Shown here one piece after another: positions 1-64,000 of a stretch of 64,000 nt of DNA. The notes under the pieces are model-generated. The model ran no database searches. It saw nothing but the letters and a program-made list of their open reading frames with translations, and had not been told where the DNA came from. A program made the position numbers and the translations under genes. Numbering within the stretch: position 1 is the first letter of the stretch; each line of letters starts with the position of its first letter. Source of the DNA: an uncultured Bacteroidia bacterium (lineage in GTDB: Bacteria > Bacteroidota > Bacteroidia > NS11-12g > UBA9320); assembly GCA_905478335.1 (NCBI GenBank), contig CAJQIC010000029.1:1-64000 (forward strand), written 5' to 3'.

Positions 1-34
1 ATTAGATCAAAGACATTTAATTAAACTAAAAACA

Positions 35-541
35 ATGAAAAAAAGAAGAAAGCAACACCTGTTGCAAAGATTAAATTTATGACTTAATTTTGACTATCTC
101 TGGTAAACATTAGTTTGAAGACTTACAATTCCATTGGTTTATCGAAAATACTTTACCTACAAAAATTTGAACCTTCATGCTGAATTAGGCTTCCAGTATA
201 ACTACCTACTATCGAGCTTTGCTGATCTGCAATCCACAAGTTTGTTAGACGGAATAACGAAACAAAGCAGTACCAAAACCACGTCGTATCGGAACCGCAA
301 TCTATATGGAGGTGTATTTGGAGTTGGCGTGAGTAAACCACTAGGTATTGGCCAGGTTGGTATAAACATGAGATTGGTAAGTTTTATACCCAACTTTGCA
401 GTACCCGAGGCTAGATACGACGATGTTGATTTCATAGTAGACGCTCAATATATCGACACTGACTTCAGCTTGAATTCCGTTGCCATCAATTTTTCGTATC
501 AGATGCCATTGACATACCGCATAAGACAGCATAAAAAATAG
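35..541 (+). pseudogene. Broken outer-membrane beta-barrel protein, C-terminal part only
   Basis: An open frame from about 119 to 541 reads like the C-terminal strands of a Bacteroidota outer-membrane barrel (PorT/OmpW-like). It starts LTIPLVYRKYF, alternates polar and hydrophobic residues, and has strand-like segments around FGVGVSKPL and VAINFSYQMPL. A stop lies in frame at 116-118, and the only in-frame starts are weak (TTG at 134). Upstream, an ATG at 35 opens a basic 15-codon frame that ends at once. I read this as the remnant of a gene that lost its middle, or whose 5' part is frameshifted. Function is not assignable. The family call is by pattern only. Confidence 0.4.
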
Positions 542-744
542 AATAGGCGTTCCAAAGTCAACATTGCTTATTTTAGCCATTGTTGGAAACATGTGCTAGT
601 CCTATTAAGGTGCAATGTTTTATAGAGGGATAGTGGCGTACAAAAACATTTTCTCACTTACTGACTCGTTTCAACTGTGGGAAACGTGATTGAATATATA
701 TTGTATTGATGCAGGAACTTCTGTGTGAGTTTCAGTTTGAGTTT

Positions 745-773
745 GAGAATGAGTAATTTTCGTACTCACTCTC
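745..773. other. 11-bp imperfect inverted repeat (stem-loop)
   Basis: GAGAATGAGTA and TACTCACTCTC can pair (10 of 11) around a 7-nt loop. It lies downstream of tRNA-Leu on the minus strand, so it could end that transcript, but no T-run follows on either strand. The rest of 542-791 shows no gene. Confidence 0.4.
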
Positions 774-791
774 CAACTCGCTCTGCTATTG

Positions 792-873
792 TACCCAGGG
801 CCGGGCTCGAACCGGCACGTCCGAAGACATTGGTGTTTGAGACCAACGCGTCTACCAATTCCGCCACCTGGGC
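792..873 (-). tRNA. tRNA-Leu (anticodon CAA)
   Basis: Read on the minus strand it begins GCCCAGGTGGCGGAATTGG and ends CCTGGGT plus discriminator A. The anticodon stem TTGGT/ACCAA frames loop CTCAAAC, giving anticodon CAA. The long variable arm (AATGTCTTCGGACGT) is typical of class II tRNA-Leu, and the T-loop TTCGAGC is present. The first acceptor pair is G-U. CCA is not encoded. A matching promoter lies inside the 3' end of hscB. Confidence 0.95.
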
Positions 874-895
874 ATATTGACTTGGTAGTACCTCT

Positions 896-1417
896 TTAAA
901 GGCGTGCAAATTTATTTATTGAATCCCGTATACGCAACAGATATTTTCGTTGTAAATAGGATTCTTTTATTTCTTGTAATAACGACGTCTCTTTTGATGA
1001 TTCATAACGCTCAAGAAGTCCATTTAACTTGGTTTCATATTCGCCTTCCAGCTTCTCAAAGTCTTCAGTCACTTGATTTAAATCCTCTTTGTCATCAGAC
1101 ATGCCCACATCCATAATGCGTTCATTCCACTCCATCATGTCCATTAGAAACGCTGGAGGGAGCTTGTCCTCATGACCCACTGAATGACCTAATAAACCAA
1201 GTACATAAGGAATTCGCTGGTTTGTTTCAGAAAGTGTTTTATACGCCTGATTGTTAATTGATGTTTGCATCAATGCATTTTCATACGCCTGGTCATCACC
1301 AGCTGCAAAGTCTGGATGATTCAATTTAGAAAACTTCAAATACTGTTTTCTTAATTTTTCGGTATCTACAACAAACGAAATTGCAATGCCAAAGTGATCA
1401 AAGTAGTTAGAATCCAC
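896..1417 (-). CDS. hscB: Fe-S cluster co-chaperone HscB (Hsc20, J-domain)
   Basis: A 173-residue protein of normal HscB length. Residues 1-75 form a J-domain with the HPD motif at residues 34-36 (LNHPDF). Residues about 85-170 are a helical C-terminal domain rich in Glu and Lys, as in the IscU-binding HSCB domain. HscB delivers the scaffold IscU to the Hsp70 chaperone HscA during Fe-S cluster transfer. It starts 2 bp after the rseP stop, so the two are probably co-transcribed. Its 3' end carries the tRNA-Leu promoter. The family is clear; no other isc or hsc gene is in the window. Confidence 0.85.
   Translation of the reverse strand: MDSNYFDHFGIAISFVVDTEKLRKQYLKFSKLNHPDFAAGDDQAYENALMQTSINNQAYKTLSETNQRIPYVLGLLGHSVGHEDKLPPAFLMDMMEWNERIMDVGMSDDKEDLNQVTEDFEKLEGEYETKLNGLLERYESSKETSLLQEIKESYLQRKYLLRIRDSINKFARL
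907..937 (-). promoter_or_regulatory. Bacteroidota-type promoter for tRNA-Leu
   Basis: On the minus strand TAAATTTG (914-907) fits the -7 consensus TAnnTTTG, and a TTG lies 20 nt upstream (937-935). The box is about 34 nt before the mature tRNA 5' end and lies within the last codons of hscB. Confidence 0.55.
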
Positions 1418-1419
1418 TT

Positions 1420-2748
1420 TTATAAAAACTTGGATTTGATGATCTGCCAGATGTCGTTACCCATTGTTAACGCCATAAGTGTTAGTAAGATACCCATACC
1501 GATGTATTGGGCCACCAATAGCACTCTTTCTGGTGCAGGTTTCCCGACAATCATTTCGTAGGTTAAGAACATCATATGACCTCCATCTAATGCAGGAATA
1601 GGCAGAGCATTCATAAATGCCAACGCCAAAGAAATCATTGCCGTCATACGCCAGAACCAGCCCCAGTCCCAAGTGCCTCCAAAGAATTCAGCCATTCCTA
1701 TAACACTTTTGACCTCTTTTACCGGAACGTCGCCTTGAGCCATTTTAACTAAACCCAACGCGTTGTAATACACAGCTTCCCAGCTCTCTTTCCAAGAATA
1801 GGATATAGCAGAGCCTAACGTATATTTCTTTCTACTGTCTGGGTAACGTGCAATTTTCGGTTTAAACCCTAAAATGCCATTTGTATCGATACTTGCTTTT
1901 ACATTGTTTGACGCTTCGCCTCGTAAATAATCAATCGAAATTTCCCCACCTTTATTCGCTTTTAGCATTTTAGTGAAATGCGTAAAACTTTGAACGACAG
2001 TATCGTTAATAGCCGTAATTCGGTCGCCTTTTAGCAATCCTGCGTCAAAAGCTCCTCCCCCTTCTTTAGGATCTTCTTTTAAAAATACTTGACTCTTCGA
2101 ATCAATAAACAATCCCTTAGATCGTGACAATTGCTTAAACAGGTTGCCAGGAATTTCGATCTTCTTTTCTTCTCCGTCTCTATCGATGACCATCTCACCA
2201 CCAAAAACTGCTTCGTAGGTCACAAAATCAACAAAACGCTCATATTCGTTACCATTCAACGAAACCAGTTTGTCTCCATCACGGAAACCAAGATCATGCG
2301 CCAGTTCTCCAACTAAGATGCCATCTTGATTAACCGTATCTATAGTGACAAAATTTTTCTCATAGCCCTTAAGTACCAAGACATAGAATAAAAACCCGAG
2401 GATTAAATTCATGACAATTCCACCGATCATCACGATGAAACGTTGCCAAGCCGGCTTACTTCTGAACTCCCAAGGTTGAGGTTCTGTTTTTAGTTGCTCT
2501 GTGTCAACAGACTCGTCAATCATACCAGCAATCTTCACATAGCCACCGATAGGCAACCAACCAATTCCGTATTCTGTGTCTCCTTTTTTGAAGCTAAATA
2601 GTTTCTTACCCCATGCATCAAAGAACAAATAGAATTTTTCTACTTTGATACCAAACGCTCGTGCAGCTAAGTAATGTCCTAATTCGTGAAAAGTTACTAA
2701 GATGGCCAAAGCTAAGATTAGCTGTCCGGCCATAATTAATCCTGTCAT
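1420..2748 (-). CDS. rseP: RIP zinc metalloprotease RseP (site-2 protease, M50)
   Basis: A 442-residue inner-membrane site-2 protease. The zinc motif HELGH is at residues 21-25 in the first membrane helix. The second active-site motif, NALPIPALDGGH, is near residue 380. Between them are a periplasmic region with two PDZ-like segments (about 125-210 and 215-290) and further membrane helices. The family cleaves anti-sigma factors and signal-peptide remnants within the membrane. It is the first gene of an rseP-hscB pair; a TATTTTCG sequence upstream resembles a -7 box with one mismatch. Confidence 0.92.
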   Translation of the reverse strand: MTGLIMAGQLILALAILVTFHELGHYLAARAFGIKVEKFYLFFDAWGKKLFSFKKGDTEYGIGWLPIGGYVKIAGMIDESVDTEQLKTEPQPWEFRSKPAWQRFIVMIGGIVMNLILGFLFYVLVLKGYEKNFVTIDTVNQDGILVGELAHDLGFRDGDKLVSLNGNEYERFVDFVTYEAVFGGEMVIDRDGEEKKIEIPGNLFKQLSRSKGLFIDSKSQVFLKEDPKEGGGAFDAGLLKGDRITAINDTVVQSFTHFTKMLKANKGGEISIDYLRGEASNNVKASIDTNGILGFKPKIARYPDSRKKYTLGSAISYSWKESWEAVYYNALGLVKMAQGDVPVKEVKSVIGMAEFFGGTWDWGWFWRMTAMISLALAFMNALPIPALDGGHMMFLTYEMIVGKPAPERVLLVAQYIGMGILLTLMALTMGNDIWQIIKSKFL

Positions 2749-2880
2749 AGTTTATCGTTTATACGATTTTAAGGCTGCGAAAATACAACGTAAACATGGC
2801 CTAAGAAACCGGGTTTGGATGGAATGCTAGATTTAGTGGACAATTACCTCAATCTGAGTGGCTCGAAAACAATTATAGTT

Positions 2881-2915
2881 TTTGTTAAAAAAAGAAAACA
2901 AAAGTTTTAGTTTTG
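2881..2915 (+). promoter_or_regulatory. Putative promoter of tRNA-Cys
   Basis: TAGTTTTG (2908-2915) fits the TAnnTTTG -7 box, and TTTG (2881-2884) could be the -33 box, with a rather long spacer of 23 nt. The -7 box is 17 nt before the tRNA. Confidence 0.45.
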
Positions 2916-2932
2916 CGGTTCTTTAATTTAAT

Positions 2933-3003
2933 GGTCTCGTGGCCGAGTGGCTAGGCAGAGCTCTGCAAAAGCTTCCACAGCGGTTCGAATCCGCTCGAGA
3001 CCT
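2933..3003 (+). tRNA. tRNA-Cys (anticodon GCA)
   Basis: The acceptor arms GGTCTCG and CGAGACC pair fully, and the discriminator is T, as expected for tRNA-Cys. The anticodon stem GAGCT/AGCTT frames loop CTGCAAA, giving anticodon GCA. The T-arm contains GGTTCGAAT. CCA is not encoded. The 3' 17 nt recur exactly at 3158-3174 (see the repeat units downstream). Confidence 0.95.
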
Positions 3004-3123
3004 CAAGCAAATCCTGATCTATGTGATCGGGATTTTCTATTTTTATGGTGAATGGAGCTTGCTCCGAAGAGCCAGAAAAATAGAAAAGACAAAGGCTACC
3101 GATAGGTAGACTGGATTTGCTTG
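3004..3123 (+). repeat. Structured repeat unit A after tRNA-Cys
   Basis: The unit is bounded by a perfect 11-bp inverted repeat: CAAGCAAATCC (3004-3014) and GGATTTGCTTG (3113-3123). Inside are a terminator-like hairpin (3009-3035), a perfect 12-bp stem TTTTCTATTTTT/AAAAATAGAAAA (3033-3044 with 3076-3087) enclosing the small hairpin GGAGC-TT-GCTCC (3054-3065), and a hairpin CTACC-GATA-GGTAG (3096-3109). No coding frame is evident. Unit B repeats this layout with different stem sequences. Confidence 0.7.
3009..3035 (+). terminator. Terminator-like hairpin after tRNA-Cys
   Basis: AAATCCTGATC pairs with GATCGGGATTT (one T-G pair) around a 5-nt loop and is followed by a short T-rich tract. It starts 6 nt after the tRNA. 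AAATCC can instead pair with GGATTT at 3113-3118, so two folds compete. Confidence 0.6.
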
Positions 3124-3157
3124 TACACCCATAAAATCGTTTACCGGAACGCAGAGC

Positions 3158-3296
3158 AATCCGCTCGAGACCTCGAGTAAATCCTGACTATTTAGTCGGG
3201 ATTTTTTGTTTTTACCACGACTGGAGCTCGCTCCAAGGAGATGGTAAAACGAAAAAGCCAGAGGCTACCGAAAGGTAGGCTGGTGATCAGGAATTA
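3158..3296 (+). repeat. Structured repeat unit B with duplicated tRNA-Cys 3' end
   Basis: It begins with a 17-nt exact copy of the tRNA-Cys 3' end plus one base (3158-3174). It then repeats unit A's plan: terminator hairpin (3179-3207), a long stem (3202-3217 with 3242-3256, one bulge and one G-U pair) around GGAGC-TC-GCTCC (3223-3234), hairpin CTACC-GAAA-GGTAG (3265-3278), and an outer stem TAAATCCTGA/TCAGGAATTA (3178-3187 with 3287-3296, one mismatch). Several stems differ in sequence from unit A yet still pair. Confidence 0.7.
3179..3207 (+). terminator. Second terminator hairpin, unit B
   Basis: AAATCCTGACTA pairs with TAGTCGGGATTT around a 2-nt loop, followed by a run of six T. It is stronger than the unit A version and lies 5 nt after the duplicated tRNA end. 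Confidence 0.7.
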
Positions 3297-3445
3297 ATTT
3301 TGATTTACAACTACTATTTTCTTCTTAAACATCGCGAATAACTTTTCGCAACATAGGCTTATCAGTCCGCCAGTGGTCGGACAAGCTCTAAAATCGATTT
3401 TCTCCCGAGAGCTATCGAGATCAGCCGAAAAAGTAGGACGGGTTA

Positions 3446-3463
3446 TAGGGTTGGTAAACCCTA
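3446..3463. repeat. Stem-loop with GGTA loop
   Basis: TAGGGTT-GGTA-AACCCTA. The same GGTA loop on a different perfect stem occurs at 26213-26232. The surrounding 3297-3483 holds no recognisable gene; sequence around 3410-3440 (CCCGAGAGCTATCGAG...) may be a diverged copy of the palindromic element at 26041-26232. It may also end transcription of the minus-strand gene that stops at 3484. Confidence 0.5.
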
Positions 3464-3483
3464 AGCGAATAAATAACGTTGTT

Positions 3484-4149
3484 TCATTTATCGTATTTAC
3501 CCAATTCCACTTTAGTCTTGTTGATCATTTTCTTTTTCTCAATGATTGCAGACTGTTTTTTCTTTTGTACGTCTGCATTCTCAACCAAGTCTTTTTCGCG
3601 TTTTTCTATGGTTTCTTTGGCGCGTTTAATTTCCTTCTCGTATGTTTCCTTATCCTTAACCAAATTTCTCTTTTCCCTTTCCAACTTATTGAGCTCCTTG
3701 GATTCTTGGTCTAAACGTTTAGACACAGCATCGAAAGCTGCGCCCGTTGCGAATTTTTTAAGTATCGATTGGATCGCTGGACTTTTATCTGAATTATAAT
3801 GATAATACTGGTTTCCTGACTTCAAAAACACACTTAAGTAAACACCTTCAGGTGTACTATTGAAATTTGAAAACACTTGAATTGCCGTATCTTCTAAAGA
3901 AGGAATAAGCACATTAGAGCTCACCAAATCGCTAGATTTTGACACTTTTAGCGTTTTCCCGCCATATTGCTTCATTAATTTCTCCCAATCTCGCTGCGCA
4001 TCTTTTGCCTTCACTTCTGGAATCAGCACTTTAAATCCGCTCTGGATACCTTGGCTCATATTAAGTGTTACAGGAGAAACTGACGTAACTTGAGCTTGAG
4101 TAAACAACGTTTGTGACGCCAAAATGAGTATAAAAATTACGTGTTTCAT
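3484..4149 (-). CDS. Exported coiled-coil protein of unknown function
   Basis: A 221-residue protein I do not recognise. Residues 1-19 form a classical signal peptide ending TQAQ, so it is periplasmic or membrane-associated; no lipobox is seen. Residues about 20-145 look globular, with a segment on gel-like periplasmic style (RDWEKLMKQYGGK, GNQYYHYN). Residues about 150-215 are a dense Glu/Lys/Arg coiled coil. It lies 10 bp downstream of the HMG-CoA lyase gene on the same strand and may share its transcript. The order (signal, small domain, coiled coil) is seen in many Bacteroidota hypothetical proteins. No function can be given. Confidence 0.75.
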   Translation of the reverse strand: MKHVIFILILASQTLFTQAQVTSVSPVTLNMSQGIQSGFKVLIPEVKAKDAQRDWEKLMKQYGGKTLKVSKSSDLVSSNVLIPSLEDTAIQVFSNFNSTPEGVYLSVFLKSGNQYYHYNSDKSPAIQSILKKFATGAAFDAVSKRLDQESKELNKLEREKRNLVKDKETYEKEIKRAKETIEKREKDLVENADVQKKKQSAIIEKKKMINKTKVELGKYDK

Positions 4150-4159
4150 AATTCCTTAT

Positions 4160-5005
4160 TTATCCAAATATGTTGTTCGCCATTTTCATGGCATCGTTAA
4201 ATCGTTTCACGTCTAATCCATGACTTACCCCATGGCGGTCAAGATATTGAATTAAATTTTCCGTCGGCATATTCCCTACTAGATTGTCTTCTGCCATAGG
4301 ACAACCACCAAAACCTTTGATTGCACCATCAAATCGCCGACAACCATTTCGCCATGCGGCATCTACCTTTTCCTCCCAATCATCCGCTCTTGTATGAAAA
4401 TGTGCTCCAAATTCTGGTTTTGTAAAACTCGCATTTAACTGTTTGAAAACAGACTGTATGGACTCAGCATTTGAAACCCCAACAGTGTCGCTTATCGAAA
4501 ATGAATCCACTCCGAGGTCGGCAATTTTGCCTACCCACTCTTCAACAATCTCTGGCCCCCAATAGTCTCCGTAATTATTGCCGAATCCCATGGATATATA
4601 GATGACAACTTCTTTGTTTTGTGATCCCGCTTGATCAACAAGGAAGCGTACAACGTCTAAGCTATCCGTAATTGAAGAATTGGTATTTCGTTGCTGAAAA
4701 GTTTCAGAAACAGAAAATGGAAACCCCAGATAATCAAGCCGTTCGTGTTTTACCGCATCTTCAATTCCTCGTTTGTTTGCAACAATTACTGAAAGTCGTG
4801 TATCACTTTCATCAATCGAATCAAGCACTTTTTGCGTATCACGCATTTGAGGGATGGCCTTTGGTGAAACAAAACTTCCGCAATCCAATGTATGGTATCC
4901 AACCTTTAGCAACGCATTAATATATTCGATTTTGGTTTGGGTTGGAACGAACCACTCCAAACCTTGCATTGCATCACGTGGACATTCAATTATCTTAATA
5001 TCCAT
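4160..5005 (-). CDS. Hydroxymethylglutaryl-CoA lyase family protein
   Basis: A 281-residue DRE-TIM-type aldolase. The N-terminal strand carries the catalytic RD pair (residues 10-11, ECPRDAMQG). The metal-binding HxH of the last strands appears as GAHFHTR, and the Cys loop as FGGCPMAEDN. Family members cleave HMG-CoA to acetyl-CoA and acetoacetate in leucine or ketone-body catabolism, with a divalent metal in the cytoplasm. Length is near the usual 290-300. It lies 10 bp upstream of the coiled-coil gene and diverges from the DUF349 gene. A related lyase of the same fold is possible, but the Cys loop favours HMG-CoA lyase. Confidence 0.8.
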   Translation of the reverse strand: MDIKIIECPRDAMQGLEWFVPTQTKIEYINALLKVGYHTLDCGSFVSPKAIPQMRDTQKVLDSIDESDTRLSVIVANKRGIEDAVKHERLDYLGFPFSVSETFQQRNTNSSITDSLDVVRFLVDQAGSQNKEVVIYISMGFGNNYGDYWGPEIVEEWVGKIADLGVDSFSISDTVGVSNAESIQSVFKQLNASFTKPEFGAHFHTRADDWEEKVDAAWRNGCRRFDGAIKGFGGCPMAEDNLVGNMPTENLIQYLDRHGVSHGLDVKRFNDAMKMANNIFG

Positions 5006-5105
5006 TAATTTCTATATAATTCGTTCGTTTATTGCTGGTTTTACGCTCAAACAAGGTGCGTAAATGCTTATTACATCAGCCTTTCTTCATATTACTTCAA
5101 GGCTG

Positions 5106-5136
5106 TTTGCTTTTCGTCTCAAAAGTACCATTTTTG
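5106..5136 (+). promoter_or_regulatory. Bacteroidota-type promoter for the DUF349 gene
   Basis: TTTG at 5106-5109 and CATTTTTG at 5129-5136 are separated by exactly 19 nt. This matches the TTTG-N19-TAnnTTTG consensus with one mismatch. The start codon is 31 nt downstream at 5167, which fits a short leader. Confidence 0.55.
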
Positions 5137-5166
5137 CACCTTTTAAAAGAGAAGTAAAGAATTAAC

Positions 5167-7206
5167 ATGTCTCAAGAAGAGCTACCTAAAATAGATAACG
5201 AAGCCATCAGCAACACCGATGGATCCGTTGATCAATCTCCTTCCGCGCCTAATACAGAATCAGAAAAAACTTCTACTGTTGAAGAACAAGTAGAAAACAC
5301 GGATCCTATTGCCGCGGAGGCAACACCAGCAGAAACAACCGTTGAAGAAGACACGAAAGACGTGGCTAAAAACATCGTTTCAGCTAATGAAGAGGAAGAA
5401 GAAACAGAAATTGATGAAGATGATGCTGATGAATCTTCTGAAATGGAAATCGACCACTCCATAGATCTAGAACAACTCAATAAAGATCAATTGCTAAGTC
5501 TTGCTATTGAGTCGACGCAAAAGCTAACCACGCGTGATGCCTTTAACAGGTTGAAACAGATTAGGCCACTATTTAACGATATCCTGCGCTCTGAAAAGAA
5601 ACAAGCACTTCAAGCACATATAGAGTCTGGTGATGAAGCTGATAACTTAAAACACGATGACGCTTCTTATCGCGACCGTTTTAAAGAGGTTTTCAATCTA
5701 GCCAAAAACGCTAGACATGAAGAACGCCAGAGAATTGAAGAAGAAAAAATAAAAAACTTCAAGAAAAAAGAAGCACTATTAGAACAACTGAGAGGCATAA
5801 CCGAATCCGACGAAACAGAAAAAAGCCTTGATGACGTAAAGGCGTTGCAGCAAGAATGGCGTGGCATAAGGGTATTACCTGCAGACAAGGTACAAGCCCT
5901 GTGGGACTCTTACCATTTTTTACTCGACAAGTTTTACGACAATCACTCAATCAACATAGAGCTTAAAGAGTTAGACAGAAAAAAGAACCTAGAAGTTAAA
6001 ATAGACCTTACTAAAAAAGTTGACGCCCTCAGTTCGGAAAACTCATTAAAGAAGAGTTTTATACTTCTAAATAAGTACCAGGAAGAATTCAGAAATACGG
6101 GACCCGTGCCGCGTGAATTCAATAAAGAGATTTGGGAACGTTTCCGCGAAGCGTGTGACAAAGTTTACGAACAGAAAAAAGCTGTGTTCGATGCACTTGA
6201 AGGGGAACGAAACAAGAATCTAGAACTGAAGGAAGTATTGGTTGAGAAAGCAAGTTTGATTGCACAAACCAGTGCTAAAAAAGTTAAAGATTGGAAAGAA
6301 AAAGCGGCATCTCTTGATGCGCTTATGAATGAATGGAAAAAAATAGGTCCTGTTCCACGTTCGAAAAATGAAGTTGTATGGAAAGCTTTCCGTAAGTCAT
6401 TCAACAGCTTTTACGATAATAAGAGCGCCTTCTTCAAGCAGATTAACAATGAGCGTAAGGCTAATCTTATCATTAAGGAAGATATCTGTAAAAGAGCAGA
6501 AGAAGTTAAAGACAGTGAAGACCTAAATTTTGCTACCAACGAACTAAAAAAACTACAGCGCGAGTGGAAAGAAGTAGGTCCGGTACCTGATAAAGTGTCG
6601 AATGTGATTTGGAAACGCTTTAGAGCCGCTTGCGATGAATTTTTCGAGAAAAAACAAAAAGCATTCGAAGGCAAAAAAGAAGAAGAAGTAAAAAACTTAG
6701 AAACCAAGGAATCGTTGATCGTTAAGCTAAGCGCATTGCTAGAAAACGGTAAATCAGAGTCAATTCTGAATGACCTTAAGGCTATTCAGAAGGAATGGAA
6801 TCAAGTGGGTTTTGTCCCAATCAAAAAGAAGAAGGACATAGATAACCGCTATCGTAAAGTTTCTGACGACGTGTTTAATAAATTCAAGTTAGACCGACAG
6901 AGCCTAAAACAAGGTCAAATCAAGTCCCACTATGCAAACTTGTCTCAATTGCCATCAGGCAACCAGAAATTGAAGGATGAGGCCTACAAAATTAAAAAGA
7001 AGATGTCTTTTCTTTCAAGCGAGATTGCTACGTTAGAGAATAACATGGAGTTCTTCGGTCGTTCGAAAGGAGCGCAAAAGCTGAAAGACGAAATTGCTGG
7101 GAAAATTGAAAAAACGAAAGATCAATTAGCGAGATTAAAAGCAGAACTCAAAGTAATTAAGTCAGTGAATGAAAAGCCTGCAGCCGAAAATGCAGGAAAC
7201 TCATAA
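5167..7206 (+). CDS. DUF349 tandem-repeat protein
   Basis: A 679-residue cytoplasmic protein. Residues 1-100 are low-complexity and very acidic (runs of Glu and Asp), likely disordered. The rest holds five DUF349-type helical repeats, each with a W+xxGxVP motif: EWRGIRVLP, EFRNTGPVP, EWKKIGPVP, EWKEVGPVP and EWNQVGFVP. Each is followed by a charged helix with a W/F core (for example VIWKRFRAACDEFF). The C-terminus is another coiled coil. This architecture is common in Bacteroidota and its biochemical role is unknown. A TTTG-N19-CAnnTTTG promoter lies upstream. The methyltransferase gene begins inside its 3' end. Confidence 0.85.
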   Translation: MSQEELPKIDNEAISNTDGSVDQSPSAPNTESEKTSTVEEQVENTDPIAAEATPAETTVEEDTKDVAKNIVSANEEEEETEIDEDDADESSEMEIDHSIDLEQLNKDQLLSLAIESTQKLTTRDAFNRLKQIRPLFNDILRSEKKQALQAHIESGDEADNLKHDDASYRDRFKEVFNLAKNARHEERQRIEEEKIKNFKKKEALLEQLRGITESDETEKSLDDVKALQQEWRGIRVLPADKVQALWDSYHFLLDKFYDNHSINIELKELDRKKNLEVKIDLTKKVDALSSENSLKKSFILLNKYQEEFRNTGPVPREFNKEIWERFREACDKVYEQKKAVFDALEGERNKNLELKEVLVEKASLIAQTSAKKVKDWKEKAASLDALMNEWKKIGPVPRSKNEVVWKAFRKSFNSFYDNKSAFFKQINNERKANLIIKEDICKRAEEVKDSEDLNFATNELKKLQREWKEVGPVPDKVSNVIWKRFRAACDEFFEKKQKAFEGKKEEEVKNLETKESLIVKLSALLENGKSESILNDLKAIQKEWNQVGFVPIKKKKDIDNRYRKVSDDVFNKFKLDRQSLKQGQIKSHYANLSQLPSGNQKLKDEAYKIKKKMSFLSSEIATLENNMEFFGRSKGAQKLKDEIAGKIEKTKDQLARLKAELKVIKSVNEKPAAENAGNS

Positions 7207-7984
7207 ACCATATTCGTTTTTAAAACGGCTTAAGCTGTATGCCAAATTTCTGGTAGAGGCAAAATCATGGAGGTCTATTCACAGCCCTTTTATGTTTGAG
7301 TTTGCCAAATATGTAAAAACCTCTAAAGTAGATGCTAAAAAGTTTGACCACATCGAACAAAAGCGGCGAAAGCTATTTAAAGACCAACGCGTCATCACTT
7401 TTAAGGATTATGGCGCAAGTGGAATTGACCGCACACGTAAAGTGTCTGAAATAGCCAAAAAATCAGCTAAAGCTAAACCGCAGTGTGAAACACTAGCGAA
7501 AATTTTGACTTACCTAAAGCCGAATGTCGCCATCGAACTGGGTACATCTTTAGGAATTAGTTACGCCTATATGGTTCGAGCCTCGCCTAATTCAACATTG
7601 ACCACCATAGAAGGTGCGAAGGAAATTGCAGAAATTGCCTCATCCAATTTAAGTGATTTGGGCTTTTTTGGAAATATTCGAGTAGGTAAATTCGACGAAC
7701 AGTTACCACTATTACTAAAGGAACTGGACTCTATAGATTTTGCTTTTGTAGATGGAAATCATCAACAAACAAGTACGTTAGATTATTTCAATCAAATCGT
7801 AAGTCGGTTATCAACAAATGGTTGTATCGTTTTCGACGATATATATTGGTCTCAAGGAATGACCAATGCCTGGAATCAAATTAAAGCAGACAATCGTGTT
7901 TCGTTAAGTTTAGACTGTTTCCATTTTGGTATTGTGTTTATTCGTGAAGGTGTAGATAAGCAACACTTCACTGTAGCACTTTAA
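7190..7984 (+). CDS. SAM-dependent O-methyltransferase-like protein
   Basis: About 264 residues. The SAM-binding loop is IELGTSLGISYAYM, followed by the acidic strand TTIEGAKEI, VDGNHQQ and FDDIYWSQGM, as in class I O-methyltransferases of the catechol/caffeoyl-CoA type. The N-terminal IHSPFMFEF signature is typical of a Bacteroidota subfamily. I chose the ATG at 7190 (MQETHKP), which overlaps the DUF349 gene by 17 bp; an in-frame ATG at 7169 is also possible. It converges with the DUF3524 gene, and the two coding ends overlap by 17 bp. The substrate is unknown. Confidence 0.8.
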   Translation: MQETHKPYSFLKRLKLYAKFLVEAKSWRSIHSPFMFEFAKYVKTSKVDAKKFDHIEQKRRKLFKDQRVITFKDYGASGIDRTRKVSEIAKKSAKAKPQCETLAKILTYLKPNVAIELGTSLGISYAYMVRASPNSTLTTIEGAKEIAEIASSNLSDLGFFGNIRVGKFDEQLPLLLKELDSIDFAFVDGNHQQTSTLDYFNQIVSRLSTNGCIVFDDIYWSQGMTNAWNQIKADNRVSLSLDCFHFGIVFIREGVDKQHFTVAL

Positions 7985-9047
7985 CCAACTCTTCATCATA
8001 TAATTTGACAACTATATTCCAATGATAAGAGGAAACATCAGTCCTAAAACTACGCAGGGTAAAATTACTAAGCATCGTTTTCAGTGTAGAATAAAAATCG
8101 TCGTCTGTAGAATAAAAAATATCCAAACTACTATATAAATCACTGTATGACAATCGATTAGGCAACAAAGGTTGTACGTCACAATACATTGCCTCTAGCA
8201 CACTTAATCCAAAAAATTCCTGATTTGCGGTTACAGGAAGCATGTTGCATCGCCACAATAGCTCGTAATATGTTTTTCTGTCGTCAACAAAGCCCCAATG
8301 TTTGATGTGGTGGTCGAGATGCTCTTTCGCTTTTTTAAATATTCCGGGGCTTTGGCTGTAGTTCTCCCCCATCACATATAAATCGAAAGCATGACCCTCG
8401 TCACTTAAGCGTATCAAGGTGTTAAAAAACAAGTCTGGGTTTTTATCGTATTCCCATCGATGATTCCATAAAATAGCAGGTGTTTGACTCTTATCAACCC
8501 TATTTGAGTCAATTGTTGCAGAGTCGATTCCCAAGGGAATAACAGTTGACTTTTTTTTGCATGCTACTGCCTCTTTTGAATGAAATCCAGCATCAGGAAA
8601 CAACTTCAAAAACAACGCCAACTCTGAAAACCAGATATCCCGATGAAAACTTGAATTAAACCACACAGCATCGGCCGCAAGCATTGATTTATAGTTTATT
8701 AAGCCATAATGGAGGTCTCGGTTTTTATCTTCATCAGAGGTTTGAAAAGGATAAACAACCTGATTCTCATGCATGTATAGAACGATTTTAGTTTTGCTTT
8801 TTTCCGCCGACAACAAAGATTTAAAAACGGCAACATCGAGCATGTCGGTAACCAAAAAAACATCAATTACTTCATTGGATTGGTTGACATCTTTGGCTAA
8901 CTGGATCGCACCAGCTCCCATACGCCACTTCCAATGCCTGCCAGGAAGCGTAAATGTAATGCAGTCTGCAGCTAGAAACCGGCATAACGAATCAACCCAT
9001 GTTTTGTGGGACCCAGAATAAAAAGGTTCGACGATAGCAACTTGCAT
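7968..9047 (-). CDS. DUF3524 glycosyltransferase, queuosine-tRNA mannosyltransferase-like
   Basis: A 359-residue GT-B fold enzyme. The N-terminal signature VEPFYSGSHKTWVDSL, then GRHWKWRM, MHENQVVYPFQ, LHYGLINYKS, AADAVWFNS and ILWNHRWEYDKNPDLF are hallmarks of the DUF3524/GTDC1 family. The animal member (QTMAN) mannosylates queuosine in tRNA-Asp. The C-terminal half carries the GT4 donor loop (FFGLSVLEAMYCDVQPLLP). By homology this could add a sugar to queuosine-tRNA here, but the acceptor is inferred. It lies 8 bp downstream of mltG on the same strand and its 3' end overlaps the convergent methyltransferase. Confidence 0.8.
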   Translation of the reverse strand: MQVAIVEPFYSGSHKTWVDSLCRFLAADCITFTLPGRHWKWRMGAGAIQLAKDVNQSNEVIDVFLVTDMLDVAVFKSLLSAEKSKTKIVLYMHENQVVYPFQTSDEDKNRDLHYGLINYKSMLAADAVWFNSSFHRDIWFSELALFLKLFPDAGFHSKEAVACKKKSTVIPLGIDSATIDSNRVDKSQTPAILWNHRWEYDKNPDLFFNTLIRLSDEGHAFDLYVMGENYSQSPGIFKKAKEHLDHHIKHWGFVDDRKTYYELLWRCNMLPVTANQEFFGLSVLEAMYCDVQPLLPNRLSYSDLYSSLDIFYSTDDDFYSTLKTMLSNFTLRSFRTDVSSYHWNIVVKLYDEELVKVLQ

Positions 9048-9055
9048 ATAAGGTA

Positions 9056-10081
9056 TTAACGCATAATTCCGCGTTGATTTAAAGCACGCCGATAGGCTGA
9101 CCGATTCCTTTCGTGTTGCGTATTGGTTCTGGCAAAAGCATGATAACCAGAAAAATCAGCTTTAGCACAAAAGAACATAAACTCCGTATTGGCCGCATTT
9201 AAAACCGCGTCTACAGCCTTGGTACTAGGCAATAAAATTGGACCTGGCGGTAAGCCTAAATTTTTATAGGTGTTATACGGGCTCTCAACTTCCAAATCTT
9301 TGTACAATACACGTTGCCGACCTTCTTCGTTTATCAAATAACGAATTGTCGGATCGGCTCCTAGAGGCCAATTCTGCTGTAGGCGATTTAAATATACGCC
9401 AGCAATCATGGGCATTTCGGTATCCATCATGGTTTCAGAATCAACAATACTGGCCAAAATAACCACCTCGTTTGGCGTTAAATCAATTTCTTGTGCTTTT
9501 GTCGTTCTTTCCTGGTCCCAAAAGGCTGCATGCTCTGATACAAACCGTTGAACCACCTGGTCTGCAGTGGTAGCCCAATTAAAAAAATAGGTGTTGGCAA
9601 TAAACAAACAAGGCCAACTTTCAGTGTTGTAACCTAGACTTTCGACAAGTGAATCGTTATTGAACATATTCGTCAAGTCCAACGAATCGATCTCTAAAGG
9701 TTCTGTAATTTTAGAAAAAATCTGATTGCGTGATATACTTCCGGTCAATATGACTTTGACATCTTTGGTTTGACCAGATCGTAAGATGTTTATCAAATCA
9801 CGGTTACCCAAATCACTGGCTATCTGATATTTCCCAGGTCTAATTTTATTCGGAAGATTCATCTCCTTTGCTACTCTATCAAAAGATGTTTTGTTTATCA
9901 GAACTGAGTCCAGACCGAATAACAATGAATCGTATGTCCAATTAGCGCCTATGTACAGTTCATGACTGGCATCAGGTGTATCTACGACATTATCCTGAAC
10001 AACATAGGTGTAACCCAGCCAGGCCAAGAAGCCACCAATCAGGGCCAAACAAAACAAGCTAATTATTACAATTTTTTTCAT
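9056..10081 (-). CDS. mltG: Endolytic murein transglycosylase MltG
   Basis: About 341 residues from the ATG at 10081 (MKKIVIISLF). The start codon of a longer frame would lie inside dapB on the other strand and adds no conserved sequence, so I rejected it. Residues 3-25 are a membrane anchor. A LysM-like part follows, then the YceG catalytic core: ILASIVDSETMMDTEMPMIA and YLNRLQQNWPLGADPTIRYL. The usual IVEKET has become IVDSET, but the ET glutamate is kept. MltG cuts nascent glycan strands in the periplasm. It is divergent from dapB, 76 bp away, and is followed by the DUF3524 gene. Confidence 0.88.
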   Translation of the reverse strand: MKKIVIISLFCLALIGGFLAWLGYTYVVQDNVVDTPDASHELYIGANWTYDSLLFGLDSVLINKTSFDRVAKEMNLPNKIRPGKYQIASDLGNRDLINILRSGQTKDVKVILTGSISRNQIFSKITEPLEIDSLDLTNMFNNDSLVESLGYNTESWPCLFIANTYFFNWATTADQVVQRFVSEHAAFWDQERTTKAQEIDLTPNEVVILASIVDSETMMDTEMPMIAGVYLNRLQQNWPLGADPTIRYLINEEGRQRVLYKDLEVESPYNTYKNLGLPPGPILLPSTKAVDAVLNAANTEFMFFCAKADFSGYHAFARTNTQHERNRSAYRRALNQRGIMR

Positions 10082-10137
10082 GTGACAGAGGCAAATATAC
10101 AACCCAAAATCATCGGTAATAGAAGTCATTAATATTG

Positions 10138-10145
10138 TAGATTTG
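10138..10145 (+). promoter_or_regulatory. -7 box upstream of dapB
   Basis: TAGATTTG matches TAnnTTTG and ends 12 nt before the dapB ATG, implying a very short leader. No clear -33 TTTG is seen. Confidence 0.4.
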
Positions 10146-10157
10146 CAACCATTAGAT

Positions 10158-10880
10158 ATGAAGATAGCACTTCTCGGATATGGTAAAATGGGTAAAGCAA
10201 TTGAGCAAATTGCAATTGACAAAGGCCATACAATTGTTTTAAAATCAGAGGATGACACGTATACGATTCAAGAACTTGGGTTAGCAGATGTCGCCATAGA
10301 GTTTAGCACACCTGACTCTGCGTTGCCTAATATTCAAAAATGTGGAGATGCAGGCGTTCCCGTTGTTGTTGGAACTACAGCTTGGTATCATCATTTTGAA
10401 GAAGCAAAAAGCTATATTGAATCAAAGCAAGGTGGCCTATTTACGGCAACTAACTTCAGTATTGGTGTAAACCTGTTCTGGAAAATTACGGAACAGGCAA
10501 GTAAGCTTTTAAGTAGTTATGCTGAATACGAACCAAGTATAGACGAAATACACCATACACAAAAACTGGACGCGCCAAGTGGTACGGCAATTACTACAGC
10601 GGAAAAGATGTTGGATCAACTTAGTAGAAAATACGAATGGGTTCATCATGAAAATGGCCAAGGTTCAATTTCCAATGAACTAGAATTGAGTGTTCGTTCG
10701 TTCAGGGAAGTAAATGTCCCTGGAACGCATACCGTCAAATTTGGAAGCGACATTGACACAATTGAAATCACACACACAGCACATAGTCGACAAGGATTTG
10801 CCGCCGGCGCGCTTAAGGCAGCTGAATTTATGGTTAATAAAACCGGGGTATATACAATGAACGACTTACTAAACTTATAA
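10158..10880 (+). CDS. dapB: 4-hydroxy-tetrahydrodipicolinate reductase DapB
   Basis: About 240 residues from the ATG at 10158; a TTG five codons earlier overlaps the -7 box and is unlikely. The Rossmann motif LLGYGKMGKAI is at the N-terminus and VVVGTTAW marks the cofactor pocket. The catalytic and substrate motif is IHHTQKLDAPSGTA (residues 131-143, with His132/133 and Lys136). The C-terminal AAGALKAAEFM is also conserved. It reduces hydroxy-tetrahydrodipicolinate with NAD(P)H in the lysine and diaminopimelate pathway. The short length is usual in Bacteroidota. It is first in a dapB-lepB-fmt cluster with a 5-bp gap to lepB. Confidence 0.95.
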   Translation: MKIALLGYGKMGKAIEQIAIDKGHTIVLKSEDDTYTIQELGLADVAIEFSTPDSALPNIQKCGDAGVPVVVGTTAWYHHFEEAKSYIESKQGGLFTATNFSIGVNLFWKITEQASKLLSSYAEYEPSIDEIHHTQKLDAPSGTAITTAEKMLDQLSRKYEWVHHENGQGSISNELELSVRSFREVNVPGTHTVKFGSDIDTIEITHTAHSRQGFAAGALKAAEFMVNKTGVYTMNDLLNL

Positions 10881-10885
10881 TTGAA

Positions 10886-12187
10886 ATGAATTTTAACCCT
10901 ATAGATACATTTAAAGAATTTAGGACAAGAACGAAGGTTGTCTTAATCGTCTGGACAGTTTTAAACTTATTGATACTAGGCATTTTACTTTTTGGCGCAA
11001 AAGCACCAGTTGTAGGAAGTATTATATTTTTCGTCATTTGGGAATTAGCGGTTTGGGGATACTATGTATATCGATATAACTTCAGACATTTACATCGTGT
11101 CGGGGAATGGGTAGATGCGATTATGTTCGCTGTAATTGCTGCAACGGTAATCAGAAGCATGTTTATCGAGTTGTATCAAATTCCTACATCATCGATGGAA
11201 AAGTCTTTGCTCGTAGGTGACTTCCTATTTGTCAACAAAATGAGTTATGGTACACGATTAACTATGACTCCGTTAAGTTTCCCGTTTGCTCATCATACCA
11301 TGCCTTGGATAAACACCAAAGCCTACTCGGAAGCCATTAAGTTCCCATATTATAGATTACCAGGTTTCGGAAAAATTAAGAATGGAGACGTTGTGGTCTT
11401 TAATTGGCCCGATGAAAGATTGGACAGACCATTAGACAAAAAAGAAAACTATATAAAAAGGTGTGTTGCGATTCCAGGCGATTCTATTTCAGTTAAACGT
11501 GGTGTCGTTCATATCAATGGAGTGGCAGAAGACGTTCCTCCAATGCGCCAGTTCAGTTATTTGGTCCGTAAAAACACCATGGGTGGAATGGGCAATAAAT
11601 TCCTTAAAGAACAAGACATTACAGATTATGAGTTAGATGGTGACTCTACTATTTACTTGATGCAGTTAAATGATGTTAATCGTCCTAATGTTCAAAATTA
11701 TAGCTTGGTAAACACCGTTGACACCGTTCTGCACAGACCTGGTCAAAACGATGGTAATCTGTTCCCAATAAGCAAACAACACAGTTGGAGTCGAGATTGG
11801 TATGGACCGCTTTATGTACCTAAAAAAGGGGCAACCGTTACATTAACCAAAGCGAACTACGACATCTATGAAAGACTGATTCAGGAATATGAAAATCATC
11901 CAGACTTTACTACGCGAGGAGGAAAGTTTTACATGGGTCAAGAGGAGATTACGGAATACACATTTGAAATGGACTATTATTTTATGATGGGCGATAATCG
12001 ACATTATAGCTACGACTCTCGTTTTTGGGGATTTGTACCAGAAAACCATGTGGTTGGTAAGGCTTGGTTCGTTCTATGGTCTATGCGTCATGACGTTAAG
12101 AAGTTCACAACAACAGATGGCCAGCAGGTAGAAAGTCGCAAATTTGACGGTATTCGATGGAAACGTTGTTTCATGGGGATTAAGTAA
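10886..12187 (+). CDS. lepB: Signal peptidase I
   Basis: A 433-residue S26 peptidase. Two membrane helices lie at about 17-36 and 43-62, and another hydrophobic stretch at 78-93. The catalytic Ser103 is in PTSSMEKSLL and the general-base Lys191 in YIKRCVAIPGDS. The C-terminal box MMGDNRHYSYDSRFWGFVP is conserved. The long region between boxes is the Bacteroidota-type insertion. The enzyme removes Sec/Tat signal peptides at the outer face of the inner membrane. It shares one base with the fmt start (TAATG). Confidence 0.95.
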   Translation: MNFNPIDTFKEFRTRTKVVLIVWTVLNLLILGILLFGAKAPVVGSIIFFVIWELAVWGYYVYRYNFRHLHRVGEWVDAIMFAVIAATVIRSMFIELYQIPTSSMEKSLLVGDFLFVNKMSYGTRLTMTPLSFPFAHHTMPWINTKAYSEAIKFPYYRLPGFGKIKNGDVVVFNWPDERLDRPLDKKENYIKRCVAIPGDSISVKRGVVHINGVAEDVPPMRQFSYLVRKNTMGGMGNKFLKEQDITDYELDGDSTIYLMQLNDVNRPNVQNYSLVNTVDTVLHRPGQNDGNLFPISKQHSWSRDWYGPLYVPKKGATVTLTKANYDIYERLIQEYENHPDFTTRGGKFYMGQEEITEYTFEMDYYFMMGDNRHYSYDSRFWGFVPENHVVGKAWFVLWSMRHDVKKFTTTDGQQVESRKFDGIRWKRCFMGIK

Positions 12188-13113
12188 TGGAAAGACGGGA
12201 TATGCGTGTTGTGTTCATCGGAACACCAGAATTTTCAGTCCCGAGTCTTCAAGCGCTTCACGAAGCTGGATATAACATTGTAGGTGTCATAACAGCTCCA
12301 GATCGAAAAAGTGGTAGAGGCATGAAGCTCCAGTATTCAGCTGTCAAGCAATATGCGCTGGATCACGACATCAAAGTTTTACAACCTACAAACCTCAAAA
12401 ATCAAGACTTTCAAAAAGAGCTCGCTGGTTTAAGCGCTGATATCCAAGTCGTCATTGCCTTTAGAATGTTACCGGTAGCGGTTTGGGATATGCCCAAATT
12501 CGGAACGATAAACCTACACGCTTCTTTACTGCCTAATTATCGTGGTGCCGCACCAATTAATTGGGCGATTATCAACGGGGAGAAAGAAACTGGATTAACA
12601 ACGTTTAAACTGAAGCATGAAATTGATACGGGAAACGTTCTTAAGCAAGTTGCACTTGCTATAGATAAGGATGAAACCGCTGGCAGCTTGCATGACCGCA
12701 TGATGTTTGCTGGTGCCGAGATCGTGTTAGAAACGATTGATGCGATACGAAATAATCGCATAGAGGAGCATCCGCAAGTATTGTCTGATGAGATGCACCC
12801 TGCGCCAAAAATATTTAAATCTACTTGTGAAATAGACTGGTATACTCCCGGTCAATCGATCTTTAATCTTGTGCGTGGATTGAGTCCATACCCAACAGCG
12901 AGAACCATTCTTGAAGGTAAAATATTAAAAATCTATAGGTGCACGTTTGTCCCAGAAAAGCATTCACGTTATCCTGGCAATTTCGTTACAAACGATAAGG
13001 ACTACCTTGGTTTTTATTGCAAAGACGGATTGGTCCAGTTAAACGAGGTTCAATTGGAAGGAAAAAAAAGGATGGATATCGCATCATTTCTAAGAGGAAT
13101 TAACTTGTCGTGA
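12187..13113 (+). CDS. fmt: Methionyl-tRNA formyltransferase
   Basis: About 308 residues. The N-terminal fold begins MRVVFIGTPEFSVPSL, with the formyl-folate region at DRKSGRGMKLQ and the signature LHASLLPNYRGAAPINWAI, followed by the catalytic Asp of KHEIDTGNVL. A C-terminal OB-like domain is present. It formylates initiator Met-tRNA using 10-formyl-THF. The TAATG overlap with lepB suggests translational coupling and favours the ATG at 12187; the ATG at 12202 (MRVVF) would give a more typical N-terminus. Confidence 0.93.
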   Translation: MERRDMRVVFIGTPEFSVPSLQALHEAGYNIVGVITAPDRKSGRGMKLQYSAVKQYALDHDIKVLQPTNLKNQDFQKELAGLSADIQVVIAFRMLPVAVWDMPKFGTINLHASLLPNYRGAAPINWAIINGEKETGLTTFKLKHEIDTGNVLKQVALAIDKDETAGSLHDRMMFAGAEIVLETIDAIRNNRIEEHPQVLSDEMHPAPKIFKSTCEIDWYTPGQSIFNLVRGLSPYPTARTILEGKILKIYRCTFVPEKHSRYPGNFVTNDKDYLGFYCKDGLVQLNEVQLEGKKRMDIASFLRGINLS

Positions 13114-13150
13114 TTGATTAATAATTCGGTTATAAAAAACAGAATCACAC

Positions 13151-13158
13151 TATATTTG
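13151..13158 (+). promoter_or_regulatory. -7 box of tRNA-Arg
   Basis: TATATTTG is a perfect TAnnTTTG box ending 11 nt before the tRNA. The -33 region (around 13125) has no clear TTTG. Confidence 0.5.
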
Positions 13159-13169
13159 CATTAGACATT

Positions 13170-13243
13170 GCTCCCGTAGTTCAACTGGATAGAATACCAG
13201 ATTTCGGCTCTGGTGGTTAGGGGTTCGAATCCCTTCGGGTGCA
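13170..13243 (+). tRNA. tRNA-Arg (anticodon TCG)
   Basis: Acceptor GCTCCCG pairs with CGGGTGC (one T-T mismatch at the third pair), with discriminator A. The anticodon stem CCAGA/TCTGG frames loop TTTCGGC, giving TCG. The T-arm is AGGGG-TTCGAAT-CCCTT. CCA is not encoded. Its last 16 nt plus two following bases recur exactly at 13379-13396. Confidence 0.93.
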
Positions 13244-13251
13244 CAGGTTAG

Positions 13252-13289
13252 AAAGAGTCTCTTATTTAATTTAGGAGACTCTTTTTTTT
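13252..13289 (+). terminator. Terminator after tRNA-Arg
   Basis: AAAGAGTCTC pairs with GAGACTCTTT across a 12-13 nt loop and is followed by a run of eight T. Confidence 0.8.
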
Positions 13290-13305
13290 ATTGGCAGTTA
13301 CGTAT

Positions 13306-13396
13306 TCGAACTAGCGGTGGCCAGGGGTTCGAAATGTATTCACGAATGCCTATTTATCAAAACTAAAAGCTAATGAGTAATCCCTTCGGGTGCACA
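13306..13396 (+). repeat. Split partial copy of tRNA-Arg 3' half
   Basis: CGAACTAGCGGTGGCCAGGGGTTCGAA (13307-13333, given here as positions) resembles the tRNA-Arg anticodon-to-T-loop part. It is followed by about 45 nt of unrelated sequence and then AATCCCTTCGGGTGCACA (13379-13396), an exact 18-nt copy of the tRNA 3' end (13228-13245). The copy is non-functional as a tRNA because the T-arm is interrupted. Confidence 0.6.
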
Positions 13397-13424
13397 AAAA
13401 AGGGTTGCTTTGCAACCCTTTTTT
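13396..13424 (+). terminator. Second terminator, after the duplicated tRNA end
   Basis: AAAAGGGTTGC-TTT-GCAACCCTTTT is a perfect 11-bp stem followed by T. It starts directly at the end of the duplicated tRNA-Arg tail. 13425-13496 shows nothing further. Confidence 0.8.
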
Positions 13425-13496
13425 AATTTTTAATGTTTAATTCTTAATGTTAACTATTAATCAATTGGTGGCCAGAGTCAGGGAGGTAGAACGTTT

Positions 13497-13560
13497 TCAA
13501 TTTTCAACTCTCAATTATCAACTCTAAATTTTCAACTTTAAATTTTCAATTATCAATTGA
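13497..13560. repeat. AT-rich imperfect tandem repeat
   Basis: The stretch consists of variations on TCAATTTTCAACTC and TCAATTATCAA, repeated about five times just before the stop of the minus-strand oxidoreductase. The same TTCAATT/AATTGAA vocabulary reappears at 25971-25994. Confidence 0.6.
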
Positions 13561-13561
13561 A

Positions 13562-14944
13562 TTAATCAAAAATCTTACCCGGATTCATAATTCCATTTGG
13601 ATCAAATGCTAGTTTTATGCCCCGCATGAGTTGTAGGTGGTTTTCGCTCATGACTTCCTTCATGTACTTTTTTTGCACATAGCCAATACCATGTTCACCG
13701 CTAATGGTACCTCCTAGATTCTTACAGAGTCGAAATATTTTCCGGATTCCTTGTTCCAAGTGCGGTCCATTCCATTGTTCATCAGTAAGGTCATTCTTGA
13801 GAATATTGACGTGCAAATTTCCATCACCAGCATGGCCGTAACACACCGATTCAAAACCATACTCTGCTCCTATTTCTTTGACCCCGGCCATCAAATTAGC
13901 CAGGTGGCTTCGTTTAACGACCGTATCTTGTTCTTTATACGTTGAATATGCTTTGACAACCTCCCCAATACTTCTACGAATACTCCACCAAGCTTCCTTT
14001 TGTTCACCTGAGTCGGCGAACAAAACTGAATCAATTCCATGATTCTCCAATTGCTCGCTTATAGATCCACAATCCGCATACAGTTGATCCATATTATCTC
14101 CATCGACTTCAATCATTATGGCAGCTTCACTCCCACTGGCCAAAGGGTTATTAAGGCTAAGTCGGTCACAGGCCAAATCTATCCCTTTTCGCTCCATAAG
14201 CTCCATGCCTGACGGAACAACACCTGATTTCATAATGTCGGAAACCGCTTCACACGCTGTAGTTGCTTTACTAACATTCGCCCATAACAACAGATTGTGT
14301 ATGGGTTTTGCTAAAAGTCTAACCACAACTTTGGTCACAATGCCTAAAGTGCCCTCGCTGCCAATAAACAGCTGCGTGAGGTTATATCCTGTAGAGTTTT
14401 TCAATGTGTTTGCTCCCGTCCAAATCACTTTACCATTTGGCAATACGACCTCTAGATTAAGAATATAGTCTTTTGTAACACCATACTTAACTGCTTTGGG
14501 TCCACCGCTATTGTGTGCCACATTACCACCAATAAAACAAGACCCTTTGCTTGCTGGGTCTGGTGGATAGAAAAGCCCTCTAGCTTCAACTGCTTCCCTT
14601 AAATTGTGATTGATAACGCCGCTTTCAACAGTTGCTTGCATATTGGATTCGTCGATATCCATGATTCGATCAAAATGCTCCATTGATACCAAAACGCCTT
14701 TGTTTATCGGTAAACTTGCTCCACTTAGTCCGGTCCCTGCACCACGCGGTGTAACAGGAATTTTGTTGCTATCGCAGTACCCCATCAACCGACTAAGTTG
14801 ATTGACGTTTCTCGGTTTAACGACAAGGTCTGGCTGAAATACAAAATCTTCCGTCTCATCATGACCATATCGCATCAAATTATCCGCATCGGAAAAAACG
14901 ACTTCTTCGCCTAATACATTTTGTAAGTCATGCAGTAAATTCAC
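13562..14944 (-). CDS. FAD-linked oxidoreductase, GlcD/D-lactate dehydrogenase type
   Basis: A 460-residue protein. Residues about 35-215 form the PCMH-type FAD-binding domain, with RGAGTGLSGASLP and the pyrophosphate region SKGSCFIGGNVAHNSGG. The C-terminal FAD-oxidase domain has CYGHAGDGNLHVNI and GTISGEHGIG, ending NPGKIF. Members oxidise 2-hydroxy acids (glycolate, D-lactate, D-2-hydroxyglutarate); the substrate cannot be fixed from sequence. No Fe-S partner (GlcF) lies nearby. It is a single gene, divergent from the DPP-IV gene. Confidence 0.85.
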   Translation of the reverse strand: MNLLHDLQNVLGEEVVFSDADNLMRYGHDETEDFVFQPDLVVKPRNVNQLSRLMGYCDSNKIPVTPRGAGTGLSGASLPINKGVLVSMEHFDRIMDIDESNMQATVESGVINHNLREAVEARGLFYPPDPASKGSCFIGGNVAHNSGGPKAVKYGVTKDYILNLEVVLPNGKVIWTGANTLKNSTGYNLTQLFIGSEGTLGIVTKVVVRLLAKPIHNLLLWANVSKATTACEAVSDIMKSGVVPSGMELMERKGIDLACDRLSLNNPLASGSEAAIMIEVDGDNMDQLYADCGSISEQLENHGIDSVLFADSGEQKEAWWSIRRSIGEVVKAYSTYKEQDTVVKRSHLANLMAGVKEIGAEYGFESVCYGHAGDGNLHVNILKNDLTDEQWNGPHLEQGIRKIFRLCKNLGGTISGEHGIGYVQKKYMKEVMSENHLQLMRGIKLAFDPNGIMNPGKIFD

Positions 14945-15029
14945 TGTTTATATAAAATTTTAGTTACGTAATCGAATTAATTAATATCGCATCACAAAAT
15001 ACGTATTATTGAACAACAAAATAAGAAGC

Positions 15030-17216
15030 ATGATTAGACAATCAATTATCTATACTTTATCTCTTTTTCTCATTGCCTCAAGCGCAATTGCACAGAAGCC
15101 AATTACGCTAAACGATATTTGGGCAAGTGGTGTGTTCTATCCCAAAATGATAAGCGGATTCATCAATTTAAATGATGGCAAATCGTATGTCAAAATGGAG
15201 AAAGATGCTGATGGTAATTCTCAAGTTGTTCGGTATTTATACAGCACAGGAGAAAAAACAGGTGTTTTAATCGATGGAAGCAAAATAGCTACAGCAAATG
15301 GGATGCAATATTTTGCCTTCGGAAGCTTCACATTTAATGCGGACGAAACAAAAGCGTTAATCCCGGTAAATACGCAATCCATTTATCGTCATTCCTCAAA
15401 ATCTAATTATCTGATATGGGATAAAGCGACAAACAAATTAAGTAAGGTGTCTGAAGAAAAAGTGAGGTATGCTACGTTCAATCCTCAATCGACAAAAGTG
15501 GCCTACGTATTTAATAACGACCTCTATGTTAAAGACTTAGCCAAAAACAAGACGAAGCGTTTGACCAAAGATGGTGAACATAATTCGATTATTAACGGCG
15601 CTGTGGATTGGGTATATGAGGAAGAATTTGGCATGTCGCGTGGGTATGAATGGAACGCCGACGGTACTAAGATCGCTTATTACAAGTTCGATGAAAGTCA
15701 CGTTAAGGAATGGGATATCGAAGTTTACGGAAACTTGTACCCAAATCACACCAAATTCAAATATCCAAAAGCCGGAGAAGCCAACTCTATCGTAGACGTG
15801 TATATCACGAACCTAAAGAACAAGGGGAAGAAGCTTGAGATTGAATCGGAGAACGACCAATATATTCCGAGAATAAAGTGGTCTAATAACCCAAATATCT
15901 TAACTCTTCAGCGTTTAAATCGTCACCAAAATCATTGGGAGATGCTTGTGGTAGACGCAAAAACACGTGAAGTAAGTGTTAGTCTGGAAGAAAAGGACAA
16001 GTATTACGTCGACATCACAGATGACATTATTTTCCTTGATGACAAAGAGCATTTTGTGATCAAAAGTGAAAGATCTGGTTTTTGGCACTTGTACCTTCAT
16101 AAGGTCGATGGACCGCAAGTAGGCATCATCACCCGAGGAGAATGGGAAGTTGATCAATTGCTGGGGGTAGATGAAAAAAACGGAAAGGTTTACTTCACTT
16201 CTACTGAAGTATCACCAATGGAAAGACATGTTTATGTTGTCGACATCTCAGGAAAGAACAAAAAGCAACTCACTACAGGTAAAGGAACTCACCGCGCAGT
16301 ATTCAGTAATGATTACTCAACATTCTTTCATACCTATACGAGTGCGACATCACCCCATGTATACAGTATTGACAATAACCAAGGCGAAACTGTCCGTTTG
16401 TTAGAAAACAACGCAGCCTATAAAGCCAAACTAGCAGAATACAAACTCGGACCTATAGCTTTTGAAAATATTGACTTGGAAAACGGTGTAAGTTTGAACT
16501 CCTACACCATAAAACCAGCGGATTTTGATTCGTCTAAAAAATATCCTCTTTTGATGTTTGTGTATGGCGGTCCGGGGTCTCAGCAAGTAAAAGACAACTG
16601 GTTGTGGCACAATTATTTTTGGCATCAAATGTTGGCCAACGAGCATGGATATATAATCGCTGTGGTTGATAATAGAGGTACGGGCGCAAGAGGAGCTGCA
16701 TTCAAAAAAATGACCTACTTACAATTGGGCAAGTATGAGACCGAAGATCAAATAGCAGCGGCAAAGTATTATGGGGAAATGGGCTTTATCGATGCCTCTA
16801 GAATCGGCATATGGGGTTGGAGTTATGGTGGGTACATGAGCAGTTTGTGCCTGACTAAAGGTGCAGATGTATTTAAAGCAGCCATCGCTGTTGCACCAGT
16901 AACGAACTGGCGTTATTACGACAACATTTACACTGAGCGTTACATGAGGACTCCTCAAGAAAATGCAGATGGATATGATAACAACTCCCCTATTAACCAT
17001 GTCGAAAAACTAAAAGGAAAATACCTTTTGATACACGGTACGGGAGACGACAATGTTCATTTTCAAAACACTGCAGAAATGGTCAATAAGATGATTCATC
17101 AAAACATCCCATTTGATTCTGAGTTTTATCCGAACAAAAATCATGGCATTTCAGGAGGCTATACACGGTTACATTTATTTATCCGTATGACCGACTTCAT
17201 AATAGAAAACCTGTAA
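15030..17216 (+). CDS. Dipeptidyl peptidase IV (S9B)
   Basis: About 728 residues from the ATG at 15030 (MIRQSIIYTL); a TTG seven codons earlier is less likely. Residues 1-22 form a signal peptide ending SAIAQ. A beta-propeller follows with the DWVYEEEFG segment, whose Glu pair binds the substrate N-terminus. The alpha/beta-hydrolase domain has the triad Ser598 (GWSYGGY), Asp673 (GTGDDNVHF) and His705 (NKNHGI). It removes Xaa-Pro dipeptides in the periplasm. The POT peptide transporter follows 54 bp downstream, so the pair could release and import small peptides. Confidence 0.93.
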   Translation: MIRQSIIYTLSLFLIASSAIAQKPITLNDIWASGVFYPKMISGFINLNDGKSYVKMEKDADGNSQVVRYLYSTGEKTGVLIDGSKIATANGMQYFAFGSFTFNADETKALIPVNTQSIYRHSSKSNYLIWDKATNKLSKVSEEKVRYATFNPQSTKVAYVFNNDLYVKDLAKNKTKRLTKDGEHNSIINGAVDWVYEEEFGMSRGYEWNADGTKIAYYKFDESHVKEWDIEVYGNLYPNHTKFKYPKAGEANSIVDVYITNLKNKGKKLEIESENDQYIPRIKWSNNPNILTLQRLNRHQNHWEMLVVDAKTREVSVSLEEKDKYYVDITDDIIFLDDKEHFVIKSERSGFWHLYLHKVDGPQVGIITRGEWEVDQLLGVDEKNGKVYFTSTEVSPMERHVYVVDISGKNKKQLTTGKGTHRAVFSNDYSTFFHTYTSATSPHVYSIDNNQGETVRLLENNAAYKAKLAEYKLGPIAFENIDLENGVSLNSYTIKPADFDSSKKYPLLMFVYGGPGSQQVKDNWLWHNYFWHQMLANEHGYIIAVVDNRGTGARGAAFKKMTYLQLGKYETEDQIAAAKYYGEMGFIDASRIGIWGWSYGGYMSSLCLTKGADVFKAAIAVAPVTNWRYYDNIYTERYMRTPQENADGYDNNSPINHVEKLKGKYLLIHGTGDDNVHFQNTAEMVNKMIHQNIPFDSEFYPNKNHGISGGYTRLHLFIRMTDFIIENL

Positions 17217-17270
17217 TCTTGTTTTTCTAAAGACAACGTCTATTTTTACAAAAATTAAAAACAGAAATAT

Positions 17271-19268
17271 ATGAGCGAAGAAGTTTTAATGGAAGAGCAC
17301 AAGGACGACGGGATGCCGGAATACACTTCTGGTCACCCTAACGGGCTGATGACTCTTTTCTTTTCAGAAATGTGGGAACGTTTCTGTTATTATGGAATGC
17401 GTACATTATTGACTTTATTTTTAGTAAAGTCATTAATGAAAGGTGACGCGCAAGCCTCATTAATTTATGGCGCTTACACAGGTTTGGTTTATGCTGCTCC
17501 TATTTTAGGGGGTAAAATGGCTGATCGATTCTTAGGGTATCGTTTTGCTGTCATGCTGGGTGCTATTCTTATGGCGATAGGAGAATTCATTATTCTAGGA
17601 GGTACTGAACATTTGTTATTTGTTGGTATGGGGGCTTTGATTATAGGTAATGGATACTTTAAAGCTAATATATCTACCATCGTTGGTAAACTTTACAAAG
17701 ACAATGATCCACGGAGAGATTCAGGATTTACAATTTTTTATATTGGGATAAATATTGGGGCATTACTAGCGACCACTGTCGTCGCCTATGTCGGTGAGAC
17801 CTATGGTTTCAAATATGGATTCGGACTTGCTGGCTTAGGTATGCTGGCTGGCTTGGTCATCTTTTATACTGGCAGACACAATTATGCTGCATCTACAGGT
17901 CTTGAGGTGACTGCTGAAGGTAGAAAGAAAGTATTGGGACCACTTAATATGATACATTTAATAACAATAGGGTCTATACTATTAATCCCTTTATGTTATT
18001 TACTTATAGTAAACAACCATGTACTGAATTATATATTCTTAGGTTTGTTTATTTATGTCGCCTACTCACTGATATCTGCTGGGGTTAAAGAAGACATTGT
18101 TGAGAAAACGAAAATATGGAGAGACCGTATGATTGCATTGGTTCTTTTCATGGTGATTAACATCGTTTTTTGGGCTTGTTTTGAACAGGCTGGAACGTCA
18201 TTAACTCTTTTTGCAGATAGAAACGTAAACAGGGAAATATTCGGATGGTTGATGCCAGCTAGTATGACTCAATTCTTCAATCCATTTTTTATCATAGTAT
18301 TTGGATCCATATTCTCTGCAATGTGGGTTAAACTGTCAAAAATCGGAAAGAACCCTAACATTCCAATGAAGTTTGCCTTTGGTATTTTGCAACTAGGATT
18401 AGGCTTCTTACTAACATATGTTGGATATAAAATGTCTGACAACAACTTAGTACCGCTGCTTATTTTGGTATTCCTGTACATGTTACATACAACTGGAGAA
18501 TTATTTTTATCTCCGATTGGATTGTCTATGGTAACAAAGCTTTCTCCAAAGAAAATGGCAGGAACAGCTATGGGTGCATGGTTCCTAAGCTTTGCGATTG
18601 CAAATCTACTTGGTGGACAAATTGCAGCGCTTACAGGCGGAGGTCACGGTGGTGACGAAGAAGTAGACAAATCTAAATTTACACTAGCGACTACAGTTGA
18701 AGAAGCCTTGGAATTAAACGATGAGTCAGCCAAATTCGAAGATTGGCAAGCCTTTTATGAAGTTCCAGAAAGTCTTGGGATGAAGGCAAAAGATAAAAAG
18801 GACGTTGAAGTGCCTAAGAATATTTCATATCAAAAGTACTTTGACATTCAAGATTGGATAAATTTACGGGATAAATTAAAAGAAGGTGTCACATTAAAAC
18901 AGTGGGCAGAAACGCGAGTAACTAAAGATACTCTAAAGGAATCTACTGCATGGTTGAATGCAGAAGCATGGAACACACTTAAAGTGAAATATGCATCGTA
19001 CATAGAAGCGGATTTTAAAGCGAAAGAAAATGCTGGTATTAGTTTAGGTGACTGGGGCTATTTTAACGGTGGAATTGAAAAACTGGCGAGCGATGAATCA
19101 TTAACTCTAAGCCAGGGTTTAGAGGAACAGAAAAACATTGTTCAAAAGAGTCGATTAGAAAAGTATGTTGACATATTCACTAAAATTGGCTTTGTTTTAC
19201 TAATAATCTCCTTGCTGATAGCGATTTTGAGTAAACCTCTTAAAAAGCTTATGCATGGTGTAGAATAG
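17271..19268 (+). CDS. POT/PTR2 proton-coupled oligopeptide transporter with large insertion
   Basis: A 665-residue inner-membrane transporter. The first helix has the PTR2 motif EMWERFCYYGMR (ExxERF), and 12 or more helices follow. After GGQIAALTGGG a hydrophilic stretch of roughly 175 residues (about 455-632; many Lys, Glu and Trp) precedes the last helix (TKIGFVLLIISLLIAI). Such insertions occur in Bacteroidota POT proteins. It imports di- and tripeptides with protons. The placement after DPP-IV suggests joint use. Two hairpins follow its stop. Confidence 0.9.
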   Translation: MSEEVLMEEHKDDGMPEYTSGHPNGLMTLFFSEMWERFCYYGMRTLLTLFLVKSLMKGDAQASLIYGAYTGLVYAAPILGGKMADRFLGYRFAVMLGAILMAIGEFIILGGTEHLLFVGMGALIIGNGYFKANISTIVGKLYKDNDPRRDSGFTIFYIGINIGALLATTVVAYVGETYGFKYGFGLAGLGMLAGLVIFYTGRHNYAASTGLEVTAEGRKKVLGPLNMIHLITIGSILLIPLCYLLIVNNHVLNYIFLGLFIYVAYSLISAGVKEDIVEKTKIWRDRMIALVLFMVINIVFWACFEQAGTSLTLFADRNVNREIFGWLMPASMTQFFNPFFIIVFGSIFSAMWVKLSKIGKNPNIPMKFAFGILQLGLGFLLTYVGYKMSDNNLVPLLILVFLYMLHTTGELFLSPIGLSMVTKLSPKKMAGTAMGAWFLSFAIANLLGGQIAALTGGGHGGDEEVDKSKFTLATTVEEALELNDESAKFEDWQAFYEVPESLGMKAKDKKDVEVPKNISYQKYFDIQDWINLRDKLKEGVTLKQWAETRVTKDTLKESTAWLNAEAWNTLKVKYASYIEADFKAKENAGISLGDWGYFNGGIEKLASDESLTLSQGLEEQKNIVQKSRLEKYVDIFTKIGFVLLIISLLIAILSKPLKKLMHGVE

Positions 19269-19281
19269 AACTTTAAATTAT

Positions 19282-19348
19282 GCTAACATCATAAAAAGTT
19301 AGCTTTAAAATAACAATAAAACCGTGGATTTTTATTCGCGGTTTTTTT
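19282..19348 (+). terminator. Two hairpins ending the DPP-IV/POT unit
   Basis: GCTAAC/GTTAGC (19282-19303) comes first. AAAACCG/CGGTTTT (19318-19345) follows, ending in a run of seven T. The second is a standard intrinsic terminator. Confidence 0.8.
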
Positions 19349-19423
19349 ATGCCAACTGTTTATATATCAAGTAATTAAACTGTTCGCACATTGTCTAAAA
19401 AAACACCAAAAAGACTACGATAA

Positions 19424-19446
19424 CCACGTCGTGGATTGTACCTTTG
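19424..19446 (+). promoter_or_regulatory. Promoter and palindromic operator of the polysaccharide locus
   Basis: TACCTTTG (19439-19446) is a perfect TAnnTTTG box. The perfect palindrome CCACGTCGTGG (19424-19434) sits 5 bp upstream, in the spacer between -7 and -33. No clear -33 TTTG is seen, which would fit an activator- or repressor-controlled promoter. A leader of about 70 nt follows, with the near-palindrome GCGAAGCTTTGC. No UpxY-like antiterminator gene is present. Confidence 0.5.
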
Positions 19447-19519
19447 TGCTTTATTTTATAAAAATCACGTGTGAGTGAAGAGGCGAAGCTTTGCGCACTG
19501 TTGACAAAAACGAAAAACA

Positions 19520-20818
19520 TTGAGTACACCAGTTTTACCTAACACAAAAATCGCCGTCATCGGCTTAGGGTATGTGGGCCTACCACTAGCCTTAGAGTTT
19601 GCTAAGAAATATCCGGTAATAGGATACGATATCGATAAAAGCAGGGTTGCTAAGTTAATGGGTGGTATTGACCACACCTTAGAGGTAGAAAGCGATGAGC
19701 TGTCGAACGTGTTGGTCAACGAAGTTCCTAAAGACATTGGCCTGTATTGCTCAGCAAATGAATCAGACATTTCAGACGCAAACGTGTACATCATTACCGT
19801 TCCTACGCCTATTGATGAATTCAAGAAACCGGATCTAAATCCATTGATATTTTCGAGTCAAGCTGTTTCAAATTACCTTAAAAACGATGACATCGTAATT
19901 TACGAGTCAACGACTTTTCCGGGTTGCACGGAAGAAATTTGTGTTCCTGAATTGGAAAAAGGTGGTGGCTTAAAGTTTAACACGGATTTCTTTTGTGGTT
20001 ACTCACCTGAGCGTATCAACCCAGGAGATAAAATTAATACGCTTACTAAAATTCAGAAGATTACTTCTGGCTCAACGGAAGAAATCGCTGAGAAAGTAGA
20101 CGTATTATACAAATCAATCATTACCGCTGGAACTTACAAAGCCCCTTCGATGAAGGTTGCTGAAGCCGCTAAGGTTGTAGAAAATTGCCAACGCGACTTG
20201 AATATTTCCTTTGTAAACGAACTGGCATTAATTTTTGACCGTGTTGGTATTGATACCAACGATGTTATAGAAGCTGCCGGAACAAAATGGAACTTCCTAA
20301 AATATAGACCCGGGTTGGTTGGTGGCCATTGTATTGGCGTTGACCCGTACTATATGGTTCACAAAGCAGAACAGCTGGGCTACTATCCTGAGGTGATTAA
20401 ATCAGGGAGACGAGTAAACGAGCATATTGGTGCCTTTGTCGCTAATAAAGTCATCAAATTGATGATCTCGAAAAATATAGCAATCAAGGACTCAGAAATG
20501 TTGGTGCTTGGAATGACCTTTAAGGAAAATTGTCCAGACATTAGAAACTCTCGGGTAATTGACATTATAGACGAACTAAAAGGTTTTGGTGGCAAAGTAA
20601 CGGTTTACGATCCCTGGGCGAACTTCGATGAAGTAAAGGCGGAATATGGCGTCGAAATCGTAAAAGTGCTCCCAAATAAAAAATTCGATGCGATTATTTT
20701 AGCCGTGGCACATGAACAGTTTGAAACACTCGATTTTAACGCAATAAAAGAGCAAACCGCGGTGATTTATGATGTGAAAGCAACCATGGACAAAGCACTC
20801 GTTGATGGCAGACTCTAA
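19520..20818 (+). CDS. Nucleotide-sugar 6-dehydrogenase (WbpA/TviB type)
   Basis: A 432-residue UDP-sugar dehydrogenase. The N-terminal NAD-binding motif is VIGLGYVGLPLALEF, and the catalytic Cys271 lies in VGGHCIGVDPYYM. The C-terminal UDP-binding domain includes GMTFKENCPDIRNSR. The GVDPYYM form is typical of enzymes that oxidise UDP-GlcNAc or UDP-GalNAc to the uronic acid rather than UDP-glucose. The start codon is TTG (19520, MSTPVLPNTK). It is the first gene of the locus, and its 3' end overlaps the next gene by 14 bp. Confidence 0.88.
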   Translation: MSTPVLPNTKIAVIGLGYVGLPLALEFAKKYPVIGYDIDKSRVAKLMGGIDHTLEVESDELSNVLVNEVPKDIGLYCSANESDISDANVYIITVPTPIDEFKKPDLNPLIFSSQAVSNYLKNDDIVIYESTTFPGCTEEICVPELEKGGGLKFNTDFFCGYSPERINPGDKINTLTKIQKITSGSTEEIAEKVDVLYKSIITAGTYKAPSMKVAEAAKVVENCQRDLNISFVNELALIFDRVGIDTNDVIEAAGTKWNFLKYRPGLVGGHCIGVDPYYMVHKAEQLGYYPEVIKSGRRVNEHIGAFVANKVIKLMISKNIAIKDSEMLVLGMTFKENCPDIRNSRVIDIIDELKGFGGKVTVYDPWANFDEVKAEYGVEIVKVLPNKKFDAIILAVAHEQFETLDFNAIKEQTAVIYDVKATMDKALVDGRL

Positions 20819-21866
20819 GCAACGCATACTGATTACCGGAATGGCTGGATTTATTGGTTATCACTTAGCCAAAAAATTAGGTCGTGAAGGATTTGACGTC
20901 TATGGCGTAGACAGCATAAACGATTATTACAGCACCAAACTTAAAAAAGACCGTCTCTTGGATCTTGGGGTAGCCGTTGGCCCAACGGATATTGGTTGGA
21001 TATCCAATCCCAATAAAAACATTCATTTTCTGCAAGCTGATTTATCCAAGTCGGATGAATGTGCGAGAGTATTTGAAGGGGATCACTATGACGCACTAGT
21101 ACATCTAGCGGCACAACCTGGTGTACGAAAATCCATTTCGCACCCTGCCATATATTTTCAGTCAAATTTAGTGGCGACATACAACTTATTAGAGCAACTA
21201 AAAGATTCACCACAAACTGCCTTGTTAATGGCATCGAGTAGTTCTGTTTATGGACATTCATCAGATACCCCCTATACCGAATCACAGCAAACAGATGCTC
21301 CTGTATCCTTATATGCTGCTACCAAAAAAAGCACTGAGATTATCGCGCACTATTATGCGCACCAGTACAAAATCGACACTTCTATGTTGCGGTTTTTTAC
21401 GGTTTACGGTCCTTGGGGTAGACCCGACATGGCCGTTTATGGTTTTTTTGACAAGATAATGAATGGGGAAGAAATTAAAGTGTTTAACCAAGGGGACCTA
21501 AAGCGTGATTTCACATACATTTCAGACATAGTTGACAACCTCCATTTGTTGTTGTTAAACCGATTAAATAAAACAAAAGAAGATACCACAACGTCTTACG
21601 AAATATACAACATCGGAAACCAGTCGCCAGTGAAGCTGTTGGATTTTATATCTTTGATTGAAAAAATTGCTAATAAAAAGGCAAAAAAGGCGTTTTTACC
21701 CATGCAACCTGGTGATGTTTATGAGACGTATGCAGATTCTAACAAACTTAAACAGTTGTTGCATTTTGACTATAATACGCCTTTAGAAAAAGGGCTTACC
21801 AAGTTTTATGAATGGTATAAAACGTATCACACAATAAATACTAAAGCATTACAATCCCATGAATAG
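20805..21866 (+). CDS. NAD-dependent epimerase, UDP-glucuronate 4-epimerase-like
   Basis: About 353 residues from the ATG at 20805. It is an extended SDR with TGMAGFIGYHL, VDSINDYYSTKLKKDRL (the segment typical of CapI/GAE glucuronate epimerases), the catalytic Ser in ASSSSVYG and the YAATKKS YxxxK motif, then DFTYISDIV. It probably inverts C4 of a UDP-uronic acid, fitting the upstream dehydrogenase that makes uronic acids. It overlaps both neighbours (14 bp and 8 bp). The exact sugar is inferred. Confidence 0.83.
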   Translation: MADSKQRILITGMAGFIGYHLAKKLGREGFDVYGVDSINDYYSTKLKKDRLLDLGVAVGPTDIGWISNPNKNIHFLQADLSKSDECARVFEGDHYDALVHLAAQPGVRKSISHPAIYFQSNLVATYNLLEQLKDSPQTALLMASSSSVYGHSSDTPYTESQQTDAPVSLYAATKKSTEIIAHYYAHQYKIDTSMLRFFTVYGPWGRPDMAVYGFFDKIMNGEEIKVFNQGDLKRDFTYISDIVDNLHLLLLNRLNKTKEDTTTSYEIYNIGNQSPVKLLDFISLIEKIANKKAKKAFLPMQPGDVYETYADSNKLKQLLHFDYNTPLEKGLTKFYEWYKTYHTINTKALQSHE

Positions 21867-24792
21867 ATTGTTATACATACTGATATTACTTATGAGTTTC
21901 ACTACGGTGCAGTCTCAGGTGTATCAGGAAGATCAGATAGAAGCAGCACAAGCCGCCTTGGCAGACGCAGGTGTCGAACAAGACGAAGTAAAAAGACGTT
22001 TACGCGCCAAAGGCATTGATTTAGACAATATCCAACCAGAGCAGTTGGGTACGCTAGAAGCAGAAATTCGTGCAATAGTGGAGGAAATTCAGCAAGAGCA
22101 AGCTGATGAAGAAGAGGCAGCCGCTGATGACCAAACTGATGGAGCTGAATCAGAAAATCAAGCCCCTTCGAAAGAGACCGTTGTATCTTCAAAAGTTCCG
22201 CCTAGCCAAGATTTTAAAGAACCAGCTAAAGATTTAACCTCTGATTCTATAGAATCAGAAGCACGCAATAAAATGAAGATGTTAAGTCGTAAATCGGCTG
22301 ATGAGGTTATACGCCGCATGAAGCAAGGTGCGACTTTGGATGAAGCGATCTACGATGTATTAACGGAAGAAGAGAAAAATCAATATTCTGCCCAGAGCAG
22401 TGTATACGGCATGGATGTCTTCTTTAACAAATCATTAGACGTTTATCGAACAACATCGTCTGCCACGACTCCAGATAGTTATATATTAGACGTAGGTGAT
22501 AAAATCGCGATTAATATTTTCGGTGCCTCACAAACCGATTTATTGTATGAAATTCAGGATGACGGATTTATCCGTCCTCGAGGTATTGCTAAAATATATT
22601 TACGGGGCGTTTCGTTGAAAAAAGTAAAAGCACTTTTATTAGGAAGATTCCAACAGAGTTATGTGTTTAGTCCAGGTCAGTTTGAAGTGACCCTACACAC
22701 AACACGTACCATTACGGTAAACATCTTTGGGGAAGTCAATCAACCTGGGAGTTATACCATATCAGCCTTAAACACTGCTCTAAATGCCATTATCGCTGCA
22801 GGCGGTCCAAGTACAGAAGCAAGTTTGCGGAATATCGAAATTCGGTCCTCTGGTAAAAAAAGAATTCTAGATGTGTATGAGTTCATGATTGATCCCAAAA
22901 AGCAATATGACTTTTACTTAAGCAACAACGATCTTATTTACATCCCAAAATTTGAAAAGCGCGTTTCGGTAAGTGGTGGCGGTATCCGACGTGGTGCTAC
23001 CTATGAACTCAAAACAAATGAACATTACAAAGAGGCTGTGCGTTGGGCAGGTGGATACGCCACCAACATCTATGATGGTCTAGTTCAGCATGTGTATACC
23101 GCAAATGGTGAGCAGGCGATTAAGGATTATAGACTTTCCGATATAGAAGCAGCTAAAATCAGCCTACAAGACGGGGACAGATTGATATTCCACAGTAGTT
23201 TAAAACAGTTCGAGAATTACGTCAGTATCAGTGGTGCAGTTAGACATCCAGGCAGTTTCGAGTTAAAATTGGGCATGAAATTATCAGATGTGTTAGAGAA
23301 AGCGCGGTTGGAAAAAGAGTCGTACTACCAAATGGCATACCTCACCCGTAAAAATGTGGATGGTACGTTTCAATTAAAACGTGTTTATGTAGAGGATGTT
23401 TTGGCAGATCCAAGTTCAGAGAAGAACATTACGCTGCAACATGAAGATCGGATTGTATTGTATTCCAAATCACAGTTTGTCGATAACTACAGTTTTACAA
23501 TTTCTGGAGCGGTTAGAAGTGGAGGCCAACATTTTTGGGATCCTTCAAAATCCATTACCTTGTATGATGCGATTATGATGTCACGTGGATTTCAAGGTCA
23601 AGCTACCAACTTTGGGTATATCATCTCCTCCCCTCCTGGTCAACCATTAAAAAGGGAATATAGAATTGTTGATTTGAAGACAGCATTTGAAAACCCAGAA
23701 TCGTCAGAGAATATTACGATTAATCCCAATGACCGTATAGTAGTGCCCAGCAAGACCAGTTACATGGACCAATATTATGTTCAGATTTCTGGGGCAGTAA
23801 GGAGTCCTGGCCAATATGTCTTTGACACCACCTTATCGTTTAAAGATATTTTGGTAATGGCTGGAGGCTTAAAAATGGAAGCAGCGAGCAACAAGATTGA
23901 CATTTTTCGATTGAAGGTTGAAAATAACAAGCCTACCGAGACATATGCTGCAACAATCGAAATTGATCATGAGTTGAATGCGTTGCAAGACAATATCCCT
24001 TTTGAGATTAAGCCTTATGACCACATAGTGGTACGAACGACACCTAATTTTGAACCCATTAAATACGTGACTATCGGTGGCCAAGTGCAATACCCTGGAA
24101 TTTATGCCATCATGAAACCAAACGAACGGTTGAGCAGTATCATTGACCGTGCAGGTGGATATACGATAGAAGCTTTCCCTGAAGCAGGAACTTTCTACAG
24201 GGGTTATGATAATATTGGATACGTTGTTACGCGAATGGATTTACTCAACAAACGTCGATATGACTCTAGGTTTAACATCGCTGTTAAAGAAGGAGACGTT
24301 ATCACCGTTCCAAAACTGATAGACATTGTACAAATCGACAAATTGGGTACCAACGCCGATTCATTTTACATCGCTAACCGTAATGGTGGGAACGAATTAA
24401 ACATCGTTGTCAACTATTTCAATCGTCGCGCGAAGTGGTATGTCAATCAATATGCTGGTGGTTACAGTAAAGACGCCAAACGTAAGAAAACAACAGTGAC
24501 CTATGCCAATGGTCGTGTTAAGAAAACGAGGAGTTTCTTATTCTTTAAAGTTTACCCCAAAGTAAAAAGAGGTTCTGAAATACACTTAGCGCTTAAGGAC
24601 AAAGTGATTAAGCAACGTCGTGAGGATAAGATTAAAGAAGAGAAAGCCAAGAATGGAATCAACGTTGGTGATGAAAAAGAGAAAAAGAGTCTGTTAGAAC
24701 GCATGACAGAGTTGAATGCTATCACAGCAATCACAACATCCATCATTTCAACTACCCAGACTATCATTACCGTTGTGAACGGAACGAAATAA
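21859..24792 (+). CDS. Wza-like polysaccharide export protein with multiple SLBB domains
   Basis: A 977-residue protein. Residues 1-19 are a signal peptide (no lipobox). Residues about 20-130 are acidic and Gln/Glu-rich with a UBA-like helical start (VEQDEVKRRLRAKGIDLDNI). The Poly_export domain begins near 210 (YILDVGDKIAINIFG). Repeated SLBB beta-grasp units follow, each starting like VSISGAVRHPGSF, FTISGAVRSGGQH, VQISGAVRSPGQY or VTIGGQVQYPGIY. The C-terminus has a basic tail and a hydrophobic end that may anchor it. It should form the outer-membrane/periplasmic export channel with the next gene's product. Confidence 0.88.
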   Translation: MNRLLYILILLMSFTTVQSQVYQEDQIEAAQAALADAGVEQDEVKRRLRAKGIDLDNIQPEQLGTLEAEIRAIVEEIQQEQADEEEAAADDQTDGAESENQAPSKETVVSSKVPPSQDFKEPAKDLTSDSIESEARNKMKMLSRKSADEVIRRMKQGATLDEAIYDVLTEEEKNQYSAQSSVYGMDVFFNKSLDVYRTTSSATTPDSYILDVGDKIAINIFGASQTDLLYEIQDDGFIRPRGIAKIYLRGVSLKKVKALLLGRFQQSYVFSPGQFEVTLHTTRTITVNIFGEVNQPGSYTISALNTALNAIIAAGGPSTEASLRNIEIRSSGKKRILDVYEFMIDPKKQYDFYLSNNDLIYIPKFEKRVSVSGGGIRRGATYELKTNEHYKEAVRWAGGYATNIYDGLVQHVYTANGEQAIKDYRLSDIEAAKISLQDGDRLIFHSSLKQFENYVSISGAVRHPGSFELKLGMKLSDVLEKARLEKESYYQMAYLTRKNVDGTFQLKRVYVEDVLADPSSEKNITLQHEDRIVLYSKSQFVDNYSFTISGAVRSGGQHFWDPSKSITLYDAIMMSRGFQGQATNFGYIISSPPGQPLKREYRIVDLKTAFENPESSENITINPNDRIVVPSKTSYMDQYYVQISGAVRSPGQYVFDTTLSFKDILVMAGGLKMEAASNKIDIFRLKVENNKPTETYAATIEIDHELNALQDNIPFEIKPYDHIVVRTTPNFEPIKYVTIGGQVQYPGIYAIMKPNERLSSIIDRAGGYTIEAFPEAGTFYRGYDNIGYVVTRMDLLNKRRYDSRFNIAVKEGDVITVPKLIDIVQIDKLGTNADSFYIANRNGGNELNIVVNYFNRRAKWYVNQYAGGYSKDAKRKKTTVTYANGRVKKTRSFLFFKVYPKVKRGSEIHLALKDKVIKQRREDKIKEEKAKNGINVGDEKEKKSLLERMTELNAITAITTSIISTTQTIITVVNGTK

Positions 24793-24793
24793 G

Positions 24794-25870
24794 ATGGAAG
24801 AAGAAAAGTCCTTAAATATTTCTGTCATCCTCAAACTGGTGAAGACTTACTGGTCTTTGGTATGGCGAAACAAGTGGTGGGTGGTTGCAGGCGGAATCCT
24901 ATTAGCGGGATTACTCGTCACTCAGGCCTGGTTAACGCCTAAAAAATATAGTGCTCCATTAACCTTTGTCATCAATGAAGACGACGGAGGTGGTGGCGGC
25001 GGAATTGGTGCGGTATTAGGTGAATTAGGGTTTGGTGGATCCAAGGCCGGCCATAATTATGAGAAAATTAGTCAGCTAGCCACGTCACGATTGATACTTG
25101 GCAAGGCTTTAACATCCACAACAAGCATTAACGGACAGACAGATTATGTCGGGAACCATGTCATCACTTTATTGGAAATTCCCATGGTATCGAAAATAGG
25201 TAATGTGGACTTAACCGGCTTTCGTTTTACCAATCAAAAGGACTCGGCATACTTAGACCAAGAGGCTCAAGCCATCCTCATTATATCTAAAAAAATGAAA
25301 GGGAACCCAACCAATGGGGAGGAGGGTTTGGTAAGTATTGACTATGATGACGAAAGTTCATTTTTAAAGATAGTCGGAAAAACTACAGTTCCGGAACTGA
25401 GCATTGCTTTGGCCAATAGCCTTTATGATGTCCTAAGTGAATTTTACATCTCAAATACTATAGAAAAACAGACAGTGACATTTGAACATGTGCAAAATAA
25501 AGCCGACTCCATCTTTGGAGAGCTGAGAGCTGCAGAACAACGATTAGCACGTTTTCAAGACCAAGGAAAAAGCATTATTCTGAGCACCAATAAACTACCT
25601 AAACAACAATTAGCCCGCAAGGTAGAAATGTTGTATATCATGTATGGCGAAGCCATCAAGAACCAAGAACGTGCTGAATTTCTACTCAGTAGTGCAACGC
25701 CTTACTTCCAAGTCATAGATCGCCCCATGGGACCATTCCAACCCACCGGTAAGTCGCGTATGAAAGCCCTTATCATAGGAGGTATTCTTGGGGGACTATT
25801 AGCTATTGCAATCATTATTGGTAGGCATTGGTTGGTAGAGCGGCTGGAAAAAGAGCGGATGGATGCATAG
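24794..25870 (+). CDS. Wzz chain-length regulator / polysaccharide co-polymerase
   Basis: A 358-residue protein. Membrane helices lie at about 32-50 (WWVVAGGILLAGLLV) and 325-345. The first is followed by a PKKYSAPLTF periplasmic strand and the second is preceded by the Pro-rich IDRPMGPFQPTGKSR, the normal Wzz end. The middle is coiled coil. An unusual Gly-rich segment (DDGGGGGGIGAVLG) follows the first strand. No tyrosine-kinase domain is attached, as in O-antigen Wzz rather than Wzc. It starts 1 bp after the SLBB gene. Confidence 0.85.
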   Translation: MEEEKSLNISVILKLVKTYWSLVWRNKWWVVAGGILLAGLLVTQAWLTPKKYSAPLTFVINEDDGGGGGGIGAVLGELGFGGSKAGHNYEKISQLATSRLILGKALTSTTSINGQTDYVGNHVITLLEIPMVSKIGNVDLTGFRFTNQKDSAYLDQEAQAILIISKKMKGNPTNGEEGLVSIDYDDESSFLKIVGKTTVPELSIALANSLYDVLSEFYISNTIEKQTVTFEHVQNKADSIFGELRAAEQRLARFQDQGKSIILSTNKLPKQQLARKVEMLYIMYGEAIKNQERAEFLLSSATPYFQVIDRPMGPFQPTGKSRMKALIIGGILGGLLAIAIIIGRHWLVERLEKERMDA

Positions 25871-25967
25871 GGCGGTTGGCGGTTGGGGCGCTGACGCTTT
25901 TAGGGCGCTTCGCTTTTGGCTTTTGGCGGTTGGCACATTGGCGTTTTGGCGCATTAGCGTTTTGGCG
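25871..25967 (+). repeat. GGCGGTTGGC / GGCGTTTTGGC low-complexity repeat
   Basis: Directly after the wzz stop lie about 97 bp of variants of GGCGGTTGG, CTTTTGGC and GGCGTTTTGGCG, on the G-rich strand. Related tracts lie at 27375-27403, 27801-27857 (opposite strand), 55934-55989, 56085-56150 and 58925-58970. Confidence 0.75.
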
Positions 25968-25970
25968 AAA

Positions 25971-25994
25971 TTCAATTGATAGTTGATAATTGAA
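25971..25994. repeat. TTCAATT/AATTGAA inverted repeat
   Basis: A 7-bp inverted repeat around a 10-nt loop, immediately after the G-rich tract. It uses the same short words as 13497-13560. Confidence 0.45.
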
Positions 25995-26040
25995 ATTTGA
26001 AAATGTTAAATCGTGCATGGTTCAATCCGACCTTTGAAGT

Positions 26041-26232
26041 TTTCTGTAGAATTGAGAAAGGCTTTTGTGCGGAGGCCCGAGCTAAGCAGGCAGGAAAGCG
26101 AAGCGGGTTTGAATGCGGGGAGAAAAAGCCTTTCGTAGAATTCAAAGAAAAATTCAGAAGTCTTGATTTTTTTGTTTCGTTTTTTTATCAAGAAAAAAAT
26201 GAAAACCAGGTAAAAGGGCTGGTAAGCCCTTT
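26041..26232. repeat. Palindromic intergenic element
   Basis: The arms GAATTGAGAAAGGCTTTT (26049-26066) and AAAAAGCCTTTCGTAGAATTC (26123-26143) pair imperfectly. They are followed by CTTGAT/ATCAAG around T-runs (26163-26192) and a perfect hairpin AAAGGGCT-GGTA-AGCCCTTT (26213-26232). An open frame crosses it (25997-26245) and would read LDFFVSFFYQEKNEN. I believe this peptide pattern recurs in Bacteroidota intergenic palindromes and is not a real protein. The element ends 21 bp before gmd. Confidence 0.55.
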
Positions 26233-26252
26233 AAAATTTAAATAATTAAAAA

Positions 26253-27374
26253 ATGCCTAAAACCGCATTAATCACCGGCGTCACCGGACAAGACGGTGCC
26301 TACCTTTCCGAATTCTTATTAAAGAAAGGCTACACCGTTCACGGTATCAAACGACGTAGTTCTTCCTTTAACACTGATCGTATTGATCATTTATACCAGG
26401 ATCCGCATGTAGACAACCGTAAATTCATTTTGCATTACGGCGATTTGACGGACTCGACCAATTTGATTCGAATCATAAAAGAGGTTCAGCCGGATGAAAT
26501 CTACAACTTGGGAGCAATGTCCCATGTCAAGGTTAGTTTCGAATCTCCAGAGTACACTGCTGACGTCGATGGAGTTGGAACACTACGTGTATTGGAAGCA
26601 GTTAGATTACTTGGTTTAGAGAAAAAAACACGCATTTATCAAGCGTCAACTTCAGAATTATATGGTTTGGTTCAGGAAGTACCACAATCAGAAACAACAC
26701 CATTTTATCCACGGTCTCCGTATGCGGTTGCCAAAATGTATGGATATTGGATTACCGTAAACTATAGAGAAGCTTACGACATGTATGCTTGTAACGGGAT
26801 ACTGTTTAATCATGAAAGCCCGCTGCGCGGAGAAACGTTCGTTACGCGCAAAATCACACGAGCCGTATCTCGAATCGCACTTGGATTGCATGATAAATTT
26901 TACCTCGGAAACTTAGATGCAAAACGTGACTGGGGTCATGCCAAAGACTACGTAGAACTTATGTGGATGATGCTGCAACAAGATAAACCAGAAGATTATG
27001 TTATCGCAACAGGAGTAACTACGACGGTGCGAGATTTTGTTAAAATGGCATTTAACGAAGTAGGTGTTGAATTAACATTTAATGGTACTGCTGAGAATGA
27101 AACGGCAGTTGTTTCAAAATCAAGTAACCCCTCCTACCCTGTCAAAGTTGGGCAAGAAGTGTTGGCTGTCGACCTTCAATATTACCGTCCAACGGAAGTG
27201 GATTTACTAATTGGCGATGCTACCAAAGCAAAAAACAATCTTGGATGGGTTCCAAAACATAGCTTAGCTGATTTGGTTAAGGATATGATGGACTCTGATC
27301 TGGAGTTATTCAGGAAGCAGCAGTCACTGCATGACAGTGGGTTTACCTTTGTGCCGAAGGAGGAGGAAAAATGA
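26253..27374 (+). CDS. gmd: GDP-mannose 4,6-dehydratase
   Basis: A 373-residue extended SDR with [32 protein letters not shown], the active-site region [10 protein letters not shown], the YxxxK motif [11 protein letters not shown] and [16 protein letters not shown]. It converts GDP-D-mannose to GDP-4-keto-6-deoxymannose. This locus also encodes a GDP-fucose synthase and a perosamine-synthase-like aminotransferase, both of which use that product. It is separated from the upstream export genes by 382 bp of repeats, and a TTGGCGG repeat starts right after its stop. Confidence 0.95.
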
Positions 27375-27403
27375 ACCGTTGGCGGTTGGCTTTTAGCAGT
27401 TGG
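27375..27403 (+). repeat. Left arm of inverted repeat bracketing the four-helix-bundle gene
   Basis: GTTGGCGGTTGGCTTTTAGC and the following CAGTTGG (27378-27403). About 22 of 26 positions match the reverse complement of 27831-27857. Confidence 0.65.
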
Positions 27404-27450
27404 AGGTAACATAAATAAATTGAATCCTAGTTTGCCATATTTGCTTTTTA

Positions 27451-27786
27451 GTGAGAAATTTCAGAAAACTAGAAGTATGGCAACAAAGCATGGAATTGGT
27501 AAATCACGTTTACGATATTGTGAATCATTTTCCAAAAAATGAAATGTACGGTTTAAGTCGACAATCACAGCGATGTTCAGTTTCAATACCGTCTAATGTT
27601 GCTGAAGAGTGTAGTAGAAAATCGAATAAAGAATTCTCTAGGTATATTCAAATCGCATTGGGGTCAAGTTTCGAATTAGAGACTCAATTGCTTATAGCAA
27701 TGACCCGAAAATATTCCACTAACTCCGCAGTATTTGTAAACTTAGATATAGTACAAAAAAGCTCAATGCGCTTAGCAACCGGCTAA
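27451..27786 (+). CDS. Four-helix-bundle protein (23S rRNA IVS / S23 family), 3' frameshift likely
   Basis: 111 residues from a GTG start. FRKLEVWQQSMELVNHVYDI, YGLSRQSQRCSVSIPSNVAE and ALGSSFELETQLLIA are the signature of the IVS/S23 four-helix-bundle family (relatives of Avd). The fourth helix is lost in this frame: after DIVQK it reads SSMRLATG. Adding one A to the A-run at 27744-27749 restores QKKLNALSNRL and ends at 27800, giving the usual family length. It is bracketed by inverted repeats. Its role is unknown, and it is unrelated to sugar synthesis. Confidence 0.75.
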   Translation: MRNFRKLEVWQQSMELVNHVYDIVNHFPKNEMYGLSRQSQRCSVSIPSNVAEECSRKSNKEFSRYIQIALGSSFELETQLLIAMTRKYSTNSAVFVNLDIVQKSSMRLATG

Positions 27787-27800
27787 TTATCTTAATCTAA

Positions 27801-27857
27801 CACCAAAAAGCAAACAGCTAAGCGCCAACCACTAACAGCCAAAAGCTAACCGCCAAC
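27801..27857 (-). repeat. Right arm(s) of inverted repeat
   Basis: Two successive variants of GCCAACCAC-type sequence. The second, ACTAACAGCCAAAAGCTAACCGCCAAC as positions 27831-27857, is the inverted partner of 27378-27403. Confidence 0.65.
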
Positions 27858-27865
27858 TGGTGACA

Positions 27866-28007
27866 AATGAACAAATACTCCGAACATGATGGCAAGAATC
27901 TACCGAACCGTGTTAGACAGTCAGATTGTTTGGTGCGTTTCCCGTTTTATTATGACATTACACTAGATTTAAATAGTGTAGCTGTCAATATTAAAAATGC
28001 TAATTAA
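27866..28007 (+). pseudogene. Degenerate C-terminal tail of a DegT/WecE-type sugar aminotransferase
   Basis: The short frame NKYSEHDGKN, then (apparently after a one-base shift near 27899) LPNRVRQSDCLVRFPFYYDIT, looks like the last 40-45 residues of WecE/FdtB-type nucleotide-sugar aminotransferases (HDGxxLPNxxxxSDxLxRLPFYYxLT). No upstream part of such a gene is present; the inverted-repeat arm ends 8 bp before it. The tail overlaps the start of the next gene. The frameshift position is from hand reading and should be rechecked. Confidence 0.45.
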
Positions 28008-29856
28008 ATTAATCTTTACAATCTTATTGACTTTTGGCGTAATCTATTTTTTCGCAGAGGTTTTATCCTATTTATATAAAGGGATCCCAAATATGTCGGG
28101 GAGAATGCTCATCACAACTGTGATGATTGTTTCCTTTTATTCTATTTTCTTGACGAATGGGATATCGTCAATGACAATCGTCTTAATATTGATAATTTGT
28201 TTCTTCGTAAAAACAAAGAAAAACTTCAGTATCAGAAATCCAGAATATAAATTTGACAAAGCATTATTTCTAAAACATCTGTGTTTAATATCGCTTACAG
28301 GGTTGCTTTATGTGTCTCTCAAAACAAACTTTACGTTCGATGTGGACGGTTTGATGTTTTATGGAGACCACTATTATTATGCTAAAATAGCTATAAGTTT
28401 ACAGGAGTCGGGAATTGAAACTCGTAATTTCAGTAATGCATACAGTGGTGTTGCTGTAACCAGCGCATACCACTATTTCGAATTATACTTTTGCGCGTTG
28501 ACTTCTATTTTGGGGTTACCAGTTTTATTATGTTATGAATTCGTTTATCCGATTCTATATATCTATATAATCCTAACATTGTTTATAAACACGCGTTTTG
28601 ATTTCAATAAATTATTAGTTCTGATACTGGTTACTATAGTCTTATTAATCCGACCAACAGTACCTATTCACGCTGAATACATCGTGAATGAGAATTTTAT
28701 TTTTCAAAATATCAAATTGTTGGTTCCGATAACCTTCTTGACCTTAATTGCTACTTCAAAAGATGAATTCTTTTCTTATTTGTTGCTATGTATATTAGCT
28801 ATTATTTATCCCACCACACTGTTTGCCATTCTTGCTGTTCTATTTTTCACCTTAACAAAACATATAATAAACAAGAAAAAATTTAGTGAATTAGGATTCC
28901 CGATCATTACAACGTTGCTAATACTGACTTACCTGTCACTTGAAAGATTAATTCCCAACTTTAGAGAATCGAGCAACATAGGCGTAGGATTTAATAATAT
29001 TGATATTTGGGGGAGAGCAATCTTTGATTCTTTTATTTTTTGGATTAGGCCAATGATTGGTAGGAATCTCCCGTATACATTAATTTTTATTTTAATAATT
29101 TATAAAGCGTACAAATCAAAAAAACATGAGTTGAATAGCACGCTTATATTTATTGGACTTCCTGGAGCTCTAATAGGGGCCTCATTATTTTTTAAAACGA
29201 TAGACAATGAACAAATATTTGCAAATTACTACACTTCATTGACCGTGGCTCTATGTATTTTATTCTTGCATGAAAACCAATCAAAAAAAAGGTTCTTAAT
29301 GCCCATTTTAAGTGGAGTGTCAGTTGTGTATTTAATAATATTTCAATTTTCAATAGTTCACAAAAATCATTATCCTGGACTTAATTTTTTGTCTATTCAT
29401 ACACAAAATAAACTTATATCCATTGTTACTCAAGATCGTAATTTTTATGGAAGCTTGAAGGGTTTCGAGCAATTTAATAGCAAATATTTTTCAAATACAG
29501 GTTTAAACCAAATTGGTAAAGAGGTATTAAACTTTGGTAATAAAACTTCGGTCAACATTACACCATTAGATAAATTACTAGCCCTTTCTAAGGACTCTGT
29601 TTTGATTAGACGAATTAAAAAAGATCAATTTTATGGAGTGTCTAACATTTATAAAAATAGCTATCAAATACTGACAGAGAAGTTCAACGGAGTATTTAGC
29701 AGTTACCAAACAGATACATTAACTTTTAGAAATTATAACTCCTACAAAATGGAGTTAATCGATTCGTTAGATCTACCTAAAGGATACTCAAATGTCGAAG
29801 AAAAAGTGTTCTATTACAAGGGAATATCGTTAACAAAGGATAAACCTCAAAATTGA
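27997..29856 (+). CDS. Polytopic membrane protein, unknown (possible GT-C transferase)
   Basis: A 619-residue protein with roughly 11-13 membrane helices in residues 1-460 and a soluble tail of about 150 residues. The first large loop holds an acidic pair (FDVDGLMFYGDHYYYAK), reminiscent of the loop acids of GT-C membrane glycosyltransferases, but no family signature is certain. The gene is clearly richer in A+T than its neighbours, as is common for locus-specific wzy or transferase genes. It could be a polymerase or a GT-C enzyme. Its start overlaps an aminotransferase remnant, suggesting it was joined there by recombination. Confidence 0.6.
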   Translation: MLIKLIFTILLTFGVIYFFAEVLSYLYKGIPNMSGRMLITTVMIVSFYSIFLTNGISSMTIVLILIICFFVKTKKNFSIRNPEYKFDKALFLKHLCLISLTGLLYVSLKTNFTFDVDGLMFYGDHYYYAKIAISLQESGIETRNFSNAYSGVAVTSAYHYFELYFCALTSILGLPVLLCYEFVYPILYIYIILTLFINTRFDFNKLLVLILVTIVLLIRPTVPIHAEYIVNENFIFQNIKLLVPITFLTLIATSKDEFFSYLLLCILAIIYPTTLFAILAVLFFTLTKHIINKKKFSELGFPIITTLLILTYLSLERLIPNFRESSNIGVGFNNIDIWGRAIFDSFIFWIRPMIGRNLPYTLIFILIIYKAYKSKKHELNSTLIFIGLPGALIGASLFFKTIDNEQIFANYYTSLTVALCILFLHENQSKKRFLMPILSGVSVVYLIIFQFSIVHKNHYPGLNFLSIHTQNKLISIVTQDRNFYGSLKGFEQFNSKYFSNTGLNQIGKEVLNFGNKTSVNITPLDKLLALSKDSVLIRRIKKDQFYGVSNIYKNSYQILTEKFNGVFSSYQTDTLTFRNYNSYKMELIDSLDLPKGYSNVEEKVFYYKGISLTKDKPQN

Positions 29857-29930
29857 CCCCAGATAAATAAGGTTTTTATTCAGATTTTGACAAACAGAAA
29901 TTTACTTCCCTATAATCTCAATAGTTTCAA

Positions 29931-30863
29931 GTGATAAGTAAGTCAAGCAAGATATACGTAGCCGGCCATAACGGTATGGTAGGTTCTGCCATTGTTCGTA
30001 AACTTAAAAAAGAAGGATATACCAACCTGTTACTCCGCACAAGTACAGAACTTGATTTAAGAAGACAGTTGTTAGTTGAAACGTTCTTCGAGCAAGAAAA
30101 ACCAGACTACGTATTTCTTGCAGCCGCTAAGGTTGGTGGAATTCATGCAAACAATGTCTATAGAGCTGACTTTTTATATGATAACTTGATGATTCAAAAC
30201 AACGTGATACACCAGAGTTATGTTCACGGAGTTAAGAAACTCCTGTTTCTTGGGTCTTCTTGCATCTACCCCAAAATGGCTACTCAACCAATGAAGGAGG
30301 CAAGTTTACTAACAGGTCCTCTTGAACAGACAAACGAACCATACGCAATAGCAAAAATCGCTGGAATTAAGATGGTCGAGAACTATGCCCGTCAATATGG
30401 GTGCAACTTTACTGCAGCTATGCCAACGAACTTGTATGGGCCTAACGATAACTATGACTTAGAAAATTCGCATGTATTGCCGGCCCTAATGCGTAAATTC
30501 CATGAAGCTAAAGTAAACAATGTACCTACTGTAGAAATTTGGGGAACAGGGAGTCCTTTACGTGAATTTTTACATGTGGATGATTTGGCAGAGGCTTGCT
30601 ATTTTATTATGAAATCTTATGATCAGCCAGATTTTCTGAACGTTGGAAGCAATGAAGAACTTAGTATTAAAAACCTCGCTCTTCTTATTAAAAGCATCGT
30701 TGGTTACAATGGAGAATTACAGTTTAATATAAACAAGCCCGATGGGACACCTAGAAAATTAATGGATAGCAAACTTTTAATGGATTTGGGTTGGAAGCCT
30801 CAAACAAATTTGAGAGACGGCATTACTCAAGTTTATCAAGAACACTTCTTAGGAGATGTTTAA
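29931..30863 (+). CDS. fcl: GDP-L-fucose synthase
   Basis: 310 residues from a GTG start ([22 protein letters not shown]). This SDR has [25 protein letters not shown], the SSCIYPK serine motif, YAIAKIAG (YxxxK) and [29 protein letters not shown], all diagnostic of Fcl/WcaG. It performs 3,5-epimerisation and 4-reduction of GDP-4-keto-6-deoxymannose, so with Gmd it should make GDP-L-fucose. It overlaps the flippase gene by 8 bp. Confidence 0.95.
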
Positions 30864-32154
30864 AAAGCTCCTCAAAAGACTAAAATCATCTGAATTCATT
30901 GTTAACGTCTCTAAACTTACATCTGCCACATCAATTGGTCAATTATCGGCGATACTTACCGCTCCGATACTGTATAGATTATATGAGAAATCTTCTTATG
31001 GAACGTTAGGTCTTTACATGGCAATTACGGGTGTTGTTGGTGTCTTTTCAACAATGCAGTATTTGCAAACGATATTGTTAGAAAAAGAGGCTAAGAATGC
31101 GCTAACAGCATTATGGTTAAACCGACTATTAAACACTGGTTTTGCGTTGGTCATTGCCTTAGTTATTCTCATTTTTCATAATCACATTGCCTTCTGGTTA
31201 AAAAATCCAGCAATACATCGGTGGCTCTGGTTGATTCCAGTAAGCATCTTTTTTTCCGGACAAAATGAAATCTTACGTGTCTGGGCAAATCGGTGTCAAG
31301 AATACAATATCCTTACACTCAACGGAATATTGACGTCCATTTTAATCCCAGTCTTTTCCATTTCTTTAGGTCTATTATATAGAGGCAATGATTTAGGACT
31401 TTTTGTTGGTCTAGTTATCGGTCAATGTGCTCCGGCATTGATACTATTTTTTAGCCTTCGTAGAAAACACGACTTTGGTCAGTTAAAAGAACATACCCAT
31501 AAGCTTATTCCCTTTGCCAAGTCAAACAAAATGTTCCCAATATATTCACTCCCTAGTGAATTCGTAAACCGGTTCACAAATCAATTACCGGTCTTTATGC
31601 TCAATCAATATGCCGGCGCAGGTGCTGTTGGGGTCTATAACCTAGCTGTACGTATGCTTGGGCTACCAATCCAATTTATTGGAAACGCCATTAGCACTGT
31701 GTTTCAACAACGTGCTGCGAAAGACTATAAAGAGACAGGGTCTTGTCGCAACATCTTTCTAAAGACCTTTAAAACTTTAGGTGTTATATCCCTCGTCCCA
31801 GTTATAATTATTTTATCTTTTGGACCAACGTTGTTTAGCACCATATTTGGCGCGGAGTGGTATGATGCAGGTAGATATGCGCAGGTTTTAATATTGCTAT
31901 TTGCTGGCAAACTCATTGTAAGTCCGTTGTCCTATATGTTTTACATCTCTAAAAAGTTAAAAGAAGATTTCTATTGGCACATCTGGATGCTTGTGTCAAA
32001 TAGCGCCCTTTTTCTTATTCTGTTTCGATTAGATTGGGATGTTCGCAACATTCTCCTAATTTATGCAGTGAATTACACATTAATCTATTTGATATACCTC
32101 TTTAGGTCTTATCAATTTACAATCAGAAGTAGTGATACTCTCGAAACTCAATAA
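30856..32154 (+). CDS. Wzx-type polysaccharide flippase (MOP superfamily)
   Basis: 432 residues with about 12 membrane helices. The N-terminus ([26 protein letters not shown]) and the middle segment ([42 protein letters not shown]) match Wzx/RfbX proteins. It should flip undecaprenyl-linked repeat units to the periplasm. It overlaps fcl by 8 bp and the acetyltransferase by 23 bp. Confidence 0.88.
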
Positions 32155-32782
32155 AACGCTTTTACGCTTAGTTCCTAAGTTTATATTAAGGAGGTTACTT
32201 CATCGTTTAAAACGATTTCGTTTTTTAACTGAGACGCTTCAAACCCAAACACCAATATCATTCGACATGTTTTACAATCAAAAAGTGCGTGGACACTTTG
32301 AACATGTTTATTGGCCAGTGCATGGTTCGAGTACAGTCATTAATTATAAAAATATTTGTTGTGGTATAGAAACTTCACCTGGATATAGTCCAGGAAATTA
32401 CATTCAAGCCCTCGGTAAAATTTACATTGGCGATTATACCCAAATCGCACCAAATGTTGGGATCATTACAGGGAATCACGATTTGACTGATAATCGAAAA
32501 CACGTTATTAAAGAAGTACATATCGGCAAATACTGTTGGCTTGGTATGGGCGCGATCATCTTGCCTGGCGTAATACTAGGGAATCATACTGTTGTCGCTG
32601 CTGGTAGTGTGGTTACAAAATCGTTTGAGGAGGGTTATTGCGTTATTGGCGGAAATCCCGCAAAAATTCTAAAGAATCTAGACCCTCAGACATGTCCGGC
32701 ACATAAAAGCACACATCAATACAACGGATACATATCAAACATGGCTTTTGACGAGTTTCGAAAGAAGAATTTAAATGTCTGA
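32132..32782 (+). CDS. Left-handed beta-helix (hexapeptide) acyltransferase
   Basis: 216 residues from a GTG start. The hexapeptide repeats start near residue 80 (GKIYIGDYTQIAPNVGIITGNHD) and continue through VHIGKYCWLGMGAIILPGVILGNHTVVAAGSVVTKSF to the usual IGGNPAKIL end. The conserved His in GNHD probably activates the acceptor. WcaF/CysE-type enzymes O- or N-acetylate sugars. It lies between the flippase and the hisH gene, overlapping both. The acceptor is unknown. Confidence 0.82.
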   Translation: MILSKLNKTLLRLVPKFILRRLLHRLKRFRFLTETLQTQTPISFDMFYNQKVRGHFEHVYWPVHGSSTVINYKNICCGIETSPGYSPGNYIQALGKIYIGDYTQIAPNVGIITGNHDLTDNRKHVIKEVHIGKYCWLGMGAIILPGVILGNHTVVAAGSVVTKSFEEGYCVIGGNPAKILKNLDPQTCPAHKSTHQYNGYISNMAFDEFRKKNLNV

Positions 32783-33404
32783 AATAGTTATTGTCAACTA
32801 TGGAGCCGGCAACATTAGCTCGGTTAAGAATATGCTTAAAAAGGCAGGGGCGACGGATATTTTAATTTCCTCTTCTGAGGCTGACATTAGGAAGGCTAAT
32901 AAGCTTATTGTTCCAGGAGTAGGTCATTTTGATCATGGGATGAAACAATTACAGGCATCTGGGCTCATTCCTGTTTTAAATGACGAAGTACTAAACAACC
33001 ATAAAACAGTACTTGGAATATGTCTAGGCGCGCAACTTTTCACAGATTCAAGTGAAGAAGGTACCTCTCCCGGTTTAGGCTGGGTAAAGGGTTCTACGGT
33101 AGCCTTCGATAAAACTCAAATACCTTTAAACCATAAAATTCCACATATGGGCTGGAATTCTGTTGAAATCAAGAACCAATGTCCAATTGACAAAGACCTG
33201 CCTAACGATTCTCGGTTTTACTTCGTTCACAGTTTTCATTTAAAGCTGACCAACCCGGAAGATGTTTGGATGACTTCAAATTACGGATATGACTTCACTG
33301 CTGCGTTTCATAGAGGCAACATTTATGGCTGCCAGTTTCACCCAGAAAAGAGTCACCGTTTTGGTTTAAAGATTATGGAAAATTTTGTGAATTTAGAATG
33401 CTAA
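32775..33404 (+). CDS. hisH: HisH-type glutaminase of an amidino-sugar system (WbuY-like)
   Basis: A 209-residue class I glutamine amidotransferase. The nucleophile Cys is in LGICLGAQLF, and the His and Glu of the triad in YGCQFHPEKS. It is a HisH homologue, but no other his gene is nearby. It lies next to a HisF homologue of the WbuZ kind and in one locus with WbuX/WbpG. In Pseudomonas and Escherichia O-antigen clusters, this trio converts an acetamido group to an acetamidino group, HisH/HisF supplying ammonia. I infer that role rather than histidine synthesis. Confidence 0.85.
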   Translation: MSEIVIVNYGAGNISSVKNMLKKAGATDILISSSEADIRKANKLIVPGVGHFDHGMKQLQASGLIPVLNDEVLNNHKTVLGICLGAQLFTDSSEEGTSPGLGWVKGSTVAFDKTQIPLNHKIPHMGWNSVEIKNQCPIDKDLPNDSRFYFVHSFHLKLTNPEDVWMTSNYGYDFTAAFHRGNIYGCQFHPEKSHRFGLKIMENFVNLEC

Positions 33405-34144
33405 TTCGTAAACGCGTAATTCCAGTTCTTCTGATTCATAAAGGCGGTTTGTACAAATCTGTCAAATTTGGCAAATACAAATACGTTGGGGACCCAATTA
33501 ACGCAGTTCGTATTTTTAATGACAAAGAAGTAGATGAACTTGTAATTCTGGACATTGACGCATCTAAGTCCAAACGAGGTCCAGCATTAGAACAAATCAC
33601 AGAAATAGTAAGTGAGGCATTTATGCCTGTGGCATACGGGGGTGGAATTAACACAATAGAACAAGCAAGTGCCCTCTTTTATAATGGTGTTGAAAAAGTG
33701 ATTCTTAATTCAAGCATTTTGGTTAAGCCCGAGTTAATTACTCAGATTGCAGAACAATTTGGAAGCCAATCTATCATTGCTTCCATAGATTACAAAGCGA
33801 AGCGAATTGTTGGTGGGAACAAGGTATATTCACATGCAGATGTAAAACACCGCCAAACAGAGATTTTATCCTTTGTGAAATTGTGTGAAAAAATGGGAGC
33901 CGGAGAGATATTGCTAAATTGTGTTGACCGAGATGGCACCTATCAAGGATACGATTCGGTCACCTTAAAGCAAATTGCTGACGCTGTTTCAATTCCTGTA
34001 ATTGCCTGTGGTGGAGCAAGTACCAAAGATGATTTCATAAAAGCGATGGAGCATAATGCTTCAGCAATGGCCGCAGGAAGTATGTTTGTTTTTCAACGGC
34101 CGAATCAAGCCGTGCTAATTAGTTATCAAAGTTTTAACGAATGA
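33398..34144 (+). CDS. wbuZ: HisF-type subunit for sugar amidination (WbuZ-like)
   Basis: A 248-residue TIM barrel. It starts MLIRKRVIPVLLIHKGGLYKS and has KYVGDPINAVRIFNDKEVDELVILDID. This is the WbuZ-type variant rather than true HisF, which reads RIIPCLDV. The Asp of LDIDAS and of CVDRDGT are kept. It overlaps hisH by 7 bp and the following GT2 gene by 4 bp. With HisH it should channel ammonia to the amidotransferase WbuX at 37338. Confidence 0.87.
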   Translation: MLIRKRVIPVLLIHKGGLYKSVKFGKYKYVGDPINAVRIFNDKEVDELVILDIDASKSKRGPALEQITEIVSEAFMPVAYGGGINTIEQASALFYNGVEKVILNSSILVKPELITQIAEQFGSQSIIASIDYKAKRIVGGNKVYSHADVKHRQTEILSFVKLCEKMGAGEILLNCVDRDGTYQGYDSVTLKQIADAVSIPVIACGGASTKDDFIKAMEHNASAMAAGSMFVFQRPNQAVLISYQSFNE

Positions 34145-35085
34145 AACCACAAGTCAGTTTAGTAATTCCGCTATATAACGAAGAATCTGTTTTTCGTTCA
34201 TTAATTACAAGAATAACTGCCGTTATAGAAAAAGCACCAATGAGCTGTGAAGTTGTTCTAATTGACGACGGTAGTAGTGATGCTACACAAGAATTAATGA
34301 CAGATCAAGCTAAGAAAGATACAAGGTTTCATTGTGTGTTTTTATCAAGAAATTTTGGACACCAAATTGCACTTTCTGCTGGAATGTCTAGGGCCTTAGG
34401 CAGTGAAGCTCTGTTTATTCTAGATGGAGACTTACAAGACCCACCTGAATTACTCGAGGAATTTTACACTCATTTAAAAAACAGAAATGATGTTGTCTAT
34501 GCCATTCGTAAAAAAAGAAAGGAATCATACTTAAAAAAATTGGCTTACTCTACTTTTTATCGCTTTTTAGATAAAATAAGTTATGTCAAGATACCATTAG
34601 ATAGTGGTGACTTTAGCATGATAAGCCGGCGAGTAACCGACATACTAGTCCAAATGCCTGAACAAAGTAGATACATTAGAGGCATGCGGTCATGGAGTGG
34701 TTTTAATCAAATAGGAGTCCCATATGAAAGAGATGCACGCGAAGAAGGAAACACAAAATATGCGTTTAAACACCTGCTAAAACTGGCGTCTGAAGGGATT
34801 TTTAATTTTAGTGAATTCCCTATTCGATTTATTACGCGTTTAGGTGCGTTTAGTGTACTCATCTCTATTGTTTACTTATTTACTGTATTGTACAAACGAA
34901 TTGCGTACGATGCAGTTCCAGAAGGGTTTACCGCATTACTTATTGCAATTATCATGTTTTCAGGAGTAATCTTGATTTCAATTGGCATTATAGGGGAATA
35001 CATTCTTAGAATATTTTTTCAATCCAAACAACGACCATTGTTTTTAATAGATAAAGAAATTATAAATGGGGAAGAAACTAAGTAA
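34141..35085 (+). CDS. GT2 polyprenyl-phosphate sugar transferase (DPM/GtrB-like)
   Basis: 314 residues. The GT2 domain has VSLVIPLYNEE, LIDDGSSDAT, FILDGDLQDPPELLEEF (DxD-like) and then two C-terminal membrane helices (about 230-250 and 262-285), the layout of GtrB/ArnC-type enzymes that load a sugar on undecaprenyl phosphate. The next gene is a polytopic membrane protein of GT-C type. The pair could add a side-branch sugar in the periplasm. It overlaps that gene by 20 bp. Confidence 0.87.
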   Translation: MKPQVSLVIPLYNEESVFRSLITRITAVIEKAPMSCEVVLIDDGSSDATQELMTDQAKKDTRFHCVFLSRNFGHQIALSAGMSRALGSEALFILDGDLQDPPELLEEFYTHLKNRNDVVYAIRKKRKESYLKKLAYSTFYRFLDKISYVKIPLDSGDFSMISRRVTDILVQMPEQSRYIRGMRSWSGFNQIGVPYERDAREEGNTKYAFKHLLKLASEGIFNFSEFPIRFITRLGAFSVLISIVYLFTVLYKRIAYDAVPEGFTALLIAIIMFSGVILISIGIIGEYILRIFFQSKQRPLFLIDKEIINGEETK

Positions 35086-36637
35086 TCCGAGTATAGTCGC
35101 CATACTTTTTTTTGGCATCGTTGCATGTTTTTCATGGTTTGCTAATCAAAATGGAACTGCGCTACCTACGGGAGACTCAGGCTCCATGATCATTAGTTCA
35201 AGAGCATTACATGCTGATGGCGAGTATGCTTGGCCAACCTATGATTTAACAAGTAAAGGAAAATTAGAAACTACGCAATTTGAACCAAATACTGTTTGGC
35301 CACCTGCATGTGCTACTTTGATAGTTGCATTACAAAAAATAGGGTTTGCCGAAGTTTCTGCCGTTAGAATATTTGTTGCATTCTTTGCTGGATTGACTCT
35401 AGCCCTGGTTTTTTTACTCTCATTCAAAATCACTCGACTTAAGTGGCTTAGTATTTTTATAACCGTGTCGATGTCCTTAATGTGGAATAGCTATTACTGG
35501 ATAATCCATAGTTTTATGCCAGAAAGTTTGTATATCTCATTTACTATTCTGGTTAGTCTCGCAGCTATGAGACTGTTGGAAAAACTGAAAGATGGTAAGG
35601 CTAAAATTCATCATTTTGTAGCGTTAGGCGTCCTAACAGGATTGACATATCACATAAAAAGTGCCGCACCCGCATTTATACTGTCAATTGTACTTTCATT
35701 ATATATTCTAAATCGTTTTAAAGATTTTAAAATATCTATATCACAAGGAATCACGTTTCTTGCTTCAATTGCACTTACAGCCTTACCGTGGTTCATACGC
35801 AATCTAATGATTGGCACAATCGGCGGCTCTGGTGCAGCTTCACAAACACCTTTGCGTGATTCAGTTTTCTCTCTATTACGTTTATTCGTACCGCGTCATG
35901 GAAGCTATTTTGAAAATAAACTGACTATAATATTTGCGTTGCTTTTAATCAGTATGTTAGGCCTACTCGTCATTATATCCGTGGGCAAATCCTACCATAA
36001 AGTTTTTCAGAAATCTTATTTACAAAATTTATTACGCACTACTAGCGGTAAACCCCACAAGGTTATTCCAATCGTTTATTCCATAAGTTTTGTGGCGGTT
36101 ATCTTTTTTGCAATTTACATTGTACCTAAAGCAAGCCATATAGAAACGCGCTATTGGATGGAAATATACCCGTTCGCAGTACCTGTTATTTTTGGTGCTT
36201 TTATAAAATTATCAGAAAGAAAAAAACCACTTGTTCAGCTAATTACTAAAGCATGTATGTTTGGCATATTAGGGATTGTAGTCGTATCTAATGTTTTAGA
36301 AATAAAAAGGAACTCAAGTAAACAATGGACTTTGTTAAAATCGGAAGAAGCACAAGCTCAGTTTCGATCTGAGTTATGTTCTAAATTAAAGGCTACTAGT
36401 GTTGTCAGGTATACCACCAACTACGGAAACCAGTTATTCGCCGATACCGGACTCTCCTACTGGGACGTTCGGGATTCCACGGAGCAAATAGAATCGCAGA
36501 CAAATATCTATATAGACTTTGACGTTGATCAAAACAAAACGTTGAGTTTAGGAAGCATTGAGCCACAAATACCCGTTGATTATTCTTTCCAATTTCAAAT
36601 CGGCGACTACAAAATCTATAGGCGACAAAATCAATAA
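35066..36637 (+). CDS. Polytopic membrane protein, likely GT-C (GT39/ArnT-like) transferase
   Basis: 523 residues with about 10-11 membrane helices and a soluble C-terminal part of about 100 residues. The first periplasmic loop carries an acidic residue (TGDSGSMIISSRALHADGEYAWPTYDL), as in GT-C enzymes using polyprenyl-phosphate donors. GLTYHIKSAAP and ALPWFIRNLM match the usual middle of ArnT/PMT-like proteins. Its start lies within the 3' end of the GtrB-like gene, which supports their joint work. The sugar is unknown. Confidence 0.7.
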   Translation: MGKKLSNPSIVAILFFGIVACFSWFANQNGTALPTGDSGSMIISSRALHADGEYAWPTYDLTSKGKLETTQFEPNTVWPPACATLIVALQKIGFAEVSAVRIFVAFFAGLTLALVFLLSFKITRLKWLSIFITVSMSLMWNSYYWIIHSFMPESLYISFTILVSLAAMRLLEKLKDGKAKIHHFVALGVLTGLTYHIKSAAPAFILSIVLSLYILNRFKDFKISISQGITFLASIALTALPWFIRNLMIGTIGGSGAASQTPLRDSVFSLLRLFVPRHGSYFENKLTIIFALLLISMLGLLVIISVGKSYHKVFQKSYLQNLLRTTSGKPHKVIPIVYSISFVAVIFFAIYIVPKASHIETRYWMEIYPFAVPVIFGAFIKLSERKKPLVQLITKACMFGILGIVVVSNVLEIKRNSSKQWTLLKSEEAQAQFRSELCSKLKATSVVRYTTNYGNQLFADTGLSYWDVRDSTEQIESQTNIYIDFDVDQNKTLSLGSIEPQIPVDYSFQFQIGDYKIYRRQNQ

Positions 36638-36650
36638 TTAAAGATCATAC

Positions 36651-37319
36651 ATGAAAATCGGTCCAATTGATACCTCTCGAAGCATAACATCATATGCCAA
36701 AGTACAGCATTTTATCAGTTCGTTGATTCGCTCCAATAAGATGTTTGTTAGTAAGAAAAACGTAAAGAACAAACATTTACTAAATGTGGGTTGCGGGCCA
36801 CACGTCCATGACAATTTTATAAACCTTGATTATTATTGGATGCCTCATATTGATATCTGCTGGGATATAACGAGACTTCCTTATCCCATTGAATCTAACC
36901 ACATTGAAGGTCTTTACTCTGAACATTGTTTAGAACATATTTCCCTCAATGATTTTACCCTTAATGTGAAGGAGTTTTATAGAATACTAAAACCAGGTGC
37001 TTCTTTAAGATTGGTTGTACCCGATGGTGAGTTATACATGCGGATATATGTCCAAAAACTTAAAGGTGAGTCAGTTACTATGCCGTATGAAGAGGGTTAC
37101 ATCTCTCCTATGGCTCGAATAAATGGTTTATTTCGAAAATACGGTCATCAATTTATAGCCGACTTTGAAACTTTTGAAAAGGTTTTAAGAGACGCTGGTT
37201 TTGAGGATGTAAAAAAGGAAACGTACAGGAATGGAAGAAATGATCAATTACTAATAGATACTGACTGGCGTGAATTGGAATCTTTATACGTTGAAGCAAC
37301 CAAACCACCTAAGAACTAA
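36651..37319 (+). CDS. SAM-dependent methyltransferase (type 11)
   Basis: 222 residues. The SAM motif is LLNVGCGPHVHDNFINLDYY, followed by YSEHCLEHISLNDF and EFYRILKPGASLRLVVPDG, as in Methyltransf_11 sugar methylases. It lies between the GT-C gene and wbuX with small gaps (13 and 18 bp). A sugar O- or N-methylation is likely, but the site cannot be named. Confidence 0.82.
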   Translation: MKIGPIDTSRSITSYAKVQHFISSLIRSNKMFVSKKNVKNKHLLNVGCGPHVHDNFINLDYYWMPHIDICWDITRLPYPIESNHIEGLYSEHCLEHISLNDFTLNVKEFYRILKPGASLRLVVPDGELYMRIYVQKLKGESVTMPYEEGYISPMARINGLFRKYGHQFIADFETFEKVLRDAGFEDVKKETYRNGRNDQLLIDTDWRELESLYVEATKPPKN

Positions 37320-37337
37320 GATAAAACTACGAAATCG

Positions 37338-38486
37338 ATGAAACCCTCGAGTTATAAGCAGTGTGCGTTGTCTGTGATGGACAATATATCGGATCCAAAT
37401 ATTTCATTCGATGATAAAGGCATAAGCAACTATTACCATGAATATGTTCAAGCCGAAAAAGAACAAGGTTTAGTTGGCGATCCAGGTAGACAAAAGCAAC
37501 TCGAATGGGCTGCTAAAATAAAATCAAGACCAGGTAAAAATGGATATGACTGCATTTTAGGCCTTAGCGGTGGGGCAGACAGTACCTATATAGCCTATTT
37601 GGCTAAAGATTTAGGTTTGAATCCACTACTGGTTCATTTTGACTATGGTTGGAATACTGAAATTGCTACAATTAATGTAGAAAACGCAGTAAAATATTCT
37701 GGATTTGACCTCTATACGGTTGTTATGGATTGGGAAGAATTCAGGTCGTTGCAGCGTTCATACTTTAAAGCATCCGTTTTAGATTTAGATGTACCTGCAG
37801 ACCATATGATATTTGGTGCTTTGTTCGAAACCGCCAAAAAGTTTAATATTAAATACGTGCTGAGCGGTAACAATGTTTGGACAGAGCATACCTTACCTAA
37901 AGCTTGGAATTACAACAAATTCGATCTTGTAAATCTGAGGAACATTCACAAAACATTTGAGAACACACCTTTGAAGCATTTACCTGCATTAGGCCTATGG
38001 CAGTATGCCTATTATCAGCTTGTGTTAAATGTTGAGCGTGTTAACTTCTTAAATTGGCAAGAGTTCAAGAGGGTTGATATCCTAAAAGTTATTGAAAAGG
38101 AATTGGGATGGAAAAATTATGGAGGAAAACATCAAGAGTCTGTGTTTACAAGATTTTATCAAGGATATATCTTACCAAATAAGTTCCAAATCGATAAACG
38201 CAAAGCTCACTTATCTAATCTAATATTTGCAGGTCAACTTAGTAAGGAAGAAGCTTTGGCCGAATTAGCCAAACCAGCATACGATGAGAATCTAATGAAA
38301 CAAGATTATGAGTTTGTCGCAAAAAAACTTGGATTTAGTCTTGATGAGTTCAAGCAAGTTCTGACACAGCCCAATGTCGATCATGGTCATTATGGTACGG
38401 ATGTTAATCAGCGCGCCCGCTACTTTAAAATAATGACTGCGACAAGACCGATAACCAAATTCCTTAAAGCCCTTCTCAAAAGATAA
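37338..38486 (+). CDS. wbuX: N-acetyl-sugar amidotransferase WbuX/WbpG-like, Cys ligands altered
   Basis: A 382-residue PP-loop ATP pyrophosphatase with ILGLSGGADSTYIAYLA, then VHFDYGWNTEIATINVEN and the HMIFGALFETAKKF core of the TIGR03573-type family. It should activate an acetamido sugar with ATP and amidate it with ammonia from HisH/HisF. The usual N-terminal metal site (CxxCVM... GVCNxC) reads CALSVMD... GISNYYHEY here, so three of four Cys are replaced. It is separated from hisH/wbuZ by three genes and is followed 1 bp later by the 2-epimerase. Confidence 0.85.
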   Translation: MKPSSYKQCALSVMDNISDPNISFDDKGISNYYHEYVQAEKEQGLVGDPGRQKQLEWAAKIKSRPGKNGYDCILGLSGGADSTYIAYLAKDLGLNPLLVHFDYGWNTEIATINVENAVKYSGFDLYTVVMDWEEFRSLQRSYFKASVLDLDVPADHMIFGALFETAKKFNIKYVLSGNNVWTEHTLPKAWNYNKFDLVNLRNIHKTFENTPLKHLPALGLWQYAYYQLVLNVERVNFLNWQEFKRVDILKVIEKELGWKNYGGKHQESVFTRFYQGYILPNKFQIDKRKAHLSNLIFAGQLSKEEALAELAKPAYDENLMKQDYEFVAKKLGFSLDEFKQVLTQPNVDHGHYGTDVNQRARYFKIMTATRPITKFLKALLKR

Positions 38487-38487
38487 T

Positions 38488-39543
38488 ATGATACTTACCA
38501 TATTAGGAGCACGCCCTCAATTCATTAAAGCAGCTGCCTTATCAAATTCTTTTCGGGAAATAGGCCTAGAAGAGCGAATTATTCATACAGGTCAACATTA
38601 CGATCGCAATATGAGCGATGTTTTCTTCGAAGAGCTTGGGATTCCTGGTGTTTATAAAAACCTTCAGATTGGGTCTGGGAGCCATGGTGCTCAAACAGGC
38701 CAAATGCTTAAGGAAGTTGAAGATGAAATATTCGAAATAGGAGATTCCCTTAAAGCTTTAGTAGTTTTTGGAGACACCAATAGCACAATTGCTGGCGCAT
38801 TAGCAGCAGCTAAACTTCACGTCCCAATTGTTCATGTAGAAGCTGGACTAAGAAGTTACAATCGTAAAATGCCTGAGGAAGTGAATCGCGTTTTGACTGA
38901 CCATTTGTCGAACTTTTTGTTCTGTTCAAGTAGTGTTGGTGTTGAGAATCTAAAGAAAGAAGGTATCACAAGAGGTGTTCATGATGTCGGTGATATCATG
39001 CAAGACTCTGTAAATATGTTTTTGCCGTTTGCTAAAGAGCCGGCAGATGAGGTGATTAAACAAGTTGTAAAGCAGCCGTTTAATTTGATGACTGTTCATC
39101 GACCTGCGAATACGGATGATGGTCAAAAATTACAAGGTATTCTTGACGGAATTGGGAATACCAAAGTTATAACAATTTGGCCTGTGCACCCTAGGAACAA
39201 CAGCCAAATAAGTAAGTTAAACGTTCCAAAAAATATTGTATTAACTGAGCCGTTGTCATATTTTGAAATGTTATACTGTTTAAATAAGGCGTCTCAAATA
39301 CTCACTGATTCAGGTGGGTTACAAAAAGAAGCATATTGGCTTAAAACACCGTGTATCACGATTCGTCCTCAAACAGAATGGATTGAAACGTTACACAACA
39401 ATTGGAATCAATTGTGTGAACCAAACCCAAAAGCTATAGAAACCAGTGTTGCTAAAGTACCAACACTTGCAAGTTGGACTACTTTATATGGTAATGGGGA
39501 TGCAGGAAATAAAATTGCATCTACGCTTCAACAAGAGCTTTGA
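38488..39543 (+). CDS. Non-hydrolysing UDP-HexNAc 2-epimerase (WecB/WbpI type)
   Basis: 351 residues with LGARPQFIKAAAL, HTGQHYDRNMSDVFF, VFGDTNSTIAGALAA, VEAGLRSYNRKMPEEVNR and TDSGGLQKEAYWLK. The GARPQFIKA start is closer to WbpI (which acts on UDP-GlcNAc3NAcA) than to classical WecB. Its position directly after the amidotransferase fits a path toward an amidinated mannosaminuronic acid-type sugar, an inference. It overlaps the next gene by 4 bp. Confidence 0.88.
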   Translation: MILTILGARPQFIKAAALSNSFREIGLEERIIHTGQHYDRNMSDVFFEELGIPGVYKNLQIGSGSHGAQTGQMLKEVEDEIFEIGDSLKALVVFGDTNSTIAGALAAAKLHVPIVHVEAGLRSYNRKMPEEVNRVLTDHLSNFLFCSSSVGVENLKKEGITRGVHDVGDIMQDSVNMFLPFAKEPADEVIKQVVKQPFNLMTVHRPANTDDGQKLQGILDGIGNTKVITIWPVHPRNNSQISKLNVPKNIVLTEPLSYFEMLYCLNKASQILTDSGGLQKEAYWLKTPCITIRPQTEWIETLHNNWNQLCEPNPKAIETSVAKVPTLASWTTLYGNGDAGNKIASTLQQEL

Positions 39544-40874
39544 AAATTTTGATGCTTTGCCTTGAGTTTCCACCAGTAAATACGACTGGTAATTACCGTT
39601 CAGCAGGATTTGCAATGGCTTTTTCCAAATCAGGTCACGATGTCGAAGTAATAACAACTACCGTTGAATCTGGTTTAGAAACGTTTAATAAGGGTGTCGA
39701 TGATACTTTATTAGCCGGTCTCGAAAGTATAAAGGTTCACAGGTATCCCATAAAATCTATATCAAAATTTTTCTCCCAAGGCATAGGCAATGCTATTCGT
39801 ATTTGGTGGAACAGTACAGATAGTATTGATAAAAGATGGTATTACGGAAAAAATAAGAGGCGCATGCAAGAGGTTGTTAAGCGCTTTAAACCAGATGTCC
39901 TTTATGTATCCTTACCTCCATTTAGTATTGCTCGTGTAGCGATCGACTTGAAATCACAACATAGTTTGCCTCTTATAACAGATATGCGTGATGCATGGTC
40001 TCTATGGGCTACTTCACCATATTCGACCCGGTATCATTACAAAAAGGTAAAACGTTTAGAACGCGCTCTATTTAACGCCTCTGACGCCATATTAGGGGTT
40101 ACTCAACAATTAGTTGATGATTTCAAAACACAGCATCCATCTATTATAGAAAACAAATTTCATGTTGTGTTTAATGGTTACGATAAAAACAATGTCCAAA
40201 TAAAAACTGAGGAGAAACACCCTGTTGTGCCTCCAACATTTACCATTGGATACGTTGGCAGTTTTTATTATGATCCTGGGTCCGACGCTTCAATGGCATC
40301 AGCTTGGCATAAAAGATCTGGGCTAAAGAAATTTTGGTTCTCCCCACGGAAAGAGTTTTGGGAATACAGAAGCCCTCATTTTTTTTTGAAGGCAATGGCA
40401 TTGCACAATCAGAAATTCCCAGACCATAAAATACGATTTGAATTTGTTGGAAAAATCCCGTACTGGCTAGAACCAATGCTTAACAACTTAGGAGTAACAA
40501 GTGATTTCAAGGCACATGGGTTTAAAAGCAAAGAAGAAGTGTTGAGAATACAACATACATGGGACGGAATCTTGGCCACAAGTGAAAAAATAGAAGACAG
40601 ACCACATTTCTGTCTTCCTTCGAAGATTTTTGATGCCATTGAATCTGGCAAGCGCATTATAGCATTCGTCACTCAGGGAGCACAAATGGATTTTCTAAAA
40701 CAATATAAACAAGCCGTATTTTTTAGTCCAGATGATGTAGAAGAGAATTCTGTATATCTGCATGATTTAACCAATTCTGAAAATTCGTTTACCGTTACTC
40801 CTCTGCAGTCAGAGTTCTTTCGCGAGGAACAGAGTAAAAAATTGATAACTATCCTTGAACAAGAAGTTAAATAA
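39540..40874 (+). CDS. GT4-type glycosyltransferase
   Basis: 444 residues with a GT-B layout. The N-terminal domain starts MLCLEFPPVNTTGNYRSAGFA and has RFKPDVLYVSLPPFS and ITDMRDAWSLWA. The C-terminal part has TIGYVGSFYYDPGS and the donor loop SKIFDAIESGKRIIAF. An insertion of about 35 residues (around 260-295) is unusual. It overlaps the epimerase by 4 bp, and the lipoprotein gene starts within its 3' end. Donor and acceptor are unknown. Confidence 0.83.
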   Translation: MKILMLCLEFPPVNTTGNYRSAGFAMAFSKSGHDVEVITTTVESGLETFNKGVDDTLLAGLESIKVHRYPIKSISKFFSQGIGNAIRIWWNSTDSIDKRWYYGKNKRRMQEVVKRFKPDVLYVSLPPFSIARVAIDLKSQHSLPLITDMRDAWSLWATSPYSTRYHYKKVKRLERALFNASDAILGVTQQLVDDFKTQHPSIIENKFHVVFNGYDKNNVQIKTEEKHPVVPPTFTIGYVGSFYYDPGSDASMASAWHKRSGLKKFWFSPRKEFWEYRSPHFFLKAMALHNQKFPDHKIRFEFVGKIPYWLEPMLNNLGVTSDFKAHGFKSKEEVLRIQHTWDGILATSEKIEDRPHFCLPSKIFDAIESGKRIIAFVTQGAQMDFLKQYKQAVFFSPDDVEENSVYLHDLTNSENSFTVTPLQSEFFREEQSKKLITILEQEVK

Positions 40875-42801
40875 TTACGTAAGTATAGCAGTAATACTTG
40901 TTTTATCTGGTTGTAAAACAAGTGTAAACATGTACAACGTTGGTGACGTAATTATACCCCAAAAATACGTTGTGGACATTACCCAATTTGGGGCGATTCC
41001 AAATGATTCTAAAGACGACTCCGAGGCTATTCAACGTGCAATTGATCATGCCATACATTCAAAAGAGTCGTCAGTAGTCTATTGCCCAGCGGGTGTCTAC
41101 AAGTTGTCCAGCGGCGTGATAATTAAAAATCAACAAAGCTCTGGAGAATATCGACATGTAACTTTGACCTTAACAGGCCCTGCCCCAGCCTACTCTGCGG
41201 ACCAACGCATTGGAAGCGTGGCGGTTTTTGAAGTTGGAAAAAACAATTTCGGCGTTGGAGTGCATAAAGGCAGGAACTGCTCGATTCAAAATATTGTCTT
41301 TAAAGGTCAAACAATCTACCGTGCAAATCAGGCTGAGTTGTTGGGTTTTGGACCTAACTCTTGGGAGGACATTCCGGTTAGAAAGAATAAAAACTCACCT
41401 GAGGCAGCGATTGTGATTGACCCGTTTCATAAAAGCACTTCTGATAGAGATAAATACCCTGGATTCGAACGTTTCTATTCTAATAATTCTGGTGGTGGCA
41501 GTAGTATGATTAAAATATCGGGTTGTAGTTTCTCAAACTTTTATATCGCTTTGGCTAATAATCCTTCTTCTGGTGTCTCGAATGGCGACAATATAGTAGC
41601 GAAAAATTGCCATGTAGCATCGTGTTATACATTCTGGTCCTCCGGTCAGCCTCAAAGTCGGGCAAATGAAATGAGTAACATTTATGCGACTTATATTCAT
41701 ACGTTTATTTCCGGCAATCAAATTGGACGTCAACATGGGACACCACCCTTTGTTAACAATATTAATATAGCGGGAGGTTGTAAATATTTGGCGTTTTTAC
41801 GATCCGGTTTTACAGGTGCACATTTCAACCAATGTTATATGGAATCGATTTGGAGCTTAGGTGTTTTCAACGTCAATCATACGTCTTTCGACAACTGCCA
41901 AATAAAATTCATGAACCCCGATGGCCGACATTATATCCCTGATTTTCATTTGTTTTCAAACAACCCGGTTTCTTTCTCGAATTCATCTTTAGAATATTTT
42001 AACAACTGTAAAAATCCAATCGCCTTGAATTTGTATTGTGAACACTTGACAATTCTGGGTGGGCATATTGAAGCTGGTGTAGTTATGCCAAATGGCATTA
42101 CAAATAATGGCGGAGACGAAATACACAATATAGACGTAAATAATACCGTGCTACGTTGCCAAAATTCAACCGCTATAAAGAACAGAATAGGCATGGTAGA
42201 AGCCAAGTTGGCCAACCATGTAATGATAAACAATTCGCGGTTTCAGACTTCAAAGAAAGAAGTTTACGAGAATAATAGTACCACCTACCGCTTAGACTAT
42301 ATTGAGAAAGCTAGGTTGACCGTAGATGCGATTCATAAAACTGCTAAATTTCAAACCTCAAATCCTGGAGCGTATAGGGTAGGTGATAATTTATTTAGCC
42401 CCGAAACCATTTCAATCGATTTTGGATATTTAACCAAACTTCAAATAAGAACCTGTTTAGGGTACGTAAGTGCAGTTAACGGAAAAGAAGTCACATTGTC
42501 TGGAATAAATAGCATGATTAATGATAAAAATTACCAAATTTACTTAGGCGAGTATGCACGATTTTACCCAGAGATAAAGGTAAGCTACAAAAAGGGGAGC
42601 AAAACAGTCTCAATTCTACAAAATACCTGTAGCACGCTGCCAGTCAGTGGACTACGTTTAAACCACGCAGCCTTCCCGCCAGGGTCTTACGTAACAAATG
42701 CCACAAAGTCTGAACTTTTTATCAGCGCCGCGGCTGTGACAACAAGTCAAGAAGGTTATCTATTCAACCAGAGGGTTCAGAAGGATTCCAAAGTACACTA
42801 A
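40855..42801 (+). CDS. Beta-helix lipoprotein, pectate-lyase-3 superfamily
   Basis: 648 residues from a TTG start that is supported by the signal peptide it creates: MNKKLNNYVSIAVILVLSGC, with the lipobox Cys at 20. The residues after Cys (KTSVN) lack the usual surface-export acidic run. Residues 40-80 are the Pectate_lyase_3 start (VDITQFGAIPNDSKDDSEAIQRAID), and parallel beta-helix repeats rich in Asn and Gly follow to about 480. A smaller C-terminal domain ends the protein. It may cut, epimerise or bind the polysaccharide made by this locus; the activity is not known. Confidence 0.75.
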   Translation: MNKKLNNYVSIAVILVLSGCKTSVNMYNVGDVIIPQKYVVDITQFGAIPNDSKDDSEAIQRAIDHAIHSKESSVVYCPAGVYKLSSGVIIKNQQSSGEYRHVTLTLTGPAPAYSADQRIGSVAVFEVGKNNFGVGVHKGRNCSIQNIVFKGQTIYRANQAELLGFGPNSWEDIPVRKNKNSPEAAIVIDPFHKSTSDRDKYPGFERFYSNNSGGGSSMIKISGCSFSNFYIALANNPSSGVSNGDNIVAKNCHVASCYTFWSSGQPQSRANEMSNIYATYIHTFISGNQIGRQHGTPPFVNNINIAGGCKYLAFLRSGFTGAHFNQCYMESIWSLGVFNVNHTSFDNCQIKFMNPDGRHYIPDFHLFSNNPVSFSNSSLEYFNNCKNPIALNLYCEHLTILGGHIEAGVVMPNGITNNGGDEIHNIDVNNTVLRCQNSTAIKNRIGMVEAKLANHVMINNSRFQTSKKEVYENNSTTYRLDYIEKARLTVDAIHKTAKFQTSNPGAYRVGDNLFSPETISIDFGYLTKLQIRTCLGYVSAVNGKEVTLSGINSMINDKNYQIYLGEYARFYPEIKVSYKKGSKTVSILQNTCSTLPVSGLRLNHAAFPPGSYVTNATKSELFISAAAVTTSQEGYLFNQRVQKDSKVH

Positions 42802-43826
42802 TGAAAACCGCAGTAGTTAGCGCTTCAGGCAAGTTTTATGGCAGTGAACAAGTGTTATTTGATTGGCTAACAACTTGCGAAGATGTATACGATGTTTACG
42901 TTCCAGCAAACTCGGAATTTGAAACACTACTAAAAAGGAATACCCTAAAACATAGGATTCTATCTTTTCGTTCAGTCTATTCACTTTATTTTCAAATCGC
43001 GATACGAATCATAACAGGTTCACTGAATACAATATATCAGAATGAAGGAGGTCATATAAGATATTGCCTGGCTCTAAGTAAACTCTTTAAGACTGCAAAA
43101 TTTGTAATCCACTTGCGTATTCTGGAAGACATTCATAGGGTACCTGATAATTCCCCGCAAAACGTATCATATGTTACCATATCTAATTATATGAGTAGGC
43201 AAATGATCGATCAAGGCTGCAAAATGGTGCATGACCCATTTCATTTCAATCAAAACTTTTCGCCTACTTCATTGATGGAAAGTGACTGTATAAACGTTGG
43301 GATCATTGGTAGGATCTCAGAAGGGAAAGGTCTACAGCATATCGTAGATTTATGTAGACAAATACGCAAAACCAATGAGAACATCCAGCTCCATTTATTT
43401 GGGCAGCGGGTAGTTACCCATGACACAGAATCAATGCATGCTGAACTTGATATGTACGACGGGAAAGAAATTATTTTACATGGATTTACAGACAAATCAC
43501 AAATCTATACATCCATTGATGTGGTGCTACATTTAGCAAAAAAGGAACCGTTAGGAAGAATATTCTTCGAAGCTCTAAACGAACTAAAGCCCTTTGTCGG
43601 CTTTCAAAGCGGAGGTATTGGAGAGTTGAGTGAAATATGCAATAATGCGACTTATTTTCTATCAGCAGAAGACCGGAACCTATCTGAAACAATACTGACA
43701 ACAATAAAAAGAATTGCGTCTGAATACGTTGACGCATGTAACGTTCAAATAAAATCTAAACATATAGCGATAAAGCAATTTGATCAAAAATCTTATAATC
43801 AAGTTCTTTCGCAATTAATCATTTAA
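42801..43826 (+). CDS. GT4 glycosyltransferase
   Basis: 341 residues. The N-terminus TAVVSASGKFYGSEQVLFDWL resembles acceptor loops of GT4 enzymes. The C-terminal domain has VGIIGRISEGKGLQHIVDLC and KEPLGRIFFEALNELKPFVGF (an E-x7-E-like donor motif). The start shares one base with the lipoprotein stop; the stop is 1 bp before the carbamoyltransferase. Specificity is unknown. Confidence 0.83.
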   Translation: MKTAVVSASGKFYGSEQVLFDWLTTCEDVYDVYVPANSEFETLLKRNTLKHRILSFRSVYSLYFQIAIRIITGSLNTIYQNEGGHIRYCLALSKLFKTAKFVIHLRILEDIHRVPDNSPQNVSYVTISNYMSRQMIDQGCKMVHDPFHFNQNFSPTSLMESDCINVGIIGRISEGKGLQHIVDLCRQIRKTNENIQLHLFGQRVVTHDTESMHAELDMYDGKEIILHGFTDKSQIYTSIDVVLHLAKKEPLGRIFFEALNELKPFVGFQSGGIGELSEICNNATYFLSAEDRNLSETILTTIKRIASEYVDACNVQIKSKHIAIKQFDQKSYNQVLSQLII

Positions 43827-43827
43827 T

Positions 43828-45639
43828 ATGAATAACTACATTTTAGGACTTCATGTGAGTCATAATTCAAGTGCCTGTTTGTTCAAAGGGGGAAGTTTGC
43901 TTTTTGCAGTTCAAGAAGAACGCCTAACCCGTGTAAAACAGCATGAAGGATTCCCTCATAAGGCTGTCGAATTTGTACTTAACAAACCAGGGATTAAACC
44001 AGGGGATATTTCAGCAATAGCCATTGCGGGAGTCCACCAGCACATGGAAAACCCAATTCATGTGTATTTAAAAGACGCTACTGACCCAAAACCTGCATCG
44101 TCTTTTTTTGGTCGTGCATCTGCTTCAATTAAGGGCAGGTTGAATCTGTCTATATTGGATAGCGCCATTTATTCCAAAGGCCAATACCAAAAGTACATCC
44201 ATAATGAACTTGAGACATTAGGGTTTAACTTAAATGCATCTCCTTTGTCGTATTACGACCATCACCTATGTCATGCAACAAGTGCTTTTTATCCAAGCGG
44301 ATATGATCATGCGCTTATAATTACTCAAGATGGAAGAGGAGATTTTCTTTCTGGTTCTGTTTGGGAAGGAAAAGGGAGTGAATTGAATTTAAGCACGTCT
44401 CAAAGTAGTGATTCATCTATTGCTCAATTGTATGCTGGTGTAACAATGTATTTAGGTTTTACACCTCTTAAACATGAGGGTAAGATTACAGGTTTAGCGG
44501 CTTATGGAAAAGACTCAGAACTCAATAGTAAAATCCAAAACTTATTTGAGGTTTCTGACAATGGTCAAATAATTCGGAAAAATGACCTTCCGGAATTGGT
44601 TGAGTTAGAATCGTTATTAGACGGCCGTGAACGCAAAATTATTAATGCTTCTCCAGACGAGTATCGGGCATTTGTGCAATTTGGCTATTTGTTTCAGCGA
44701 TGGTTAAAACGACATACGGATGGTATGACGCGAGAAGATGTTGCATACGCTATTCAAGACACTACTGAGAAATTAATAGTGCAATCTGTTAATAACCTAC
44801 TTGCCCACTTACAAATTAAGGATGCAATCAACATATGCCTCGCCGGGGGATTATTTGCCAATGTTAAGGTTAATCAAAGAATACGAGAATGTAACCCTCT
44901 AGTTGCTAATGTGTTTGTTCAACCGGCGATGGGAGATGAAGGCCTCGCTATTGGCGCAGCCTTGATGGAAATGCAAAAGAATCAAGTTAAGTGCGAACCT
45001 TTTACGAATATGTACTTTGGTAATGAATATAGTGACGACGAAATCCATGAGGAATTGTCTAACTGGGCAGATAACTTCACATATCAAAAGTATGACGAGG
45101 TGGAATCTGAGATTGCTAAGCATATATATGAAGGCAAAGTAGTAGGACGTTTTAACGGCGCAATGGAATTTGGTCCACGAGCGTTGGGTAACAGATCCAT
45201 CATCATTCATCCAACAAATAAGGATATGAACGATATCGTTAACAAAAGACTTAAACGTACAGAGTTTATGCCTTTTGCACCTAGTGTAATCGATTATAGA
45301 TGTAAAGACTACTTCAAGAACTATGATGAGAAACATCTTACTGCTGATTGGATGACCGTTACGTATGACGTTTACGATGAAAAGGTGGAAAGCATTGCAG
45401 CGGTGGTTCATGTCGACAACACTGCAAGACCGCAAGTGGTGAAATCAGAATCCAATCCCTCGTATTACAAGATTCTAGATGAGTTCAACAAGCTAAGCGG
45501 TATTGGCTGCTTCGTTAATACGAGTTTCAATATGCACGAAGAACCAATTATTGCAACACCATACGATGCTATGCGTGCGTTTGAACAAGGAAGTGTTGAT
45601 TGTTTGGCCATCGGCAATTACATCGTTTGGCCAAAATAA
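43828..45639 (+). CDS. NodU/CmcH-family O-carbamoyltransferase (copy 1)
   Basis: 603 residues. The N-terminal TsaD/Kae1-like domain has LGLHVSHNSSACLF, HHLCHATSAFYPSGYDHALIITQDGRGD and CLAGGLFANVKVNQRI. The C-terminal domain has GRFNGAMEFGPRALGNRSII and VNTSFNMHEEPIIATPYDA. Such enzymes move the carbamoyl group of carbamoyl phosphate to a sugar hydroxyl via carbamoyl-AMP. A second member lies at 54196. It abuts the following GT gene without a gap. Confidence 0.9.
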   Translation: MNNYILGLHVSHNSSACLFKGGSLLFAVQEERLTRVKQHEGFPHKAVEFVLNKPGIKPGDISAIAIAGVHQHMENPIHVYLKDATDPKPASSFFGRASASIKGRLNLSILDSAIYSKGQYQKYIHNELETLGFNLNASPLSYYDHHLCHATSAFYPSGYDHALIITQDGRGDFLSGSVWEGKGSELNLSTSQSSDSSIAQLYAGVTMYLGFTPLKHEGKITGLAAYGKDSELNSKIQNLFEVSDNGQIIRKNDLPELVELESLLDGRERKIINASPDEYRAFVQFGYLFQRWLKRHTDGMTREDVAYAIQDTTEKLIVQSVNNLLAHLQIKDAINICLAGGLFANVKVNQRIRECNPLVANVFVQPAMGDEGLAIGAALMEMQKNQVKCEPFTNMYFGNEYSDDEIHEELSNWADNFTYQKYDEVESEIAKHIYEGKVVGRFNGAMEFGPRALGNRSIIIHPTNKDMNDIVNKRLKRTEFMPFAPSVIDYRCKDYFKNYDEKHLTADWMTVTYDVYDEKVESIAAVVHVDNTARPQVVKSESNPSYYKILDEFNKLSGIGCFVNTSFNMHEEPIIATPYDAMRAFEQGSVDCLAIGNYIVWPK

Positions 45640-46779
45640 ATGGTTAATCTCATCGTCATTCACTTTCAACCCATTGAGTATTACCCTCCTACTCACAATT
45701 TCCTAAAGTACGTTGACGAAAGAAACGATCTATCTGTTACTGTTTTGACCACCAAAAATGGGAAAGGCATTCAACCTTACACTTATAAAAACGTGCATGT
45801 TGAAAGGTTGAGCCATGTGGATGGTAAAACGAGTCGGTTTGCGAGATTGTTTTCGATTATTAGATTTAATCTATTGGCTGTTTTCATGGTACTGCGAAAA
45901 TCTTTCGACTGTCTATATTTCTACGAAACATGGTCTGTTTTTCCTGCTCTAATAGCTAAAACAGTGGCATCAAAGGACAAACGATTCTATGCGCATTTTC
46001 ATGAGTACACATCAAATGTTCAGCTGAACTCAAATGAAACATTTATTTTCAGGCAACTTTATCGAGTTGAGAAAAAGCTCATGCCTACTATGAATTGGGT
46101 GTCTCACACCAATATGCATAGAATGGAACTATATAAGATAGACGTTCCTAATTTACGGTTGGAATCGTGTAAAATACAGCCTAATTACCCTCCTTTAGAG
46201 TGGCAGTCAAACATCACACCGACGGATATAGCAAACAACGACCCGTTAAAGCTCGTTTATGTTGGCTCACTATCTTCACAAAACATGTACTTCGAAGAAG
46301 TAGTTACTTGGGTTGAAAGCCATAATGGCTCGATTTCGTTAGACCTGTATTCCATAAATCTAAATAAAGACGTTCAGAGCTTTCTTGAAAAACATAAAAT
46401 CCAGCATACTCAAGTCAAATCCAAAGTGTTGTACGACGACTTACCGCACGTATTGTCCAAATACGATATAGGTTTGGTGATATACAATGGAGGAAATTTA
46501 AATTACGTATATAACGCTCCAAATAAGTTGTTTGAGTACCATATATGTGGTTTGGATATTTGGTTTTCATCAGACCTCAAAACGAGTTTCAATTACAAAA
46601 CGACCGATACGTATCCCAAAATTGTAGATGTAGACTTTAAAGACCTGCTGAGTTTCGATTACAAAACGGCTTTAAATCGTGAACACCTTCAATTAAAAAT
46701 ACATAAATACACCTCGGAGCAAGTATACAGCGTAATTGTTGATGACTTCACCAATGAAAGTACTCATCCCCAACTATAG
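45640..46779 (+). CDS. Glycosyltransferase, GT4-like (diverged)
   Basis: 379 residues. The GT-B pattern is weak: LIVIHFQPIEYYPPTHNFLKYV at the start, YFYETWSVFPALIA and FYAHFHEYTSNVQ in the middle, and KLVYVGSLSSQNMYFEEVV plus NAPNKLFEYHICGLDIWF in the donor half. The latter is the usual place of the E-x7-E motif. It starts right at the carbamoyltransferase stop and its last 26 bp overlap the next gene. The family is likely; specificity is unknown. Confidence 0.7.
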   Translation: MVNLIVIHFQPIEYYPPTHNFLKYVDERNDLSVTVLTTKNGKGIQPYTYKNVHVERLSHVDGKTSRFARLFSIIRFNLLAVFMVLRKSFDCLYFYETWSVFPALIAKTVASKDKRFYAHFHEYTSNVQLNSNETFIFRQLYRVEKKLMPTMNWVSHTNMHRMELYKIDVPNLRLESCKIQPNYPPLEWQSNITPTDIANNDPLKLVYVGSLSSQNMYFEEVVTWVESHNGSISLDLYSINLNKDVQSFLEKHKIQHTQVKSKVLYDDLPHVLSKYDIGLVIYNGGNLNYVYNAPNKLFEYHICGLDIWFSSDLKTSFNYKTTDTYPKIVDVDFKDLLSFDYKTALNREHLQLKIHKYTSEQVYSVIVDDFTNESTHPQL

Positions 46780-47737
46780 AACCCCGGATTCATTTGTGGA
46801 CAATGTTGCCCATACGCTAATAAAAATGGGTCATAGCGTTACAACAATGCCGGCTATTTCGAATCAAAATATAGACGCAAAGTATAAAGTGTTTTTGCGT
46901 TTGGCTAAGCAAGTTGTTTTGAAAGACAACTGGACACTTCAGGAAAAATGGCTCGAAAAGGAATTAAAGCATAACACAACATACGATTTACTCTTAACAC
47001 TGACACAGGCTCTACCTGAAGAGCTATTGCACGAAGCGAAAAAGAAAGGAATGGTAACCGCGGTTTGGTGGGGAGACACTCCTGCCAATATGAAAAAACA
47101 CGGTTTACTTGTTGATGGATGGGACAAGATCTTCATTAAGGACCAAAATGCAGTAAAAAAACTGCATGGGCTAGGCCTTGATGCGTCGCTGCTACATGAA
47201 GCCATGAATCCTGACTGGCACAAACCTTTGTATACACATATCAATAATGAAGTAGTGGTGGCTGGTTCGTTTTACGATTACAGGAACTATTTAGTTGACA
47301 AATTACTTGCCAAAGATGTTGAAATGGGCTTGTATGGCAGACGCCTTTCAAAGTGGGTTAGCCAACGGATTAAAGCCATACATAGAGAAAAATTTATTGT
47401 ACGAGAAGATAAGAGTCGAATATTTGGTTCTGGCTTGGCCTGCTTAAATTCGACGGCCATGAGCGAATTTGATTCCCTGAACTGTAGAGCGTTTGAAATT
47501 GCTGGTGCCGAAGGATTACAGTTTTTAGAATATAGAGCATCTGTCCATGATTGCTTTGAAGACGGGACAGAAATAAAGACATTTAAAAGCATTGAAGAGC
47601 TCATTGGACTCATTGATTGGGCTAAGAAGGCCCCACACGAGGCATTAAGAGTAAGGCAAGCTGGCCATAAACGAGCCATGGCAGAACATACTTATGAGCA
47701 CAGACTTAATTACATATTTAACACTATTAATAGCTGA
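46754..47737 (+). CDS. CgeB-like glycosyltransferase
   Basis: About 327 residues from the ATG at 46754 (MKVLIPNYRTPDSFV); TTG 46736 and ATG 46742 are other options. It has WWGDTPANMKKHGLLVDGWDKIFIKD, MNPDWHKPL, GLYGRRLSKWV and FNSTAMSEFDSLNCRAFEIAGAEGLQ-like segments typical of the CgeB/DUF3880 glycosyltransferase family. The C-terminal YEHRL is also common there. The last base is the first base of the aminotransferase ATG. Acceptor unknown. Confidence 0.78.
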   Translation: MKVLIPNYRTPDSFVDNVAHTLIKMGHSVTTMPAISNQNIDAKYKVFLRLAKQVVLKDNWTLQEKWLEKELKHNTTYDLLLTLTQALPEELLHEAKKKGMVTAVWWGDTPANMKKHGLLVDGWDKIFIKDQNAVKKLHGLGLDASLLHEAMNPDWHKPLYTHINNEVVVAGSFYDYRNYLVDKLLAKDVEMGLYGRRLSKWVSQRIKAIHREKFIVREDKSRIFGSGLACLNSTAMSEFDSLNCRAFEIAGAEGLQFLEYRASVHDCFEDGTEIKTFKSIEELIGLIDWAKKAPHEALRVRQAGHKRAMAEHTYEHRLNYIFNTINS

Positions 47738-48837
47738 TGACTAAACCATTTATTCCAATTTCTGAACCCTCAATAGGTCCCTTAGAAATTGAGTACGTTA
47801 CGGATGCCGTAAAATCGACATGGATATCTTCTATTGGGCCCTATATCAATAGATTTGAATCAGAATTTGCCAAATTCTGTGGAACTAAACACGCGATAGC
47901 TGTTAGTAACGGTACAGTTGCAATCCATTTGGCATTAGTCGCTCATGGAATAAAACCAGGAGACGAAGTTATAATGCCAAATCTTTCTTTCATAGCAACC
48001 GCTAACGCAGTCTATCACGCGGGAGCAATACCAATCTTTGTTGACATTGACCCTGTAAATCTTGGAATTGACGCAGCATTGATCGAACAACATATTACGG
48101 CTAAAACAAAGGCGATTATGCCCGTTCATTTGTACGGTCATCCAGCTAATATGGTCGAAATCAATAAGGTTGCTGAAAAATATAGTTTGATAGTAATTGA
48201 AGATGCAGCGGAAGCCCACGGTGCACAAATTAACGGCAAGACTGTTGGTTCTTGGGGTCATTCTGCCACGTTTAGTTTCTATGGTAATAAGAATCTAACA
48301 ACAGGTGAAGGCGGTATGATTACTACCAACGATGACTACATCGCTGATCGCTGTAAGTTTTTACGGGACCATGCAATGACCAAAGAAAAAAGATACTGGC
48401 ATACGGAAGTTGGGTATAATTATAGAATGACCAACTTACAAGCAGCTTTGGGTTGCGCCCAACTTAGCCGCATTCACGATTTATTGGGAAGAAGGCAATG
48501 GATTTTCAATGAGTATATGAAACGGCTTGGGTCCGACGACAGAATTGTGTTAAATCGAACTGAAACCTGGGCAACGAACTCATATTGGCTTATTTGTGTT
48601 GAAATTGTTGGGCTGTATGATAAAAAAAGAGAGCAACTGATGCAAGACTTAAAAGCTGAAGGGGTCGACTCAAGACCATATTTTTACCCCACGTCCGAAA
48701 TGCCTTATATAAATGAGGACGTTAACACTCCAGTCACATTTGAAGTGGCATATAGAGGACTAAATTTGCCAACTTTTTTTGGCATAACAGAAGCCCAAAT
48801 TGAGCGTGTTTGTAAGACATTATTATCTCGTTTATAA
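47737..48837 (+). CDS. DegT/StrS aminotransferase, GDP-perosamine synthase-like
   Basis: A 366-residue PLP enzyme. The N-terminus IPISEPSIGPLEIEYVTDAV with STWISSIGPYINRFE, plus VSNGTVAIHLAL and IEDAAEAHGAQ, lead to the PLP-lysine Lys185 in FYGNKNLTTGEGGMI. The STWISS and GNK-TTGEGG forms are typical of RfbE/Per, which turns GDP-4-keto-6-deoxymannose (the Gmd product) into GDP-perosamine. A UDP-linked substrate (WbpE-type) is an alternative. It overlaps both neighbours by one base. Confidence 0.87.
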   Translation: MTKPFIPISEPSIGPLEIEYVTDAVKSTWISSIGPYINRFESEFAKFCGTKHAIAVSNGTVAIHLALVAHGIKPGDEVIMPNLSFIATANAVYHAGAIPIFVDIDPVNLGIDAALIEQHITAKTKAIMPVHLYGHPANMVEINKVAEKYSLIVIEDAAEAHGAQINGKTVGSWGHSATFSFYGNKNLTTGEGGMITTNDDYIADRCKFLRDHAMTKEKRYWHTEVGYNYRMTNLQAALGCAQLSRIHDLLGRRQWIFNEYMKRLGSDDRIVLNRTETWATNSYWLICVEIVGLYDKKREQLMQDLKAEGVDSRPYFYPTSEMPYINEDVNTPVTFEVAYRGLNLPTFFGITEAQIERVCKTLLSRL

Positions 48838-49454
48838 TGATTAGAAGTCTGTTTGAAGGGTGCATACGAAACATTTCAGGACCAATAGGAATAAAGGTTC
48901 GAAGGTGGTACTACACTAGGCGATTAAAGACTTGTGGCACCAAACTAACGGTAAGCGAAGGTGTATATTTCGACAACCCTTCTTGCATAAGCCTTGGGGA
49001 TTTTGTTTGGGTTGACCGTGGAAGTAAATTAATTGCTGGAAAAATTGAATCCGAAAATGTGATTCAAAAAGAAAGTGAGTCACCTGTACCCCAAGGGTTT
49101 ATTTCAATAGGAGATGAAGCACATATCGGCGTTGACACAATCCTTCAAGGTCACGGTGGAATATCAATCGGCAATAATTTTACAAGCTCACCAAGTACAA
49201 AGATTTACAGTTTATCGAATGATGTGAAAAAATCGAAACACGGAACAAATTCTAAAAACACCAACAATCGATTTTATATCTCCTCCCCCATATTAATCGC
49301 CAATAATGTTTGGTTTGGTGTAAACACGTTAATGGTATCAGGCCAAGTAGAAGACGATACTTTTATTCAACCAAACAGTATCGTGAACGGTAGGTTTCCA
49401 AAAAACAGCGTGATTGGCGGAAACCCAGCAGTTAGATTTGGAGATAGATTTTAA
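48837..49454 (+). CDS. Hexapeptide acyltransferase (LbH)
   Basis: 205 residues. Hexapeptide turns start near residue 45 (NPSCISLGDFVWVDRGSKLIAG) and continue through ISIGDEAHIGVDTILQGHGGISIGNNFTSSPSTKI to PILIANNVWFGVNTLMVSG and the IGGNPAVRF end. This matches sugar O-acetyltransferases of the CysE/LacA class. As it follows the aminotransferase, it could N-acylate the new amino group (as PerB does), an inference. Overlaps are one base on each side. Confidence 0.8.
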   Translation: MIRSLFEGCIRNISGPIGIKVRRWYYTRRLKTCGTKLTVSEGVYFDNPSCISLGDFVWVDRGSKLIAGKIESENVIQKESESPVPQGFISIGDEAHIGVDTILQGHGGISIGNNFTSSPSTKIYSLSNDVKKSKHGTNSKNTNNRFYISSPILIANNVWFGVNTLMVSGQVEDDTFIQPNSIVNGRFPKNSVIGGNPAVRFGDRF

Positions 49455-50578
49455 TGAAGAAGTTTTTTTTTCTTACCCCAGGTTGTTTCGACAAAGGTGG
49501 AATAAGTCGATATAGTCGATATCAAATCGACGCACTTCGCAATGTAGTTGGAGCGGACAAACTTTGGGTTGCTTCTTTGATGGGTAAGACAACTGATAGT
49601 TTTGAGGAATCATTTGATGTCGATTACTCAGGTACCAGTAATGGCAAAATTCAGCAGATCAAATTTGCTTTGTTCTTCATTATTAAAGCCATTGTACATC
49701 GTCCTAAAGTCATACACGTTGCTCATATCAATTTTAGTGGATTGGTAGTTTTCATAGCAAATCTCGTTGGTGCCAAAACGGTTCTGAATGTATATGGCTT
49801 AGAGATTTGGAGTAAATTATCGCGGGACGCCACTTGGGGACTTAAAAAAGTAGATTACATTATTTCCGACTGCCACAATACAAAGAATTACTTAGTTGAT
49901 AATAATATACGACGCGACGAGGACATAACAGTTATATGGGACTGTGTAGATATAGAGAAGTTTAAACCTGCTTCACTAGATAAACTAGAGCAATTGGCAA
50001 TAGATTACCAACTTCCGGCAAAAAGTGAAAAGATGGCGATTTTAACCCTCGGCAGAGTTTCTTATGCGGCTAAACATAAAGGATATAATAGGTTGATTCA
50101 TGCTTACGCACAATTAGATACTGATAAGTTCTATCTGGTAATTGCAGGTAAAGGTGATATGGTAAATGAACTGAAAGAATTAACCGTAGATTTAAACATA
50201 TCGGATTCCGTATACTTCGCTGGAATGATACATGAAGAAGACATGGCCGCAATCTACAGTTATGCAGATATTTTCTCTCTCGTTAGTGAAGCGGGCGACA
50301 AAAAAGGAGAAGGAATACCGTTAACACCCATAGAAGCCATGGCATGTGGTACCCCAATCATTGTTGGGGATGAAGACGGAAGTCGAGAGGCAATCATTGA
50401 TGAAAATGGAATCTGTGTGGCAAGTCATGATCAAAAAGGGTACCTTGAGGCGGTCAACACGATTACAAGTGATGTAGATACTTTCAGCAAAAAAGCTCTA
50501 GAAATCGCTACACAAGTTTTTTCTTATACCATGTTTCTAGAGAAACATAAAACCTTCTATACGGCGCTTAAGAATTGA
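49454..50578 (+). CDS. GT4 glycosyltransferase
   Basis: 374 residues, a clear GT4. It has FFLTPGCFDKGGISRYSRYQ (acceptor glycine loop), VLNVYGLEIW, VIWDCVDIEKFKP, ILTLGRVSYAAKHKGYNRLI and the donor motif EGIPLTPIEAMACGTPIIVG. Overlaps are one base at the start and 4 bp with the polymerase-like gene. Specificity unknown. Confidence 0.9.
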   Translation: MKKFFFLTPGCFDKGGISRYSRYQIDALRNVVGADKLWVASLMGKTTDSFEESFDVDYSGTSNGKIQQIKFALFFIIKAIVHRPKVIHVAHINFSGLVVFIANLVGAKTVLNVYGLEIWSKLSRDATWGLKKVDYIISDCHNTKNYLVDNNIRRDEDITVIWDCVDIEKFKPASLDKLEQLAIDYQLPAKSEKMAILTLGRVSYAAKHKGYNRLIHAYAQLDTDKFYLVIAGKGDMVNELKELTVDLNISDSVYFAGMIHEEDMAAIYSYADIFSLVSEAGDKKGEGIPLTPIEAMACGTPIIVGDEDGSREAIIDENGICVASHDQKGYLEAVNTITSDVDTFSKKALEIATQVFSYTMFLEKHKTFYTALKN

Positions 50579-51966
50579 GGTTTTTTTACTTTTTTCTAAG
50601 GATTCTGTTCTGTTATTTGGCTGGCAAATATTTGGCCAGCAAATACAGTGACGTATCAGTATTAGCCGGATTTTCATTGGTATATGGAATACACTTGGTT
50701 GCTGTGTTACTATGGACTTTCCGGAAACGAATGCCTTACATTGAACTCCTTTTAGCATCAATGGCGATTCAGTTATTAATTGCTCCTTTTCTCGAATATC
50801 ATTATTATTATAATGAGATTTTTGGTGTCATGCATGTCACTGAGACTGCTTATTTTGAATTTGTAACCTTTGCAATTCTTGCTCTTGAAACAGGGTTAAT
50901 TATATTCAATAAACAACTGTCTGAGCATGATGTATTCACAAGAATGAAAGCAGACGTACACATCTATGAAAAACTCGGAATAAAATTGATTGTCATCGGA
51001 TACATATTTTATCTGATAAACCTTTTCAACATTAGCCTTGGGTTTGCATTTATCATAAAAACTTTTACATACTTAAGGTTTATAGGATTGTTCTATTTGA
51101 TATGCAGTTCAAGTAAAAAAACGCTTAAATATACCTTGCTAATCTTTATTCCATTTCTTCTCGAAACACTTAAAGTCGCAATCTTCATTGAATTTTTCAT
51201 TATTAGTATTTGGACTGTTTCAATTCTGTTCCTCAAACGTAAAATATCTCCAATTTTCACTGCATCATTAGTAATTCTTGGCTTATTCTTTGCGATTATA
51301 TTGCAATCCGTTAAACATCAATATCGAGAACTAAAGTGGGGTGGTAAAGAGGTCTCATTGACAAAATTAATGTTAAACCAGCAATCGAAAATGGATGCTG
51401 ATCAGTATAAAGTAGTGGGTGCGATATTCAATGTACGCGTCAATCAGGGTTGGATTGTATCCGACGTTATAGAACACACAAGTCGTTCCAGATTCATTCA
51501 CGATGGCAAGTACTTAAGGGACGAGACAATAGGTATTTTATTACCGCGCCTTCTTTACCCAAGCAAACCAATTGTAGGGAGCCATGAGAAATTTGACAAG
51601 TTTGTAGGTTGGCACTTGGATAAAGGTACTGCAATGAACCTAGGACTAATGGGAGACGCATACGGTAACCTTGGATCAAAAAAGGGAATCGTCTTCATTT
51701 TTGGTTTTGGTTTACTCATTGGTTTCGGTCATAGAAAGTATCAAAATGCCCTAGTTACATTCCCAGATTTGCTTTGTTGGGCCCCGCTATTTTACAACTA
51801 TCTTATTCGCGCCGGTAATGAGTACTATATTATTACAAATTGGTATGTTAAAACTGGTTTCGTTACACTTCTGTTCTTTTACTTCGTTCGTAAGCGTATG
51901 ATTCAAAGTAACCAGTCGCCTAAGCACGAAATTCCAAGTCCAACACAAATTGCACCTGACTATTAA
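50575..51966 (+). CDS. Wzy-like O-antigen polymerase candidate
   Basis: 463 residues from a TTG start overlapping the previous TGA. About 10-11 membrane helices are present, with a large hydrophilic loop around residues 240-345 (rich in Lys and Arg: SVKHQYRELKWGG, RVNQGWIVSDVIEHT, RLLYPSKP). The large loop followed by two or three helices is the usual Wzy plan. Sequence identity is always low in this class. With Wzx, Wzz and WecA-like genes present, this is the best Wzy candidate of the locus, together with the alternative at 27997. Confidence 0.68.
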   Translation: MRFFYFFLRILFCYLAGKYLASKYSDVSVLAGFSLVYGIHLVAVLLWTFRKRMPYIELLLASMAIQLLIAPFLEYHYYYNEIFGVMHVTETAYFEFVTFAILALETGLIIFNKQLSEHDVFTRMKADVHIYEKLGIKLIVIGYIFYLINLFNISLGFAFIIKTFTYLRFIGLFYLICSSSKKTLKYTLLIFIPFLLETLKVAIFIEFFIISIWTVSILFLKRKISPIFTASLVILGLFFAIILQSVKHQYRELKWGGKEVSLTKLMLNQQSKMDADQYKVVGAIFNVRVNQGWIVSDVIEHTSRSRFIHDGKYLRDETIGILLPRLLYPSKPIVGSHEKFDKFVGWHLDKGTAMNLGLMGDAYGNLGSKKGIVFIFGFGLLIGFGHRKYQNALVTFPDLLCWAPLFYNYLIRAGNEYYIITNWYVKTGFVTLLFFYFVRKRMIQSNQSPKHEIPSPTQIAPDY

Positions 51967-51967
51967 T

Positions 51968-54160
51968 ATGTCAAAAACACTCTTCATAGGTTCATTCCCT
52001 AAAGAAACAAAAGGAGGCAGTTCTACGGCTTGTTTGCTCTTATTACAGTCTGAACCATTTTCAGGTGAGAACATAATTTTACTAGATTCTACACTTGATA
52101 ACATCTCGAATAACGTGCTCGCTTCCAGGATATGGCGTGCAGTTAAGCGGTTTGGAAAATTAACACGCATAATTTTCACGAATCGGCCTAAAGTAGCTTT
52201 GATTACCTGTGGTCATGGGTGGAGTTTCTTTGAAAAAGGCATGATGTTACTTTATCTAAAGTTGTTTGGTGTTCGGTCGGTCATTACGCCAAATTCTGGA
52301 CTAATACTTGGTAGTTTTAAATCAGGAATCTTTAGGAGTTACTTTAAATTAATTGTTCGGAACTCAAAATATGTAGTTTGTCAAGGTAAGTATTGGTTAG
52401 AAATTTTTACAAACTATACAAGTGACCCAAAGAAACTTGTTGTAATAAAAAATTGGTTAGCACCTGAGTCAATTGCCAAACCCCTTCCACCCTTTTTAAT
52501 AAAAGAAAGAAATATTATCCATCTTGTTTACTTGGGCTGGATTGAAGATTATAAGGGTCTCGATGACTTGTTAAAGGCAGTCGCGCTATGTAAACAAACT
52601 GTACAGCTAGACATTTGGGGTGAAGGAAGCTATAAGGCAGAGGTAATTGAGCAAATTGAGCAGCTAGGTCTCGCTAGTAATGTTAAGTTGAAAGGATGGG
52701 CGTCTGAGAAAGACAAATCAGAGATTTATCAAAATCATCCAATCGCAGTATTGTCGTCTCATTATGAAGGTATGCCAAATGTAGTTCTTGAAGCAATGGC
52801 AAATGGTTTACCTGTGATTGCTTCCAACATTTCTACGCTGCCAGAAGTGGTAACACATAATGAAAATGGACTCTTATTTACACCTGGTAACGTAGAGGCC
52901 TTAGCGCGTTCTATTGATACATTAGGATCTGATATACTGCTTCAGCAACGATTCCGTGAAAATGCAAAGTCTTCATTGGACAGCTATGACTTAAGCAAAG
53001 CTGCAATGAGATTGGCTAAGCTGGTCTATGAAGATAAAAGGAAGGTATTGATGTTAACGGATTGGTTTGCACCAGCCTTTCGCGCAGGTGGACCAATAAA
53101 ATCTTGCAATAATATTGTTAAATCGCTAGGTAGTGATTTAAATATCAAGGTATTGACATCTATTTATGATTTAGGTGATGTCAAACTCTCGGTCACGAAA
53201 AATAAGTGGACACCTTACCAGCAAGCGTCGGTGTTTTATGCTGGAAGTTTTATAGAATATACACGTAAAATGATCGGTGTATTTTTGTTTTGGAGACCAC
53301 ATAAAATCCACATTAATGGAATTTTTTCAATAAAATCGTCAATAATTCCTTTGATCGTTACAAAATTAAGTGGACAAAGAAATAAAGTAATACTGAGTCT
53401 AAGGGGTATGCTGATGCCATCTGCTTTGCACATCAAATCAAAGAAGAAACGTATCTATTTAAAAATTGCTAAATCCTTGGGGTTGTTTAAGAATATCACT
53501 GTTCACACCACGAATATGGATGAACTGGAACTGAGTAAAACCACATTAGCAAGTTTTAGAAACGTAACTCTACCAAACCTCCCTGAGTATACGAACCAAT
53601 CCATTTCATTTAAACATAAAGCACAAGGAGTATTAGATATCGTCATAGTTGGTCGTGTCCATGAAATAAAAAATATTCACCTCTTGGCTACGTTTTTAAC
53701 TCACGTTAGCGGAAAAACGCATACGACACTTATCGGCCATCTAGAGAATATTGAATATTTACGCACCATCGAGCAGTCTTTTGAACGATTACAACAGCAT
53801 GAATTCAGGTACTTAGGTGAAGTTAACGGACAAGAGGTAAAGGAAATAATTAAACAAAATCATATGTTATTTCTTCCCTCGCAAAGCGAGAATTATGGCC
53901 ACGCAATAGTTGAATCATTGAGCCAAAATAGACCCGTTATTATCAGCGACAAAACCCCTTGGCAAAACCTGGAAACCCACAATGCAGGCTTTAGCCTTGA
54001 TTTAAAGGATGAAGACTCTTTCATACAAGCTCTTCAAAAGATGGTTGACCTTAATCAAGCGGAATTCAATAATTACATGAGTGGGGCTAAAAATTACTGT
54101 GACGAGGTTGTTTTTAAAAATCAAACCAAAGACGACTATCTAGCACTATACCAAGAATAA
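51968..54160 (+). CDS. Two-domain glycosyltransferase (GT4-GT4 fusion)
   Basis: About 730 residues from the ATG at 51968 (MSKTLFIGSFPKE). Domain 1 (about 1-358) is a full GT4: GGSSTACLLLL, VYLGWIEDYKGLDDLLKA and YEGMPNVVLEAMANGLPVIAS. Domain 2 starts at about 362 with KVLMLTDWFAPAFRAGGPIKS and has IVIVGRVHEIKNIHLLA and SQSENYGHAIVESLSQNRPVI. No stop or restart lies between them. It probably adds two sugars in sequence. The second carbamoyltransferase starts 35 bp later. Confidence 0.87.
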   Translation: MSKTLFIGSFPKETKGGSSTACLLLLQSEPFSGENIILLDSTLDNISNNVLASRIWRAVKRFGKLTRIIFTNRPKVALITCGHGWSFFEKGMMLLYLKLFGVRSVITPNSGLILGSFKSGIFRSYFKLIVRNSKYVVCQGKYWLEIFTNYTSDPKKLVVIKNWLAPESIAKPLPPFLIKERNIIHLVYLGWIEDYKGLDDLLKAVALCKQTVQLDIWGEGSYKAEVIEQIEQLGLASNVKLKGWASEKDKSEIYQNHPIAVLSSHYEGMPNVVLEAMANGLPVIASNISTLPEVVTHNENGLLFTPGNVEALARSIDTLGSDILLQQRFRENAKSSLDSYDLSKAAMRLAKLVYEDKRKVLMLTDWFAPAFRAGGPIKSCNNIVKSLGSDLNIKVLTSIYDLGDVKLSVTKNKWTPYQQASVFYAGSFIEYTRKMIGVFLFWRPHKIHINGIFSIKSSIIPLIVTKLSGQRNKVILSLRGMLMPSALHIKSKKKRIYLKIAKSLGLFKNITVHTTNMDELELSKTTLASFRNVTLPNLPEYTNQSISFKHKAQGVLDIVIVGRVHEIKNIHLLATFLTHVSGKTHTTLIGHLENIEYLRTIEQSFERLQQHEFRYLGEVNGQEVKEIIKQNHMLFLPSQSENYGHAIVESLSQNRPVIISDKTPWQNLETHNAGFSLDLKDEDSFIQALQKMVDLNQAEFNNYMSGAKNYCDEVVFKNQTKDDYLALYQE

Positions 54161-54195
54161 AAGATACCCAAAAAATATAAGTACTAAATATACAT

Positions 54196-55932
54196 ATGTC
54201 AAGTTACACCTTAGGAATAAACGCATACCATGGAGATTCATCCGCCTGTATTTATAAAGGCACAGAGCTTATTGCTGCAACAGAAGAAGAACGCATAGTG
54301 CGTGTTAAACATTGGACCGGATTACCAATAAAGGCGATTGATTTTTGTCTAAAAGAAGCCAATATCACCCTCAAAGAAGTCGATGTAATTACGGTCTCAA
54401 GAGACCCTAAAGCAAAAATTGGGGAGAAAATAATTCAAACACTAAAAAAAGGAATATCCCTAAAAGCAGTAAAGGATAGAGGTGCGAATTCACTTAAGAT
54501 CACTAAAATAAAATCTGATATTGCCGAAGCACTTGGATTCAAAGCGTCTGAAATTAAGGCTAAGTTATATTATGCCGAGCATCACAGAAGTCACATGGCT
54601 TCTTCCTTCTTTGTCTCCCCTTTTGAAGAATCTGCGATCTTGTCAATAGATGGTATGGGAGATTTTAGTTCTACCATGCGTGGAACTGGTAAAGGAAACA
54701 AGATAAAGGTTATTGACAGTGTCTCCTACCCACATTCTATTGGAATTTTTTATACAGCGATGACACAATACCTTGGGTTTCCTCATTATGGAGATGAATA
54801 CAAAGTAATGGGCCTATCTCCTTATGGCAAAGCTACCATGGTCGATCAACTGGAAGATGTTTTGATACTTCTTGACAATGGACTTTTTGAGTTAAATGGA
54901 AGATACTTCAAACACTTTACCGAAGGTGTGGCTATGGATTGGGAAGGTGGATCGCCTTCCATAGATTCAATATATTCTGAAGCACTAGTAGAGAAATTTG
55001 GTCCAGTAAGACAAAAAGGTGAAGAGTTGACTCAATACCATATGGACCTGGCAGCTTCGGTACAACGGTATACTGAAAAAGTAATCTTCCACATCGCCGA
55101 AGATTTACACAAACGCACCGGGTTGAAAAACTTGTGCATAACGGGTGGTGTGGCTCAAAATTCGGTTGCAAATGGTAAAATATTGGCAAACACTTCTTTC
55201 GAGAAATTATACGTCCCACCTGCAGGACATGACGCTGGGACTTCAGTTGGTTCCGCATTATACTATATCCACCAAGAGCAAAATACCACTCGACCGGCGT
55301 TCAAACATCAAGCATATACTGGAGCTCAATTTACAAATGAAGAAATCAAAACCTTTTTAGAAGGTAAAGCGGGAATCATCGCTTATCACGAAAAGGAAGA
55401 TGCGCTAATTGAAGCGGTAGCTGAATTACTGCACCACGGCAAAGTAATCGGTTGGTTTCAAGGTCGTGCCGAGTTTGGGCCCAGAGCATTGGGCAACCGT
55501 AGTATTATTGTCGACCCAAGCCGGTCGGACGCAAAAGAATTATTGAATAGTAAAATCAAACGACGTGAAAGCTTCAGACCTTTTGCCCCCTCTATACTAA
55601 AAGAGGCTGTGAAGGATTATTTTGAGGTAGTTGACGACGTCCCTTTTATGGAGAAAGTATATGATATCAAATCTGAAAAGCACGAAGTAATTCCAGCTGT
55701 CACGCATGTTAACGGTACCGGTCGACTTCAAACTGTGGAAGAAAAAGACAACCCAAGATATTACAGGTTGATAAAAGCGTTTAGCCAGAAAAGTGGAATC
55801 CCCATTCTCTTGAATACATCCTTCAACGAAAACGAACCCATTGTCAACACACCAGGACATGCCTATGATTGCTTTGCACGTACGGATATGGATGTATTGG
55901 TTTTGGAGAATTATGTGATCACGCGAGGTTAG
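54196..55932 (+). CDS. NodU/CmcH-family O-carbamoyltransferase (copy 2)
   Basis: 578 residues with LGINAYHGDSSACIY, AEHHRSHMASSFFVSPFEESAILSIDGMGD, NLCITGGVAQNSVANGKI, the C-terminal GWFQGRAEFGPRALGNRSIIV and LLNTSFNENEPIVNTPGHA. It is related to, but clearly diverged from, the copy at 43828, so the two probably modify different hydroxyls or sugars. Its stop is followed at once by the TTTTGGC array. The start codon is ATG. Confidence 0.9.
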   Translation: MSSYTLGINAYHGDSSACIYKGTELIAATEEERIVRVKHWTGLPIKAIDFCLKEANITLKEVDVITVSRDPKAKIGEKIIQTLKKGISLKAVKDRGANSLKITKIKSDIAEALGFKASEIKAKLYYAEHHRSHMASSFFVSPFEESAILSIDGMGDFSSTMRGTGKGNKIKVIDSVSYPHSIGIFYTAMTQYLGFPHYGDEYKVMGLSPYGKATMVDQLEDVLILLDNGLFELNGRYFKHFTEGVAMDWEGGSPSIDSIYSEALVEKFGPVRQKGEELTQYHMDLAASVQRYTEKVIFHIAEDLHKRTGLKNLCITGGVAQNSVANGKILANTSFEKLYVPPAGHDAGTSVGSALYYIHQEQNTTRPAFKHQAYTGAQFTNEEIKTFLEGKAGIIAYHEKEDALIEAVAELLHHGKVIGWFQGRAEFGPRALGNRSIIVDPSRSDAKELLNSKIKRRESFRPFAPSILKEAVKDYFEVVDDVPFMEKVYDIKSEKHEVIPAVTHVNGTGRLQTVEEKDNPRYYRLIKAFSQKSGIPILLNTSFNENEPIVNTPGHAYDCFARTDMDVLVLENYVITRG

Positions 55933-55933
55933 C

Positions 55934-55989
55934 TTTTGGCTTTTGGCTTTTGGCTTTTGGCTTTTGGCTTTTGGCTTTTGGCTTTTGGC
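55934..55989 (+). repeat. Perfect 8-copy TTTTGGC tandem repeat
   Basis: Eight head-to-tail copies of the heptamer TTTTGGC, starting 2 bp after the stop of the second carbamoyltransferase. Open frames across it are artefacts. The copy number is likely to vary between strains by slippage. Confidence 0.95.
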
Positions 55990-56084
55990 GAAAAAAAAGA
56001 TTTAGCCTTGATCTTACAACAGTTCAGTTAGGGATTTATCAACAAACATTCAATGTTTCAATTCGCCATAGTGCACACATTTAA

Positions 56085-56150
56085 CCCAAAACGCTAACGC
56101 GCCAAAGTGCCAACCCCCTAACAACCTATCCTCCCAACTACCCAACCACC
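56085..56150 (-). repeat. GCCAA/ACGC repeat, opposite orientation
   Basis: CCAAAACGCTAACGCGCCAAAGTGCC and C/A-rich followers, ending 3 bp before the GT2 ATG. It is the opposite-strand counterpart of the array at 55934-55989. The 95 bp between them show no recognisable gene. Confidence 0.6.
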
Positions 56151-56152
56151 CA

Positions 56153-56911
56153 ATGCCTCCTCTCAAAATCTCAATCATCACCGCTGCATACAACAGCGAA
56201 AAATATATCAAGCATACATTAGAGTCTGTTCGTGATCAAACTTATGCCGACATTGAACATGTGTTGGTAGATGGTGGGTCAACCGATGAAACAAATGCAA
56301 TTATCAAATCATATCCTCTTGTTAAGAACTATATCAGTGAACCAGATCAAGGAATCTATGATGCGCTTAATAAAGGTATCAATCGTGCGACAGGTGACAT
56401 TATAGGATTTGTACATTCAGACGACTACTTACATGACACGTCCATACTAAGGTGTGTTGCAGAATATTTAGAGAACAACCCCAATGTGACCGGGATTTAT
56501 GCTGATATTGTTTTTGTAGATAATTCTAAAAAAGTGCTCAGACACTACAGCTCTAGGTCATGGCGTTTTAGCAAATTCCAATATGGGAAAATGCCAGCAC
56601 ATCCCTCCTTCTTTGCTCGTAAAGAAGTGTACGAGTCCTATCTGTTCGATACGCAATACAAAATAGCAGCTGATTTTGACCATATGTTACGGGCGTTCAA
56701 AGACCCTGAATTCCTTTTCCATTACCTGCCTATTATTACCACTTCAATGCGTATGGGAGGGGCAAGTACGGATGGGCTAAAGTCCAATCTAAGAATCAAC
56801 AAAGAGATTCTACAGATTTGTAAAGCAAACGGTCTACCAACAAACTATCTGAAAATTTATTCAAAATATCCTTCGAGGTTATTAGAGTTTTTTTTTACCA
56901 AAATGAGCTAG
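56153..56911 (+). CDS. GT2 glycosyltransferase (WcaA-like)
   Basis: 252 residues. The GT-A core is ISIITAAYNSEKYIKHTLESVRDQTYADIEHVLVDGGSTD, with EPDQGIYDALNKGINRATGDIIGFVHSDDY (DxD-like HSDD). HPSFFARKEVYESYLFDTQYKIAADFDHMLR is typical of WcaA/WbbD-type transferases. It follows the TTGGC/GCCAA repeat region. No membrane helix. The acceptor is unknown. Confidence 0.9.
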   Translation: MPPLKISIITAAYNSEKYIKHTLESVRDQTYADIEHVLVDGGSTDETNAIIKSYPLVKNYISEPDQGIYDALNKGINRATGDIIGFVHSDDYLHDTSILRCVAEYLENNPNVTGIYADIVFVDNSKKVLRHYSSRSWRFSKFQYGKMPAHPSFFARKEVYESYLFDTQYKIAADFDHMLRAFKDPEFLFHYLPIITTSMRMGGASTDGLKSNLRINKEILQICKANGLPTNYLKIYSKYPSRLLEFFFTKMS

Positions 56912-56972
56912 TTTTATTACACCATTACCCTACTATAAAAACCTCGATGGAGTCCGTGCAATTGCGGCAATA

Positions 56973-57971
56973 ATGGTAATGGTTGGTCATTTTTTTTCTG
57001 TAATTGCCCCTGACCATTATATGATAAAATTCGATTTACTATTTGGACAGTCTGGGGTTGTTTTATTTTTTGTGCTTTCTGGCTTTCTGATCACCCGAAT
57101 TTTACTTAACACAAAAGGATCGAAAAATTATTTTAAAAATTTCTTTATAAGACGGTCTCTCAGAATTCTTCCTCTGTATTACATATTTTTGTTAATTCAC
57201 TACTATCTAGCACCATTAATCCTTAAAACTGAAATTCCTAATTTCAGTCTGCAAATTTATCATTACCTGTTTTTGCAAGACTTTGCAATGACGTTCAACT
57301 GGCTCTACTCAGGACCTGGTCACTTTTGGTCATTAGCAGTTGAAGAACACTTTTATTTGTTCTGGCCGTTTGTGATAATTATAACACCCAAAAAACAGCT
57401 ATTAAAAGTCATTCTTTCAATTATTGTGATTTCAATACTCATTAGAGCTTTAATGCTCAATTACAATTACAATGGTTACTTCTTTACTTTCACCCGATTT
57501 GACGCTCTTGCAATTGGAGCCATATTATCCCTTTTAGAACTTAGATATCGCTTCTCTCACAAATATCTTTCACGTTACATAATACTACTAATAGGTATAC
57601 TAATTCCAAGTGTTTTAATGTGGACTATGTTTTCAGGAAGTGGAAACAACACGATTCAAATATTTAAGTATTTGGTAATAGGTTTTACTTTCTTTTCTAT
57701 AATTGGTATGGTTCTATCCATTAAGGACAAAAGCGTAATAAATAAAATATTAGAATCTAGATTTTTTCGTTACTCCGGAAAGATTAGCTACGGACTCTAT
57801 GTATACCATCCACTCATTTTTTTAATCTTGTTAAAGTATTGCAACACTCATATCTTACTTTTGAATTTTGTCATATGCTTTTCATTAACCTATCTTATAT
57901 CGACATTAAGTTACAGGTATTTTGAAAACCCTTTCTTAAAACTCAAAAAATATTTCGTTTACAATAAATAG
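56973..57971 (+). CDS. Acyltransferase 3 (OafA/YrhL type), start unclear
   Basis: At least 332 residues with about 10 membrane helices: VMVGHFFSVIAP (catalytic-type His), FFIRRSLRILPLYY and GHFWSLAVEEHFYLFWPFV. These are typical of inner-membrane O-acyltransferases. The family's N-terminal motif continues upstream in frame (YYKNLDGVRAIAAI, 56931-56972), but no ATG, GTG or TTG precedes it; the only candidate before the stop at 56904 is ATT at 56916. The real protein may thus start there, or the gene is damaged. It is A+T rich. Confidence 0.82.
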   Translation: MVMVGHFFSVIAPDHYMIKFDLLFGQSGVVLFFVLSGFLITRILLNTKGSKNYFKNFFIRRSLRILPLYYIFLLIHYYLAPLILKTEIPNFSLQIYHYLFLQDFAMTFNWLYSGPGHFWSLAVEEHFYLFWPFVIIITPKKQLLKVILSIIVISILIRALMLNYNYNGYFFTFTRFDALAIGAILSLLELRYRFSHKYLSRYIILLIGILIPSVLMWTMFSGSGNNTIQIFKYLVIGFTFFSIIGMVLSIKDKSVINKILESRFFRYSGKISYGLYVYHPLIFLILLKYCNTHILLLNFVICFSLTYLISTLSYRYFENPFLKLKKYFVYNK

Positions 57972-57984
57972 CATCTGCTACATT

Positions 57985-58914
57985 ATGCCACCGTATAAAA
58001 TACTTCTTACTGGAGCAACTGGTTTTGTTGGTGGTCATGTGATTAAACAGCTCAAAGAAGATTATTCGCTTTATGCGATTTCATCAAAAAAGACAGACAT
58101 TGAACATATAACTAAGACCTTCTCTTGGAATGAAATAGAAAGTATTGAAGAAACTTTCGAGGCAGTCATTCACATGGCTGGACTAGCACATGATACTCAA
58201 AACAACAAAGATGAGTCTGTATACTTTGACGTTAATGTTGGATTAACCAAGACGCTTTTAGAAAATATGAAGCGCTGGAACTGTGGTCAATTCATATACA
58301 TAAGTAGCGTAAAGGCTGCTGTAGATTCTACTTCTATTGAAGTCCTGAATGAAGATTTCACTTCAGCTTGTACAAACGTATATGGTCGTTCGAAGCTTAC
58401 CGCAGAAAGGCTAATATTAGACAGTACTGCCAATATCAATCGGGTTATTCTACGACCAGTAATGATATACGGCCCTGGACAAAAAGGCAACCTGAATACA
58501 CTCGAGAAACTGATTCATAAAGGCGTTTGGTTTCCATTCAAAAATTGGCAAAACAAGCGTTCTGTGCTGTCTATCAATAATTTGACTTTTACGATTAAAG
58601 AGATACTAAATAAAAAGATAGCTTCTGGTGTCTATTATATTGCTGATGACGCTGCTGTTTCAACTGTAGAAATTCTAGAATCTATTAGCAGTGGGATTAA
58701 TAGAAAAGTCAGATTTGTATCCATACCAAATAGCATTATTCGAGTTGGACTTAAATTACTACCGAAAAGACTTAAATCATTTACCAACAAAGTCTTAGGG
58801 AGTTTGGAGGTAGATAATTCAAAACTCAAAACAGCGTTGGGCATTTCAACTATGCCGTATAACGCAGCCACTGATTTACCGTGTGCGTTTAAAAAATCGT
58901 CTGGCAATGCTTAA
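57985..58914 (+). CDS. NAD-dependent epimerase/reductase (WbpV-like SDR)
   Basis: 309 residues with ILLTGATGFVGGHVIKQL, VIHMAGLAHDTQ, FIYISSVKAAVDS and VYGRSKLTAER (YxxxK), then RPVMIYGPGQKGNLNTLEKLI. The AGLAHDT form and the position before a WecA-type transferase match WbpV, the UDP-4-keto-QuiNAc reductase that supplies UDP-QuiNAc for the first sugar. A UDP-hexose 4-epimerase is the alternative. The start is 13 bp after the acyltransferase stop. Confidence 0.83.
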   Translation: MPPYKILLTGATGFVGGHVIKQLKEDYSLYAISSKKTDIEHITKTFSWNEIESIEETFEAVIHMAGLAHDTQNNKDESVYFDVNVGLTKTLLENMKRWNCGQFIYISSVKAAVDSTSIEVLNEDFTSACTNVYGRSKLTAERLILDSTANINRVILRPVMIYGPGQKGNLNTLEKLIHKGVWFPFKNWQNKRSVLSINNLTFTIKEILNKKIASGVYYIADDAAVSTVEILESISSGINRKVRFVSIPNSIIRVGLKLLPKRLKSFTNKVLGSLEVDNSKLKTALGISTMPYNAATDLPCAFKKSSGNA

Positions 58915-58924
58915 TTTTTAATTA

Positions 58925-58970
58925 GCTAACGCGCCAATACGCCAACCACCCAACACCCCAACGACCTAAC
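58925..58970 (-). repeat. CGCCAA / CACCCAAC repeat tract
   Basis: CTAACGCGCCAATACGCCAACCACCC and following C/A-rich units. It belongs to the same family as 56085-56150 and ends 2 bp before the TTG start of the next gene. Confidence 0.6.
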
Positions 58971-58972
58971 CT

Positions 58973-60010
58973 TTGCTCATCGAATTTTCCATATATCTAC
59001 TAGCTGCCATCCTGGGATGTGTTATCTACTATAAATGGGCCCAGAAGAAGCAAATCGTTGATACGCCCAATGAACGAAGTTCACATACCCATCAACCTAT
59101 TCGAGGTATGGGCGTTGTTTTTCCGATTTTATTTGCCTTGTCCTCAATTCACGTTTGGTTAACTGGTGGAGAATATCTATATGAGGGCTCTCCGTTGTTC
59201 CCAACATATCAGGCTCTTGGCGTACTTTGGATTGGATCTGGCGTATTACTTATAGGGCTAACTGGTTATTTAGATGATCGGATAGATTTGAGGTCTTATG
59301 TTAGATTGCCACTCTACACCCTTTCAACTCTAATCGCATTAGTTCCAATAATCGTCACTTGGGACAACGGATTCATACCAATCCTTGTAATTGTTGTACT
59401 TATTATAGGCATAATAAATACCTACAATTTTATGGATGGGATAAATGGTATTACAGGTTTTTATAGCATTGTTCTGCTTGGTACTGTATACTACCTCTTC
59501 GAACTTACCCATATCAGTGTTTACATAGGAGGCTTCAGTTCCATTATTGTCTTTGCCATTACCTTTTTGTTGGTTTTTGGATTCTTTAATTTTCGTTCAA
59601 AAGCATTGGCATTCCTGGGAGACGCTGGTAGTGTATCACTAGGATTATCCGCCTGCATTTTACTTGTTTGGGCTGGGGTTCTGCATCAGCGAATGGACGT
59701 GATTGTGCTTTTGCTTGTATACGGTGTGGACAGTGTTGGAACTATAATTTTAAGAATTTTTCGCAAAGAAAACATCTTCAAAGCCCACAGAAGTCACTTG
59801 TACCAAGACCTCGTTCATATCAAAGGTTTAAGCCATTTAAAAGTGGCACTCCTGTACGCCCTTGTGCAGCTGATAATAAACATACAGTATATCGTGTATT
59901 TCGAGTATAAGAATATCGTACTTTATATTTACCTAGGCGGTTTAATATCAATTTACGTGATTTGTAAGAAATTACTTGGAACCTTGCGATTCTCAATTAA
60001 TAAAACATGA
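58973..60010 (+). CDS. Initiating undecaprenyl-phosphate sugar-1-phosphate transferase (WecA/WbpL)
   Basis: 345 residues from a TTG start, about 10-11 membrane helices. It has VDTPNERSSHTHQPIRGMGVVF, GYLDDRIDLRSYVRLP (DD motif), NTYNFMDGINGI (NxxNxxDGxxG), FLGDAGSVSLG and the cytoplasmic HAHRSHLYQ-like basic loop. It transfers HexNAc-1-phosphate from UDP to undecaprenyl phosphate and so starts repeat-unit assembly. The next gene starts 4 bp before its stop. Confidence 0.92.
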   Translation: MLIEFSIYLLAAILGCVIYYKWAQKKQIVDTPNERSSHTHQPIRGMGVVFPILFALSSIHVWLTGGEYLYEGSPLFPTYQALGVLWIGSGVLLIGLTGYLDDRIDLRSYVRLPLYTLSTLIALVPIIVTWDNGFIPILVIVVLIIGIINTYNFMDGINGITGFYSIVLLGTVYYLFELTHISVYIGGFSSIIVFAITFLLVFGFFNFRSKALAFLGDAGSVSLGLSACILLVWAGVLHQRMDVIVLLLVYGVDSVGTIILRIFRKENIFKAHRSHLYQDLVHIKGLSHLKVALLYALVQLIINIQYIVYFEYKNIVLYIYLGGLISIYVICKKLLGTLRFSINKT

Positions 60011-61020
60011 CGACTATAAAATTTGCTATTTGTGGTTTTGGACATATTGGATCAAGACATGCCACCATTGTTGAAGGGTACCCTGACGCAACTGTAGTTG
60101 CTGTAATCGACACGAAACCTGAAGCCAAAAATCACAAACTATATCCGGAGAACATTCCCTTTTTCAACAGTTTAGATTCTTTTGTAAAGTCAGGCATTGA
60201 AGCTGACGTTGTCACTGTATCAGCTCCAAATGGGAATCATGTTGAATTAGCGAAAATGGCGCTTGAAAATGATTTCCACGTGATAATTGAAAAACCAATG
60301 GGAATTAGTCGCATTGAATGTGAATCTGTGGTTTTTAAAGCTTTAAACGTTAATAAGGAGGTTTTTGTAGTCAAGCAAAATAGATACAGTCCGCCCAGTA
60401 AGTGGTTGAAAGAAGTGGTCTCCAATAACACGATTGGTGATATTTACATGGTTCAGGTGAACTGCTATTGGAATCGAGACGATCGCTATTACAATAAAGA
60501 CGGTTGGAAAGGACGTAAAGACTTAGATGGAGGTGTTCTGTTTACACAATTTAGTCATTTCATAGACATCATGTTTTGGGTCTTTGGGGATATCAAAAAC
60601 ATTAAAACCAACCTACAAAACTTTAACCATCAAAACTCAACAGAGTTTGTTGACAGTGGAAATTCAATCTTCGAGTTTGTTGACGGTGGACTAGGGGTCA
60701 TCAACTTCTCGACGAGTGTTTGGGATACCAATATGGAGTCGTCTATAACTGTAGTAGGATCTAAAGGAAGTTTCAAAATAGGCGGACAATACATGAACGA
60801 AATTGAATATTGTCACATCAAAGATTACGAAATGCCTGAGCTCCCTCCTACCAATCCACCAAACGACTACGGCCCCTTCAAAGGTTCGGCTGCCAACCAC
60901 CATTACGTCATAGAAAACGTCGTAAACACACTCAAAGGCAACGACACCATCACCGCGAATGCCTTGGAAGGACTTAAGGTGGTGGATATTATTGAGCGGA
61001 TATACCAAGCGGCGGAATGA
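60007..61020 (+). CDS. Gfo/Idh/MocA-family oxidoreductase
   Basis: 337 residues. The Rossmann domain is FAICGFGHIGSRHATIVEG, and the EKP dinucleotide/active-site motif is IIEKPMGIS. The substrate domain has NCYWNRDDRYYNKDGWKGRKDLDGGVLFTQFSHFIDIMFW. Such enzymes (WbpB/WlbA class) oxidise C3 of UDP-HexNAc-uronic acids. That would fit the WbpA-like and WbpI-like genes, though the match to WbpB itself is only at family level. It overlaps neighbours by 4 bp on both sides. Confidence 0.83.
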   Translation: MTTIKFAICGFGHIGSRHATIVEGYPDATVVAVIDTKPEAKNHKLYPENIPFFNSLDSFVKSGIEADVVTVSAPNGNHVELAKMALENDFHVIIEKPMGISRIECESVVFKALNVNKEVFVVKQNRYSPPSKWLKEVVSNNTIGDIYMVQVNCYWNRDDRYYNKDGWKGRKDLDGGVLFTQFSHFIDIMFWVFGDIKNIKTNLQNFNHQNSTEFVDSGNSIFEFVDGGLGVINFSTSVWDTNMESSITVVGSKGSFKIGGQYMNEIEYCHIKDYEMPELPPTNPPNDYGPFKGSAANHHYVIENVVNTLKGNDTITANALEGLKVVDIIERIYQAAE

Positions 61021-62057
61021 AGACGGAAGACGTGTTGATTTTTTTTCATCACGACGTTGTCTCTGATCTATCTAATCCACGTATAACATCGTACATAGCG
61101 TATTTAAAGAAGCAAGGTCACAAGCCTTGCTTTCGTTTTGTCAATTCAAACCGTCACAGACGCGTGCCGTATTTAGTACATTACATGCACCTACTAATCT
61201 CACCTAGATACCAAATCGCCTACTTTTATTCCCCAAATGCCATGTGTGTTCCAATGTATCTACTTTGTCGATTACGTGGAATACAAACAATCATTGAGAA
61301 GACGGAACTCGACTCCATCAAACCGAAACATAGTTGGAAAGACTACATCAATGCTGGGTTGTACAAATTAGATGAATTGATATTTCCTAGCTTTTGTAAC
61401 AAGCTGGTAGTCATATCGAAACGATTACAAGTGCATTATCAGAACAGAATTCAACAAACAAAAACTATTGGTGCTTTTATACCAACGGGTGCCACAATAC
61501 CCAAGGAAAACAGAGACGTTCAAAGCGAAGTATTTCGTATCGGCTACATGGGTAGTTTTGGACAAAAAGATGATTTGCAGACGCTTATACAATCCTTTGA
61601 AAGATTGAAGGACTCCGTCTCCCACCCAGTGCAACTTAACCTATACGGAGGACACATCAATTCCAGGTTCACCCAAATTCCTGACATTATCTCCCATGGA
61701 TTTATTGAAAGAAACTCCATCCTAGATTCCTTACAATCCAATAACGTTCTCGTCGCGACAAGAACAAAAAATACATATTCCGACTTCGGGTTTCCTTCTA
61801 AATTGACTGAATACCTTCTCACTGGGCGCCCAGTTATTGCTAGCAAATCATCGGATATTAGCGATTTGTTTGAGCATAAAGGTCAAATGTACCTGGTTGA
61901 ATCTGAGAATGATACACAATTGATTGAGGCGTTCAAGTGGTGTAATGAACACCCCGAGGCCTCTCAAAATATGGGATTACGCGGCAGACAATGGGCGACA
62001 GAACATTGGGATTCTGACTTGATTTTATCACAGTGGTATCGTTTTGTAACAACCTAG
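61017..62057 (+). CDS. GT4 glycosyltransferase (last gene of the locus)
   Basis: 346 residues with VLIFFHHDVVSDLSNPRITSYIAYLKKQ, PTGATIPKE, IGYMGSFGQKDDLQTLIQSFERL and the donor loop FGFPSKLTEYLLTGRPVIAS. WATEHWD near the C-terminus is common in the family. It may add the sugar after the initiating HexNAc, as its gene is near wecA. It ends the + strand polysaccharide operon, 28 bp before the convergent smpB stop. I see no clear terminator there. Confidence 0.87.
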   Translation: MKTEDVLIFFHHDVVSDLSNPRITSYIAYLKKQGHKPCFRFVNSNRHRRVPYLVHYMHLLISPRYQIAYFYSPNAMCVPMYLLCRLRGIQTIIEKTELDSIKPKHSWKDYINAGLYKLDELIFPSFCNKLVVISKRLQVHYQNRIQQTKTIGAFIPTGATIPKENRDVQSEVFRIGYMGSFGQKDDLQTLIQSFERLKDSVSHPVQLNLYGGHINSRFTQIPDIISHGFIERNSILDSLQSNNVLVATRTKNTYSDFGFPSKLTEYLLTGRPVIASKSSDISDLFEHKGQMYLVESENDTQLIEAFKWCNEHPEASQNMGLRGRQWATEHWDSDLILSQWYRFVTT

Positions 62058-62085
62058 GAACTTCAACTTGTTCTCGTCCTCAGCT

Positions 62086-62538
62086 TCAGCTATACCGATC
62101 AATCTCCCGCTGAACATCCTTCGACTTAATATCCTGTCGCTTGTCGTAGTTCTTCTTACCGCGACCCAATCCAATTCTTAACTTAGCGTAGCCGCTGGCT
62201 GCAAAAAAGAGCTCAATAGGGACAATCGTGTACCCCTGGTCTTTCATCTTATCACGAAGCTTTTTTAACTCCCGTTTGTTCAACAACAAATCCCTGAGTC
62301 GTGTAGGTTCTTGCTCCACATAGCCCGCATTTTTAAACTCGGCGATGTGCATGCCTTTAATCTTAATGCCATTATTTGTCAGGAAACAATACGCCTCTGA
62401 AATCGACGCTTTCCCATCCCTTACAGACTTCACTTCTGGGCCTGTCAGTACTAGGCCAGCCTCCATCTCAAACTCGATTGCATACTCGAAATATGCCTTT
62501 CGATTCTTAATCCTTATTTCCTTTAACTTCTTGCTCAT
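62086..62538 (-). CDS. smpB: SsrA-binding protein SmpB
   Basis: A 150-residue protein of standard length. It has IKNRKAYFEYAIEFEMEAGLVLTGPEVKSVRDGKASISEAYC, GMHIAEFKNAGY, REPTRLRDLLLNKRELKKL-type segments and the basic C-terminal GLGRGKKNYDKRQDIKSKDVQREI tail, which enters the ribosome decoding site. It works with tmRNA in trans-translation; no ssrA gene is visible here. It overlaps the thioesterase-like gene by 4 bp. Confidence 0.95.
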   Translation of the reverse strand: MSKKLKEIRIKNRKAYFEYAIEFEMEAGLVLTGPEVKSVRDGKASISEAYCFLTNNGIKIKGMHIAEFKNAGYVEQEPTRLRDLLLNKRELKKLRDKMKDQGYTIVPIELFFAASGYAKLRIGLGRGKKNYDKRQDIKSKDVQREIDRYS

Positions 62539-62927
62539 TTTGCTTTGCCTGCTATGACTTCAACCTGATCCTTTTTTAATATCATTTGACCGGTTGTGCC
62601 CGTGGCGATTAACCGCTCCCCTACTCTCGCTTCAAAACTACAAGCCATTTTTGCACGATCTTTTTCAATAATCGTCGCTAGGAAATCCACCGTTTGACCA
62701 ACCAGTGCTGGTGAAACGTGTGTAACGTTTAAAAACGTTCCGATTCCTTCTTCGTCATCGTCAAGCATATCTAAAACAAAAAGTCTCCCGGACCATTCTG
62801 CGTCCCTCCCTAGTGCAAACGTAGCGTAAAAAGGATGTACAACCCCAGACTCAAACTCCGCAACGTCTGCTTCAGTCACCGTGTGCTGGTAAGTCTTTGT
62901 ATCCCCAATCTTATATATATCTTTCAC
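62535..62927 (-). CDS. Hotdog-fold thioesterase-like protein (FlK-like)
   Basis: 130 residues: KIGDTKTYQHTVTEADVAEFESGVVHPFYATFAL, RLFVLDML, IGTFLNVTHVSPALVGQTV and FEARVGERLIATGTTGQMI. The single hotdog domain, with a conserved Thr/Glu/His-like set (GTxLNVxH), resembles FlK-type acyl-CoA thioesterases of many Bacteroidota. The substrate is unknown. It sits between mutS2 and smpB with 4-bp overlaps on both sides, so the three form an operon. Confidence 0.7.
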   Translation of the reverse strand: MKDIYKIGDTKTYQHTVTEADVAEFESGVVHPFYATFALGRDAEWSGRLFVLDMLDDDEEGIGTFLNVTHVSPALVGQTVDFLATIIEKDRAKMACSFEARVGERLIATGTTGQMILKKDQVEVIAGKAK

Positions 62928-64000
62928 GACAACTCAATTAAACTAACACCTTCCCCACCCATTCGAACATCTTCGTAGGTTATCCGTTTTACAAATGATT
63001 TATTGTGATAATAGTCACGAATTATTTTTTTCAAAATACCATCCCCTTTTCCGTGTATCAAACGCAAATTATTGGCACCTATGATAATGGCGTCATCTAT
63101 CCAACGGTCGATCTCTTTTAAGGCCTCATCAGCACGCATCCCTCTCACGTCTTTTTCTATGGCAAACTGTTCTTGACGTTTCATAAAACCAACGTCTACT
63201 TTCGATTTAGCCTTCTGTTGCTTGGTTTTAACTGCAACTAAATCTGCAATTTGATAGGTTGATTTTATAATACCAGCCACCACGACGGCTTTGTTTTTAC
63301 GAATCTGAATCACCTCGCCAAAACTGTTGGAATTTGGTATCTTTACCTGAGAACCGACCTCTATTTGAACCTTAGGTATGGGTTTATTTTCAACCTTTTC
63401 CTCGATCTGTTTTCCAGAAAGTTTTTCTTTCTTGCGCTCCAACCCTGCCCTGGCGCGTTTGGTTTTACTTTTATCCGCCCCACTTTCTTTGATAGACTTT
63501 ATAGTACGCTCAATTTCTGCATTTGCACTTTCTACCAAACTCAAGGCCTTTTGCTTGGCGTCAGATAGTATTTCAGATTTACTAACAGACAATTCATTCT
63601 TTAGCTGCTCATAGTCTTTCTTCAATCTATCCAAGTGTGCCTCAGTACTGGCAATCTCTTCAATACGCTCTTTAAGCTCTTTTCTTTCGTTTTCTAACGT
63701 CGCTAGTAATTCATCTGTTCGTTGTTGCTTTACGTTCGACCTTTTTCTGGCCTGCTTAATTATAAAATCAGGCAATCCAATGTTTTGTGCGACCTCCAAT
63801 GCAAACGAACTACCTGGTTTACCAATTTCAAATTTGTACAGTGGTTTAAGTAGTTTGGTGTCGTATAACATTGACGCATTTAGGAAGCCTTCCTCACTTT
63901 TTGCGAGACTTTTCACATTCCCAAAGTGCGTAGTTACTGCTCCGCGTGGCTTCTTTTTGTTCAAATGAATCAAGATGGCTTCTGCCATTGCACCTCCAAA
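62924..64000 (-). CDS. mutS2: Endonuclease MutS2, C-terminal part (cut by window edge)
   Basis: At least 358 residues; the frame runs off the right edge (FGGAMAEA at the border), so the apparent Met at 63988 is internal. It begins in the MutS ATPase core (AEAILIHLN, TTHFGNVKSLAKSEEGFLNASM, GKPGSSFALEVAQNIGLP), then has a coiled coil (about 100-200), a KOW-like segment (VGSQVKIPNSNSFGEVIQI) and the C-terminal Smr nuclease domain (DVRGMRADEALKEIDRWIDDA, LIHGKGDGILKKII). MutS2 acts in suppression of recombination and in ribosome rescue. Confidence 0.93.
   Translation of the reverse strand, partial: FGGAMAEAILIHLNKKKPRGAVTTHFGNVKSLAKSEEGFLNASMLYDTKLLKPLYKFEIGKPGSSFALEVAQNIGLPDFIIKQARKRSNVKQQRTDELLATLENERKELKERIEEIASTEAHLDRLKKDYEQLKNELSVSKSEILSDAKQKALSLVESANAEIERTIKSIKESGADKSKTKRARAGLERKKEKLSGKQIEEKVENKPIPKVQIEVGSQVKIPNSNSFGEVIQIRKNKAVVVAGIIKSTYQIADLVAVKTKQQKAKSKVDVGFMKRQEQFAIEKDVRGMRADEALKEIDRWIDDAIIIGANNLRLIHGKGDGILKKIIRDYYHNKSFVKRITYEDVRMGGEGVSLIELS

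Follow-up and report, generated by a model that had tools for sequence, protein, structure and literature searches.

The analysed window, a stretch of 64,000 nucleotides from the genome of an uncultured Bacteroidia bacterium, carries near its beginning a tRNA-Cys(GCA) gene that is directly followed by two tandem copies of a structured unit, the second of which is preceded by a displaced copy of the end of the tRNA gene. The features of this array, all on the + strand, are as follows.

2933..3004, +, tRNA-Cys(GCA), the putatively invaded gene (ARAGORN; Rfam match 2933-3003)
2988-3004, +, copied block, the last 17 nt of tRNA-Cys
3004..3123, +, cloverleaf unit A (123.5 bits with model R2)
3004..3014, +, 5' strand of the outer stem of unit A, CAAGCAAATCC
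3009..3036, +, intrinsic terminator of unit A, AAATCCTGATC-tatgt-GATCGGGATTTT, whose stem core is the cloverleaf hairpin H1
3033..3087, +, long A/T stem H2 of unit A (3033-3044 with 3076-3087; cap GGAGCTTGCTCC at 3054-3065)
3094..3109, +, hairpin H3 of unit A, GGCTACC-GATA-GGTAG
3113..3123, +, 3' strand of the outer stem of unit A, GGATTTGCTTG
3124..3157, +, spacer with the terminal right-end motif ...CCGGAACGCAGAGC, which resembles the T-stem 5' strand (remnant)
3158..3174, +, displaced exact copy of the tRNA-Cys 3' end, whose first nucleotide is A58 of the T-loop
3174..3296, +, cloverleaf unit B (R2 match 3174-3289, 91.1 bits)
3179-3208, +, terminator of unit B
3202-3217 with 3242-3256, +, H2 of unit B (cap 3223-3234)
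3263-3278, +, H3 of unit B
3287-3296, +, 3' strand of the outer stem of unit B

Two tandem structured units behind tRNA-Cys had been proposed in a preliminary description of this DNA, which gave the position of unit A exactly, and all of the stems named there were located. The fold energy of unit A was -50 kcal/mol compared with -24.0 in shuffled sequences (z -7.9), and unit B also folded more stably than its shuffles (z -5.3 for 3158-3296 and z -4.5 for 3172-3296). Together with its outer stem, unit A forms a cloverleaf with the hairpins H1, H2 and H3, in which H2 is capped by GAGC-TT-GCTC and H3 carries a GATA loop. The outer stem, described as common to both units, is sound in unit A; in unit B (TAAATCCTGA/TCAGGAATTA) it contains one mismatch, rivals the terminator hairpin and is absent from the minimum-energy fold. 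Terminator hairpin and outer stem had further been described as parts of one plan and both are indeed present, but a single 5' strand serves both structures, so that they are mutually exclusive. The 17-nt repeat AATCCGCTCGAGACCTC is exact at both 2988-3004 and 3158-3174, in agreement with the copy of the tRNA end reported before unit B. The remark that this copy is what an integrase would leave was not borne out: no integrase gene turned up in or beside the array, the neighbouring ORF matched no Pfam family, and the closest relatives with coding capacity have a GIY-YIG nuclease instead.

The compensatory stem changes read from the two units were borne out among five tRNA-Cys units, in which 8 pairs are changed on both sides vs 2.3 in shuffles. 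Model R1, a covariance model built from five tRNA-Cys units only, detected divergent units directly 3' of tRNA or tmRNA genes at E 1e-3 or better per genome, namely behind Asn, Arg(ACG), Arg(TCG), Ser(TGA), Ser(GGA), Met and Leu-like tRNAs and tmRNA, and a search of tRNA flanks added a match behind Val, while weaker model matches (E 0.003-0.04; L311-L314) corresponded to ordinary terminators behind protein genes. Units at Cys, Met, Asn, Ala and Leu all adopt the same cloverleaf in their minimum-energy folds. In alignment A5 (21 matches, 20 distinct units from many tRNA loci), whose fitting to the model is a bias toward the structure, 91.7% of cells are paired, 41 of 44 pairs are changed on both sides (25.9 in shuffles), the doubly changed cells number 216 (60.5 in shuffles) and the covariation score is 0.679, compared with 0.203 in shuffles and at most 0.152 when partners were slid by 1-3 columns. 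RNAalifold, run on its own, recovered the same hairpins with 37/40 pairs doubly changed. With 80 distinct sense-strand units, all 44 pairs are doubly changed (1029 cells) and Watson-Crick cells amount to 3000 vs 1752 in shuffles. The covariance-model search of Bacteroidota suggested in the preliminary description thus returned strongly covarying relatives at tRNA 3' ends, the finding on which it had made its reading depend, namely that the structure is under selection as that of an unnamed RNA or of a palindromic mobile unit targeting such ends.

The paired cells of the 80 units include 127 G-T against 55 A-C combinations, and this excess indicates that the tRNA-sense strand is the folding strand; it would fit a folded sense strand consisting of RNA as well as of single-stranded DNA. 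The H3 loops of these units are mostly C-GNA-G (GAA 22, GCA 10) or C-GNNA-G (GACA 6, GATA 6), with GNRA nearly absent among the GNNA tetraloops; loops of these types are those of very stable DNA mini-hairpins.

By DNA similarity search, units were found in the same genus only (genomes G001 and G004) and always behind tRNA-Cys, a confinement attributable to the too-fast divergence of the units. Likewise, the exact pattern GGCTACCGANAGGTAG occurred in genome contigs by chance only among the matches listed (no GGAGC hairpin), with the exception of a contig from the same genus (L056). Model R2 gave matches in 50 of 88 genomes of the order (E 1e-3), in 79 of 296 genomes and 57 of 166 genera of the class (E 1e-4), and in three genomes of the phylum beyond the class (E 1e-6). 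Among the 51 top-hit loci of R2, 44 begin between -2 and +9 nt from the 3' end of a tRNA or tmRNA gene called by ARAGORN, with Ser, Leu, Pro, Arg, Cys, Ala, Val, Met, Gln and tmRNA as host genes; the others mostly follow tRNAs missed by ARAGORN or displaced tRNA ends, L382 being the exception. In the phylum search, 21/24 loci are adjacent to tRNA or tmRNA genes and the remaining three follow tRNA-like 3' ends. A negative control of 0.75 Mb of mostly unrelated bacterial DNA returned nothing below E 0.07. In fifteen of the model-found loci, searches with Rfam 15 yielded nothing but the tRNA and tmRNA genes, and only tRNA, tmRNA and rRNA matches above the gathering score over all Bacteroidota loci searched; a literature search, within its limited coverage of subscription papers, returned no description of these elements. 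The family is accordingly presented as a structured element for which no description was found in Rfam 15 or in the literature searched.

On the far side of the units, a displaced copy of the own tRNA 3' end, typically cut at T-loop A58, often lies 20-60 nt after the unit. Among 61 testable units, 35 have behind them a run of 7 nt or more that is identical to part of the T-arm/3' region of their own tRNA (11 in shuffles), and A58 is the exact start in 18 of those 35 runs. A spacer 5-mer complementary to the T-stem of the own tRNA is present in 24/61 units vs 7.0 (maximum 14) with permuted tRNAs, often in the context ...GGGATCACGAGCGGAGCGAGT/AATCCC (the slash marks the boundary). Because this T-stem complement stands before the displaced copy, the right end resembles a T-arm with an enlarged loop. 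In the window, the GCAGAGC directly upstream of the displaced tRNA-Cys copy is similar to the T-stem 5' strand, of which it would be a remnant, and the tRNA-Cys arrays of genomes G001 and G004 have GCGGAGC at the equivalent place, paired with TCCGC; right ends are decayed in many loci.

Tandem arrays at tRNA-Cys occur in three species, with two units and a truncated third in G001 and four units in G004, where units 2-4 have other sequence in place of the terminator, while a plain terminator stands behind tRNA-Cys in those loci of G002, G003 and other genera whose sequence was examined. The replacement in units 2-4 of G004 (L135) is ~100 bp long and forms another imperfect inverted repeat, GAGTGTGAGTACG...CGTACTCG. 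The tRNA-Cys gene of G003 (L162, G003:C107:10674-10865) is broken in the assembly by a run of Ns, which may stand for a hidden insertion or for a gap in the scaffold.

A scan of tRNA 3' flanks in the same genome as the window showed that the last ~17 nt of tRNA-Ala, initiator tRNA-Met, tRNA-Arg(TCG) and tRNA-Leu(GAG) recur downstream of the respective gene; these copies start at A58 and are preceded by AGC, AGT or GGC. One of these loci lies in the window (13170-13396), with the copy 134 nt downstream of the gene.

13170..13244, +, tRNA-Arg(TCG), the second tRNA of the window with such an insertion (ARAGORN)
13379..13395, +, displaced exact copy of the last 17 nt of tRNA-Arg(TCG), preceded by GAGT

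The Arg-TCG site is filled in G000 and G001 and empty in G004, where the sequence behind the intact tRNA equals that behind the displaced copy in the filled sites. At Asp, G001 has an insertion and G000 the empty site, and of two Met paralogues one is filled and the other empty, the terminator of the latter beginning like the sequence behind the displaced copy of the former. Of these three inserts, only that at Met matched the cloverleaf model. A nuclease gene is present in the insert at Asp, and that at Arg, without a model match in the window, is of another kind. The Arg insert also holds a second piece that looks like the T-arm of that tRNA, GGGGTTCGAA. The units themselves are patchy between close relatives. 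A dense tRNA gene cluster with very similar acceptor ends (..AATGTCTCAAC), possibly phage-borne, was noticed in G003 (L207, C103).

A comparable architecture exists in E. coli K-12 tyrV (L166, NC_000913.3 1285500-1287500), where tandem 178-bp repeats lie directly behind tRNA-Tyr, each closing with ...GAGT, after which 19 nt of the tRNA 3' end are repeated exactly from A58 onwards; the repeat stretch GGGGAAGGAT is complementary to the T-stem and the acceptor 3' strand. On account of this common displaced-end architecture, the Bacteroidota family was grouped with rtT-like tRNA-linked repeats: as with rtT/RttR at E. coli tyrT and tyrV, tandem repeats stand behind a tRNA, each with a tRNA 3' end copy from A58, and the GAGT/AATCC boundary and T-stem complement are common to both. 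Differences lie in the many tRNA kinds and many genera in which the Bacteroidota units occur. The cloverleaf model scored the rtT repeats at 5.5 bits at most (best match in the stretch 11.5 bits, not significant), and the Rfam RtT family had no match to Bacteroidota units in the loci searched. REP/BIME and other small palindromic repeats are short, palindromic, non-coding, repeated within a genome and furnished with mini-hairpin loops, a description that may apply to the cloverleaf units as well, but the latter are limited to tRNA and tmRNA 3' ends and carry copied tRNA ends and a terminator.

Of the two options left by the preliminary description, the mobile unit fits better than the unnamed RNA, given the presence and absence of units among relatives, the empty sites, the fixed T-loop boundary of the displaced ends and the tandem arrays. 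That the units are mobile, non-coding, tRNA-restoring elements is regarded as probable, a judgement that does not extend to the enzyme that moves them. The rtT RNA of E. coli tyrT is released from the tRNA transcript by tRNA-processing enzymes, and the cloverleaf could likewise be a functional RNA that is transcribed when the polymerase passes the tRNA terminator and that such enzymes set free, the copied tRNA 3' end serving them as a signal for processing or as a decoy. The strong covariation on the tRNA-sense strand with more G-T than A-C cells, the fixed place behind the tRNA, the pairing of the T-arm-like right end with the displaced T-stem and the tandem architecture also found at E. coli tyrV with its annotated RttR RNA would all suit this explanation, which nevertheless appears rather unlikely, as the terminator at the 5' end of the unit should end most transcripts before the cloverleaf, the units are patchily present among close relatives, and the H3 loops are of the C-GNA-G and C-GNNA-G types with hardly any GNRA among the GNNA tetraloops.

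Improbable, too, is an origin as attachment-site remnants, in which a tyrosine integrase would have acted in trans at the T-loop and each unit would be a minimal cassette or what a deletion left of a larger island. Tyrosine-integrase elements restore the tRNA 3' end through an identity block, which is found at both ends of the cloverleaf units, and T-loop integrases leave displaced 3' ends of this sort, with which direct repeats and tandem copies are compatible. Mycobacteriophage Ms6 is the precedent: its core AGGGGTTCGAATCCCCTTAGCTCCAC lies in the T-arm, and its insertion at the T-loop restores the tRNA and displaces a 3' fragment (PMC1762012); partial tRNA genes arise from such tRNA insertions (PMC9897764). 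T-loop insertion, restored tRNA and displaced fragment recur in the cloverleaf units, but these are only ~150-180 bp long and combine the lack of an integrase gene in or beside the array with many tRNA targets, whereas Ms6 needs full core identity (PMC1762012), and a conserved fold is unexpected for remnants. A further account, a plain tandem duplication of tRNA 3' ends and terminators in which the inverted repeats are selected only as terminators, can draw on the identity of H1 with the terminator, on the existence of tandem copies and on the weak model matches to plain terminators behind protein genes. It is very improbable, since H2, H3 and the outer stem covary though unneeded for termination, strong matches are confined to tRNA and tmRNA ends with no similar frequency behind the terminators of protein genes, and A58 breakpoints recur at many unrelated tRNA loci.

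According to the mobile-element explanation, the array would comprise two copies of a non-coding element of ~170 bp, whose family is found across Bacteroidota. The element would begin with the tRNA 3' end from A58, continue with the cloverleaf including the terminator and a short spacer, and finish with the T-arm-like right end, consisting of the T-stem 5' strand and an enlarged loop with terminal AGC or AGT. Insertion would take place in the T-loop and displace the original tRNA 3' end to the far side of the element, while the host gene would stay intact because the left end of the element would restore the tRNA and bring a new terminator. Repeated insertion or unequal recombination would generate the tandem arrays. 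The elements would presumably move as DNA, the sense-strand cloverleaf being recognised as single-stranded DNA or as extruded hairpins. Points against this explanation are the decay of right ends noted above and the tRNA-specific 3' end on each unit, which entails an extra step for a jump between tRNA kinds.

Coding elements occupy the same site. The tRNA-Asp insert of G001 encodes a GIY-YIG nuclease (PF01541, E 6e-14), and among 40 small GIY-YIG loci of the order, 15 follow a tRNA or tmRNA gene at a distance of no more than 240 nt and always share its strand. At eight GIY-YIG loci the tRNA 3' end is repeated 331-381 nt further on, some in tandem, so that elements of ~350 bp with the same T-loop geometry as the cloverleaf units are delimited; at the right boundary they often retain more of the T-loop (TTCG) than those units do, a point against the link between the two. 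The A58 boundary of tRNA-Asn is followed by a cloverleaf in G000 and G001 and by a GIY-YIG gene in G003. Both classes are thus inserted in the T-loop with a displaced tRNA 3' end, the difference being that the cloverleaf units encode no protein and hence no GIY-YIG nuclease.

It is conceivable, though tentative, that a GIY-YIG endonuclease cuts the T-loop (GTTCGAATC) and that recombinational repair then copies or duplicates the element; the GIY-YIG elements at the same site would be its autonomous relatives. SegB, a phage nuclease of the GIY-YIG class, cleaves within tRNA genes at the motif RAWTSGAAC and brings about tandem amplification through recombination (PMC13096335), and the GIY-YIG elements described here resemble this system in their T-loop position, duplicated tRNA 3' ends and tandem arrays. 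By our own comparison, which is not made in that paper, the reverse complement of the motif, GTTCSAWTY, fits the T-loop sequence. The link draws on common site and geometry only, and this nuclease class is the best candidate; genome co-occurrence does not support it, as cloverleaf and GIY-YIG counts over 58 genomes are uncorrelated (Spearman 0.09, p 0.51) and the genome of the window has no small GIY-YIG gene, PF01541 matching only two ORFs of 636 and 460 aa.

A broader and still more doubtful proposal is that the units belong to phylum-wide miniature mobile elements that use a folded single strand as substrate, invade tRNA and tmRNA genes at the universal T-loop, come to provide the 3' end and the terminator of the host gene and owe their movement to GIY-YIG nucleases encoded by genes that would form the autonomous class, with the rtT repeats of E. 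coli as a distant case. This work adds an element that is widespread, structured and unmatched in Rfam 15; if mobile, it would illustrate how tiny DNA elements can enter essential genes without harm and would offer a framework for the repeats of E. coli tyrT. Annotation calls for caution where a tRNA gene of Bacteroidota is followed by a second copy of its 3' end and a doubled terminator, as these may be the ends of such elements, and the link to T-loop-cutting GIY-YIG nucleases is open to direct testing.

Some individual GIY-YIG loci deserve mention. A match beside 5S rRNA (L300) was dropped, as it looked like a decayed uvrC reading frame. In G003, a GIY-YIG gene lies ~200 nt behind tmRNA (L287) and an 11-nt copy of the tmRNA end, GGCAGCTCCAC, is found further downstream, this short copy making a weak case for a tmRNA-linked element. 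Behind tRNA-Phe, Asn and Asp (L405, L408 and L409, respectively), GIY-YIG units are followed after the displaced tRNA end by a terminator and the start of the same gene again, which indicates that nuclease genes also stand in tandem arrays.
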